Assembly (NCBI GenBank): GCA_003696795.1
Contig: RFFT01000001.1
Span: 1 to 37,735 of the forward strand
Direction of reading: 5' to 3'
Source: Zetaproteobacteria bacterium
GTDB lineage: Bacteria > Pseudomonadota > Zetaproteobacteria > Mariprofundales > Mariprofundaceae
DNA length: 37,735 bases
Made by a program: the position numbers and the translations under genes. The notes below the pieces were generated by a model. It was given only the letters and a program-made list of their open reading frames with translations. It was not told where the DNA came from and searched no databases. This document shows positions 1-37,735 of this stretch, piece by piece. How positions within the stretch are numbered: the stretch's first letter is position 1; the number at the start of each line of letters is the position of its first letter.

Positions 1-156
1 CCCTTTGCGATGAGTAAAGTGCGTGCTTCGGTAGGATGGGGGTTTGAGTGGATGTCGCCGATGGGGCCACTTGGCTTTGTCTGGGGCTTTCCTGTCAAGA
101 AGCAGCCTGGGGATATCAAGCGACAGTTTGAGTTTTCCATCGGCGCAAACTTTTAA
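1..156 (+). CDS. bamA: BamA outer-membrane assembly factor, C-terminal end (partial)
   Basis: Frame 1 is open from the first base to the TAA at 154-156 and gives 51 residues. These end in aromatic, alternating strands (GWGFEW, PLGFVWGF, QFEFSIGANF). A terminal Phe after alternating hydrophobic residues is the beta-signal of an outer-membrane barrel. The family match rests on that and on position: bamA directly precedes skp and lpxD in many proteobacteria. BamA is the barrel core of the BAM complex that inserts outer-membrane proteins. The POTRA domains and most of the barrel lie upstream of the window. Another Omp85 protein is possible, but the neighbourhood makes BamA by far the likeliest. 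Confidence 0.85.
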   Translation, partial: PFAMSKVRASVGWGFEWMSPMGPLGFVWGFPVKKQPGDIKRQFEFSIGANF

Positions 157-182
157 GTTAAGTGAGGTGCAGGAGAGAAATG

Positions 183-698
183 ATGGTGAGAACTGGAAAA
201 GTATGGGTGCTGGCACTGGCAGGAGTATTGCTTGCGGGCTCTGGAGGTGTTTGGGCGGCTGAGTTGAAGATTGGCTATCTCGATGCCAAGGCGGCACTGC
301 AGAATACGAAGGCCTACCAGCAAGGGATCCGCAAGCTTGAGGCATTGCAGAACCAAAAGAAGAAGGAACTCGATGCCATGCGCAAGAAGATCGAGCAGGC
401 GGAGAAGGAGTTGCAGAGCCAGTCGATGGCGATGGCGCCTGAACGGTTGCAGGAGAAGCAGAACCAGATCAACAAGATGCGCAAGGAATTCTCGCGCGCG
501 TTGCAAGACGCGAATGACGAGATCGAGAACGAGAAGAACCGCCTGCTGGTGCCGGTGGGGTCGAAGTTGCAGCGTGTGGTCAAGGAGTACGGCAAGAGCA
601 AGCACTATGACTTCATCTTTGGTCAACCGGTGTTGATGTATGCGGATCCCAAGCATGATATCACCGCGGAGATTACGAAACTGCTCGACAAGAACTAA
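183..698 (+). CDS. skp: Skp/OmpH periplasmic chaperone
   Basis: Skp is a trimeric periplasmic chaperone that holds unfolded outer-membrane proteins on their way to BAM. The product of about 171 residues starts with a signal peptide (Arg/Lys, then VWVLALAGVLLAGSG, with a likely cut at VWA-AE). A long charged helical region follows (about residues 40-125, rich in K, E, Q and R), as in the coiled-coil tentacles of Skp, with the conserved opening KIGYLDAKAAL. Two ATGs lie in tandem at 180 and 183. AGGAG at 171-175 is 7 bases from the second, so 183 is preferred, and the GTG at 162 is unlikely. It follows bamA by 26 bases, and lpxD begins 3 bases after its stop, which suggests one operon. Confidence 0.93.
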   Translation: MVRTGKVWVLALAGVLLAGSGGVWAAELKIGYLDAKAALQNTKAYQQGIRKLEALQNQKKKELDAMRKKIEQAEKELQSQSMAMAPERLQEKQNQINKMRKEFSRALQDANDEIENEKNRLLVPVGSKLQRVVKEYGKSKHYDFIFGQPVLMYADPKHDITAEITKLLDKN

Positions 699-701
699 GT
701 C

Positions 702-1712
702 ATGAGTACCCCGATGGAGGGTCTGACGCTGGCCGAGTTGGCGGCGCTGGTGGGGGGAAGTCTGGATGGTACCGCCAGCGAGGGGCACCGGATTTTTGGT
801 GTCAATACGCTGCTGTCCGCGGGACCGCATGAGGCGTCGTTTCTGGCCAATGGCAAATATCGCGACCAAGTGGAGGAATCGCGCGCGGGCGTGATTCTGG
901 TCGCGCACAAGGAGCGGGTGCCTGAGCACAAGCCGGTGATTCGGGTTGGCGACCCCTATCTTGCCTTCTGTCATCTGCAGCGCGCGTTTCATCCGCAGCC
1001 TGTCGGCAAGGGACGCCATCACCCTAGCGCGGCGGTGCACGAGCGCGCGCATGTCGAGGATGGCGTGGATATTGGCGCGCATGCGGTAATCGAGGCGGGC
1101 GCGCGAATTAGGTGTGGCACGATCATTGGGGCAGGCTGCGTGATTGGCCGCAATGTCGTTATTGGCGAGGATTGTCTGCTGCATGCAGGGGTTCAAGTTG
1201 CGCACGGCTGCCAGCTTGGCGATCGAGTGATCGTCCATAGTGGAGCGGTGATCGGATCCGATGGCTTCGGCTATGCCTGGGATGGATCCCGCCATCTCAA
1301 AATCCCGCAGACAGGGCGGGTGATCATTCATGATGATGTCGAGATTGGCGCCAATTGCTGCATTGATCGCGGAGCGCTCGGGGATACGGTGATCGAGCAG
1401 GGGGTGAAGCTCGATAACTTGATTCAAGTTGGTCATAACGTACACATAGGCGCGCATAGCATCATTGCCAGCCAGACCGGCATCTCCGGTTCCACCCGCT
1501 TGGGTGCGGGGTGCCAGGTGGGGGGACAGGTCGGTTTTGCGGGCCATCTGAGTATTGCGCCAGGTTGTCGCATTGCGGCGCAAAGCGGGGTGATGAACGA
1601 CCTGGATCGTGGAACCTACGGCGGAACTCCGGCCATGCCGCATCGCGCTTGGATGCGCATGGTGGCCATGATGCAGAAATTGCCAGAGATTGTACGCAAT
1701 ATGCGCAAGTAA
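702..1712 (+). CDS. lpxD: UDP-3-O-(3-hydroxyacyl)glucosamine N-acyltransferase LpxD
   Basis: LpxD adds the second 3-hydroxyacyl chain, from acyl-ACP, to UDP-3-O-acyl-glucosamine, the third step of lipid A synthesis, in the cytoplasm. The 336-residue product has the family's usual length. The N-terminal uridine-binding domain (about 1-110) contains LAELAALVGG and the segment ASFLANGKYRDQ. A left-handed beta-helix of hexapeptide repeats follows (about 115-310, many I/V-G-x-x-x units). The probable catalytic His is His245 in QVGHNVHIG. The C-terminal helix ends in RNMRK. The start lies 3 bases after skp with no clear ribosome site, so it may be translationally coupled. The lipid A neighbours skp, fabZ and lpxA agree with the call. 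Confidence 0.96.
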   Translation: MSTPMEGLTLAELAALVGGSLDGTASEGHRIFGVNTLLSAGPHEASFLANGKYRDQVEESRAGVILVAHKERVPEHKPVIRVGDPYLAFCHLQRAFHPQPVGKGRHHPSAAVHERAHVEDGVDIGAHAVIEAGARIRCGTIIGAGCVIGRNVVIGEDCLLHAGVQVAHGCQLGDRVIVHSGAVIGSDGFGYAWDGSRHLKIPQTGRVIIHDDVEIGANCCIDRGALGDTVIEQGVKLDNLIQVGHNVHIGAHSIIASQTGISGSTRLGAGCQVGGQVGFAGHLSIAPGCRIAAQSGVMNDLDRGTYGGTPAMPHRAWMRMVAMMQKLPEIVRNMRK

Positions 1713-1727
1713 ACAGGGGATCCATCT

Positions 1728-2177
1728 ATGTCTGACATGCTCTCGATTGATACCATCATGCAACGCTTGCCGCACCGCTATCCTTTTCTGCTGATCGATC
1801 GCGTGCTCGAGTTGAATGAGGGGAAGTCGATCACGGCGTTGAAGAATGTGACCATCAACGAACCGCAGTTCATGGGGCATTTCCCAAATCATCCGGTGAT
1901 GCCGGGGGTGTTGATCGTGGAGGCCATGGCGCAAGCGGGCGGGGTACTGGCTTTCGCTTCGGTGAAGGATGATCGGGACTATCTCGTCTATTTTACCGGG
2001 ATTGATGGTGTCCGCTTTCGACGCCCGGTGCGCCCGGGCGATCAAGTGATGTTCAAGATGGAGGTGCTGCGTCATCGCGGGTTGATGTGGAAGCTGAAAG
2101 GCGAAGCCTTTGTCGATGGTGAACTCGCGTGCTCGGGCACCTTGATGGCGACGCTGATGCCGCGGGACCAGGCATGA
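1728..2177 (+). CDS. fabZ: 3-hydroxyacyl-[ACP] dehydratase FabZ
   Basis: FabZ dehydrates 3-hydroxyacyl-ACP to trans-2-enoyl-ACP in the fatty-acid elongation cycle. It draws on the same hydroxyacyl-ACP pool that LpxA and LpxD use. The 149-residue hot-dog-fold protein carries the signature [20 protein letters not shown], in which His51 and Glu65 match the catalytic pair. The N-terminal segment [13 protein letters not shown] is also typical. It lies 15 bases after lpxD. Its TGA overlaps the lpxA ATG (ATGA), so the two are probably translated in a coupled way. The length is normal and no unusual residues were seen. Confidence 0.97.
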
Positions 2178-2962
2178 CGCGCATACATCCGACAGCGCTG
2201 GTGGATGCGCGTGCGGAGTTGGCCGATGATGTCGAGGTAGGGCCGTATTGCATCGTGGGACCTCATGTGCGGATCGGGCCGGGATGTCGCTTGATGTCGC
2301 ATGTGGTGATTGATGGGCGCACGACACTGGGGGCGAGGAATCGAATCTTTCCGTTCGCTTCGATTGGGCAAGTGCCGCAAGATTTGAAATATCATGGCGA
2401 GCCATCCGAACTGATCATCGGCGACGAGAACACCATCCGTGAAAACGTGACCATCAACCTGGGGACGGAAGGTGGGGGCATGGTGACCCGCATTGGCAGC
2501 CGCAATCTGCTGATGGCCTATAGCCATGTTGCGCACGATTGTATCATTGGTAATGAAGTGATTATGGCCAATTGCGCCACCCTTGCCGGCCATATCGTGG
2601 TTGAGGACGGGGTGATTCTGGGGGGGCTGTCGGCGGTGCATCAGTTCGTGCGCATCGGCAAGTATGCGATGGTGGGCGGCATGTGCGGACCGACCAAGGA
2701 TGTGCCGCCTTTTTGTCTGGTTTCCGGTGGTTATCAACCGGGCCTGAGCGGGCTGAATCTGATCGGACTGAAGCGGCGCGGTTTGAATGCGGCCCAGATC
2801 AAGCAGCTCAAAACGCTGTATCGTGTGCTGTTTCGCTCGCATGAAAAACTGACGCGGCGAATCGAGCGTGCCGAATCGTTGATCGAGGATGACTATGGCC
2901 GCTGCCTTGTCGAGTTTGTGCGGAATGCCAAACGCGGTCTGTTGACGCATCGGCGAGACTGA
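2174..2962 (+). CDS. lpxA: UDP-N-acetylglucosamine O-acyltransferase LpxA
   Basis: LpxA transfers a 3-hydroxyacyl group from ACP to the 3-OH of UDP-GlcNAc, the first committed step of lipid A. The 262-residue product begins [16 protein letters not shown] at the ATG overlapping the fabZ stop. Hexapeptide repeats fill about residues 3-190. The region around His121 ([10 protein letters not shown]) matches the catalytic His. The helical C-terminal domain ([14 protein letters not shown]) is typical of LpxA and distinguishes it from LpxD. An upstream in-frame ATG at 2129 would extend it into fabZ and is less likely. A run of seven G bases lies at 2630-2636 inside the gene. Confidence 0.97.
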
Positions 2963-2970
2963 AGCTGTTG

Positions 2971-3804
2971 GTGAACAAGCACCGTATCGGTCTGATTGCC
3001 GGCTATGGCCATTTTCCGATTGAGCTGGCCGAAAGCCTTAAGCGTCATGGCTTTGAGGTGCATTGTGTTGCGGCCAAGGAAGAGACATTTCCTGCAATCG
3101 AACAAGTGGTTCATTCCGTGACCTGGCTGCATGTCGGACAGGTGGGAGGGATGATCAAGGCGCTCAAGCGGTCCGGTGTGCGCGAGGTCGTGATGGCCGG
3201 CAAGGTGCGAAAGTTGAATCTGTTCCGCAATTTTCGCCCCGATCTGACGGCGTTGCGTGGATTGATGTCTCTGAAGGATCGCAAGGATGATACCATCCTG
3301 CTCAAGATCGCCGCCTTGTTGCAAGAGGCGGGGTTGGAGCTCATTCCGCAGACTCGGTATGCGGGCGAGATGCTTGCCGCTGAGGGGCAAATCGCCGGTC
3401 CGAGCGTGAACGCCGCGTTGCTGCGTGACATGTGCTTCGGTTTTCGTCAGGCGAAGGCCATTGCCGGGCTGGATATTGGTCAGACGGTGGTTGTGCGTGC
3501 CCAGGCGGTGATGGCTGTGGAGGCGATTGAAGGCACCGATGAGGCCATTCGGCGTGGGGGCGCGTTGGCGCGCGAAGGGGCGGTGGTCGTCAAGGTGGCC
3601 AAGCCGAAGCAGGACCTCCGTTTCGATGTCCCTGCCGTTGGGCCGGATACTTTGCGGGTGATGCGCGAGGCTGGTTGTCGGGCCCTCTGCATCGAGGCGG
3701 GGAAGACCTTGCTGATCGAACGGGAGTCGTTTTTGCGCTTGGCGGCGAGCGAAGGCATTACGGTGCATGCGCTCAGTGAGGAAGCGGTTATCCGCGCGTG
3801 CTGA
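2971..3804 (+). CDS. lpxI: UDP-2,3-diacylglucosamine pyrophosphatase LpxI
   Basis: LpxI cleaves UDP-2,3-diacylglucosamine to lipid X and UMP. It replaces LpxH, the enzyme used by E. coli. The product of about 277 residues opens with IGLIAGYGHFPIELAESLKRHG and has a second conserved block, REVVMAGKVRKL. Near the C-terminus is DLRFDVPAVGPDTL, whose first Asp (about 215) corresponds to the metal-binding catalytic Asp known in Caulobacter LpxI. Its place between lpxA and lpxB fits that substrate step. The start is uncertain: GTG 2971 follows TTG 2968 and neither has a good ribosome site. The gene begins 8 bases after the lpxA stop, so coupling with lpxA is likely. Confidence 0.94.
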   Translation: MNKHRIGLIAGYGHFPIELAESLKRHGFEVHCVAAKEETFPAIEQVVHSVTWLHVGQVGGMIKALKRSGVREVVMAGKVRKLNLFRNFRPDLTALRGLMSLKDRKDDTILLKIAALLQEAGLELIPQTRYAGEMLAAEGQIAGPSVNAALLRDMCFGFRQAKAIAGLDIGQTVVVRAQAVMAVEAIEGTDEAIRRGGALAREGAVVVKVAKPKQDLRFDVPAVGPDTLRVMREAGCRALCIEAGKTLLIERESFLRLAASEGITVHALSEEAVIRAC

Positions 3805-3805
3805 A

Positions 3806-4930
3806 ATGCTGCGCGTGTTGATTAGTGCCGGTGAAACCTCGGGGGACATGCATGCCGCGTCGGTGATGCATGCCGCGTCTGCGTATGGGGAGGCGGTAGA
3901 TTGGTGGGGGATTGCCGGGCCGGCTATGCGGGCGGAAGGTTGTTTGCCGGTGGCGACAATGGAGGCATTGAATGTGATGGGGGTGGGCGATGTGCTTCGC
4001 GCCATGCCGCGCATCCGCCATATTGAACGAACGCTACTGGCGCGCTGCGAGGAGCATCGTCCCGACGTCGCGTTGTTGGTCGATTTCCCCGGCTTCCATA
4101 TGCGTCTTGGCTGTAAATTGCGTGCAATGGGCATTCCCGTCCTGCAATACATCGCGCCCAAGCTTTGGGCCTGGGGTGCGTGGCGCGCCGGCAAGCTGGC
4201 GCAAGCGCAAGACGCGCTCGCATCCATTCTCCCGTTTGAAGAAACATGGTTCAAAGCGCGCGGCATCGATGCGCGTTACGTGGGCAATCCCTCCGTGATC
4301 GCTTGCCGCGTCGGTTGGTCGCCAGACGCGTTGCGCGCCCGCCTGGGTGTCGCGCCTGATACGCCGTTGCTGGCGCTGTTGCCGGGTAGTCGCGCGGGCG
4401 AGTTGCGTCGCCATGTTCCGATCCTGGCCGAGGTGGCTCAACGTTTGCGCTCTACGAACAAGGAGCTGCATATTGTAGTGCCAGTGGCGCAAGGTGTGGC
4501 GCCGAAAACGCTGGAGCCGATGCTTGGCGCACGAACGCATCTGCTTCCACGCGATGACGCGGAGTTCTCCTTGCGCGGGGTGAGTGCGGCGGTGGCGGTT
4601 TCCGGCACCGCTACGCTGGAGCTTGCACTGTGGAATGTGCCTACCATCCTGGTGTACCGGGCGCCGTGGTTGATGGCGTTGATGGCGCGGGGGGTGGTGC
4701 GCGTGCCCTGGGTTGGGCTGGTCAACATTCTCTTGCAGCGCTCTGTGATGCCTGAATTGTTGCAGCGGGACTGTTGTCCGGAACGTATCGTTGCCGAAGT
4801 TGCGCGTGTACTGCGGCATCCGCAGGCTCAATATGACGCGTTTGCCGAGCTTAGAGCCCTCTTAGGCGTGCGGGACCCCGCGCCGGCGGTGCTGCGACAA
4901 CTGACCCTGCTTGCGCACAAGTCCGCTTGA
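3806..4930 (+). CDS. lpxB: Lipid-A-disaccharide synthase LpxB
   Basis: LpxB is a GT-B glycosyltransferase that condenses lipid X with UDP-2,3-diacylglucosamine to form the beta-1,6-linked lipid A disaccharide at the inner membrane. The 374-residue product has the N-terminal motif ISAGETSGDMHA, then VDFPGFHMRLG, IAPKLWAWGAWR, LALLPGSRAGELRRH, and VSGTATLELALWNVPTILVYRA in the UDP-binding half. The ATG at 3806 lies one base after the lpxI stop, so a coupled start is likely. A 14-base direct repeat lies at 3848-3861 and 3866-3879; it encodes MHAAS twice but leaves the family spacing intact. The gene ends the lipid A block, and a promoter candidate overlaps its stop. Confidence 0.97.
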   Translation: MLRVLISAGETSGDMHAASVMHAASAYGEAVDWWGIAGPAMRAEGCLPVATMEALNVMGVGDVLRAMPRIRHIERTLLARCEEHRPDVALLVDFPGFHMRLGCKLRAMGIPVLQYIAPKLWAWGAWRAGKLAQAQDALASILPFEETWFKARGIDARYVGNPSVIACRVGWSPDALRARLGVAPDTPLLALLPGSRAGELRRHVPILAEVAQRLRSTNKELHIVVPVAQGVAPKTLEPMLGARTHLLPRDDAEFSLRGVSAAVAVSGTATLELALWNVPTILVYRAPWLMALMARGVVRVPWVGLVNILLQRSVMPELLQRDCCPERIVAEVARVLRHPQAQYDAFAELRALLGVRDPAPAVLRQLTLLAHKSA

Positions 4931-4954
4931 CCCCCCCTGCACATTATCCATAAT
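4927..4954 (+). promoter_or_regulatory. Candidate sigma-70 promoter for the yceD-rpmF-plsX-fab operon
   Basis: TTGACC (4927-4932) is followed after 16 bases by CATAAT (4949-4954). Each hexamer is one base from consensus. The -35 overlaps the lpxB stop codon, and seven consecutive C bases lie in the spacer. The site is about 35 bases upstream of the yceD GTG, at the boundary between lipid A and fatty-acid genes, where an independent promoter would make sense. No transcript data were available. Confidence 0.5.
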
Positions 4955-4989
4955 GCGCCGCGCGGTCTGCCGCCGGTCATGGAGTTAGC

Positions 4990-5508
4990 GTGCAACAGCA
5001 ATGGGACATCATCTTGCGGGACTTGCCGGAGCAGGGATGTGCTTGGGACGTTTCCTTGCCCAGGTCGGTGATGGCCGATGTGCATGTCGGCACGGTGCAG
5101 GCAATCGAGGCGCTGTGCGGGGATGTGCATTGGCGTGGAGAGATTGCCCGCAAGGGCGAGTGCTATCATCTGACCGGGCATTGGCAGGCGGCGATTCGTC
5201 GCCAGTGTTGCCGTTGTTTGCGTCAATTTGATTGGCAAGTGGCGGGTGATGTGGTGCGGGATTTTCGCCTCGCACAACGGGATGGCGCACCGGATGACGA
5301 AGATGTGTTACCGCCTCCCGGCGAGCTGGCACTCGTTGACCTTGTGCGCGAGGAGATTTGGCTTGCATGGCGCGGTGACGTGCCATGCGACGAGGCATGC
5401 AAGGGGCTTTGTCCGAGCTGTGGTTGCGATCTGAACACCGGATCGTGCCATTGCCGCGAGGATAATGATCATCATCCCTTTGCGGCCTTGCGCAAGTTGA
5501 AACTGTGA
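4990..5508 (+). CDS. yceD: YceD/DUF177 family protein (23S rRNA accumulation protein)
   Basis: The YceD (DUF177) family almost always lies immediately upstream of rpmF and is linked to 23S rRNA accumulation; its molecular action is unknown. The 172-residue product shows the family's cysteine pattern: CCRCL near residues 75-79, then CDEACKGLCPSCGCDLN and CHC toward the end. These could bind a metal. The acidic linker RDGAPDDEDVLPPPGE is also typical. The GTG start at 4990 is supported by GGAG at 4981-4984. It follows lpxB by 59 bases, which contain a promoter candidate, and precedes rpmF by 42 bases. Confidence 0.92.
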   Translation: MQQQWDIILRDLPEQGCAWDVSLPRSVMADVHVGTVQAIEALCGDVHWRGEIARKGECYHLTGHWQAAIRRQCCRCLRQFDWQVAGDVVRDFRLAQRDGAPDDEDVLPPPGELALVDLVREEIWLAWRGDVPCDEACKGLCPSCGCDLNTGSCHCREDNDHHPFAALRKLKL

Positions 5509-5524
5509 TAGGGATGAATTTAAT

Positions 5525-5543
5525 TTCACCTTGGGTGAAGGAG
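5525..5543 (+). promoter_or_regulatory. Small hairpin overlapping the rpmF ribosome-binding site
   Basis: TTCACC (5525-5530), loop TTG, and GGTGAA (5534-5539) form a perfect 6-bp stem. The last two bases of the stem are the first two of AAGGAG (5538-5543), which sits 7 bases before the rpmF ATG. The stem could modulate L32 translation. This is inference: the stem is short and no family of such elements is known to me. Confidence 0.3.
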
Positions 5544-5550
5544 TAGAGTG

Positions 5551-5730
5551 ATGGCAGTTCCAAAGAGAAAAACCAGTGCATCCAAGCGCAACATGCGTCG
5601 CGCCCATGACCGTATCGTGCCCGCGGGCATGAGCGAATGCCCGGAATGTGGCGAGATGATGCGTCCGCATCATGCATGTCCGCACTGCGGTTTCTATAAG
5701 GGGCGTGAGATCAAGAGCAGCGACGTCTGA
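5551..5730 (+). CDS. rpmF: 50S ribosomal protein L32
   Basis: L32 is a small protein of the large ribosomal subunit. The 59-residue product starts [20 protein letters not shown], the family's hallmark basic opening. It has a complete zinc ribbon, CPECGE followed by [11 protein letters not shown], so this is the four-cysteine, zinc-dependent form rather than the zinc-free paralogue. The ATG at 5551 has AAGGAG 7 bases upstream, and the GTG directly before it is rejected. It lies between yceD and plsX in the classical order. Confidence 0.98.
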
Positions 5731-5745
5731 TCAGCCTGCTGAATC

Positions 5746-6795
5746 TTGAACGTTCAGAACGATAGCCTGGAGGCGTCGTCGGGCCTCGGTCCTCGAATCC
5801 TGCTGGATGGACACGGTGGCGATCGTGCACCCAGTGTGGTGTTCGATGCGCTTGAACTGTTGTTGGCGACGGCGGAGGGAGATGACCTCCAGCTTGGGGT
5901 GGTGGGTACGGATGCCGTGGCCGAGGCCATGCAGGCGCGTGGCCTTGCTGAGCGCATCGTCCATGTTCCCGCGCGCGATGTTATCGAGATGTGTGACGCG
6001 CCGGCGGTTGTGGTCAGGCGAAAGAAACAGTCCAGCATGCATGTTGGAGCGCGCTTGCTGCGCGATGGAGCCTGGGATGCCTTCGTCAGCGCGGGGAATA
6101 CCGGCGCGCTGATGGCTATTTCCAAGCTGATTCTGAAAACCTTGAACGGGATCGACCGTCCGGCGATCGCCTCCATGATTCCGACCCGCAGCGGTGGCAA
6201 AACGTTGTTTCTCGATGTGGGCGCCAATGTGGATTGCACAAGCGATCATCTGTTGCAGTTCGCATTGATGGGGCATGCCTACATGCAGGCTGCGGAGGGT
6301 ATCGAAAAGCCGCGCGTGGGATTGCTGAATATTGGTAGCGAGGACATCAAGGGCACGGACGTGATCAAGGTCGCCGCGGCCGCGATGGAATCGCTGCCGA
6401 TCGCGTTCGTGGGCAACGTCGAGGGGACCGATCTGTTTTCCGGCGAAGTCGATGTCGTGGTATGTGACGGCTTTGTCGGCAATGTGGCGCTGAAGACGAT
6501 GGAGGGTACCGCGCGTTTTCTGGCCGATGGGCTGAAGCAGGCACTGCTCTCGGGGACGCGCGCGCGCATGGGTGCCATGCTGGCGCAGCCGGCATTGCGA
6601 GCCTTTCGTGAGCAATTCAATCCCGGTCGCTACAATGGTGCGCCGCTGCTCGGCCTGAACGGCATTGTCGTCAAAAGCCATGGTTCGGCGGATGCGGAAG
6701 GGTTGGCCAATGCGTTGCGCGTCGCTGTGCGCGAGGTGCGCGCGGGGCTGTTGTCGCGCATCAATGTCCTGTTGAGCGAATGGAATGAAGCATAG
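5746..6795 (+). CDS. plsX: Phosphate acyltransferase PlsX
   Basis: PlsX makes acyl-phosphate from acyl-ACP and phosphate, supplying PlsY for phospholipid synthesis and linking it to the fatty-acid genes downstream. The 349-residue product has the family blocks VSAGNTGALMAISK, LFLDVGANVDC, LLNIGSEDIKGTD, and DVVVCDGFVGNVALK. The opening reads LLDGHGGDRAP where most members have DAMGGDHGP, so His replaces Met. The start is weak: TTG at 5746 is the only usual start codon between the rpmF stop and the first conserved block, and there is no clear ribosome site. The last codons overlap the fabH start by 11 bases. Confidence 0.95.
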   Translation: MNVQNDSLEASSGLGPRILLDGHGGDRAPSVVFDALELLLATAEGDDLQLGVVGTDAVAEAMQARGLAERIVHVPARDVIEMCDAPAVVVRRKKQSSMHVGARLLRDGAWDAFVSAGNTGALMAISKLILKTLNGIDRPAIASMIPTRSGGKTLFLDVGANVDCTSDHLLQFALMGHAYMQAAEGIEKPRVGLLNIGSEDIKGTDVIKVAAAAMESLPIAFVGNVEGTDLFSGEVDVVVCDGFVGNVALKTMEGTARFLADGLKQALLSGTRARMGAMLAQPALRAFREQFNPGRYNGAPLLGLNGIVVKSHGSADAEGLANALRVAVREVRAGLLSRINVLLSEWNEA

Positions 6796-7801
6796 TCATA
6801 TCGTCGGCCTGGGTTCCTACCTTCCGGAGCGAGTCATGACCAATCATGACCTGGAACGGATGGTGGATACCAGCGATACTTGGATTCGAGAGCGCACGGG
6901 CATTGAGCGTCGGCACATCATTGCCGAGGATCAATGTACCTCGGACATGGCCGCTGAGGCGGCGCGGCGCGCGTTGGACGACGCTGGTCTGGATATTTCG
7001 GCAGTCGATGCGCTGATGGTCGCAACCACCACACCGGACAAGATCTTTCCCGCCACTGCGACCATTGTGCAAGCCAAACTCGGAGGTCACGGCTTTCCGG
7101 CTTGGGATATTCAGGCCGTGTGCTCGGGTTTCGTGTATGGTCTGGCACAAGCGGATGCGATGATTCGGGCGGGTCTGTTTCGCCGTGTGTTGCTGGTGGG
7201 AGCCGAGGCGATGAGTCGCATCGTCGACTGGTCGGACCGCAGCACCTGCGTGTTGTTTGGCGATGGGGCGGGCGCTGTCTTGTTGGAAGGGCGCGCGCAA
7301 CCCGGTGGGGTGTTGGGCTCCGTCCTGCACGCCGATGGTTCCTATCGCGACTTGTTGAAGGCGGACCATCCTCATCCGCCAGCTTCGCCCGATCGCAAAG
7401 CGTTGGATTTTGGCAGGGACGCGGCGGGTATCGCGGCCATCGAGATGCGCGGCAATGAGGTTTTCCGGGTGGCGGTGACCAAGTTGGGTGAGGTGGTTAA
7501 CGAGATCTTGCAGCAGCATCAGTTGCGCAAGGAGGATGTGGACTGGCTGGTTCCGCATCAAGCCAATATCCGCATCATTCAGGCAACCGCGAAGAAACTG
7601 GGATTGAGCATGGACCGCGTGGCGCAGACCGTGCGCGAGCATGGCAATACATCCTCGGCCAGTGTGCCCATGGCATTGGACGCCTTGTATCGCGCGGGGC
7701 GTTTGCGGCAGGGGCAATTGTTGTTGCTGGAGGCATTTGCGGGCGGGTTTGCCTGGGGGGCGAACCTGGTGCGCTGGAGTAAGCAGGGAGAAACGGGATG
7801 A
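6785..7801 (+). CDS. fabH: 3-oxoacyl-[ACP] synthase III FabH
   Basis: FabH condenses acetyl-CoA with malonyl-ACP to begin fatty-acid synthesis. The 338-residue product has the thiolase-fold catalytic triad: Cys113 in AVCSGFVYGL, His258 in VPHQANIRI and Asn288 in HGNTSSASVPMAL. It opens with HIVGLGSYLPERVMTN. The ATG at 6785 lies within the end of plsX, and its stop overlaps the fabD ATG (ATGA). The length is slightly above the usual 315-330, with extra residues around 187-212 (YRDLLKADHPHPPASPD), a region variable in the family. Confidence 0.97.
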   Translation: MKHSHIVGLGSYLPERVMTNHDLERMVDTSDTWIRERTGIERRHIIAEDQCTSDMAAEAARRALDDAGLDISAVDALMVATTTPDKIFPATATIVQAKLGGHGFPAWDIQAVCSGFVYGLAQADAMIRAGLFRRVLLVGAEAMSRIVDWSDRSTCVLFGDGAGAVLLEGRAQPGGVLGSVLHADGSYRDLLKADHPHPPASPDRKALDFGRDAAGIAAIEMRGNEVFRVAVTKLGEVVNEILQQHQLRKEDVDWLVPHQANIRIIQATAKKLGLSMDRVAQTVREHGNTSSASVPMALDALYRAGRLRQGQLLLLEAFAGGFAWGANLVRWSKQGETG

Positions 7802-8745
7802 GCGAGTTGATCTTCATGTTCCCGGGGCAAGGCTCACAGAGCCGCGGCATGCTGGATGTGTTTATGGATCGGTCTGTGGTTCGGGAGACGCTGGAAGAAG
7901 CCTCGGATGTACTTGGGTTCGATATGGGGACGCTGATTGGCAGTGACCCTGATGGCGTGTTGGATCGCACCGATTATACCCAGCCCGCCCTGCTCACCGC
8001 TTCGGTTGCGATGCTGCGTCTCTGGCGTGAATTGGGTGGGCGCGCGCCTGCCCAGGCGCTGGGGCATTCGCTGGGCGAGTATTCCGCATTGGTGGCGGCG
8101 GACGTGCTGGATTTCTCCACTGCGCTGGACTTGGTGGCCTTCCGCGGGCGAATGATGCGCGAAGCGGTTGCGGAAGGGGTGGGCCGGATGGCCGCGATCC
8201 TTGGTCTGGAAGATGCCAAGGTGGAGGCGCTGTGCGCCGAATGCAGTGATGGCGAGACGCGCGTGTGGGCGGCCAATTACAATTGCCCGGGGCAGGTCGT
8301 GGTGGCCGGGCATGCGGCGGCTGTCGATCGCTTGATCGAGGCTGCGGGCAAGGCCGGTGCGCGGCGTGCCGTGCCGCTGGCGGTCAGCGCGCCGTCACAC
8401 ACGCCACTGATGCTGCCGGCGGCTGACGCGATGCGTGCGCGCTTGGCCGATGTGCGGCTGCGTTCACCGCAGTGTCCGGTCTGGAGCAACGCCTATGCGC
8501 GTCCGCAACAGGATGCCGAGCAGATCCGTGCCGCCCTGGTCGAGCAATTGATTGCACCGGTGCGCTGGACGGCATCGATTCAGAATCTTCTTGTCGATGG
8601 CGGTGCGCAGGTCATGGTCGAAATGGGGCCGGGCAAGGTGTTGACTGGGCTGGTCAGACGCATTGCGCGGTGGCTGCCGTGCCATACAATGTCCGGCCTT
8701 GAGGATTTTGAAGCCGCGATAGCGGCCACGGGAGGGAATGGTTGA
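7798..8745 (+). CDS. fabD: Malonyl-CoA:ACP transacylase FabD
   Basis: FabD moves malonyl from CoA to ACP, supplying the extender for FabH and FabF. The 315-residue product has the expected length. It begins with FMFPGQGSQSRGM and has the nucleophile Ser91 in GHSLGEYSAL and the partner His201 in SAPSHTPLM. The C-terminal block VEMGPGKVLTGLVRRI is typical. Its start overlaps the fabH stop (ATGA) and its stop overlaps the fabG start (TGATG), so the three genes are probably coupled. Confidence 0.97.
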   Translation: MSELIFMFPGQGSQSRGMLDVFMDRSVVRETLEEASDVLGFDMGTLIGSDPDGVLDRTDYTQPALLTASVAMLRLWRELGGRAPAQALGHSLGEYSALVAADVLDFSTALDLVAFRGRMMREAVAEGVGRMAAILGLEDAKVEALCAECSDGETRVWAANYNCPGQVVVAGHAAAVDRLIEAAGKAGARRAVPLAVSAPSHTPLMLPAADAMRARLADVRLRSPQCPVWSNAYARPQQDAEQIRAALVEQLIAPVRWTASIQNLLVDGGAQVMVEMGPGKVLTGLVRRIARWLPCHTMSGLEDFEAAIAATGGNG

Positions 8746-9485
8746 TGGGTGAGCGAGCGGTAGCTATCGTGACGGGTGCGAGTCGCGGTATTGGTCGTGT
8801 GATTGCGGAGACGCTGGCGGCTGGCGGGTACGATCTCGCCATTTGCGGGACCCGCGTGGAAACGATTCAGCGTGTGGCCGCTGCCCTGATGGAGGCGCAT
8901 GGCATCGAAGTGTTGGCGGATGCCGTCGATGTGGCGGACCGGGCGGCGGCGCAGTCTTTTGTGCAGCGAACCAGCAAGCACTTCGGTCGTTTGGATGTGT
9001 TGGTGAACAATGCCGGGATTACCCGTGACGGATTGGCCATGCGCATGAAGGAGGAGGACTGGGACGCGGTGATCGCAACCAATCTTTCCTCTGTGTTTCA
9101 TCTCTCGCAGGCCGTGCTGAAGCCGATGATGCGGGCGAAAAAGGGGCGCATCATCAATGTGTCCTCCGTCGTTGCGTCGATGGGAAATCCGGGGCAACTG
9201 AATTATTGCGCCAGCAAGGGCGGGATTGAGGCGATGACGCGTTCGCTGGCGCGTGAGGTGGGCTCGCGCGGGATTACGGTCAATGCGGTGGCGCCTGGAT
9301 TTATCGCCACCGACATGACGGCCGAGCTCGGCGAAGAGGCGCATGCCCGCCTTGCGGCACAGATTCCGCTGGGGCGCTTGGGTGAACCCGCGGATGTGGC
9401 CGCGGTGGTGGCGTTCTTGGCCAGCGACCAAGCGGCATACATCACCGGCCAAGTCATTCATGTCAATGGTGGGATGTACATGTAG
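8745..9485 (+). CDS. fabG: 3-oxoacyl-[ACP] reductase FabG
   Basis: FabG is the NADPH-dependent short-chain reductase that reduces 3-oxoacyl-ACP in each elongation cycle. The 246-residue product has the Rossmann motif TGASRGIGR, the NNAG motif, and the catalytic Ser in INVSSVVASMG, with Tyr and Lys in YCASKGG. The end ITGQVIHVNGGMYM is typical. The ATG at 8745 overlaps the fabD stop and has GGAGGG a suitable distance upstream, so the earlier in-frame TTG at 8742 is rejected. Confidence 0.97.
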   Translation: MGERAVAIVTGASRGIGRVIAETLAAGGYDLAICGTRVETIQRVAAALMEAHGIEVLADAVDVADRAAAQSFVQRTSKHFGRLDVLVNNAGITRDGLAMRMKEEDWDAVIATNLSSVFHLSQAVLKPMMRAKKGRIINVSSVVASMGNPGQLNYCASKGGIEAMTRSLAREVGSRGITVNAVAPGFIATDMTAELGEEAHARLAAQIPLGRLGEPADVAAVVAFLASDQAAYITGQVIHVNGGMYM

Positions 9486-9526
9486 CGGGGCGGGATGTCC
9501 CGATGCCGGGCTTGTGCGGTGTCCGG

Positions 9527-9535
9527 TGGTATGAT
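9527..9535 (+). promoter_or_regulatory. Extended -10 promoter candidate for acpP
   Basis: TGGTATGAT contains a TG dinucleotide one base before TATGAT, the form of an extended -10 element that can work without a good -35. No -35 match lies at the normal distance. It is 34 bases before the acpP ATG in an 83-base gap. A separate promoter here would fit the high ACP demand seen in other bacteria. A short GGGA/TCCC inverted repeat lies just upstream at 9492-9501. Confidence 0.5.
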
Positions 9536-9568
9536 AGAAGCCGCATAATTTTTTTACGGGAGGACTAG

Positions 9569-9808
9569 ATGTCTGCAGAAATTGAAGCCAAAATCATCAA
9601 GATTGTTGCTGATCAGCTGAATGTGGAAGAAAGCGAGATCAGCCCGGATTCGTCCTTTGTCGATGATCTCGGTGCCGATTCCCTGGATACTGTTGAGCTT
9701 GTGATGGCTTTCGAAGAAGAGTTTGGCATCGAGATTCCAGACGAGGATGCCGAGAAGATTCAAAGCGTGCAGAACGCGATCGACTATATCGCCGCGAAAG
9801 CCGAGTAA
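9569..9808 (+). CDS. acpP: Acyl carrier protein
   Basis: ACP carries growing acyl chains on 4'-phosphopantetheine and serves the Fab enzymes, PlsX, LpxA and LpxD encoded nearby. The 79-residue acidic product has the attachment motif [10 protein letters not shown] with Ser38 as the modified residue, and the usual four-helix sequence ending in [16 protein letters not shown] (9558-9563) lies 5 bases before the ATG. The length matches the family. fabF begins 4 bases after the stop. Confidence 0.98.
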
Positions 9809-9812
9809 GTTC

Positions 9813-11060
9813 ATGGCAGAACGCGTTGTCGTGACCGGTATCGGGCTGGTGACTCCGCTCGGTACCGGCACGGATGTTTCGTGGAAAAATCTGCTCGCGG
9901 GGAAATCCGGTATTCGCCGTATCACGCGTTTTGACGCGGAGGCGACGGATATGCCTTGCAAAATCGCTGGCGAGGTGCCGGACTTCGAGGTCGAGGCATT
10001 CATCAACCGGAAAGATGCGCGCAAGATGGATACCTTTATCCAGTTCGGCGTGGCGGCCGCGGATATAGCGCTGGAGCAGTCGGGCCTGGAGATTGGTTCG
10101 CATAATGCCTCAAGGGTGGGCGTGATTATCGGCTCCGGGATCGGCGGTCTGACGATGATCGAGCGTACGATGCGCGCCTATGAACTGGGCGGGCGGCGAA
10201 AGATCTCACCGTTTTTTATTCCCCAGACGATTATCAACATGACCTCTGGCTGGGTATCGATGCGCACCGGCGCCAAAGGTCCGAATTCCGCGACGGTCAC
10301 CGCTTGCGCAACCGGTACGCACGCGATTGGTGATGCCTATAGCATCATTGCCAGGGGCGATGCCGATGCGATGATCGCCGGCGGCTCCGAGGCTTGCATC
10401 TGCGAGCTGGGGATTGGCGGTTTTTGTGCCTCGAAGGCGTTGTCGACCCGCAACGATGAACCAGAGCGGGCCTCCCGTCCGTGGGATGTTGCGCGTGACG
10501 GCTTCGTCATGGGTGAGGGCGCGGGTGTGCTGGTGTTGGAATCGTTGAAACATGCCGAGGCGCGTGGCGCGCAGATCCTTGCCGAGGTGGTCGGCTATGG
10601 TATGTCCGCCGATGCGTATCATATGACGGCGCCCGCGCCGGAAGGCGAGGGCGGTGCGCGTTGCATGAAGATGGCGCTGGATTCCGCAGGGATAGCGCCG
10701 GAAGAAGTGGATTATGTGAATGCGCACGGCACATCCACGCCGCAGGGCGATATCTGCGAAACACAAGGAATCAAGACCGTGTTCGGTGCCCATGCGAAGC
10801 AGGGCCTGATGGTATCTTCCACCAAATCGATGACCGGCCACCTGTTGGGTGCGGCCGGGGGGATCGAGGCGGCCTTTTCCGTGCTGGCCGTGCATGAGGG
10901 CATCGTGCCCCCGACGATCAATCTGGACGAGCCGGATCCCGCTTGCGATCTCGACTATGTGCCGCACAAGGCCCGCCGCTGCGAGGTGCGCGTGGCGGTT
11001 TCCAATTCCTTCGGCTTCGGCGGCACGAATGCCTCGATTGTTGTGCGCAAGTTCGACTGA
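9813..11060 (+). CDS. fabF: 3-oxoacyl-[ACP] synthase II FabF
   Basis: FabF is the chain-elongating ketoacyl synthase. The 415-residue product has the complete triad: Cys165 in TACATGTHAIGD, His305 in NAHGTSTPQGD and His343 in KSMTGHLLGAAGG. It ends with the typical SNSFGFGGTNAS block. The ATG at 9813 lies 4 bases after acpP; an in-frame extension back into acpP is rejected. A strong intrinsic terminator follows 37 bases after the stop and probably ends the main fatty-acid transcript. Confidence 0.98.
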   Translation: MAERVVVTGIGLVTPLGTGTDVSWKNLLAGKSGIRRITRFDAEATDMPCKIAGEVPDFEVEAFINRKDARKMDTFIQFGVAAADIALEQSGLEIGSHNASRVGVIIGSGIGGLTMIERTMRAYELGGRRKISPFFIPQTIINMTSGWVSMRTGAKGPNSATVTACATGTHAIGDAYSIIARGDADAMIAGGSEACICELGIGGFCASKALSTRNDEPERASRPWDVARDGFVMGEGAGVLVLESLKHAEARGAQILAEVVGYGMSADAYHMTAPAPEGEGGARCMKMALDSAGIAPEEVDYVNAHGTSTPQGDICETQGIKTVFGAHAKQGLMVSSTKSMTGHLLGAAGGIEAAFSVLAVHEGIVPPTINLDEPDPACDLDYVPHKARRCEVRVAVSNSFGFGGTNASIVVRKFD

Positions 11061-11068
11061 ATCGGGCC

Positions 11069-12379
11069 GTGCTGTTCCGCACGTATCATAAACGCGACCG
11101 TGGGCTGTCGGCCCACGGTTTTTTTTCGAAATTTCAAGATGCATGCCTTGCGCTGCTCGAGGATCCGACCGGTGCCGGGCGCGCATTTGTGGTCGGACGT
11201 GAAGGGACAAACATACTGTTGCCTGCTGGCGCTGATCCGCTACAAGGTGCGGCCTATTTGGCACGTTGGCGGATGTCGGATACGCGTGCGCCTTCGCCTT
11301 GTATCCGGGAGGTGTTTTATAGCGCCTATGAGGCGGCGATCCTGCTTGAGCGTCTGCCGCGACCGAAAAGCATACCCGGCGGGGTGTTGCTTTGGCGTCA
11401 CCAGCCGACTTTCTCCCTTTGCTTCGAGCGGGACATATTGCATGTTTATGCGCGCGATACCGCCACGCTTGCTCAGGTGGAGCGAATGCTCGCCTTGGCC
11501 GAACAAGCTTCCCCGCCATCTTTTGCATGGCCGCAGGTGAATCATACGCCCGACGTCATGGCTGATGACCCTGAATATCGGCACGCTGTCAGCCGCGTCC
11601 GTGCATACATTGCCGCCGGCGATATTTTTCAGGCGAATATCGCTCGCTTCTGGCACATGCCATGGAACGCGCGCGATCTGCCGGCGCTTTATGCGCGCCT
11701 TCGCCAGGTGAACCCGGCGCCGTTTTCCGCGTACCTGGAGATCCCGCAGACCCCGCAGGGACCATTGTGCATCCTGTCCGCATCTCCGGAGCGATTGGTG
11801 CGCATTCATCCCGACGGCAAGGTGGATACGCGGCCCATTGCCGGTACCCGCCGCCGCGCGGGCGGAGCGCGCGATGCGGCGTTGCGCGACGAGCTGCTGC
11901 TTTCCGAGAAGGAGCGGGCCGAGCATATCATGCTCGTCGACCTGGAGCGCAACGATCTGGGGCGCGTCTGCCGTGCAGGCAGTGTGCGGGTGGATGAGTG
12001 CATGATCATTGAACGCTATGCCACCGTGCAGCACATCGTGTCCAATGTCAGCGGAAAGTTGTGCGCGGGATTGGATTGGGTCGATGTTTATCGCGCGATG
12101 TTTCCCGGCGGAACGATCACCGGTTGCCCGAAGATTCGCTGCATGGAGATCATCCATGAGCTCGAGCCGCAGGGGCGTGGTCCCTATACCGGTGGGATTG
12201 GCTATTGGGCCTGGGATGGCGGTGCGGATATGAATATCCTGATTCGCACCTTCTGGCATGATCAGGGGGCGTTGCATTGGGCGGCCGGAGCGGGGATCGT
12301 GGCCGACTCGGATCCCGAGCGCGAGTTGCGCGAAACCGGACACAAGGCGATGGGATTGATGCGGGCATTGCGGCCATGA
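11069..12379 (+). CDS. pabB: Aminodeoxychorismate synthase component I (PabB-like)
   Basis: PabB converts chorismate, with ammonia from a PabA glutaminase, to 4-amino-4-deoxychorismate for folate. The chorismate-binding domain is complete: RVRAYIAAGDIFQANIAR, SASPERL, KERAEHIMLVDLERNDLGRV, PGGTITGCPKIRCMEIIHEL, YTGGIGYW and ETGHKAMG. GGTITGCPK favours PabB over TrpE. However, the motif reads PIAGT rather than the PIKGT of E. coli PabB, so it would belong to the class lacking the active-site Lys. The start is unclear: GTG 11069 (436 residues) places the terminator at 11098-11126 inside the coding region, while the next in-frame GTG, 11189, removes conserved N-terminal residues. No strong ribosome site was seen. 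No pabC follows. Confidence 0.85.
   Translation: MLFRTYHKRDRGLSAHGFFSKFQDACLALLEDPTGAGRAFVVGREGTNILLPAGADPLQGAAYLARWRMSDTRAPSPCIREVFYSAYEAAILLERLPRPKSIPGGVLLWRHQPTFSLCFERDILHVYARDTATLAQVERMLALAEQASPPSFAWPQVNHTPDVMADDPEYRHAVSRVRAYIAAGDIFQANIARFWHMPWNARDLPALYARLRQVNPAPFSAYLEIPQTPQGPLCILSASPERLVRIHPDGKVDTRPIAGTRRRAGGARDAALRDELLLSEKERAEHIMLVDLERNDLGRVCRAGSVRVDECMIIERYATVQHIVSNVSGKLCAGLDWVDVYRAMFPGGTITGCPKIRCMEIIHELEPQGRGPYTGGIGYWAWDGGADMNILIRTFWHDQGALHWAAGAGIVADSDPERELRETGHKAMGLMRALRP
11098..11126 (+). terminator. Rho-independent terminator after fabF
   Basis: CCGTGGGC (11098-11105), loop TGTCG, and GCCCACGG (11111-11118) form a perfect 8-bp GC-rich stem followed by eight T bases (11119-11126). 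This is a textbook intrinsic terminator reading on the plus strand. It ends the fabF transcript, but it also falls at or inside the start of pabB, which is the next gene on the same strand. Confidence 0.93.
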
Positions 12380-13008
12380 GCGGCGAGCGCTGCAGACCGC
12401 GCGGGCCGAATGCGTTTCTGCGTTGGCTGGATCGCATGTATTGCCGTTATTGGCAGCGATTGCCCGCCACCAGCATGTGCGTTCTACCCAAGGGGCCTTT
12501 GATTCTGGTGGGCAATCATCTCTCCGGCGTCGATCCGCTGTTGGTTCAGGCCGCGGTGGATCGCCCGCTATGCTTTTTGATGGCCAGGGAATATTACCAG
12601 GGCATGTGGTATGCGCGCTGGCTGTTCGATGCGGTGGGGGCGATTCCGGTCAATCCAGGAGGCGCCAATCGCCATGCGCTGGCGGAGGCCGTGCGTGTGG
12701 TGCGCGCGGGCAATGCCCTGTGCCTGTTCCCGGAAGGGGCTGCGAATCCGGTGATTCCATTGCATCGTATTCTGCCTGGCGCGGTGATCATCGCGCGCGA
12801 AACGGGCGCGCCGCTGATACCGTTTCGCATCGCCGGTGTCTGGCCGTTCGATCATGTGCATATTTGGACGCCATTCATTCGTCGGGGAAGGGCGCGTATT
12901 CACTTTGGCCAGCCCTTCCATCTCGACGATGTGGTATTGGACGATCGCGCCTCGATCCAGCAGGCAGCCGAGTGCATCGGCAGAAAGATTCGTCGCTTGC
13001 CGCGCTAA
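12376..13008 (+). CDS. PlsC-like 1-acylglycerol-3-phosphate acyltransferase family protein
   Basis: The 210-residue product is a member of the PlsC/LPLAT acyltransferase family. The catalytic block is NHLSGVD, matching NHx4D (about residues 46-51). The substrate-binding block is LFPEGAAN (about 119-126), and there is a further PLIPFRIAG segment. The family moves acyl chains from acyl-ACP or acyl-CoA to lysophosphatidate or other acceptors at the inner membrane; the acceptor here is unknown. It starts at an ATG overlapping the pabB stop (ATGA). It is shorter than E. coli PlsC and has no clear membrane segment. Its stop overlaps the converging pilU stop. Confidence 0.85.
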   Translation: MSGERCRPRGPNAFLRWLDRMYCRYWQRLPATSMCVLPKGPLILVGNHLSGVDPLLVQAAVDRPLCFLMAREYYQGMWYARWLFDAVGAIPVNPGGANRHALAEAVRVVRAGNALCLFPEGAANPVIPLHRILPGAVIIARETGAPLIPFRIAGVWPFDHVHIWTPFIRRGRARIHFGQPFHLDDVVLDDRASIQQAAECIGRKIRRLPR

Positions 13009-14120
13009 TGCAGTTTCAGCTCCAGCCCGCTTCCTTCGTCTCCCTCATCCGTTTGGCCTTTGGCGACTTTGATCCGCAGACGCACATCGTTCATCGAATC
13101 GGCATGGCGTAGCGCTTCGTCCTCGGCGATGCGTCCCTCTTGCCAGAGGCGCACCAGATGTTGGTCGAAGGTTTGCATGCCATAGTTCTCGCCTTTGGCC
13201 ATGGCCTCTTTGATGCCGGGAATATCCCATTGGAAAATCAGGTCGGAGACGCGTGGGGTGTTGAGCAGGATTTCGATGGCCGCGGTGCGTCCCCCATCCT
13301 TGGTCTTGACCAGGCGCTGGGAAAGAATGGCGCGCAGATTCAGGGCGAGATTCAGCCGGGCTTGCGCATGCGCTTCTTCGGGAAAGAAGTTGATGATCCG
13401 TTCCAGGGCTTGATTGGCATTGTTGGCATGTAGGGTGGCCATGCACAGATGCCCGGTTTCGGCAAAGGTCAAAGCATGCTCCATCGTTTCGCGGTCTCGG
13501 ATCTCGCCGATCAGGATCACATCCGGTGCCTGGCGCAAGGTGTTTTTCAAGGCGTGCTGAAAGTCGAGGGTATCCGTGCCGACCTCGCGCTGGGTCACGA
13601 TCGAGCGTTTGTGCGGATGGATAAACTCGATCGGATCTTCGATGGTGATGATATGGCCGGCATGATGTTCGTTGCGATGGTTGATCATTGCCGCCAGCGA
13701 GGTGGATTTGCCGCTGCTGGTGGCGCCCACCATGATCACCAGTCCGCGCTTGCTCATCACGATGTCCTTGAAGACATCGGGCAGGCGCAGCTGCTCGAGG
13801 GTCGGGATCTCGGTTGGAATCGTCCGGATCACCATGCCCACCGAGCCGCGCTGGCGAAATATATTGACGCGGAAACGACCGATCTCGGCATAAGACAGGG
13901 CCATGTTCAACTCATGCGTATCCGCAAACTCCTGCCGTTGCCGGTCGTTCATGATCGAGGTGGCCAGCGCCTCGGTTTGCTCGGGGGTGAGCGGGGTGCT
14001 CCCGATGGGCGCAACCTCGCCGTGCACGCGCAGGCTGGGCGGGCATTGCGCGGTGATATACAGATCCGAACCGCCCTTGGCTTGCATGATGGTCAGCAAT
14101 TTGCGGATTGCCTCGCTCAT
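13005..14120 (-). CDS. pilU: Type IV pilus retraction ATPase PilU
   Basis: PilU is the accessory hexameric ATPase that works with PilT to retract type IV pili. The 371-residue product begins MSEAIRKLLTIMQAKGGSDLYIT. The Walker A motif is GATSSGKST (about residue 131). The Asp box is IEDPIEF, Walker B lies around VILIGEIRDRETME, and the His box is HLCMATLHANNANQ. The helical tail with basic and acidic residues (DVRLRIKVAKGQTDEGDEGS) is typical of PilU rather than PilT. The ATG at 14120 overlaps the pilT stop by 4 bases. The 3' end overlaps the acyltransferase stop tail to tail. Confidence 0.94.
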   Translation of the reverse strand: MSEAIRKLLTIMQAKGGSDLYITAQCPPSLRVHGEVAPIGSTPLTPEQTEALATSIMNDRQRQEFADTHELNMALSYAEIGRFRVNIFRQRGSVGMVIRTIPTEIPTLEQLRLPDVFKDIVMSKRGLVIMVGATSSGKSTSLAAMINHRNEHHAGHIITIEDPIEFIHPHKRSIVTQREVGTDTLDFQHALKNTLRQAPDVILIGEIRDRETMEHALTFAETGHLCMATLHANNANQALERIINFFPEEAHAQARLNLALNLRAILSQRLVKTKDGGRTAAIEILLNTPRVSDLIFQWDIPGIKEAMAKGENYGMQTFDQHLVRLWQEGRIAEDEALRHADSMNDVRLRIKVAKGQTDEGDEGSGLELKLH

Positions 14121-15172
14121 GCGCCAGCTCCTGGGGTGAACAGGGCTTTGTTTTGCGCCTTCTCGCGCGCAGCGGCCAGGGTGATCCGGCGTTTGGCGAC
14201 CAGTCGTTGCAAATCCATGTCCAGCGTTTGCATGCCTTCGCGCGCGCTGGTCTGCATGACCGACACCAGTTGCGCGACCTTGTTTTCGCGGATGAGATTG
14301 CGCACCGCCGGCGTGCCGATCATGATCTCGTGTGCGGCCACGCGACCGTTGCCGTCCGCGCGTTTGAGCAAGGTCTGTGAGATCACCGCCTTCAGCGACT
14401 CGGACAGCATCGCGCGTACCATGTCCTTTTCCGCGGCCGGAAACACATCGATGATGCGGTCGATTGTTTTGGGCGCGGATGAGGTGTGCAGGGTGCCGAA
14501 CACCATGTGCCCGGTCTCCGCTGCGGTGAGCGCGAGACTGATGGTTTCCAGATCGCGCATTTCGCCCACCAGGATCACATCCGGATCCTCGCGCAGCGCG
14601 CTTTTGAGCGCATTGGCGAAGGAATGGGTATGGGCACCGAGTTCGCGCTGCGAGATCAGGCTTTTCTTGGACTTGTGCACGAACTCGATCGGGTCTTCGA
14701 TGGTCAGGATATGTCCCTTCTCGGTTTCGTTGCGGTGATTGATCATCGCCGCCAATGTGGTCGATTTGCCGCTGCCGGTCGGCCCGGTCACAAGACAGAT
14801 GCCGCGCGGACACATCGCGATTTCCTTGAAGATTTCCGGTGCGCCCAGTTGTTCGAGAGTGAGTACCTCGCTTGGGATCTGGCGGAACACGCCGCTCATG
14901 CCGCGATATTGTTTGAAGCAGTTGACCCGGAAGCGGGCCACACCGGGAAGTTCGAACGAGAAGTCGAGTTCCATGCGCTCTTCGAACAGCTTGCGCTGCT
15001 GGTCGTTCATGATGTCGTAGATCATGGATTGCACCGCGCGTTCATCAAGTGGAGGCAGTTTGATCGGGGTCATGTCGCCATGAATGCGAATCAAGGGCGG
15101 CTCACCAGCGGAGATATGCAGGTCGGAGCCCTGGTTTTTCACCGTAAAGGCCAGTAGTTCCGCGATGTCCAT
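14117..15172 (-). CDS. pilT: Type IV pilus retraction ATPase PilT
   Basis: PilT powers pilus retraction and twitching motility. The 351-residue product begins MDIAELLAFTVKNQGSDLHIS. It has Walker A GPTGSGKSTTL (130-137), the Asp box IEDPIEFVH, Walker B VILVGEMRDLET and the His box HMVFGTLHTSSA. The C-terminal AVRNLIRENK corresponds to the AIRNLIRE motif diagnostic of PilT. The ATG at 15172 has a GGAGGA site just upstream, so the upstream extension to 15223 is rejected. pilT is first in a pilT-pilU operon. No pilin or assembly genes are in the window. Confidence 0.96.
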   Translation of the reverse strand: MDIAELLAFTVKNQGSDLHISAGEPPLIRIHGDMTPIKLPPLDERAVQSMIYDIMNDQQRKLFEERMELDFSFELPGVARFRVNCFKQYRGMSGVFRQIPSEVLTLEQLGAPEIFKEIAMCPRGICLVTGPTGSGKSTTLAAMINHRNETEKGHILTIEDPIEFVHKSKKSLISQRELGAHTHSFANALKSALREDPDVILVGEMRDLETISLALTAAETGHMVFGTLHTSSAPKTIDRIIDVFPAAEKDMVRAMLSESLKAVISQTLLKRADGNGRVAAHEIMIGTPAVRNLIRENKVAQLVSVMQTSAREGMQTLDMDLQRLVAKRRITLAAAREKAQNKALFTPGAGA

Positions 15173-15256
15173 AGCTTCCTCCTCAGCTCGATGACGCGCA
15201 TGGTTGCACAGATGACCGGGCAATGCTAGACAGCAACCGACATGACGGGGGGAGCC

Positions 15257-16408
15257 ATGAGTACACGGGTTTTCGATTTTCGCCAGCGCAATTTGTCGCT
15301 CGATATATTACGGGGGGTGGCGATTCTTTCCGTCGTGCTCGACCATGCCGATGCCCATATGATCCCCGGCTTCGTTGCGCCGGACGGATGGCTGGGAGCC
15401 ATCTATTGGGGGATCCATGGCTGGGGACGGACTGGCGTGGATTTGTTCTTCATCATCAGTGGCTTTTTGATCGGCGGGGGGCTGCTCAATGAGCTGGAGC
15501 GCAAGGGGCGCATCGAGTTGCGTATCTTCTGGCTTAAGCGCGTGTTCAAGATTTTGCCGTCGTACTATACCCTGGTGATTGTGCTGGTATCGCTCGGCGT
15601 GGTCGATGTCAGCTGGCGGCAGACCTATATTTTCTTTTTGTTTCTGCAGAACTATCTGTTGCCCACCGGCATCGGACCCACCTGGTCGCTGGCGGTGGAA
15701 GAGCATTTCTATCTCTTGTTGCCGCTGTTGTTGACCGCTGCCGCTTTCTTCGCGCATCGCCGGGGCGCGAACCCGGTGCATTGGCTGCCATGGATCGCGC
15801 TATGCGTGCTGGCCGTAAGCGTGGGCATGCGCATCACCCATGCCGCCACGGTCGGAGTGCAAGAGAATGATTTCATGAAGAGTCATTTTCGTTTCGATTC
15901 ACTGTTCTTCGGCGTGTTCTGTCATTATGTATGGCATTACCATGGGGATCGGCTGCGGCGTTGGATGCACGACCTGTGGTTGCCGGTGGGCTTCCTGCTC
16001 ACCTTGCCGGCCGCGTTCCTGGGCAGTAATGCGGAGGCCAATTTCTATATCGTGTATACGCTGCTTTCAGTGGGCTATGCGATGGTGGTGCTCTACGCTG
16101 TGGAGCGCGGTTTCGGTCGGTTCGGTCGGCACTGGCTGGGACAAACCGTTGCCGCCATTGGTCGTTGGTCGTATAACATCTATCTCTGGCAATTCTTTCT
16201 TCTGGGACTCAATCCGTTTTTCTATGCCAAGGTTCAGCTTTGGCTGGCCGAGGCGTGTTCCGGGCTGCCGCTGCTTGCGCTGCTGACCCAAACGCTCGTT
16301 GCCGTGGCGTATTCGGTGCTGGTGGGCTGGCTAGGGACGGTGCTGGTGGAAAATCCGTTCATGCGGCTACGCAAACGGGTGCTCGCACGCATTCAGCCGC
16401 GCGCTTGA
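15257..16408 (+). CDS. OafA/YrhL-type acyltransferase (acyltransferase 3 family)
   Basis: This is an integral-membrane acyltransferase-3 protein of 383 residues with about ten hydrophobic segments. Members O-acetylate LPS O-antigen, peptidoglycan, exopolysaccharide or small sugars. The N-terminal signature LDILRGVAILSVVLDHADAH holds the conserved Arg and His. It is followed by GRTGVDLFFIISGFLIGG, a central GPTWSLAVEEHFYLLLPL block, and a late IGRWSYNIYLWQF helix. The start at 15257 lies 3' of a G-rich ribosome site; an in-frame ATG at 15242 is possible. It is divergent from pilT, and its stop directly abuts the apbE stop. The acceptor is unknown. Confidence 0.9.
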   Translation: MSTRVFDFRQRNLSLDILRGVAILSVVLDHADAHMIPGFVAPDGWLGAIYWGIHGWGRTGVDLFFIISGFLIGGGLLNELERKGRIELRIFWLKRVFKILPSYYTLVIVLVSLGVVDVSWRQTYIFFLFLQNYLLPTGIGPTWSLAVEEHFYLLLPLLLTAAAFFAHRRGANPVHWLPWIALCVLAVSVGMRITHAATVGVQENDFMKSHFRFDSLFFGVFCHYVWHYHGDRLRRWMHDLWLPVGFLLTLPAAFLGSNAEANFYIVYTLLSVGYAMVVLYAVERGFGRFGRHWLGQTVAAIGRWSYNIYLWQFFLLGLNPFFYAKVQLWLAEACSGLPLLALLTQTLVAVAYSVLVGWLGTVLVENPFMRLRKRVLARIQPRA

Positions 16409-17389
16409 TCAGCGCATGGGATGAAACAGCGCGCGCATGGCGGCGTTCATATGCAGCGCGCCCTGCGTATCGACGACAAGCGCAGGCATCCTCAGTTGCT
16501 GCAAGCGGGCCAGACCCTTGGGGCCAAGCACGAACAAGGCGGTGCTCCACGCATCGGCAACGCTTGCGCTGGGGTGGAGCACCGTGGCGCTTTGCGCTTT
16601 GTGTGCCGGCATGCCGCTGGCGGGGTCGAGGATATGATGGTAGCGACGCCCCTGATAGATGAAGAAGCGCTCATAATCCCCGGAAGTGACAATGCTCATG
16701 GGGCCATTCAGCGCAAGATAGCCCAGCACTTGGCCGGATTTGCGCGGGTGGCGGATGCCGATGCGCCACGGTTTGCCGTGGTGCGATCCAATGATACGCA
16801 TGTCGCCGCCGGCGTTGATGATCGCATTGCGAATGCCGGCGCGCTTCAGTGCCGCGATCCCGCGATCGAGCGCATAGCCCTTGGCGATGCCGCCGAAATC
16901 GAGCTGACAGTTGTCGGAGCGGCGCAGCCATTGCCCCTTGCGGGTGTGGATGAGGCAGCCAGGCGCATGTTTTGCCGCCCGGATTTGGGCTTTAGCTGGC
17001 GGGCGTGTTGGCGCTGGTTCGCGTGAGAAACCCCAAAGCCGGTTGAGTGCGCCCAGCGCGGGATCAAACGCGCCGTCGCTGGCCCGTTGCACCTTGCGGG
17101 CGAGCATCAGCAGTTGCGCGACATCCTTGGGCAACGTGACCGCAGTGCCGACCGGTGTGCGGTTGAAGCGCTTGACCGCATTATCCCCGTCGCCATAGAT
17201 CGTAAATCGTTGCTCGATCCGCGCCATGGCGCGGCTGGCCCGCGCGATCGCTTTTTGCGCCTCCTGCTTATCGCAATCACTAACCGTAAATTCGACCAGC
17301 GTGCCCATCATGAATCGCGTTTCATGCACGTCCTCGTGCTGACCGCTGCAACCGGCGAGCAGCAGCAACAGCATCAGCAGCCTGGGCAT
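16409..17389 (-). CDS. apbE: FAD:protein FMN transferase ApbE (lipoprotein)
   Basis: ApbE attaches FMN covalently to Thr/Ser of periplasmic or membrane redox proteins such as RnfG, NqrB and NqrC. The 326-residue product has a lipoprotein signal (LLMLLLLLAGCSG, lipobox LAGC, Cys14). Conserved blocks include FMMGTLVEFTV, LDFGGIAKGYALDRG, NAGGDMRI, SGDYERFF, HHILDPASGMPA and ADAWSTALFVLG. It starts 2 bases after the trmO stop, so it is the last gene of a clpS-clpA-trmO-apbE series. No Rnf or Nqr genes are in the window, so the target protein is unknown. Confidence 0.95.
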   Translation of the reverse strand: MPRLLMLLLLLAGCSGQHEDVHETRFMMGTLVEFTVSDCDKQEAQKAIARASRAMARIEQRFTIYGDGDNAVKRFNRTPVGTAVTLPKDVAQLLMLARKVQRASDGAFDPALGALNRLWGFSREPAPTRPPAKAQIRAAKHAPGCLIHTRKGQWLRRSDNCQLDFGGIAKGYALDRGIAALKRAGIRNAIINAGGDMRIIGSHHGKPWRIGIRHPRKSGQVLGYLALNGPMSIVTSGDYERFFIYQGRRYHHILDPASGMPAHKAQSATVLHPSASVADAWSTALFVLGPKGLARLQQLRMPALVVDTQGALHMNAAMRALFHPMR

Positions 17390-17391
17390 GA

Positions 17392-17898
17392 CTAGGGTTT
17401 TAGCGCTTCCGCCCAGCCGAGGCTCGCATCGGGAAACGCATCGGCATAGGACAGATAGGGCTTGATATCGAGCACCGGGGTGCCATCCAGCATATCATGT
17501 CCTTCAATGCTTAGGCACCGACCTTGAACGGCCAAGAGTCGCACGGCAGATAAGCCGATGCGGTTCGGTCGATGCGGGGCGCGGGTCGCAAACAGGCCCC
17601 GGCGGATTTTCGGGCCTCGTGGCGGCAGCACGGTCGGGTTCCAGCCGCGATTCAGGTGCATCCAGTAGATGACCCAGAGATGCGAAAAGCCATCGAGGTC
17701 CTTGAGCGCCTGCTCGAAGTTCATGCCGGGGTTCAATTCGATGACCGCGGGTGCGGGCGCGCCCAACGTAGGCTGGCGTGGGGCCGCGTAGCGCTCCTTG
17801 TAGTCGCTGTGTACGATGCCGATCGGCTGGCACACGACGGGCTGTTGCGCATGCTGTTGGAACAGCTCGGTGTATTGCTTGGGCGGTTTGTTGCCCAT
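17392..17898 (-). CDS. trmO: tRNA (N6-threonylcarbamoyladenosine37-N6)-methyltransferase TrmO
   Basis: TrmO (TsaA, UPF0066) methylates t6A at position 37 of ACY-reading tRNA-Thr. The 168-residue product opens with VVCQPIGIVHSDYKERYAAPRQP. It continues with DLDGFSHLWVIYWMHLNR, RGLFATRAPHRPNRIGLSAVRL (the best-known family signature) and DMLDGTPVLDIKPYLSYADAF. The C-terminal extension of E. coli TrmO is largely absent, giving the short form seen in many bacteria. The ATG at 17898 overlaps the clpA stop (TAATG), so translation is probably coupled. Confidence 0.93.
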   Translation of the reverse strand: MGNKPPKQYTELFQQHAQQPVVCQPIGIVHSDYKERYAAPRQPTLGAPAPAVIELNPGMNFEQALKDLDGFSHLWVIYWMHLNRGWNPTVLPPRGPKIRRGLFATRAPHRPNRIGLSAVRLLAVQGRCLSIEGHDMLDGTPVLDIKPYLSYADAFPDASLGWAEALKP

Positions 17899-20147
17899 TA
17901 CGCCGGTTGGCGCTGGGCGACTTGGACGCGAAGTTCGTCGCCATCGCAATCGACGATGGCCTTGCCGCCGCGCATCAGCGCACCGAACAGGATTTCGTCG
18001 GCGAGCCGTTGCTTGATCTGTCGTTGAATCAGCCGCGCCATCGGGCGTGCGCCCATCAGCGGATCATAGCCATGCCTGGCCAGCCAACGCCGCGCGTGCG
18101 CAGTGACTTCCATCTCCACCCGTTTAGGTTGCAGTTGACATTCCAGTTCGACGATGAATTTGTCCACGATGTGCGCAACCACTTCCTGGCTCAAAGGCGC
18201 GAAAGGAATGATCGCATCCAGACGGTTGCGGAACTCGGGCGAGAAGACGCGCTTGATCGCCTCCTGATCCACGCCGCTTTTCGGTTGCGGGTTGAAGCCG
18301 ATTTGCGGCTTTTGCAATTCGAACGCGCCGGCATTGCTGGTCATGATCAGGATCACCTGGCGGAAATCGGTTTGCCGGCCATTGTTGTCGGTCAATGTGC
18401 CATGATCCATGACCTGCAGCAACAGGTTGAACAGATCCGGATGCGCTTTTTCGATCTCATCGAGCAACAGCACCGCATGCGGATGCTTGTGCACCGCCTC
18501 GGTGAGCAGGCCGCCCTGGTCGAAACCGACATAGCCGGGAGGAGCGCCGATCAGTCGCGATACCGTATGCGCTTCCATGTATTCGGACATGTCGAAGCGG
18601 ATCAGCTCGATGCCCATGATGCGCGCCAGCTGTCTGGCGACCTCGGTTTTGCCGACGCCGGTGGGGCCGGTGAACAGGAAGCTGCCGATCGGCTTTTCCG
18701 GGTGGGCCAGCCCGGCACGGGCCAACTTGATGTGCGTGGCCAGCCGCTCGATCGCCTGATCTTGTCCGAACACGGACAGCTTGAGATTGCGCTCCAGGCT
18801 TTCCAGGCGCTTGCGATCGGAGGCGCGCACCTGGTGCGCCGGAATGCGGGCCATCGTGGCCACGATTTGTTCAACATCCTGTACGGTGATCAAGGTTCGC
18901 CGTTTCCCTTGGGGCCGCACATGCATCGCCGCACCCGCTTCATCGAGAATATCGATGGCCGAATCGGGCAGGTGGCGTTCGCGCAAGTGGCGCTTGGCGA
19001 GATGCACGGCCTGCTCTATCGCCGCCTGGCTGTAGCGGACCTGATGATGCGCTTCCAGCCTGGGCGCAAGTCCCTTCAGAATGGCGATTGCCTCGGTTGT
19101 GGATGGTTCGGCGACATCGATTTTCTGGAAACGGCGCGACAGGGCCCGGTCCTTCTCGAACAGATTGCGAAACTCCTGGTGCGTGGTGGCGCCGATGCAG
19201 CGCAGGCTGCCGCGCGCCAGAGCTGGCTTGAGCAGGTTGGAGGCATCCATCGTGCCGCCGCTGGCCGCACCCGCGCCAATGATGGTATGAATTTCGTCGA
19301 TGAACAGAACGGCTTTCGGCTTGCGTTCCAGCTCTTTCACCACCTGCTTGAGTCGCTCCTCAAAATCGCCGCGATATTTGGTGCCGGCCAGGAGCGCGCC
19401 CATGTCCAGGGCATACACGTTGGCGTCACGCAAGACCTCGGGCACTTCGCCTTGCACGATCTTGTGCGCCAGCCCTTCGGCAATCGCGGTTTTGCCGACG
19501 CCCGCTTCGCCGACCAGCAGCGGGTTGTTTTTGCGTCGCCTGCAGAGGATGCGCAGCAGACGCTGCATTTCCGCCTCGCGTCCGATCAAGGGATCGATGC
19601 GACCGGCTTGCGCTTCGGCGCATAGGTCCACGCAAAAACGCGCAAGCGCAGACTTTTTCGTCTTGGCCTTGCCCTTGTCAGGTGCCGCCTCGTTCCGGGT
19701 TTCTTCTTCCGTGCCGGAAACCTCGGCGTGCGCGATGCGGCTGATCACGTCCAGCCGGGTGATGCCCATCTGTTTCAGGAAAAACACGGCATGGGAATCC
19801 TTTTCCGAGAACAGGGCGGCCAGGATATTCGCCCCGCCGACTTCGGAGCGGCCTGCCGCTTGTACCTGCATTACCGCGCGCTGGATGACACGCTGCAGAC
19901 CGACGCTGGCGGCGGTCTCCTGCTCGTCGTCGGTCAGCTTCGGTACATGCGTGTCGATGAAGTCCTGCAGTTGTTTGCGCAGGCGTTCGATATCCGCATG
20001 ACAGGCGTCCAGAATCGCGCGCGCTTCGCTGTTGTCGAGCAGCCCGAGCAGCAGGTGTTCCACGGTGACGTATTCATTGCGCGAAAGATGTGCGCGACGA
20101 AAGATGTCGTTCAGCGTTTGTTCCAGCTCTTCGTTCAGCATGCCCAT
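17898..20147 (-). CDS. clpA: ATP-dependent Clp protease ATP-binding subunit ClpA
   Basis: ClpA is the hexameric AAA+ unfoldase that feeds proteins, including N-degron substrates brought by ClpS, to ClpP. The 749-residue product has the N-domain (about 1-145). The first AAA module has Walker A GEAGVGKT (213-220) and Walker [13 protein letters not shown]. The second has [15 protein letters not shown] and [11 protein letters not shown]. The ClpP-docking loop is KPQIGFNPQ (IGF), placing it with ClpA rather than the disaggregase ClpB, as does the lack of a long middle coiled coil. AAGGAG precedes the start. clpS lies 71 bases upstream on the same strand. Confidence 0.97.
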
Positions 20148-20218
20148 GCGCTACTCCTTGTCGCCAACCCTATTGTGACACCGCTGCCTGCCTGCGGCAA
20201 ACCCTTTGTGTCGCGCGG

Positions 20219-20548
20219 TTATGCGCCCTGGTCGCGCTCCATGACGCAGCGTAGCGGGTAGCCATGCGCGCGACTGGCATGGGTCACCGCGACCACCTTG
20301 CTTTCGGCGATCTCGCGTGGATAGATGCCGCATAACCCCTTGCCGCTACGATGGACGCGCCACATGATTTCCGTGGCCTCGGCGGGTGTTTTCTGGAAAT
20401 GCCGGATCAGGATGTCAACCACGAAATCCATGGGCGTGAAATCGTCGTTGAGCAACAGCACGCGATACATCGGTGGTGGTTGCAGTTGCGGTTCGGTGGC
20501 ATCCTGCGCAGTCTTGTGCGTGCGATCGGGCGTGAGGGTCCGACTCAT
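20219..20548 (-). CDS. clpS: ATP-dependent Clp protease adaptor ClpS
   Basis: ClpS recognises N-terminal Phe, Leu, Trp and Tyr residues and delivers such proteins to ClpA. The 109-residue product has a disordered N-terminus (about 1-25) and the conserved fold MYRVLLLNDDFTPMDFVVDIL, with the NDD residues of the substrate pocket. HRSGKGLCGIYPREIAESKV and a C-terminal HGYPLRCVMER follow. It is the first gene of the clpS-clpA-trmO-apbE series. Only 37 bases separate its start from the divergent CbbY-like gene, so both promoters must be compact or overlap the neighbouring genes. Confidence 0.97.
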   Translation of the reverse strand: MSRTLTPDRTHKTAQDATEPQLQPPPMYRVLLLNDDFTPMDFVVDILIRHFQKTPAEATEIMWRVHRSGKGLCGIYPREIAESKVVAVTHASRAHGYPLRCVMERDQGA

Positions 20549-20585
20549 GGCGCAATACTAACCCATGGAATTGAGGAGAAACACC

Positions 20586-21344
20586 GTGGCACTGAAATGT
20601 ATGCTTTGGGATGTGGACGGCACCCTGGCCGACACCGAGCGGGACGGACACCGGGTGGCATTCAATCTCGCCTTCAAGGAGGCGGGATTGCAGCGTGAAT
20701 GGGATGTGCCGACCTATGGCGAGTTGCTGGCGGTGACCGGCGGCAAGGAGCGTATTCGCTTCGACCATGCGCGGCGTGGGGAGCCGGTGCCGAGCGATGA
20801 GGAGATCGCTCGTTTGCATGCAGCCAAGACCGCCCATTATCAGCGCCTGATCTCTTCCGGTCGGATTCCGCTTCGCCCCGGTGTGCGCCGACTGTTGGAG
20901 GAAGCCTGGAGGGCGGGCATCACGCTGGGGGTGGCGACAACAACCACGCCGGCGGCGCTTGAGGCGTTGATTGAGCACGCGTTGGGGAAGGAATGGTTCG
21001 ATCGCTTCGCGGTGCTGGCGGCGGGGGACATCGTGCCGGCCAAAAAGCCCGCTCCCGATATCTATACCTACGCGATGGCAAAGCTGGGGGTGTCCGCGCG
21101 CGAGACGCTGGCCATGGAGGATTCGGGCAATGGCTGGAAAGCGGCGGCGGCGGCGGGATTGAGATGTGTGGTCACGATCAACGATTACACGCGGGATCAT
21201 GATTTCTCCGGCGCCGATCTGGTGGTTTCCGAGCTGGGCGAGCCGGATGCGCCGCCCATTCATGTATTCGCCAATCCGCACGGACTGGAAGATTTGCATC
21301 ATGTGCGTCTGGCGCACTTGCGCGCGATCATGGGCGAGGCTTAA
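20586..21344 (+). CDS. cbbY: CbbY-like HAD phosphatase
   Basis: The 252-residue product is a HAD-superfamily, subfamily IA phosphatase. Motif I is LWDVDGTLADTE (Asp9 and Asp11), followed by a helical cap with GELLAVTGGKERIRF, then TTTTPAALEAL (motif II), KKPAPDIYTYA (motif III Lys) and MEDSGNGWKAA (motif IV). The cap motif GGKERI and overall layout resemble CbbY of Calvin-cycle organisms. CbbY removes xylulose-1,5-bisphosphate, a Rubisco inhibitor. I infer that role; another sugar-phosphate substrate is possible. GTG 20586 is chosen over ATG 20565 because GAGGAG (20573-20578) lies 7 bases before it. Confidence 0.82.
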   Translation: MALKCMLWDVDGTLADTERDGHRVAFNLAFKEAGLQREWDVPTYGELLAVTGGKERIRFDHARRGEPVPSDEEIARLHAAKTAHYQRLISSGRIPLRPGVRRLLEEAWRAGITLGVATTTTPAALEALIEHALGKEWFDRFAVLAAGDIVPAKKPAPDIYTYAMAKLGVSARETLAMEDSGNGWKAAAAAGLRCVVTINDYTRDHDFSGADLVVSELGEPDAPPIHVFANPHGLEDLHHVRLAHLRAIMGEA

Positions 21345-21349
21345 AGCGC

Positions 21350-22123
21350 ATGGTGCTGGTGGATTCGCATTGTCATCTCGATTTTCCACATTTCGATGAC
21401 GACCGCGACCAGGTGGTGTCGCGTATGCACAGCGCGGGCGTGCGTGGAATCGTCGCGGTGGCTGTGGAGCTGGAACAGAACGCACGCCTGCAAAGGCTTT
21501 GCGCTCAATATGAAAACGTATGGTTTTCCACGGGAGTGCACCCGAATCATGAGGTTCAACATGAACCTACGGTAGCGCAATTGGTGCGTCAGGCCACGCA
21601 TCCGCGCTGTGTCGCCGTCGGCGAAACGGGGCTGGATTACTTTCGCCATCGTGTCCCCGCCGAGGTGCAGCAGGTGCGTTTGCGCACGCATCTTGCCGCC
21701 GCCGCTGCTACGGGCAAGCCGGTCATCATCCATATGCGCGAGGCGGATGACGACGTGTTGCGCGTGCTGCGCGAGGAGGGCGTGCCCGCTGGCGGTGTCA
21801 TGCACTGTTTTTCTTCGACGCGAGAGACCGCCGCGGCCGCGCTCGATCTGGGCATGCATATCTCGTTTTCCGGCAATGTGACCTTCAAGCGCAACGAGGC
21901 GTTGCGCGAGGTGGCGGCCTATGTGCCGCTGGATCGCTTGCTGGTGGAGACCGATGCGCCGTATCTTGCGCCGGTGCCGCACCGCGGCAAGCGCAACGAG
22001 CCGACCATGGTACGCCATGTGGCGCAATGCGTAGCCGAGGCGCGTGGGATGGCGGTCGAGGCATTGGCGGAGGCCACGACACGCAATGCCTGTGCCTTGT
22101 TCCAACTTGATCTGGAAGTTTAA
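21350..22123 (+). CDS. tatD: TatD family metal-dependent DNase
   Basis: TatD-family proteins are TIM-barrel metal-dependent deoxyribonucleases with proposed roles in DNA repair and degradation. The 257-residue product has the metal ligands HCHLDF (His7 and His9), Glu in VAVGETGLDY, His in VIIHMREAD, His in GVMHCFSST and Asp in LVETDAPYLAP, so the site looks complete. It begins 5 bases after the CbbY-like gene. In several gammaproteobacteria a tatD paralogue follows holB in the fabF cluster. Here it lies about 10 kb downstream of fabF, and pabC, mltG, tmk and holB are missing from between. Confidence 0.95.
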   Translation: MVLVDSHCHLDFPHFDDDRDQVVSRMHSAGVRGIVAVAVELEQNARLQRLCAQYENVWFSTGVHPNHEVQHEPTVAQLVRQATHPRCVAVGETGLDYFRHRVPAEVQQVRLRTHLAAAAATGKPVIIHMREADDDVLRVLREEGVPAGGVMHCFSSTRETAAAALDLGMHISFSGNVTFKRNEALREVAAYVPLDRLLVETDAPYLAPVPHRGKRNEPTMVRHVAQCVAEARGMAVEALAEATTRNACALFQLDLEV

Positions 22124-22157
22124 GATGTATCTCTAACTTATTGGTATCGGAGCGATT

Positions 22158-23039
22158 ATGAGTCTAGACACAAATCTCGACGCGTTGGTCATGACAGCCG
22201 TGCAGGGGGGGGTGTCGCCGGCCAATCAATGGGCCCCGTTCGAGGTGGGGGCGGATGGCGAGGTGTTCGCCTGGCCTTCGACGGGTGGTATCACCTACAA
22301 CGTGAAGCTCGGCGACTCGGTATTCGGCTGGGCGGGCGAGCATATCGAGCCCGGCGTGTCCGCAACGCTCAGTCACAAGAACCGCAAGGCGGAGGCGGGC
22401 TTCCAATTTTTGTCCTGTTGCGGCAACGAGGTGCGCGTGATCAGCGGCGAGGCCAAGGGCGCGCGCGGCACGGTGATCGGTCATCACGGTGGGGTCGAGC
22501 ACCTGATGCTCGATTTTCCGGACGAGGTGCTGGATCAGCTCACCTGCGACGACAAGTTCCTCGTGCGCGCATTTGGCCAGGGGCTGCGCTTGCTCGATCA
22601 TCCCGAGGTGCATATCTACAACCTCGATCCGCGTGTGCTCGAGCGCTGGGGGCTACGCGAATTGCCGGATGGCCGTATTGAAGTGCCGGTGCATGTCATC
22701 GTGCCCGGCTGCGCCATGGGCTCCGGTATCGGTGCCTTGTCGGTGACCACCGGCGATTACGATATACTGTGTCACGATCAGGAACTGGTCGCCGAACATG
22801 GCATGGAGCGGTTGCGCTTTGGCGACTTCGTGGCCGTGCTCGATCACGACAACCGCTATGGCCGCACCTATCGGCGTGGCGCGGTCACGATCGGCATCGT
22901 GATCCATTCCGACTCCCCCTTGGCCGGTCATGGCCCGGGCATGATGACCCTGATGAGCGCGTGCGGGGGCAAGCTGGTGCCCAGGATCGACGAGCGTGCG
23001 AATCTGGGTGCGTTGTTGGGGATCGGTCGCTTCGCCTGA
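22158..23039 (+). CDS. DUF4438 family protein
   Basis: This 293-residue protein resembles the DUF4438 family, whose function is unknown. Seen features include VFAWPSTGGITYNVKLGDSV, EPGVSATLSHK, ISGEAKGARGTVIGHHGG (a KOW-like turn), VIVPGCAMGSGIGAL and a late LAGHGPGMMTLMSACGGKLVP. It has no signal peptide or membrane segment. The ATG at 22158 has GGAG (22149-22152) upstream. Eight consecutive G bases at 22205-22212, in codons 16-19, could allow slippage. The stop overlaps the start of the nitrilase gene, so the two are probably co-translated. I would not guess an activity. Confidence 0.8.
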   Translation: MSLDTNLDALVMTAVQGGVSPANQWAPFEVGADGEVFAWPSTGGITYNVKLGDSVFGWAGEHIEPGVSATLSHKNRKAEAGFQFLSCCGNEVRVISGEAKGARGTVIGHHGGVEHLMLDFPDEVLDQLTCDDKFLVRAFGQGLRLLDHPEVHIYNLDPRVLERWGLRELPDGRIEVPVHVIVPGCAMGSGIGALSVTTGDYDILCHDQELVAEHGMERLRFGDFVAVLDHDNRYGRTYRRGAVTIGIVIHSDSPLAGHGPGMMTLMSACGGKLVPRIDERANLGALLGIGRFA

Positions 23040-23839
23040 TGCGTCTGGCAGCCATTCAGCTCAATGCGCGTGCGGATCGCCAACGCAATCTTGAGCGCTG
23101 CGCGCGCTTGCTGGCGCGTGCCCGGCAGCAGGGCGCGCGGCTTGCCCTGCTGCCGGAGAATTTTGCGATCATGCCGGAAAACGACACGATGCGTGCAGCC
23201 CATATCGAGGATGCCGCTTCGTCGCGGACCCTGGCCTTCCTGCGTACGCAGGCGCGCACCCTTGGTATGTACATCATTGCCGGTGGCCTGCTGTTGCGTG
23301 AGGGCATGAGCGAGAAGCCGTATAATCGCTGTGTGGTGATCGGCCCTGCGGGCGATGACGTGGCGCACTATGACAAGATGCATCTTTTCGATGCCGCGTT
23401 GGAGGCGGGCGATTATCGCGAGTCGAAGCTGGTGCAACGCGGGCGACGACCGGTGGTCGCGCGGCTGCCTGAGCTGCGTTGCGGTTTGAGCATCTGTTAT
23501 GATTTGCGCTTCCCGGAACTGTATCGGCATTACGCGACGCGGGGTTGCAGCCTGCTCACTGTGTCCGCCGCGTTTACCGAGCAGACGGGGCGCGCGCATT
23601 GGGAGCTGCTGTTGCGGGCGCGTGCGATCGAGAACCAGTGTTATGTGCTCGCCGCTGCGCAATGGGGCGCGCATCCCGACGGACGACGTACCTGGGGACA
23701 TTCCATGATCGTTGATCCGTGGGGGGCGGTACTGGCTTGTCTGCCGGAGGGAGAGGGCGTGATCGTGGCCGATTTTGCACCCGCCCAGTTGCGCGAGGTG
23801 CGCAGGAGGTTGCCCGCGCTTGCGCATCGGCGGCTGTAA
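23039..23839 (+). CDS. Carbon-nitrogen hydrolase (nitrilase superfamily, probable deaminated-glutathione amidase)
   Basis: The 266-residue product has the nitrilase triad: Glu40 in LALLPENFAIM, Lys113 in YDKMHLFDA and Cys153 in GLSICYDLRFPELY. The FDA block and length match the Nit1/NitA branch, whose members hydrolyse deaminated glutathione as metabolite repair. That precise substrate is inferred, not shown. The ATG overlaps the DUF4438 stop (TGATG). In many proteobacteria a similar gene sits beside tldD; here tldD-pmbA are about 10 kb away on the other strand. Confidence 0.9.
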   Translation: MRLAAIQLNARADRQRNLERCARLLARARQQGARLALLPENFAIMPENDTMRAAHIEDAASSRTLAFLRTQARTLGMYIIAGGLLLREGMSEKPYNRCVVIGPAGDDVAHYDKMHLFDAALEAGDYRESKLVQRGRRPVVARLPELRCGLSICYDLRFPELYRHYATRGCSLLTVSAAFTEQTGRAHWELLLRARAIENQCYVLAAAQWGAHPDGRRTWGHSMIVDPWGAVLACLPEGEGVIVADFAPAQLREVRRRLPALAHRRL

Positions 23840-23888
23840 TGCGCGGCGCGCATGGCGCTCATGACCCAGGCGGGGTAGGCTTGCGGAC

Positions 23889-24341
23889 ATGAGAGATGTC
23901 GATGCCGGGCCAAGCAGGGCACAGCTGCGCGCCCATCGCCAGGTGTTCTGGGATGCATGGCAAAAGGCGTGCGCGAATCAACCGCTCAATGCGCTGGAGG
24001 TGCGCATTGCGCGCGTGATTGAGATGCATCCGGAGTATCACCATTATTTCGATGACCGCGAACGATTCCTTGAGCGGGACTTCGATCTCGACGATGGTAT
24101 GAATCCGTACTTGCACCTCTCCTTGCATCTGGCGCTCGAGGAGCAAGTGGCCACGGGCCATCCGCCGGAGGCCGGCAAGGCGCTGGAATCGTTGATGCGC
24201 CATGGGTGTATGTCGCGGCACGATGCGCTGCATGTGATGCTCGAAATACTGGCGGAAACGGTTTATTACGCCCAGCGGCAGGGCGGCGAGCCCGATGTGG
24301 CCGCGTATGCGCAACGCTTGCGGGGGTTGATGCGCCGATGA
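23889..24341 (+). CDS. DUF1841 family protein
   Basis: The 150-residue product fits the DUF1841 family of proteobacteria, whose function is unknown. Seen blocks are QVFWDAWQKACANQPLNALE, VIEMHPEYHHYFDD and GMNPYLHLSLHLALEEQ, with a helical C-terminus (DALHVMLEILAETVYYAQRQG). The clustered His, Glu and Asp residues might bind metal, but that is only a suggestion. There is no signal peptide. It follows the nitrilase by 49 bases, and its stop overlaps the ATGATG start of the small membrane protein. Confidence 0.87.
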   Translation: MRDVDAGPSRAQLRAHRQVFWDAWQKACANQPLNALEVRIARVIEMHPEYHHYFDDRERFLERDFDLDDGMNPYLHLSLHLALEEQVATGHPPEAGKALESLMRHGCMSRHDALHVMLEILAETVYYAQRQGGEPDVAAYAQRLRGLMRR

Positions 24342-24679
24342 TGCGCAATCTGCTGGTCGTGTTCGTGTTTTTTTTCGGACCGGCCATCCTGATGCTGATC
24401 GCGCGCAGCCTGCTGTTCATGCTGCGTCTGTGGTGGCAGGCGCGACAAGCGCGCGCGAGAGAGACTCAGGTCATCGATGTCACGCCGGTGCGCCATGAGC
24501 GTCCCTCACGCGCATTCGTCGTGGTCGCCATCGTGCTTGGCATCGTGTCCGCCGTGTTGGCCTATCAGGCGCTGAACACCAAGCCCGCCCCGAAGCGCAT
24601 TTATGTTCCCGCCCATCTCGATGCCCAGGGGAAGGTGGTGCCCGGCCATTGGGAGACGTTGCCGCGCCAGCAGCCGTGA
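24338..24679 (+). CDS. Small membrane protein, hypothetical
   Basis: I do not recognise this 113-residue protein. It has two hydrophobic segments, one at the N-terminus (about 4-28, VVFVFFFGPAILMLIARSLLFML) and one in the middle (about 63-80, FVVVAIVLGIVSAVLAYQAL), separated by a basic region. The C-terminal tail (about 85-113, YVPAHLDAQGKVVPGHWE) is polar. Start codons at 24338 and 24341 are in tandem. A run of eight T bases lies at 24368-24375. It overlaps DUF1841 upstream, and its GTGA junction with the nuclease gene downstream indicates a real, coupled gene. Confidence 0.75.
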   Translation: MMRNLLVVFVFFFGPAILMLIARSLLFMLRLWWQARQARARETQVIDVTPVRHERPSRAFVVVAIVLGIVSAVLAYQALNTKPAPKRIYVPAHLDAQGKVVPGHWETLPRQQP

Positions 24680-27231
24680 GCGTTTCACTTCCACGCTGTT
24701 CGGAACGGCAGACGTTCGAGCTGCTTGAGCGGGGGGCGGCGATGCTGGTGGCCGAAGCGGCGCAAGCGCGGATATGGCGTGCGCGGTTTCTGGCCCGGCA
24801 GGCGGGCAGGGCGTGCGTGGCGCCCGCGATCCATCATTGGCCCGCATGGCTTGAACGCCTGGCCGAACAGGTGCCGGATGCGCCCGTGCCATTGTTGCGC
24901 ATCCAGGAACGCGGCTGGTGGCGTACGATTATCAGCGAGGATCGCCCGCAGCTTCCCCCCGAGGCATGTGCGGAGCTGGCGCGGCAGGCGATGGAGGCGA
25001 CCCGGTTGATGCATGCGTATGGCGTCAAGGCGCACGCATTGCGGGGGCATGGCGAGGAGGCCGAGGCGTTATATCGCTGGCAGCGGAAGTTGCGTTTAGC
25101 GCTGCCCGCTTCCCACTGTACCTTTCCCGCACTGGCCGACGCCGTGCTGGCGGCAATCCCCCGGCTCAACATGCCCCCCTGTGTTCTGTTGTCCGGCTTT
25201 GCTTTCTGGACACCCTGGCAAAAGCGTTGGCTGGAAGCGATGTCCGCGCATGGCGTCCAGCTGCTCATGGTGTGTCCTGAGAAGAGGCCGGCACGCATGG
25301 GGCGGTATCCCTGTGCGGATCCGTCCGCTGAGGCGCTGCAGGCCGCACGCCTGGTTGCGGAATTGCTTGAGCGCGATGCGCAGGGGCGGATTGCCATCGT
25401 GCTCAATGAGCGGGCCGATCGCGAGGCACTGGCCGCGGCATGCGAAGACTGGCTGCCGGATACGCAGGCGGTGGATGGCATGCATGCCAGCCTCCGCGAA
25501 CAGCCCTTGGTACAGCAGTGGTTGCAGGTGCTGCATCTTGCTGGCGCCAAACGGCTGCGTTTTGACGACGTGTCCAGCCTGTTGCTGGCGTCATGGGTGC
25601 GTGCTGACGAACGCGAACGCGAGGCGCGCGCCGCGTTGGAGCTTCGCTTGCGACGGAGCAATCGTTATATGTTCGATTATCGCACCCTGCTGGATGCGGC
25701 GAGAGGGCTTGAGTTGGGCGCGTTGGCGCAGGGGTTGCAAGCAATGGCGGCATGGCCCCGGCATGAAAAACGGCTGCCCAGCGCGTGGGTGGTCGACAGT
25801 ATCGCGTTGCTCAAGCAACTCGGTGTTCCCGCGCACCGCAACGCGCACCTGGTCAATGCCTTCCGCGAGGCCTTGTTCACGATGGCCGCGCTCGACCAGC
25901 TTCCCGATGGCATGGACTGGGTCTCATTCGTCGCCCGCTTGAGCGAGCTTTTGGCGGAAACGCCGTTTGCCTTGCCATCGACGCATGGCCAGGTGCATGT
26001 GCTCGACGCGAACTCCGCGATGGGGCTTGCGTTTGATCATGTGCTTGCGCTCGGTATCGACGAACAGGGCATGCCTGGTCCGGCGCGGCCGCATCCATTG
26101 TTGCCGGTTCCCCTGCAGCGGGCGCACCAGATGCCGGGAGCCAGCGCGCAGCTTGCGCTTGCGCAGGCGGAGCGGCAATGGAATGAGCTACGCCATACCT
26201 GTGGGACGCTCTACGCGTTTCATGCTCTGCAGCAAGAGGGCGTGTTCGTCGCTCCATCGCCATGGATCGCCGATCTTTCCGCCGAACATGTACCGGACGA
26301 ACACACGCGTGCGCCCTGGCCGTTGACCTCCTGGCCCGATGCGCCATTGGTGCCGCTTCGCCAGTCGCACCCCCGTGGAGGTTCGTCCTTGTTGCAGGAT
26401 CAGGCCGCATGCCCGTTTCGGGCCTTCGCCTATCATCGTCTGGGACTCAAGCCGCTCGACACCCCGCAGCCGGGGCTGCGTGCCAGCGAAAAGGGCCAGT
26501 TGCTGCATGCTGCTCTGGAAGGGTTCTGGCGTCAGGTGGAGTCCTGGCATGCATTGTGCGCGCTGAGTACGCAAGCGCTGGCGCAGCGCATCGACGAGGC
26601 CATTGACGAGGCTTGGCGACAATGCCGCATCTATGTACCGCGCCATGTTCGGCGGGTGGAAACGGAACGCCTGCGCGCGCTGCTGCGGGGATGGTTGGCG
26701 GAAGAGCGGCAACGCCCACCGTTTACGGTGACCAGAACCGAATGGCGAACAACGTTGCGTCCTGGTGGGGATGCTCCGCTAGCACTGGCGCTTGAGTTGA
26801 AGATCGATCGGCTGGATGTCGATGCCGAGGGGCGGCGCATCCTGATCGATTACAAGACCTCTCGGGTGCAGGCAAGCCAATTGTGGCGGCAAGGGCGCAT
26901 GCGGGAGGTACAGTTGCCGCAGTATGCGCTGGCCGCGGCACTTGGCGTGCGCGATGCGGTGTGCTTTGCGCAGGTGCGCAGCGGTGAGATGGGGTTTCAG
27001 GGTGTGGGCGGTGAGGAACTCGGGATCAAAGGGATTATGGTGTGCGACGGGAAAGCTAAGCGGCCGGAAGATTGGGCCCAGACCCTTGCTACCTGGCGGA
27101 TGCAACTGGATGAGCTGGCCGCGGAGTTTATCGCGGGCCGCACCGATGTTGCGCCGCGCGATCCGGATGCGTGCCGCTATTGTGGCTTGGCGGCGGTGTG
27201 TCGGATCGCGGAACGGGGGGATGGTGCATGA
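24676..27231 (+). CDS. AddB-like PD-(D/E)XK nuclease subunit
   Basis: This 851-residue protein resembles AddB-like repair proteins of beta- and gammaproteobacteria. The C-terminal nuclease shows ALELKIDRLDVDAEGRRILI followed by DYKTSR, matching the D...DxK core of the RecB-type PD-(D/E)XK fold. A Cys near residue 577 (QAACPFRAF) and the C-terminal CRYCGLAAVC (about 834-843) match the four-Cys iron-sulphur staple of AddB. The N-terminal helicase-like half has no recognisable Walker A, so it is probably an inactive scaffold. The GTG start overlaps the membrane-protein stop and its stop overlaps the AddA-like start. The pair likely processes DNA ends for recombination, a job RecBCD does in E. 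coli. Confidence 0.85.
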   Translation: MSVSLPRCSERQTFELLERGAAMLVAEAAQARIWRARFLARQAGRACVAPAIHHWPAWLERLAEQVPDAPVPLLRIQERGWWRTIISEDRPQLPPEACAELARQAMEATRLMHAYGVKAHALRGHGEEAEALYRWQRKLRLALPASHCTFPALADAVLAAIPRLNMPPCVLLSGFAFWTPWQKRWLEAMSAHGVQLLMVCPEKRPARMGRYPCADPSAEALQAARLVAELLERDAQGRIAIVLNERADREALAAACEDWLPDTQAVDGMHASLREQPLVQQWLQVLHLAGAKRLRFDDVSSLLLASWVRADEREREARAALELRLRRSNRYMFDYRTLLDAARGLELGALAQGLQAMAAWPRHEKRLPSAWVVDSIALLKQLGVPAHRNAHLVNAFREALFTMAALDQLPDGMDWVSFVARLSELLAETPFALPSTHGQVHVLDANSAMGLAFDHVLALGIDEQGMPGPARPHPLLPVPLQRAHQMPGASAQLALAQAERQWNELRHTCGTLYAFHALQQEGVFVAPSPWIADLSAEHVPDEHTRAPWPLTSWPDAPLVPLRQSHPRGGSSLLQDQAACPFRAFAYHRLGLKPLDTPQPGLRASEKGQLLHAALEGFWRQVESWHALCALSTQALAQRIDEAIDEAWRQCRIYVPRHVRRVETERLRALLRGWLAEERQRPPFTVTRTEWRTTLRPGGDAPLALALELKIDRLDVDAEGRRILIDYKTSRVQASQLWRQGRMREVQLPQYALAAALGVRDAVCFAQVRSGEMGFQGVGGEELGIKGIMVCDGKAKRPEDWAQTLATWRMQLDELAAEFIAGRTDVAPRDPDACRYCGLAAVCRIAERGDGA

Positions 27232-30200
27232 GTGAGCGCGTACGTGAGGCCGCACGCGCACCGGCGCATTCCTTTTTGGTGCAGGCGCCGGCGGGATCCG
27301 GCAAGACCGAATTGCTGACCCAGCGCATCCTTGCGCTTTTGGCCATTGTGGATGAGCCGGAAGAGATTCTGGCGCTGACCTTCACCCGCAAGGCCGCGGC
27401 CGAGATGCGTGCACGCGTGATTGACTCCTTACGCATGCCCGAGCCCGATACCCGCGAGGCGCATAAGCATCGAACCTGGCGCTTGGCGCGCGCCGCGATG
27501 GCGCATGCCGAGCGCAGGGGATGGCGCTTGCTGGAACAGCCGGCGCGTTTGCGCATGATGACCCTGGACAGTTTCATGTATGGGTTGGCGCGCCAGCTGC
27601 CGTTGCTTTCCGGATGGGGCATGCTGCCGCGGCCCAGCGAGCATGCGGAAGGACTCTATCGCGAAGCGGCGGAAGAGGCGATCGAGTTGGGCTGGCGCGA
27701 GTGTCCCGAGGCGGTGCAAGCCTTGTTGTTGCATCAAGATCACGATGTGCCGCGGCTGATGGCGATGTTGGCGGATTTGCTCGGGCGGCGCGAACAATGG
27801 TTGCCGGTGGTGGCCGAGCATGCGCGCGACATGGCGGCGTTGCGCGCGCGGCTTGAGCGTGATTTGCGCATGATTATCGAGGGCGAACTTGAACGCTGCG
27901 CCGCGTTGCTGCCGATGGCGTTGGGCGAGCGACTTCTTCCGCTGGCCCGATTCGCGGCGGCGCATGGTGGCGATCCGGCGCTGGCCGCGATCACAAGTTG
28001 CCCAGGTGTGCAGGCGCGGGATCTTGCGGCCTGGCGCGCGCTGGGTGGCTTGCTGTTCACCCAAGACGGTGCATGGCGCCAGCGGGTGGATAAGCGCCTG
28101 GGTTTCCCGCCGGGAAAGGAGTATGGCGAGGCGAAGCGGGCGATGTTGGCGCTGTTGCAGGAGCTCGGAGGGATTGCGGGGCTGCGCGAAGCCTGGCTGC
28201 GGTTGTACAAGCTTCCGGCGACACATGCCATCGAGGATGAGCAGTGGCGGATGCTGCAACACCTGTTCAAGCTCTTGATCCTTGCGCAATCCTGCTTGCA
28301 AACGTGCTTTATGCGTCGGAACGAGGCCGACTTCAGCGAAATCGCGTTGCGCGCGCTGGAGGCGTTGGGGCGAGCGGATCGTCCCGCCGATTTGTTGTTG
28401 CGGCTCGACATGCGTATTCGGCATATTCTGGTCGATGAGTTTCAGGACACTTCCTTGCTCCAGATGGAGCTTCTCAGACGCCTGACCGCCGGCTGGCAGC
28501 AGGGTGACAATATGGCGCGCAGTCTGTTTCTGGTTGGCGATCCCATGCAATCGATCTATCGCTTTCGCAAGGCCGAGGTGGGACTGTTTTTGAGCGCGGC
28601 GCGCAATGAACAGTCGTTGCCCGCATTGCGTCATGTGCGCCTGGAACGCAATTTCCGCTCCTCTCCGGTCATCGTGGACTGGGTGAACCGGGCTTTTGCG
28701 GCCATTTTTCCCGCCGAATCGGACATCGTGATGGGTGGCGTGGCGCATGCCAGGGCCGAGGCTGCATGCGCAGTGGACGGGGAGGTGCATGCGCATCTAC
28801 AACACGCGCGCGATGATGTGCGCGAGGCGGCATGCGTTGTCGATCTGGTGCGGCAGGCGCTGGCCCGCGGCGAGGGATGTAGGGTGGGCATTCTCGCGTT
28901 CACCCGCAAGCACTTGCACTCGATTATGACGGCGTTGGTGCATGCGGAAATTCCATTCCGGGCGGTGGACATTCTTCCGCTGGCCGAGCAGCCGGAGATC
29001 ATGCTGGCGCGCGCCTTGATCCTGGCGTTGCAGCATCCGTACGATCGCGTGGCATGGGCGGCCTTGTTGCGGGCGCCTTGCTGCGGGCTGGATACGCGCG
29101 ACTTGCATGCCTTGCTTGCCGGTGACGACGGGACGGTTTGGCAGCGCATGGAGGCGATTCCCGACGAGGTTTCCGAGGATGCCCGCGCGCGCCTGCAATT
29201 CCTGCGCGCTGCACTTGCGCCATGCCTGGATGCGGTGGGTTCGATCCCGATGCATCGCCTGCTGGCGCAGGCTTGGCGGCGCTTGCACCTGGATCGCATG
29301 TTCTCTGCCGAGGCGCAGCGCAATGTGCGCACCCTACTTGGGCTGGTCAAGGCGGTTGAGCGGCAGGGGCGTGTGTCTAGCGGCGAACTGGACACCCGCT
29401 TGGCGCGCCTGTATGCCGAACCCAGTGCCACGCCCGAGGCCAGTCGGGTGGAGCTGCTCACTGCTCATGGCGCGAAGGGATTGGAGTGGGATGTGGTGAT
29501 CCTGCCCGGGCTGGGGCGCAAGCCATCGCGCAACGACAATCCACTGTTTGTGGCCAGCGAGGTGCCGCTGCCGGACGGTTCGGTGGCGCCATTGTTGGCC
29601 ATGCGACCGCCGGTGCGCGCTAGCGACAGCCTGTACCGCTTCGTGTGCGAGGTTGAAAAGATCAAGGATCATCATGAGTTGCAGCGTACGCTTTATGTAG
29701 CTTGTACACGCGCACGCAGACAATTGCATTTGCTCGGACATATGTCCGACAAGGGTGAGGCAGAGAAAGGGAGTCCCTTGCGTCTGTTGCTCGATGCCGA
29801 TCCCGGGTTGTTTGGCGCCACGCTCCATCAGCTTGAGGGCGCCTCGCAAAGGGATGCGCAAACGCCCGCGCCCATCTTGCGCATGGCCACGGTTCCGCCC
29901 TTGCCCGCACAGCCGGATGAAGAGCTGACGGATGTACCGGAATATGTGTGGGCCGGTGTGGAGGCCGCGCCGATCGGCAATGCGATGCACCGTGCCTTGC
30001 AGTATCTAGGCGAGATCGGTTTCGAGCATTGGGATGAGGATGCCATGCATGTGTTGGATCGGCTGGTCACGCGCAGCCTGCTTGGCAGTGGCTTAAGCGG
30101 AGAACTCGCGGATGAGGCGCGCCGCCGTTGCCTGACGGGGTTGGCTCGGGTGCGGGAGAGTTCGCACGCGCGCTGGATATTATCCGCCAGACATCGGGAT

Positions 30201-30509
30201 GCGCGGCAGGAGTGGGCGCTGGGACAATGGAAAAACGGGCGCGCGGTGCAGGGGGTGATCGACCGCAGCTTCATCGACGAGCAAGGTGTGCGCTGGATTA
30301 TCGATTACAAAACCGCCGAACACGAGGGTGGGGGAGTTGAGACGTTTTTGGCGGAAGAGGAGCAGCGGCATCTGCCACAACTGGCCCGCTATGCCGCGCT
30401 GGTGCGCGCCCTCGAGCCGGAACGCGTGTTACGCGTGGCCTTGTATTTCCCGATGCTGGATCGGTTTCGGGAGGTGCGACTGGATGATCAGGCGCCGTTC
30501 GTGAAGTGA
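27228..30509 (+). CDS. AddA-like UvrD/RecB-family helicase-nuclease
   Basis: This 1093-residue superfamily 1A helicase has Walker A APAGSGKTELLTQR (20-27). The next motif is ALTFTRKAAAEMR (Ia), then VDEFQDTSLLQ (II), LFLVGDPMQSIYRFRKAEVGLF (III), LLTAHGAKGLEWDVVILPGL (V) and LYVACTRARRQLHLL (VI). At the C-terminus QGVIDRSF and WIIDYKT form a PD-(D/E)XK nuclease core. With the gene before it, this makes a two-subunit, two-nuclease enzyme like AddAB. It starts at ATGA, and its 3' end overlaps the carbonic anhydrase gene by 22 bases tail to tail. Confidence 0.92.
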   Translation: MSERVREAARAPAHSFLVQAPAGSGKTELLTQRILALLAIVDEPEEILALTFTRKAAAEMRARVIDSLRMPEPDTREAHKHRTWRLARAAMAHAERRGWRLLEQPARLRMMTLDSFMYGLARQLPLLSGWGMLPRPSEHAEGLYREAAEEAIELGWRECPEAVQALLLHQDHDVPRLMAMLADLLGRREQWLPVVAEHARDMAALRARLERDLRMIIEGELERCAALLPMALGERLLPLARFAAAHGGDPALAAITSCPGVQARDLAAWRALGGLLFTQDGAWRQRVDKRLGFPPGKEYGEAKRAMLALLQELGGIAGLREAWLRLYKLPATHAIEDEQWRMLQHLFKLLILAQSCLQTCFMRRNEADFSEIALRALEALGRADRPADLLLRLDMRIRHILVDEFQDTSLLQMELLRRLTAGWQQGDNMARSLFLVGDPMQSIYRFRKAEVGLFLSAARNEQSLPALRHVRLERNFRSSPVIVDWVNRAFAAIFPAESDIVMGGVAHARAEAACAVDGEVHAHLQHARDDVREAACVVDLVRQALARGEGCRVGILAFTRKHLHSIMTALVHAEIPFRAVDILPLAEQPEIMLARALILALQHPYDRVAWAALLRAPCCGLDTRDLHALLAGDDGTVWQRMEAIPDEVSEDARARLQFLRAALAPCLDAVGSIPMHRLLAQAWRRLHLDRMFSAEAQRNVRTLLGLVKAVERQGRVSSGELDTRLARLYAEPSATPEASRVELLTAHGAKGLEWDVVILPGLGRKPSRNDNPLFVASEVPLPDGSVAPLLAMRPPVRASDSLYRFVCEVEKIKDHHELQRTLYVACTRARRQLHLLGHMSDKGEAEKGSPLRLLLDADPGLFGATLHQLEGASQRDAQTPAPILRMATVPPLPAQPDEELTDVPEYVWAGVEAAPIGNAMHRALQYLGEIGFEHWDEDAMHVLDRLVTRSLLGSGLSGELADEARRRCLTGLARVRESSHARWILSARHRDARQEWALGQWKNGRAVQGVIDRSFIDEQGVRWIIDYKTAEHEGGGVETFLAEEEQRHLPQLARYAALVRALEPERVLRVALYFPMLDRFREVRLDDQAPFVK

Positions 30510-31132
30510 CTGGCCAGGCGTTCCTGTTGCCAGTCTTCAAACGAGTGAAATTCGATGCCCATCGGCATCAGCAGCCCGTTATGCATGTCGTAGATCAGGC
30601 CGTGCACGGAAAGCTTTTGACCTCGCTTCCATGCCTCGCGCACGATGGTGCTGCGGCAGATGTTGTACACCTGGGCCGTGACGTTGTATTCGCATAGCCG
30701 GCGCGCTTTTTGTTCTTCATCGAGCGCATCGAGCTCGGCGGCATGGCGGTTGTAAATGAAGCGTATCTGGTCCAGCCAGAGATCGATTGGCTGAATGCCG
30801 CTGTGCTCGAGCGCGGCCTTGACGCCACCGCAACCATAATGTCCGCAGACAACGATGTCCGGCACGCGCAGTTCATCCACCGCATATTCGAGCACGGCCA
30901 GGCAATTCAGATCATTGGTGGCGAAGATATTGGCGATATTGCGGTGCACGAAGATCGAGCCATAGGGTAGCCCGGTCAATTTGTCAGGACCAACTCGCGC
31001 GTCCGAGCAGCCGAGCCATAAGAGCCGCGGTTTTTGTTTTTCAGCCATACGCGAGAAAAAGTCCGGGTTGCGTAGACGCTTGGACTCCGCCCAGCTTCGG
31101 TTGAAGTTCAAAATATCGCGAATGACACTCAT
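30488..31132 (-). CDS. can: Beta-class carbonic anhydrase
   Basis: The enzyme interconverts CO2 and bicarbonate. The 214-residue product has the beta-class zinc site: Cys42, Asp44 and Arg46 in LGCSDARVGPD, and His98 and Cys101 in GHYGCGGV. It starts with SVIRDILNFNRSWAES, as in E. coli Can. Bicarbonate feeds acetyl-CoA carboxylase in any cell and CO2 fixation in autotrophs. It follows the PfkB kinase by 2 bases and is last in a tldD-pmbA-kinase-can series. Its 3' end overlaps the AddA-like gene. Confidence 0.96.
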   Translation of the reverse strand: MSVIRDILNFNRSWAESKRLRNPDFFSRMAEKQKPRLLWLGCSDARVGPDKLTGLPYGSIFVHRNIANIFATNDLNCLAVLEYAVDELRVPDIVVCGHYGCGGVKAALEHSGIQPIDLWLDQIRFIYNRHAAELDALDEEQKARRLCEYNVTAQVYNICRSTIVREAWKRGQKLSVHGLIYDMHNGLLMPMGIEFHSFEDWQQERLASHFTNGA

Positions 31133-31134
31133 GT

Positions 31135-32121
31135 TCAGCGCAACAGTGCGGCGATTTCCTCGCGCGTGTACCGGCGCGGCAGGCGCGCGCCCAGTTGGCT
31201 GACGATTTGCGCCGCGGCATGGCTGCCCAAGTGTCCCGCCTGCTGCCAGTTCAACCCGTGCGTGATGCCGTACAGCACGCCGGCGGCATACATGTCGCCC
31301 GCGCCGGTCGTGTCGATCGCCTGCACGCGCACGCCTTCCACCGGTAACGCTTCACCCTCATGCATGATGATCGAGCCTTTGGCTCCGAGCGTCAGCGCCA
31401 CATTGGCGCAATGTCGGTGCAAGGCATGTGCGCAGTCGATCGCATCGTTCAGGCCGGTCAGGGCACACGCCTCCTGCTCGTTGCAGAACAACAGGTCCAC
31501 ACTGGTTTCCGCCAATTCGAGGAATATATCGCGGCACATTTCGATCAGAAACGGATCGGAGACGGTGAGCGCGACGCGCACCCCGTGCCGTTTGGCGAGC
31601 TCGATCGTTTTCAAAGCCGCCGCGCGGGTTGAGTCACCGGCGAACAGATAGCCCTCGACATAGACATATTGCGCACGCGCGACTTCGTCCTCGCGGATGT
31701 CGTCGGCTGTCAGCGTGGCTGAAACCCCGAGGTGGGTGAGCATCGTCCGTTGCGCATCGGGTGTGATCAGCACGATGCACGTGCCGGTGTCGCCATCGCT
31801 CGGCGGTACCTCGAGCGCGATGTCTAGCGCGCGCATTTCATCGAGATACCGTTGGCCATGCGCATCCTTGCCGGTCTTGCCCGCATAGGCCGCCTTGCCG
31901 CCAAGATCGGCAATGCCGACGATCGTGTTCGCGGCGGAACCGCCGGAACAGTAATGCACGGGATGCCCCGCAAGGGCTGCGAGCAGCGCCCGTTGGCGCT
32001 TTGGCTTGGTCAGCGTCATGACGCCTTTTTCGATGCCATGCTCTGCCAGAAAGGCGTCGTCGCATTGCAGTTGCAGATCCATGATCGCGTTGCCCACGCC
32101 AAAAACATCATATCTACGCAT
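31135..32121 (-). CDS. PfkB-family carbohydrate kinase (adenosine kinase-like)
   Basis: The 328-residue ribokinase-fold protein has the N-terminal [18 protein letters not shown], the PfkB signature 1 region [20 protein letters not shown], and the ATP/anion-hole signature [18 protein letters not shown] with the catalytic Asp. The arrangement resembles the adenosine-kinase branch common in proteobacteria. The substrate (adenosine, another nucleoside or a sugar) cannot be told from sequence alone. GAGGAG lies 8 bases before the ATG at 32121, so the upstream extension to 32148 is rejected. Its start overlaps the pmbA stop by 8 bases. Confidence 0.88.
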
Positions 32122-33502
32122 CGTTGCCACTCCTCGTTTGCCCGGCAACCGTCATGTGTTTGAGCGCGATTGTCGGTACCGCGCTGGTGCCGAACCAGGT
32201 AAGATCATTGCCGAGCTCGGCGAGCTCGGCGAACATCGTCGCCAGATTGCCGGCGATGGTGATGCCTTGCACCGGGCGACGGATCTGCCCCTGTTCGATC
32301 AGAAAGCCCGCTGCCCCGCGCGAATAGTCGCCGGTGACCGGATTGACGCCGAAGCCGATCAATTCGGTAACCAGCAGGCCACGCTCGATGTCGCCGATGA
32401 TCGCCTCGGGTGTGCGGTTGCCCGGCTGGCAAATCAGGTTGGACGTGCCGACCGAAATGTCGCCGGTCAGCCCTCGGCGCGCATGGCCCAGGGCCGGGAG
32501 ATGCAGCCGCTTGGCCGCATAACGGTCGACAAGGAAGGTTCGCAGTTCGCCATGCTCGACCAGCGTGCAGCGCCGACAACGCGTGCCTTCGCCGTCGAAC
32601 AGGCGGTTGCCTAAACCTTGCGCGTGATCGGGATCGTCGATGATGTGCACCATTTCCGGAAAGATGCGCCGATGCAGGGACTCGGCGAGAAAGGATCGCT
32701 GCTGCAAAACCGCTCGACCGTTGATCGCGCCAAGCAAGTGGCCGAGCAGCGACGAGGCCACACGGGGTTCGAACACCACCGGATAACGGCCACTGGCCAT
32801 TTCTGTCGCGCCCAAGCGTTTGAGCGCCCGTTCGGCAGCCTCCTCGGCCAAGGCTTCAGGCTTGCGCAGGCTTTCTTGGCTGGCTGCCTGATGCCAGGCA
32901 TGGTCACGCTGCATTGCATCGCCGCTGCCGGCGACCAGCGAAATGCTCAGCGAAACTGACGCGCGCGCATCACCTGCCGCAAAGCCGTCGGAGGCGGCAT
33001 ATCCCGTCCGGGTGGTTCCAAACGCGGCATGCGCGCCCTCGCTATTGGTGATGCGCGAATCGTAGGCCAACGCGTGCGCTTCACAGGCAAGCGCGGCCTC
33101 GCGCGCTTGTTCCATCGTCCATGGGTTGTCCGCCAGCGGGTGCCGCGCCCGCCATGCACGCAGCGCATCCGCACTAGGATGCTCCGCTCCGACAGGGGGG
33201 ATGGCATCGGGGTCGGGCTCGGAAATACGCGCCATGGCCAAGGTCTGTTCGGCCAGCGTGCGCAGACCGGCCTCGGAGAGATCTGAGGTGGAGGCGGTGG
33301 CGAAGGCCGGGCCATGCCGGGTTTCGACAAACACCCGCAGGCCAACCCCGTGTTGGCGTTGCTGTTCGATGGCTTCGATCCGGCCCTTGCGCGCGGTGAC
33401 GTTCGTTTCCTGGTCGTCGATGGAGACCGCATCCGCCGCGTCGGCACCCAGGCGCATCGCCAGTTCCACCGCCATGATCGCATGTTCTTTTGGCGTGTGC
33501 AT
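32114..33502 (-). CDS. pmbA: Metalloprotease-partner subunit PmbA (TldE)
   Basis: PmbA (TldE) pairs with TldD to form a zinc protease that trims unfolded peptides; in E. coli the pair matures microcin B17 and degrades the CcdA antitoxin. The 462-residue product shows the family's N-terminal [55 protein letters not shown] and a C-terminal [19 protein letters not shown]. It lacks HExxxH, as TldE should. Two ATGs at 33505 and 33502 overlap the tldD stop; GGGAGG favours the second. It is directly downstream of tldD. Confidence 0.95.
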
Positions 33503-34929
33503 CATGCGCCTCCCACTTCGGTGCCGCCGACGATCAGCTCGTCCACGCGCACGGTGGGCAAGCCGACGCCGACCGGCACGCTTTGGCCTGCCTTGCCGCA
33601 CGTGCCGACCCCCGGATCGAGCGCGAGATCGTTGCCGATCATCGAGATTTTACGCAGCACCTCGTGCCCGGACCCGATCAGGGTTGCGCCCTTGACCGGA
33701 TATTGAATGCGCCCTTGTTCGACATAATAGGCCTCGGAGGTCGTGAACACGAATTTGCCGGAGGTGATGTCCACCTGGCCGCCACCGAAATTCACCGCAT
33801 AGATGCCACGCTGCAAGCTTTGTACGATGGCCTCCGGCGACTCACTGCCGGCGAGCATGAAGGTATTGGTCATGCGCGGCAGCACTGGATGCGCATAGGA
33901 TTCGCGTCGACCGTTGCCGGTTGGTTGCATGCCCAACAGGCGCGCGTTTTGCCGGTCCAAGAGATAGCCGATCAGAATGCCATCCTCGATCAACACGGTA
34001 CGCCCGGTCGGCGTGCCCTCGTCGTCGATGGTGAGCGAGCCGCGGCGGCCAGGAATCGCGCCGTCGTCCACCACAGTGACCCCCGGTGCCGCAATCCGCT
34101 CGCCGATACGTCTGGCGAAGACCGACGTTCCTTTGCGGTTGAAATCGCCCTCCAAGCCATGACCAACGGCTTCATGCAGCAGAATGCCCGGCCAGCCCGG
34201 ACCCAGCACTACCGGCATCGTGCCGGCGGGCGCCTCGCGCGCTTCCAGGTTCAGCAGGGCCAGCCGCACCGCTTCACGCGTAAAGCGTTCGGCCGCGCCC
34301 GTATCGAGCAACTGCTTGAGGGTCTGACGACCACCGCCCCCAAAACTGCCCGTTTCGCGCCGCCCATCCTGCTCCACCACCACGCTGACATTCAATCGCA
34401 CGAGCGGGCGCACATCATGCAGCAGGGCGCCATCCATGCGCGCGATGAATACCTCGGAGTGGGAGACGTTCAGGCTGGCGAACACCTGGCATACGCGCGT
34501 ATCGAGGCCGCGCGCAAGCGTGTCGATGGCGGCCAGACATGCGCGGCGCGCGCCAAAATCCATATCGAGCGCGGGATGTTCGGCCGGATACAAGGTCGCC
34601 TTCGTCTTGTGCGCATGCAAACGGGCGATTTGCGGATGGTTGGAATCGTCGACGATGGCGCGGGCGGCTCTGGCGGTGTCCATCAGTGCGGCCGTATCCA
34701 GGCTGTCGGTACACGCATGGCCGGAAGCCTCGCCGCGTACGACCCTGGCCGCCAAGCCCTGATGAGTGCTCGCCGCGACGTGTTTGACGCGTCCTTCTTC
34801 CAGCGCCAGCGATTCGGAACACATGCGCTGCAGATAGATGTCTCCATCATCCGCAGCAGCGGGAAGCATCCGATCGAGCATGCGCTGCAATATGGATGCA
34901 TCGACGGGCAAAGGGGGGAGAGGACTCAT
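33502..34929 (-). CDS. tldD: Zinc metalloprotease TldD
   Basis: TldD is the catalytic zinc subunit of the TldD/TldE heterodimer. The 475-residue product has the HEAVGHGLEGD motif (HExxxH, His252 to His257) and a C-terminal Cys-containing segment GVGTCGKAGQSVPVG. Other typical blocks are TTSEAYYVEQGRIQYPVKGATLIG and MIGNDLALDPGVG. The ATG at 34929 is not preceded by a strong ribosome site; a short upstream reading frame ends in ATGA over it. Same-strand downstream neighbours are pmbA, a kinase and can. Confidence 0.96.
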   Translation of the reverse strand: MSPLPPLPVDASILQRMLDRMLPAAADDGDIYLQRMCSESLALEEGRVKHVAASTHQGLAARVVRGEASGHACTDSLDTAALMDTARAARAIVDDSNHPQIARLHAHKTKATLYPAEHPALDMDFGARRACLAAIDTLARGLDTRVCQVFASLNVSHSEVFIARMDGALLHDVRPLVRLNVSVVVEQDGRRETGSFGGGGRQTLKQLLDTGAAERFTREAVRLALLNLEAREAPAGTMPVVLGPGWPGILLHEAVGHGLEGDFNRKGTSVFARRIGERIAAPGVTVVDDGAIPGRRGSLTIDDEGTPTGRTVLIEDGILIGYLLDRQNARLLGMQPTGNGRRESYAHPVLPRMTNTFMLAGSESPEAIVQSLQRGIYAVNFGGGQVDITSGKFVFTTSEAYYVEQGRIQYPVKGATLIGSGHEVLRKISMIGNDLALDPGVGTCGKAGQSVPVGVGLPTVRVDELIVGGTEVGGA

Positions 34930-35083
34930 GCGCGCAAATCTTCACGGCTGTTGCGGTGCGTCAAGCCTTGCACGCTGCTGATACGGCCATCGGGATTTTT
35001 GTCGGTGAATTGCGGTATGTGAGAAGGCCGAGATGGCGGCATTGCGAATCGCTTGGGCCTGTTCGCGGCAACCACATCAAGAA

Positions 35084-35112
35084 GGGCATGGTCTGGAGCC
35101 CAAACCATGGCC
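35084..35112. repeat. Imperfect inverted repeat
   Basis: Arms of 13 bases (35084-35096 and 35100-35112) around a 3-base loop match at 11 of 13 positions, built on a CATGGT-TGG core. No T tract follows, so it is not an intrinsic terminator for the plus strand. It could be a fragment of a larger element or an operator. It may also be chance. Confidence 0.3.
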
Positions 35113-35196
35113 TCACTGCGTTTACGGTTCCGCTGTTCGATCAGTTCATGCGTCGCATCATGCCCGGTGAGGATTGGAAGGTGGCTTGAACAAGGG

Positions 35197-35212
35197 GTGC
35201 CAGTGGCACTGG
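35197..35212. promoter_or_regulatory. Overlapping palindromes upstream of the EI24 gene
   Basis: GTGCCAGTGGCAC (35197-35209) and CCAGTGGCACTGG (35200-35212) are both perfect palindromes around a one-base centre and share ten bases. They lie 27 bases before the EI24 ATG, where a transcription-factor operator could sit. I do not match them to a known regulator. Confidence 0.3.
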
Positions 35213-35238
35213 GCATGATCCCGAGCTAAGATCGGCGC

Positions 35239-35991
35239 ATGCGTGGATTTCTGCAGGGAATCGCAGCGTTTGTGCTCGGCTTGCGCGATTTGCTCATGCG
35301 GGCGGAGCTGCGGCGGGTTTTGTGGCGCATGCTGGGTGTGCTGTTTGCCGTGATGCTGCTCGTGTCGGTGGGCGCGTTCTGGCTGGCCGATGCGCTGATG
35401 GCCCAGTTTGTTCCGAGCGGAGATGCTTGGTACGTGCCCGTTCTCGAGTGGCTGGTGTGGCTTTTTTCCTTGCTTGCCTCAATTGTCGCCGGTGTGGTGT
35501 CGTACATGACCCTCGCGTCGGTGATTGCGGCGAGCTGGCTGGATGCGTTGTGCGCCCGGATCGATCGTGACACCGAGGCGCAGACGCCCTGGTGGCGGCA
35601 GACGATGAACAGCATGGCCAGCATCGCGATGCCGCTGCTGCATTTCCTTCCCTTTGCTGCGGTTTCCGCCGTGGCGTTGCTGATTCCGCTTGCCGGTTCG
35701 GTCATCGCCAGTGTGCTGTGGGGGTATGCGGGCGTGCGTTTGTTGGCCTTTGAGGTCATGGATGTGCCGGCCTCGCGGCGCGGTCTGCGCTGGCGGGAGC
35801 GTCGGCGGGAATGGCGCGCGCATCGAGCCTTCTATCTTGGGCTATGCGGCACGGCCTCGCTCGCACTGCTGCTGCCGGTCGTCAATTTGCTGGTTTTGCC
35901 CGCCTGTGTGGTGGGGCTGGCCCGGCATTGGTCGCTTATGGACGAATCAGCACCGTCTCGCCCACCCGCACCCGATCGAATAACTCCATGA
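35239..35991 (+). CDS. EI24 domain membrane protein (CysZ-like fold)
   Basis: This 250-residue protein is an integral membrane protein with hydrophobic segments near residues 34-56, 73-104, 130-160 and 200-225. It has the EI24 layout: FLQGIAAFVLGLRDLLMR at the start, a central MASIAMPLLHFLPFAAVSAVALLIPLAG, then WGYAGVRLLAFEVMDVP and a late LCGTASLALLLPVVNLLVLPACVVG. EI24 proteins include the sulphate-uptake protein CysZ, but many are uncharacterised and there are no sulphur genes here. Its last 56 bases overlap the converging L,D-transpeptidase gene. Confidence 0.8.
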   Translation: MRGFLQGIAAFVLGLRDLLMRAELRRVLWRMLGVLFAVMLLVSVGAFWLADALMAQFVPSGDAWYVPVLEWLVWLFSLLASIVAGVVSYMTLASVIAASWLDALCARIDRDTEAQTPWWRQTMNSMASIAMPLLHFLPFAAVSAVALLIPLAGSVIASVLWGYAGVRLLAFEVMDVPASRRGLRWRERRREWRAHRAFYLGLCGTASLALLLPVVNLLVLPACVVGLARHWSLMDESAPSRPPAPDRITP

Positions 35992-36397
35992 TGTCCCAAT
36001 TGCGCATGCGAATGCAGCCATGAGAGACGGGCTGGCCGATCAATGATTCTTCGTTGGTGCCATGGATATAGATGAAACGCGCGCGCGTATCGCAGGCGCC
36101 ACGCCGGTTGACGCCGGTCTGGCAACCTTCCAGCCAGAGAATGCGGCTGAGAATCCAGTCCCGGCTCACTCCATCGTCGAGATCATCGAACAATCCAATG
36201 GGCTGCCTTGCGCGAAATACTGTCCACGGTGGAAGGCCCGCGCCGATTTTGGCGTAAATGCGGTGTCTGCCGAGTGGGGTCATCAGGCTGTTTCGACGAT
36301 TGCCGGCACCTGCCCGCGCGGTGGACACGGGGTAGCATCGACGCACGCCGCGATAACGGTGGATCAGGCGCTGTTCGCTTACTGAAACCACGATCAT
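35936..36397 (-). CDS. L,D-transpeptidase (YkuD domain), no signal peptide seen
   Basis: The 153-residue protein is almost entirely a YkuD domain. The catalytic motif is HGTNEESLIGQPVSHGCIRM, with His112, His126 and the nucleophile Cys128. The opening IVVSVSEQRLIHRYRGVRRCYPVSTA is the typical first strand. YkuD enzymes make 3-3 cross-links or anchor proteins in peptidoglycan in the periplasm, yet no signal peptide or membrane anchor is visible and the domain begins at residue 2. Similar short forms exist in proteobacteria. The start overlaps the LuxR-type gene stop by 4 bases (ATGA), suggesting coupling. Confidence 0.9.
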   Translation of the reverse strand: MIVVSVSEQRLIHRYRGVRRCYPVSTARAGAGNRRNSLMTPLGRHRIYAKIGAGLPPWTVFRARQPIGLFDDLDDGVSRDWILSRILWLEGCQTGVNRRGACDTRARFIYIHGTNEESLIGQPVSHGCIRMRNWDIMELFDRVRVGETVLIRP

Positions 36398-37371
36398 TGG
36401 CTTTGGCCGCCACGGTTTTTGCGATACAGCTCGGTGAGCTGATGGCGATTATGGATGCCGAGCCTGCGGAAGATGTTGTAGAGGTGGTTGCTGACCGTTT
36501 TGGGCGATAGCGCCAGTCGATCAGCGATGAGCTTGTTGCTTTCGCCCGCGGCGACAAGACGCACGATGCGCTGCTGGGTGGGGGTGAGGCGGTCGAATTG
36601 ATCCGGCCTGCGCGCATGCACTTGCAGCAATTGTCCATGCGGTTTCGCCCAGAGCACCAATTGCGAAAAAAATTCCGGTGTCTCGCGGTTGAGCATGGCG
36701 CTGGCATCGAGCGGCAGGAACGGCCCTCTCCAGTCGGGCCACTGGCGACGCATCAAAGGCGCAAAGCCGGGTTCCGCCTCCATGACCAGGCTGCGCCGAT
36801 CGCAAATCGCGATGGCATGATGCATGGGCATGTCGCGCTTCTGCAGGCCGATGAACAGGTTCAGATTGCGCGCATCGACCAGCAAGGGCACCAGCATCTC
36901 CTGCAAGTGTCGATCCCGCGTACTGAAGTTATGCGCGGGATCGCGGCGATAGAGGGAGATGATCGAATACAATGAGATGGCTTCGTCGTAATGGCTGGTG
37001 GATTGCAGTTGCTCAAGCCCGTAGATGCGACAGTAGTCGCGATAGAATGCCGATTGCTCGAACTGTTCGCGGGTGACGATGTCGTAAATGTTCCAGGTGG
37101 GTTGCTTGCGTCTGGTGGCAATCAGGCGGGCGAGCAGAACGTCCTGCGGCTGAATATGCCGGTAATGCGCGATCATCGCGGTGGGCAGGTTGAACAGGTG
37201 CATGTCATGCGTATGCGGCACCTCGTCCTGCATCGTGCCGGTTGCCCATAATGCCGAATCGAAGGAAACCAATTCCCGTAGCCGTGCGAGGGCTTCATCC
37301 TGAAAGCGGGTGATGGGCGTGGTGCGTGCCAGACGCATCAAGTCCCGAGCCAGGGTGGAGATTGCATGCAT
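36394..37371 (-). CDS. LuxR-family transcriptional regulator
   Basis: The 325-residue protein has a C-terminal LuxR helix-turn-helix (about 262-318). It begins LTPTQQRIVRLVAAGESNK, continues with LIADRLALSPKTVSNHLYNI and ends FRRLGIHNRHQLTELY. The N-terminal 240 residues do not show a clear autoinducer-binding, receiver or PAS signature to me; no LuxI-type synthase is in the window. The ATG at 37371 has AAGGAG 8 bases upstream. Its promoter region contains a poly-C tract and a palindrome (separate entries). It is coupled to the L,D-transpeptidase gene and divergent from the tyrosine phosphatase gene. Confidence 0.9.
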   Translation of the reverse strand: MHAISTLARDLMRLARTTPITRFQDEALARLRELVSFDSALWATGTMQDEVPHTHDMHLFNLPTAMIAHYRHIQPQDVLLARLIATRRKQPTWNIYDIVTREQFEQSAFYRDYCRIYGLEQLQSTSHYDEAISLYSIISLYRRDPAHNFSTRDRHLQEMLVPLLVDARNLNLFIGLQKRDMPMHHAIAICDRRSLVMEAEPGFAPLMRRQWPDWRGPFLPLDASAMLNRETPEFFSQLVLWAKPHGQLLQVHARRPDQFDRLTPTQQRIVRLVAAGESNKLIADRLALSPKTVSNHLYNIFRRLGIHNRHQLTELYRKNRGGQSQ

Positions 37372-37386
37372 GTTTATCGCTCCTTG

Positions 37387-37397
37387 AACCGACGGTT
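37387..37397. promoter_or_regulatory. Palindrome near the predicted luxR transcription start
   Basis: AACCG-A-CGGTT is a perfect 5-bp inverted repeat that covers the start expected about 7 bases after the -10 at 37401-37406. A protein bound here could block initiation. It is short, so chance is possible. Confidence 0.3.
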
Positions 37398-37400
37398 TGG

Positions 37401-37429
37401 ATGGTATTGACGGGGGGGGGACATGTCAA
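37401..37429 (-). promoter_or_regulatory. Promoter of the LuxR-family gene
   Basis: On the minus strand TTGACA (37424-37429) is a perfect -35, followed after exactly 17 bases by TACCAT (37401-37406), a 4 of 6 match with the key first two and last bases. The predicted start is about 37394, giving a leader of about 23 bases with AAGGAG. The spacer contains nine consecutive C bases. Confidence 0.65.
37412..37420. repeat. Nine-base G/C homopolymer in the promoter spacer
   Basis: Nine G bases on the plus strand (C on the minus strand) form the longest homopolymer I found in the window. They lie wholly between the -35 and -10 of the luxR promoter. Tracts of this kind gain and lose bases by slipped-strand mispairing, which would change the spacer from its optimal 17. 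Confidence 0.8.
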
Positions 37430-37447
37430 TGAAAAGATGGGTAAAAT
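37418..37447 (+). promoter_or_regulatory. Candidate opposing promoter for the tyrosine phosphatase gene
   Basis: On the plus strand GGGACA (37418-37423) is followed after 18 bases by TAAAAT (37442-37447), a 5 of 6 match to the -10. It uses the end of the G tract as part of its -35 and the palindrome centre as its -10. It would give a leader of roughly 140 bases before the phosphatase ATG. Confidence 0.4.
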
Positions 37448-37454
37448 TACCCAT
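37437..37454. promoter_or_regulatory. 18-base palindrome, candidate regulator operator
   Basis: ATGGGTAA, two bases, TTACCCAT: perfect 8-bp arms. It lies 7 bases upstream of the luxR -35, centred about 51 bases before the predicted start, a place where an activator could act. It also covers the -10 of the opposing promoter, which it would block. The length resembles lux-box-type operators, but the sequence is not a canonical lux box. Confidence 0.55.
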
Positions 37455-37532
37455 GTTCTTTGCGGTCGGCTCAGGTATGGTTCGGCCCGCATGCATCCAG
37501 CACAGGGTGCGTGCCCATCGTTGACGACCGCC

Positions 37533-37559
37533 ATTCGGGTGCGAAGGATGCACCCGAAT
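37533..37559 (+). promoter_or_regulatory. Hairpin in the phosphatase gene leader
   Basis: ATTCGGGTGC (37533-37542), a 7-base loop and GCACCCGAAT (37550-37559) form a perfect 10-bp stem. No T tract follows, so it is unlikely to be an intrinsic terminator. It ends 35 bases before the phosphatase ATG and could act in RNA or as a DNA operator. A weak TTGACG (37521-37526) lies just upstream. Confidence 0.45.
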
Positions 37560-37594
37560 TGCGGTAGCGTGCCCGAAGGTCTGTTTCATTTCTG

Positions 37595-37735
37595 ATGTTT
37601 GATTCCATTCTTGTCGTATGTGTCGGCAATATCTGTCGCAGCCCGATGGCCGAGGCCTTGCTCAAGGCGCGAGCGCCCGCAAAGGTGCGCGTTTCGTCGG
37701 CTGGCATCGGGGCGCTGGTGGGCAGCCCCGCCGAC
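37595..37735 (+). CDS. Low-molecular-weight protein tyrosine phosphatase, N-terminal part
   Basis: The first 47 codons run to the window edge without a stop. ILVVCVGNICRSPMAEALL contains the C-x5-R phosphatase loop (VCVGNICRS, nucleophile Cys9 and Arg15) of the LMW-PTP family, followed by RVSSAGIGALVG, the second conserved strand. The form resembles Wzb/Etp/AmsI, which dephosphorylate Wzc-type kinases in capsule and exopolysaccharide export and usually open such clusters. That downstream context is outside the window, so the pathway is inferred. Confidence 0.9.
   Translation, partial: MFDSILVVCVGNICRSPMAEALLKARAPAKVRVSSAGIGALVGSPAD

Follow-up and report, generated by a model that had tools for sequence, protein, structure and literature searches.

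A poly-C tract between the hexamers of a putative luxR promoter, and an apparent set of poly-C promoters in Zetaproteobacteria

Phase variation through the length of a promoter spacer has been described chiefly in pathogens adapted to a host. For porA, fetA and opc, homopolymers between the -10 and -35 elements are believed to affect how the sigma factor binds (PMC2791445), and in tp0126 of Treponema pallidum a homopolymer lies between the -35 and the -10, with transcription best at 17 nt (PMC7864442). Expression of opc differs between C11 and C12 (PMC3447861); its poly-C tract has been placed between the -10 and -35 (PMC2791445) and also over the -35 region, not strictly in the spacer (PMC7864442). 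An initial annotation of the DNA studied here had proposed that a poly-C tract ahead of a luxR-type gene is a possible phase-variable switch, with porA and opc as parallels. The porA parallel holds for a tract within the spacer, whereas that with opc is contested, given the placement over the -35.

The luxR promoter and its surroundings

The window, that is, the whole 37,735-nt stretch analyzed, is an entire contig (C34) of a 1.55-Mb MAG (107 contigs, 97.5% complete) from the zetaproteobacterial family to which Ghiorsea and other Mariprofundaceae belong. Its TldD shares 69-73% identity with TldD of three congeners, and the contig therefore belongs to the MAG. Direct reading of the minus strand gives a perfect TTGACA (37429-37424) followed by TACCAT (37406-37401), with nine consecutive C in the 17-base gap, exactly as first annotated; from 37429 to 37401 the strand reads TTGACA TGT CCCCCCCCC GTCAA TACCAT. 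The promoter and the genes behind it are as follows.

37424..37429, minus strand: -35 hexamer TTGACA, a perfect match
37407..37423, minus strand: 17-nt spacer, TGTCCCCCCCCCGTCAA, between TTGACA and TACCAT
37412..37420, minus strand: C9 homopolymer within the spacer, from direct reading and tract scans
37401..37406, minus strand: -10 hexamer TACCAT, 4/6 with the TAnnnT core present
37380..37385, minus strand: strong Shine-Dalgarno (SD) sequence of luxR, AAGGAG, with the ATG at 37371
36394..37371, minus strand: luxR-type regulator of 325 aa, with a GerE HTH at residues 261-314
35936..36397, minus strand: YkuD-type L,D-transpeptidase (ldt), its start overlapping the luxR stop as ATGA

The homopolymer thus sits wholly between recognizable -35 and -10 hexamers, as in the porA class, and the luxR ATG lies 30 nt 3' of TACCAT. 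A consensus promoter scan of the window ranks this site best (10/12 matches); the looser threshold of 9/12 yields 2 sites against 1.1 expected. Across the 37.7-kb window, whichever strand is read, this is the sole exact TTGACA followed at 16-18 nt by TAnnnT (at least 4/6). TACCAT also lies 3' of C10 and of C8 at two poly-C sites of relatives (L171 and L129, respectively).

The N-terminal 255 aa of the luxR product have no Pfam match. The protein carries neither signal peptide nor lipobox and so differs from the surface-exposed target that is usual, though not strictly defining, for the porA class. The initial annotation also described the L,D-transpeptidase as coupled to luxR. Because the luxR stop and ldt start overlap by 4 nt, the two genes are likely co-transcribed, whereas control of ldt by LuxR is only an assumption, as sister genome G001 keeps ldt without an adjacent luxR. 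In the tldD-cysZ-ldt block of that genome, an inorganic-pyrophosphatase-like gene (by protein reading) sits where luxR does in the window. No luxR ortholog was found in the genus, family or class (77 other class genomes), and this absence, together with the replacement in G001, makes luxR probably a local addition. A contig search with the LuxR protein returned no match. A plasmid origin was considered and rejected: matches share at most 30% identity over most of the protein and are other LuxR-type regulators. Distant relatives with 23-30% identity occur in 13/398 genomes of the phylum, and no long C/G runs lie upstream of them as judged from mechanically called starts, several of which look wrong. 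On the other side of luxR is a divergent gene (37595..37735, plus strand) that is cut off at the contig end and that we take, from its N-terminus, to encode a low-molecular-weight protein tyrosine phosphatase-like product (ptp).

Three further features lie in or near the promoter.

37374..37424, minus strand: 16-codon open frame, ATG TCC CCC CCC CGT ... TAA, from direct reading
37437..37454, no strand assigned: 18-bp dyad, ATGGGTAA-TT-TTACCCAT, 7 nt upstream of the -35
37533..37559, no strand assigned: 10-bp perfect inverted repeat, ATTCGGGTGC-7-GCACCCGAAT, in the luxR-ptp intergenic region

The open frame raises the reading that luxR is not driven from these hexamers and that a transcribed tract acts in the leader, through this frame or through pairing between C and the SD. 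The frame includes the C9 tract and stops 2 nt before the luxR ATG, so that slips of one base either way would alter the frame in which the two meet, and some relatives have C-runs facing GGGGG near the SD. Yet the frame lacks an SD and is probably not translated, a search of Rfam with the luxR region and related loci gave nothing except a tRNA, the -35 and -10 hexamers on either side of the tract are spaced as expected, and the distances to the ORFs are compatible with a short 5' UTR. We regard a leader mechanism as very improbable.

The dyad reads ATGGGTAATTTTACCCAT in full, with perfect 8-bp arms, and is a candidate operator, possibly an autoregulatory one. It bears on a second alternative, in which the tract sets the distance between a regulator and RNA polymerase, as with NadR at nadA, and hexamer spacing is secondary. 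The putative regulator sites would be the dyad, so close to the -35, or the ATTGAC-13-GTCAAT arms that flank the C9 tract on both sides, and NadR provides the precedent (PMC2791445). Against this, the dyad has no clear regulon, its genome holding one exact copy and two weaker ones elsewhere with 2-3 mismatches, and it was not seen in the printed upstream sequence of the poly-C relatives; we consider this alternative improbable. As a regulon-wide box the dyad was likewise rejected, one exact and two degenerate copies being not clearly above chance. The intergenic inverted repeat has no T-run.

The tract in its own genome

No other G/C run in the window is as long as C9; for runs of at least 9, C and G taken together, a second-order Markov model expects 0.11 and a first-order model 0.34. 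The 1.55-Mb host genome has 12 distinct C/G tracts of at least 8, four of them of at least 9, against ~4-5 of the latter when the second-order composition of the window is extrapolated to the genome. The host genome therefore shows no excess of long C/G tracts of the kind that marks a contingency-locus genome, and the length of C9 alone is unremarkable because the count of tracts of at least 9 matches composition. Placement is another matter: in the printed flanks, a -35/-10 pair surrounds only 1 of the 12 tracts, the luxR C9. It is position, rather than length, that makes this tract stand out.

These counts are central to the simplest rival, an ordinary fixed promoter whose spacer came to hold C9 by chance, neutrally and with no relevant switching. 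Besides the compositional match, the other three tracts of at least 9 lie inside long open frames, which is not contingency-like; the intergenic 8-mer tracts of the host have no -35/-10 pair in their printed flanks; neither the host genome nor three congeners hold a second poly-C promoter of the luxR kind; and C9 falls at the short end of tract lengths. What the fixed promoter leaves unaccounted for is that the one tract of the 12 that occupies a -35/-10 spacer is that of luxR. The evidence from relatives, given below, also bears on it, and overall we judge it unlikely.

Poly-C promoters among relatives

The search was extended to related genomes. In 77 of these, TTGACA followed by C8 within 9 nt occurs at 17 distinct sites, with far fewer in the reversed control; inspection revealed intergenic promoters ahead of outer-membrane and lipoprotein genes. 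In all 74 family genomes, mostly MAGs and including Ghiorsea and other Mariprofundaceae, TTGACN with C8 gives 49 distinct sites (L112-L118, L128-L155, L164-L177), hand-counted from overlapping rows, against 7 reversed, for which counts that overlapped in a single genome were scored as one site. The corresponding poly-G search, TTGACN with G8, gives 15 sites against 14 reversed. Both the excess over the reversed control (two-sided binomial p = 7e-9) and that of 49 over 15 (p = 2e-5) have optimistic p values, as the sites come from related genomes and are non-independent. Poly-G versions with TTGAC and G8-G11 (L161, L162, L163) precede short genes for exported or lipoprotein products.

An SD and ORF follow 20-75 nt downstream in 30/49 sites, with gene starts called by simple rules. 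The luxR site is included at an offset of +40, having the features that define the set, namely TTGAC, C8 or longer within 10 nt, and an SD and ORF at 20-75 nt. When the N-termini were inspected by eye for signal peptides and lipoboxes, with no trained predictor, 25 of the 30 downstream ORFs were assigned to lipoproteins or signal-peptide proteins; 2 are membrane proteins, and cytosolic products make up the other 3, two thioredoxins and the LuxR of the window, which is thus the one regulator case in the set. An automatic hydrophobicity count was discarded as proof of export because it is weak: 14/23 window genes pass too. Pfam, run on some of the ORFs, identifies OMP_b-brl/OmpA-like barrels in L117 and L164, and most of the others scanned have no family. 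Two thioredoxin-like genes (L147, L149) have C10 upstream, each tract lying near a divergent gene start.

A TAnnnT element (at least 4/6) at a spacer of 14-19 nt is present in 16/30 sites, against a mean of 2.7 and a maximum of 8 in 500 shuffles. The luxR site is one of the 16 and the sole one at exactly 17 nt.

A core, C8-11 (A/G)GCAAcTAtgaTGCC, recurs at many family sites, and the -10 lies within it. When 84,980 species were scanned for C8-(N)GCAANTANNNTGCC, 18 of the 38 hits were named Zetaproteobacteria, Mariprofundaceae or Ghiorsea, a figure to be read with the fact that the class-wide core was derived partly from loci that the scan then recovered; in another genome set, Zetaproteobacteria account for 78/97,973 genomes. 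GCAA-N6-TGCC lies directly 3' of poly-C in L133, L142, L166, L170-L172 and L178-L214. It is absent around the -10 of the luxR site, which reads GTCAATACCATCCA. Because the luxR site matches the others in architecture yet lacks the GCAA/TGCC core, its origin may be convergent, outside the main poly-C set. Reversed, the core becomes GGCA-N6-TTGC, a sigma-54 -24/-12 match. An opposite-strand sigma-54 promoter was rejected: the conserved SD gene is on the TTGAC side, divergent genes are variable or absent, and the window lacks the core. At the family sites that have it, the core may be an overlapping promoter, an operator or a chance match.

The core with poly-C also appears in other phyla, in Fibrobacteres bog_1184 (L191, L211) and in Tannerella and relatives (L179, L187, L193), and in one Fibrobacteres genome the combination precedes lipoprotein-like genes in two places. 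Outside the class, one genome has a C25 run (L121, G057:C222) that lies inside long open frames and may be an assembly artefact.

Tract length differs between closely similar copies. In G074, two 2.4-kb copies (L216 on contig C24, L220 on contig C10) are 98.2% identical and carry an OmpA-like gene; their promoters have C9 and C5, with spacers of 16 and 12, and are otherwise identical over ~130 bp before the gene. The pair may have arisen by duplication or may come from two strains that share a bin; with either origin, the tract alone changed in the promoter region. Two Ghiorsea species have C9 and C8 between identical tract flanks (L208, L213), and further differences are C9/C8 in L133/L142, C8/C11 in L132/L167 and, with an additional spacer change, C8/C9 in L144/L169. 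Single-base differences may be homopolymer assembly error, which is not plausible for C9 versus C5. In an OMP ortholog (L218, G011:C12), six A rather than seven follow the ATG (ATGAAAAAATAA), putting the usual start out of frame, and this A-run is a possible second slip site.

The family-wide excess and the C9/C5 and C9/C8 differences argue that relatives use spacers of this kind and that these are unstable there, which speaks against a neutral, fixed promoter. The 49-site set of TTGAC with poly-C is probably of greater interest than the luxR site, and the larger result is that Zetaproteobacteria carry a set of poly-C promoters that is apparently undescribed.

A candidate spacer-length switch and its known counterparts

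By analogy, a spacer-length switch of the porA and tp0126 type is our best explanation for the luxR tract, held with somewhat better than even confidence. A sigma-70-type promoter with a slippage-prone C9 spacer would drive the luxR-ldt operon; replication slippage would add or remove one or more C and move the -35/-10 distance away from 17 nt; and the altered spacing would change transcription, rendering luxR and the overlapping ldt phase-variable. Because 17 nt is the spacing at which tp0126 transcription is strongest, C9 would be the strong state, with C8 and C10 weaker by the same rule. LuxR would then switch other genes. Use of the hexamers, slippage of the tract, high expression at 17 nt and a response of other genes to LuxR are all inferred.

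The initial proposal of a phase-variable switch thus finds backing in the spacer architecture and in family promoters with varying tracts, but none in the tract content of the host. Several points weigh against a switch: luxR has no ortholog in the class, its product is a cytosolic regulator while the family set serves almost entirely exported proteins, the host has neither a tract excess nor a second such promoter, and the GCAA...TGCC bases are missing around the -10. More tentatively, and with less than even confidence, we suggest that Zetaproteobacteria have genome-wide phase-variable poly-C surface promoters and that, in the species studied here, a LuxR-type regulator that its relatives lack has been recruited to this mode of control, in which case slippage would flip a regulon that includes a cell-wall enzyme.

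The mechanism is known; the Zetaproteobacteria lineage, and a LuxR-type target under a spacer tract there, appear unreported. A full-text search of one open-access collection for Zetaproteobacteria and phase variation gave one incidental co-mention, and further searches gave nothing on the subject among the papers listed, though absence there is not proof. If true, random surface switching would extend beyond hosts to free-living iron-oxidizing Zetaproteobacteria, where it might counter phages or make mats and biofilms heterogeneous. With a regulator that is itself phase-variable, one slip would become a multi-gene state.

Among described systems, porA and fetA of Neisseria meningitidis likewise have a G/C homopolymer in a sigma-70-type spacer that is strong at ~17 nt (PMC2791445, PMC7864442). 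They encode pathogen surface proteins and their switching is demonstrated, whereas here the target is a LuxR-type regulator of an environmental bacterium and switching is proposed by analogy. The opc gene of N. meningitidis resembles the locus in that its coding strand carries poly-C close to the -35. In tp0126, which encodes an OmpW homolog, the homopolymer is again between the hexamers, but the target is an outer-membrane protein and the effect was demonstrated experimentally. The surface genes of Mariprofundaceae (L117, L133, L142, L171, L208) share with luxR the TTGAC or a similar element, C8-C11, TAnnnT, and an SD and ORF 29-69 nt downstream. Unlike luxR, they have exported products, many have GCAA...TGCC, and their spacers are of 15, 16, 18 or 19 nt.
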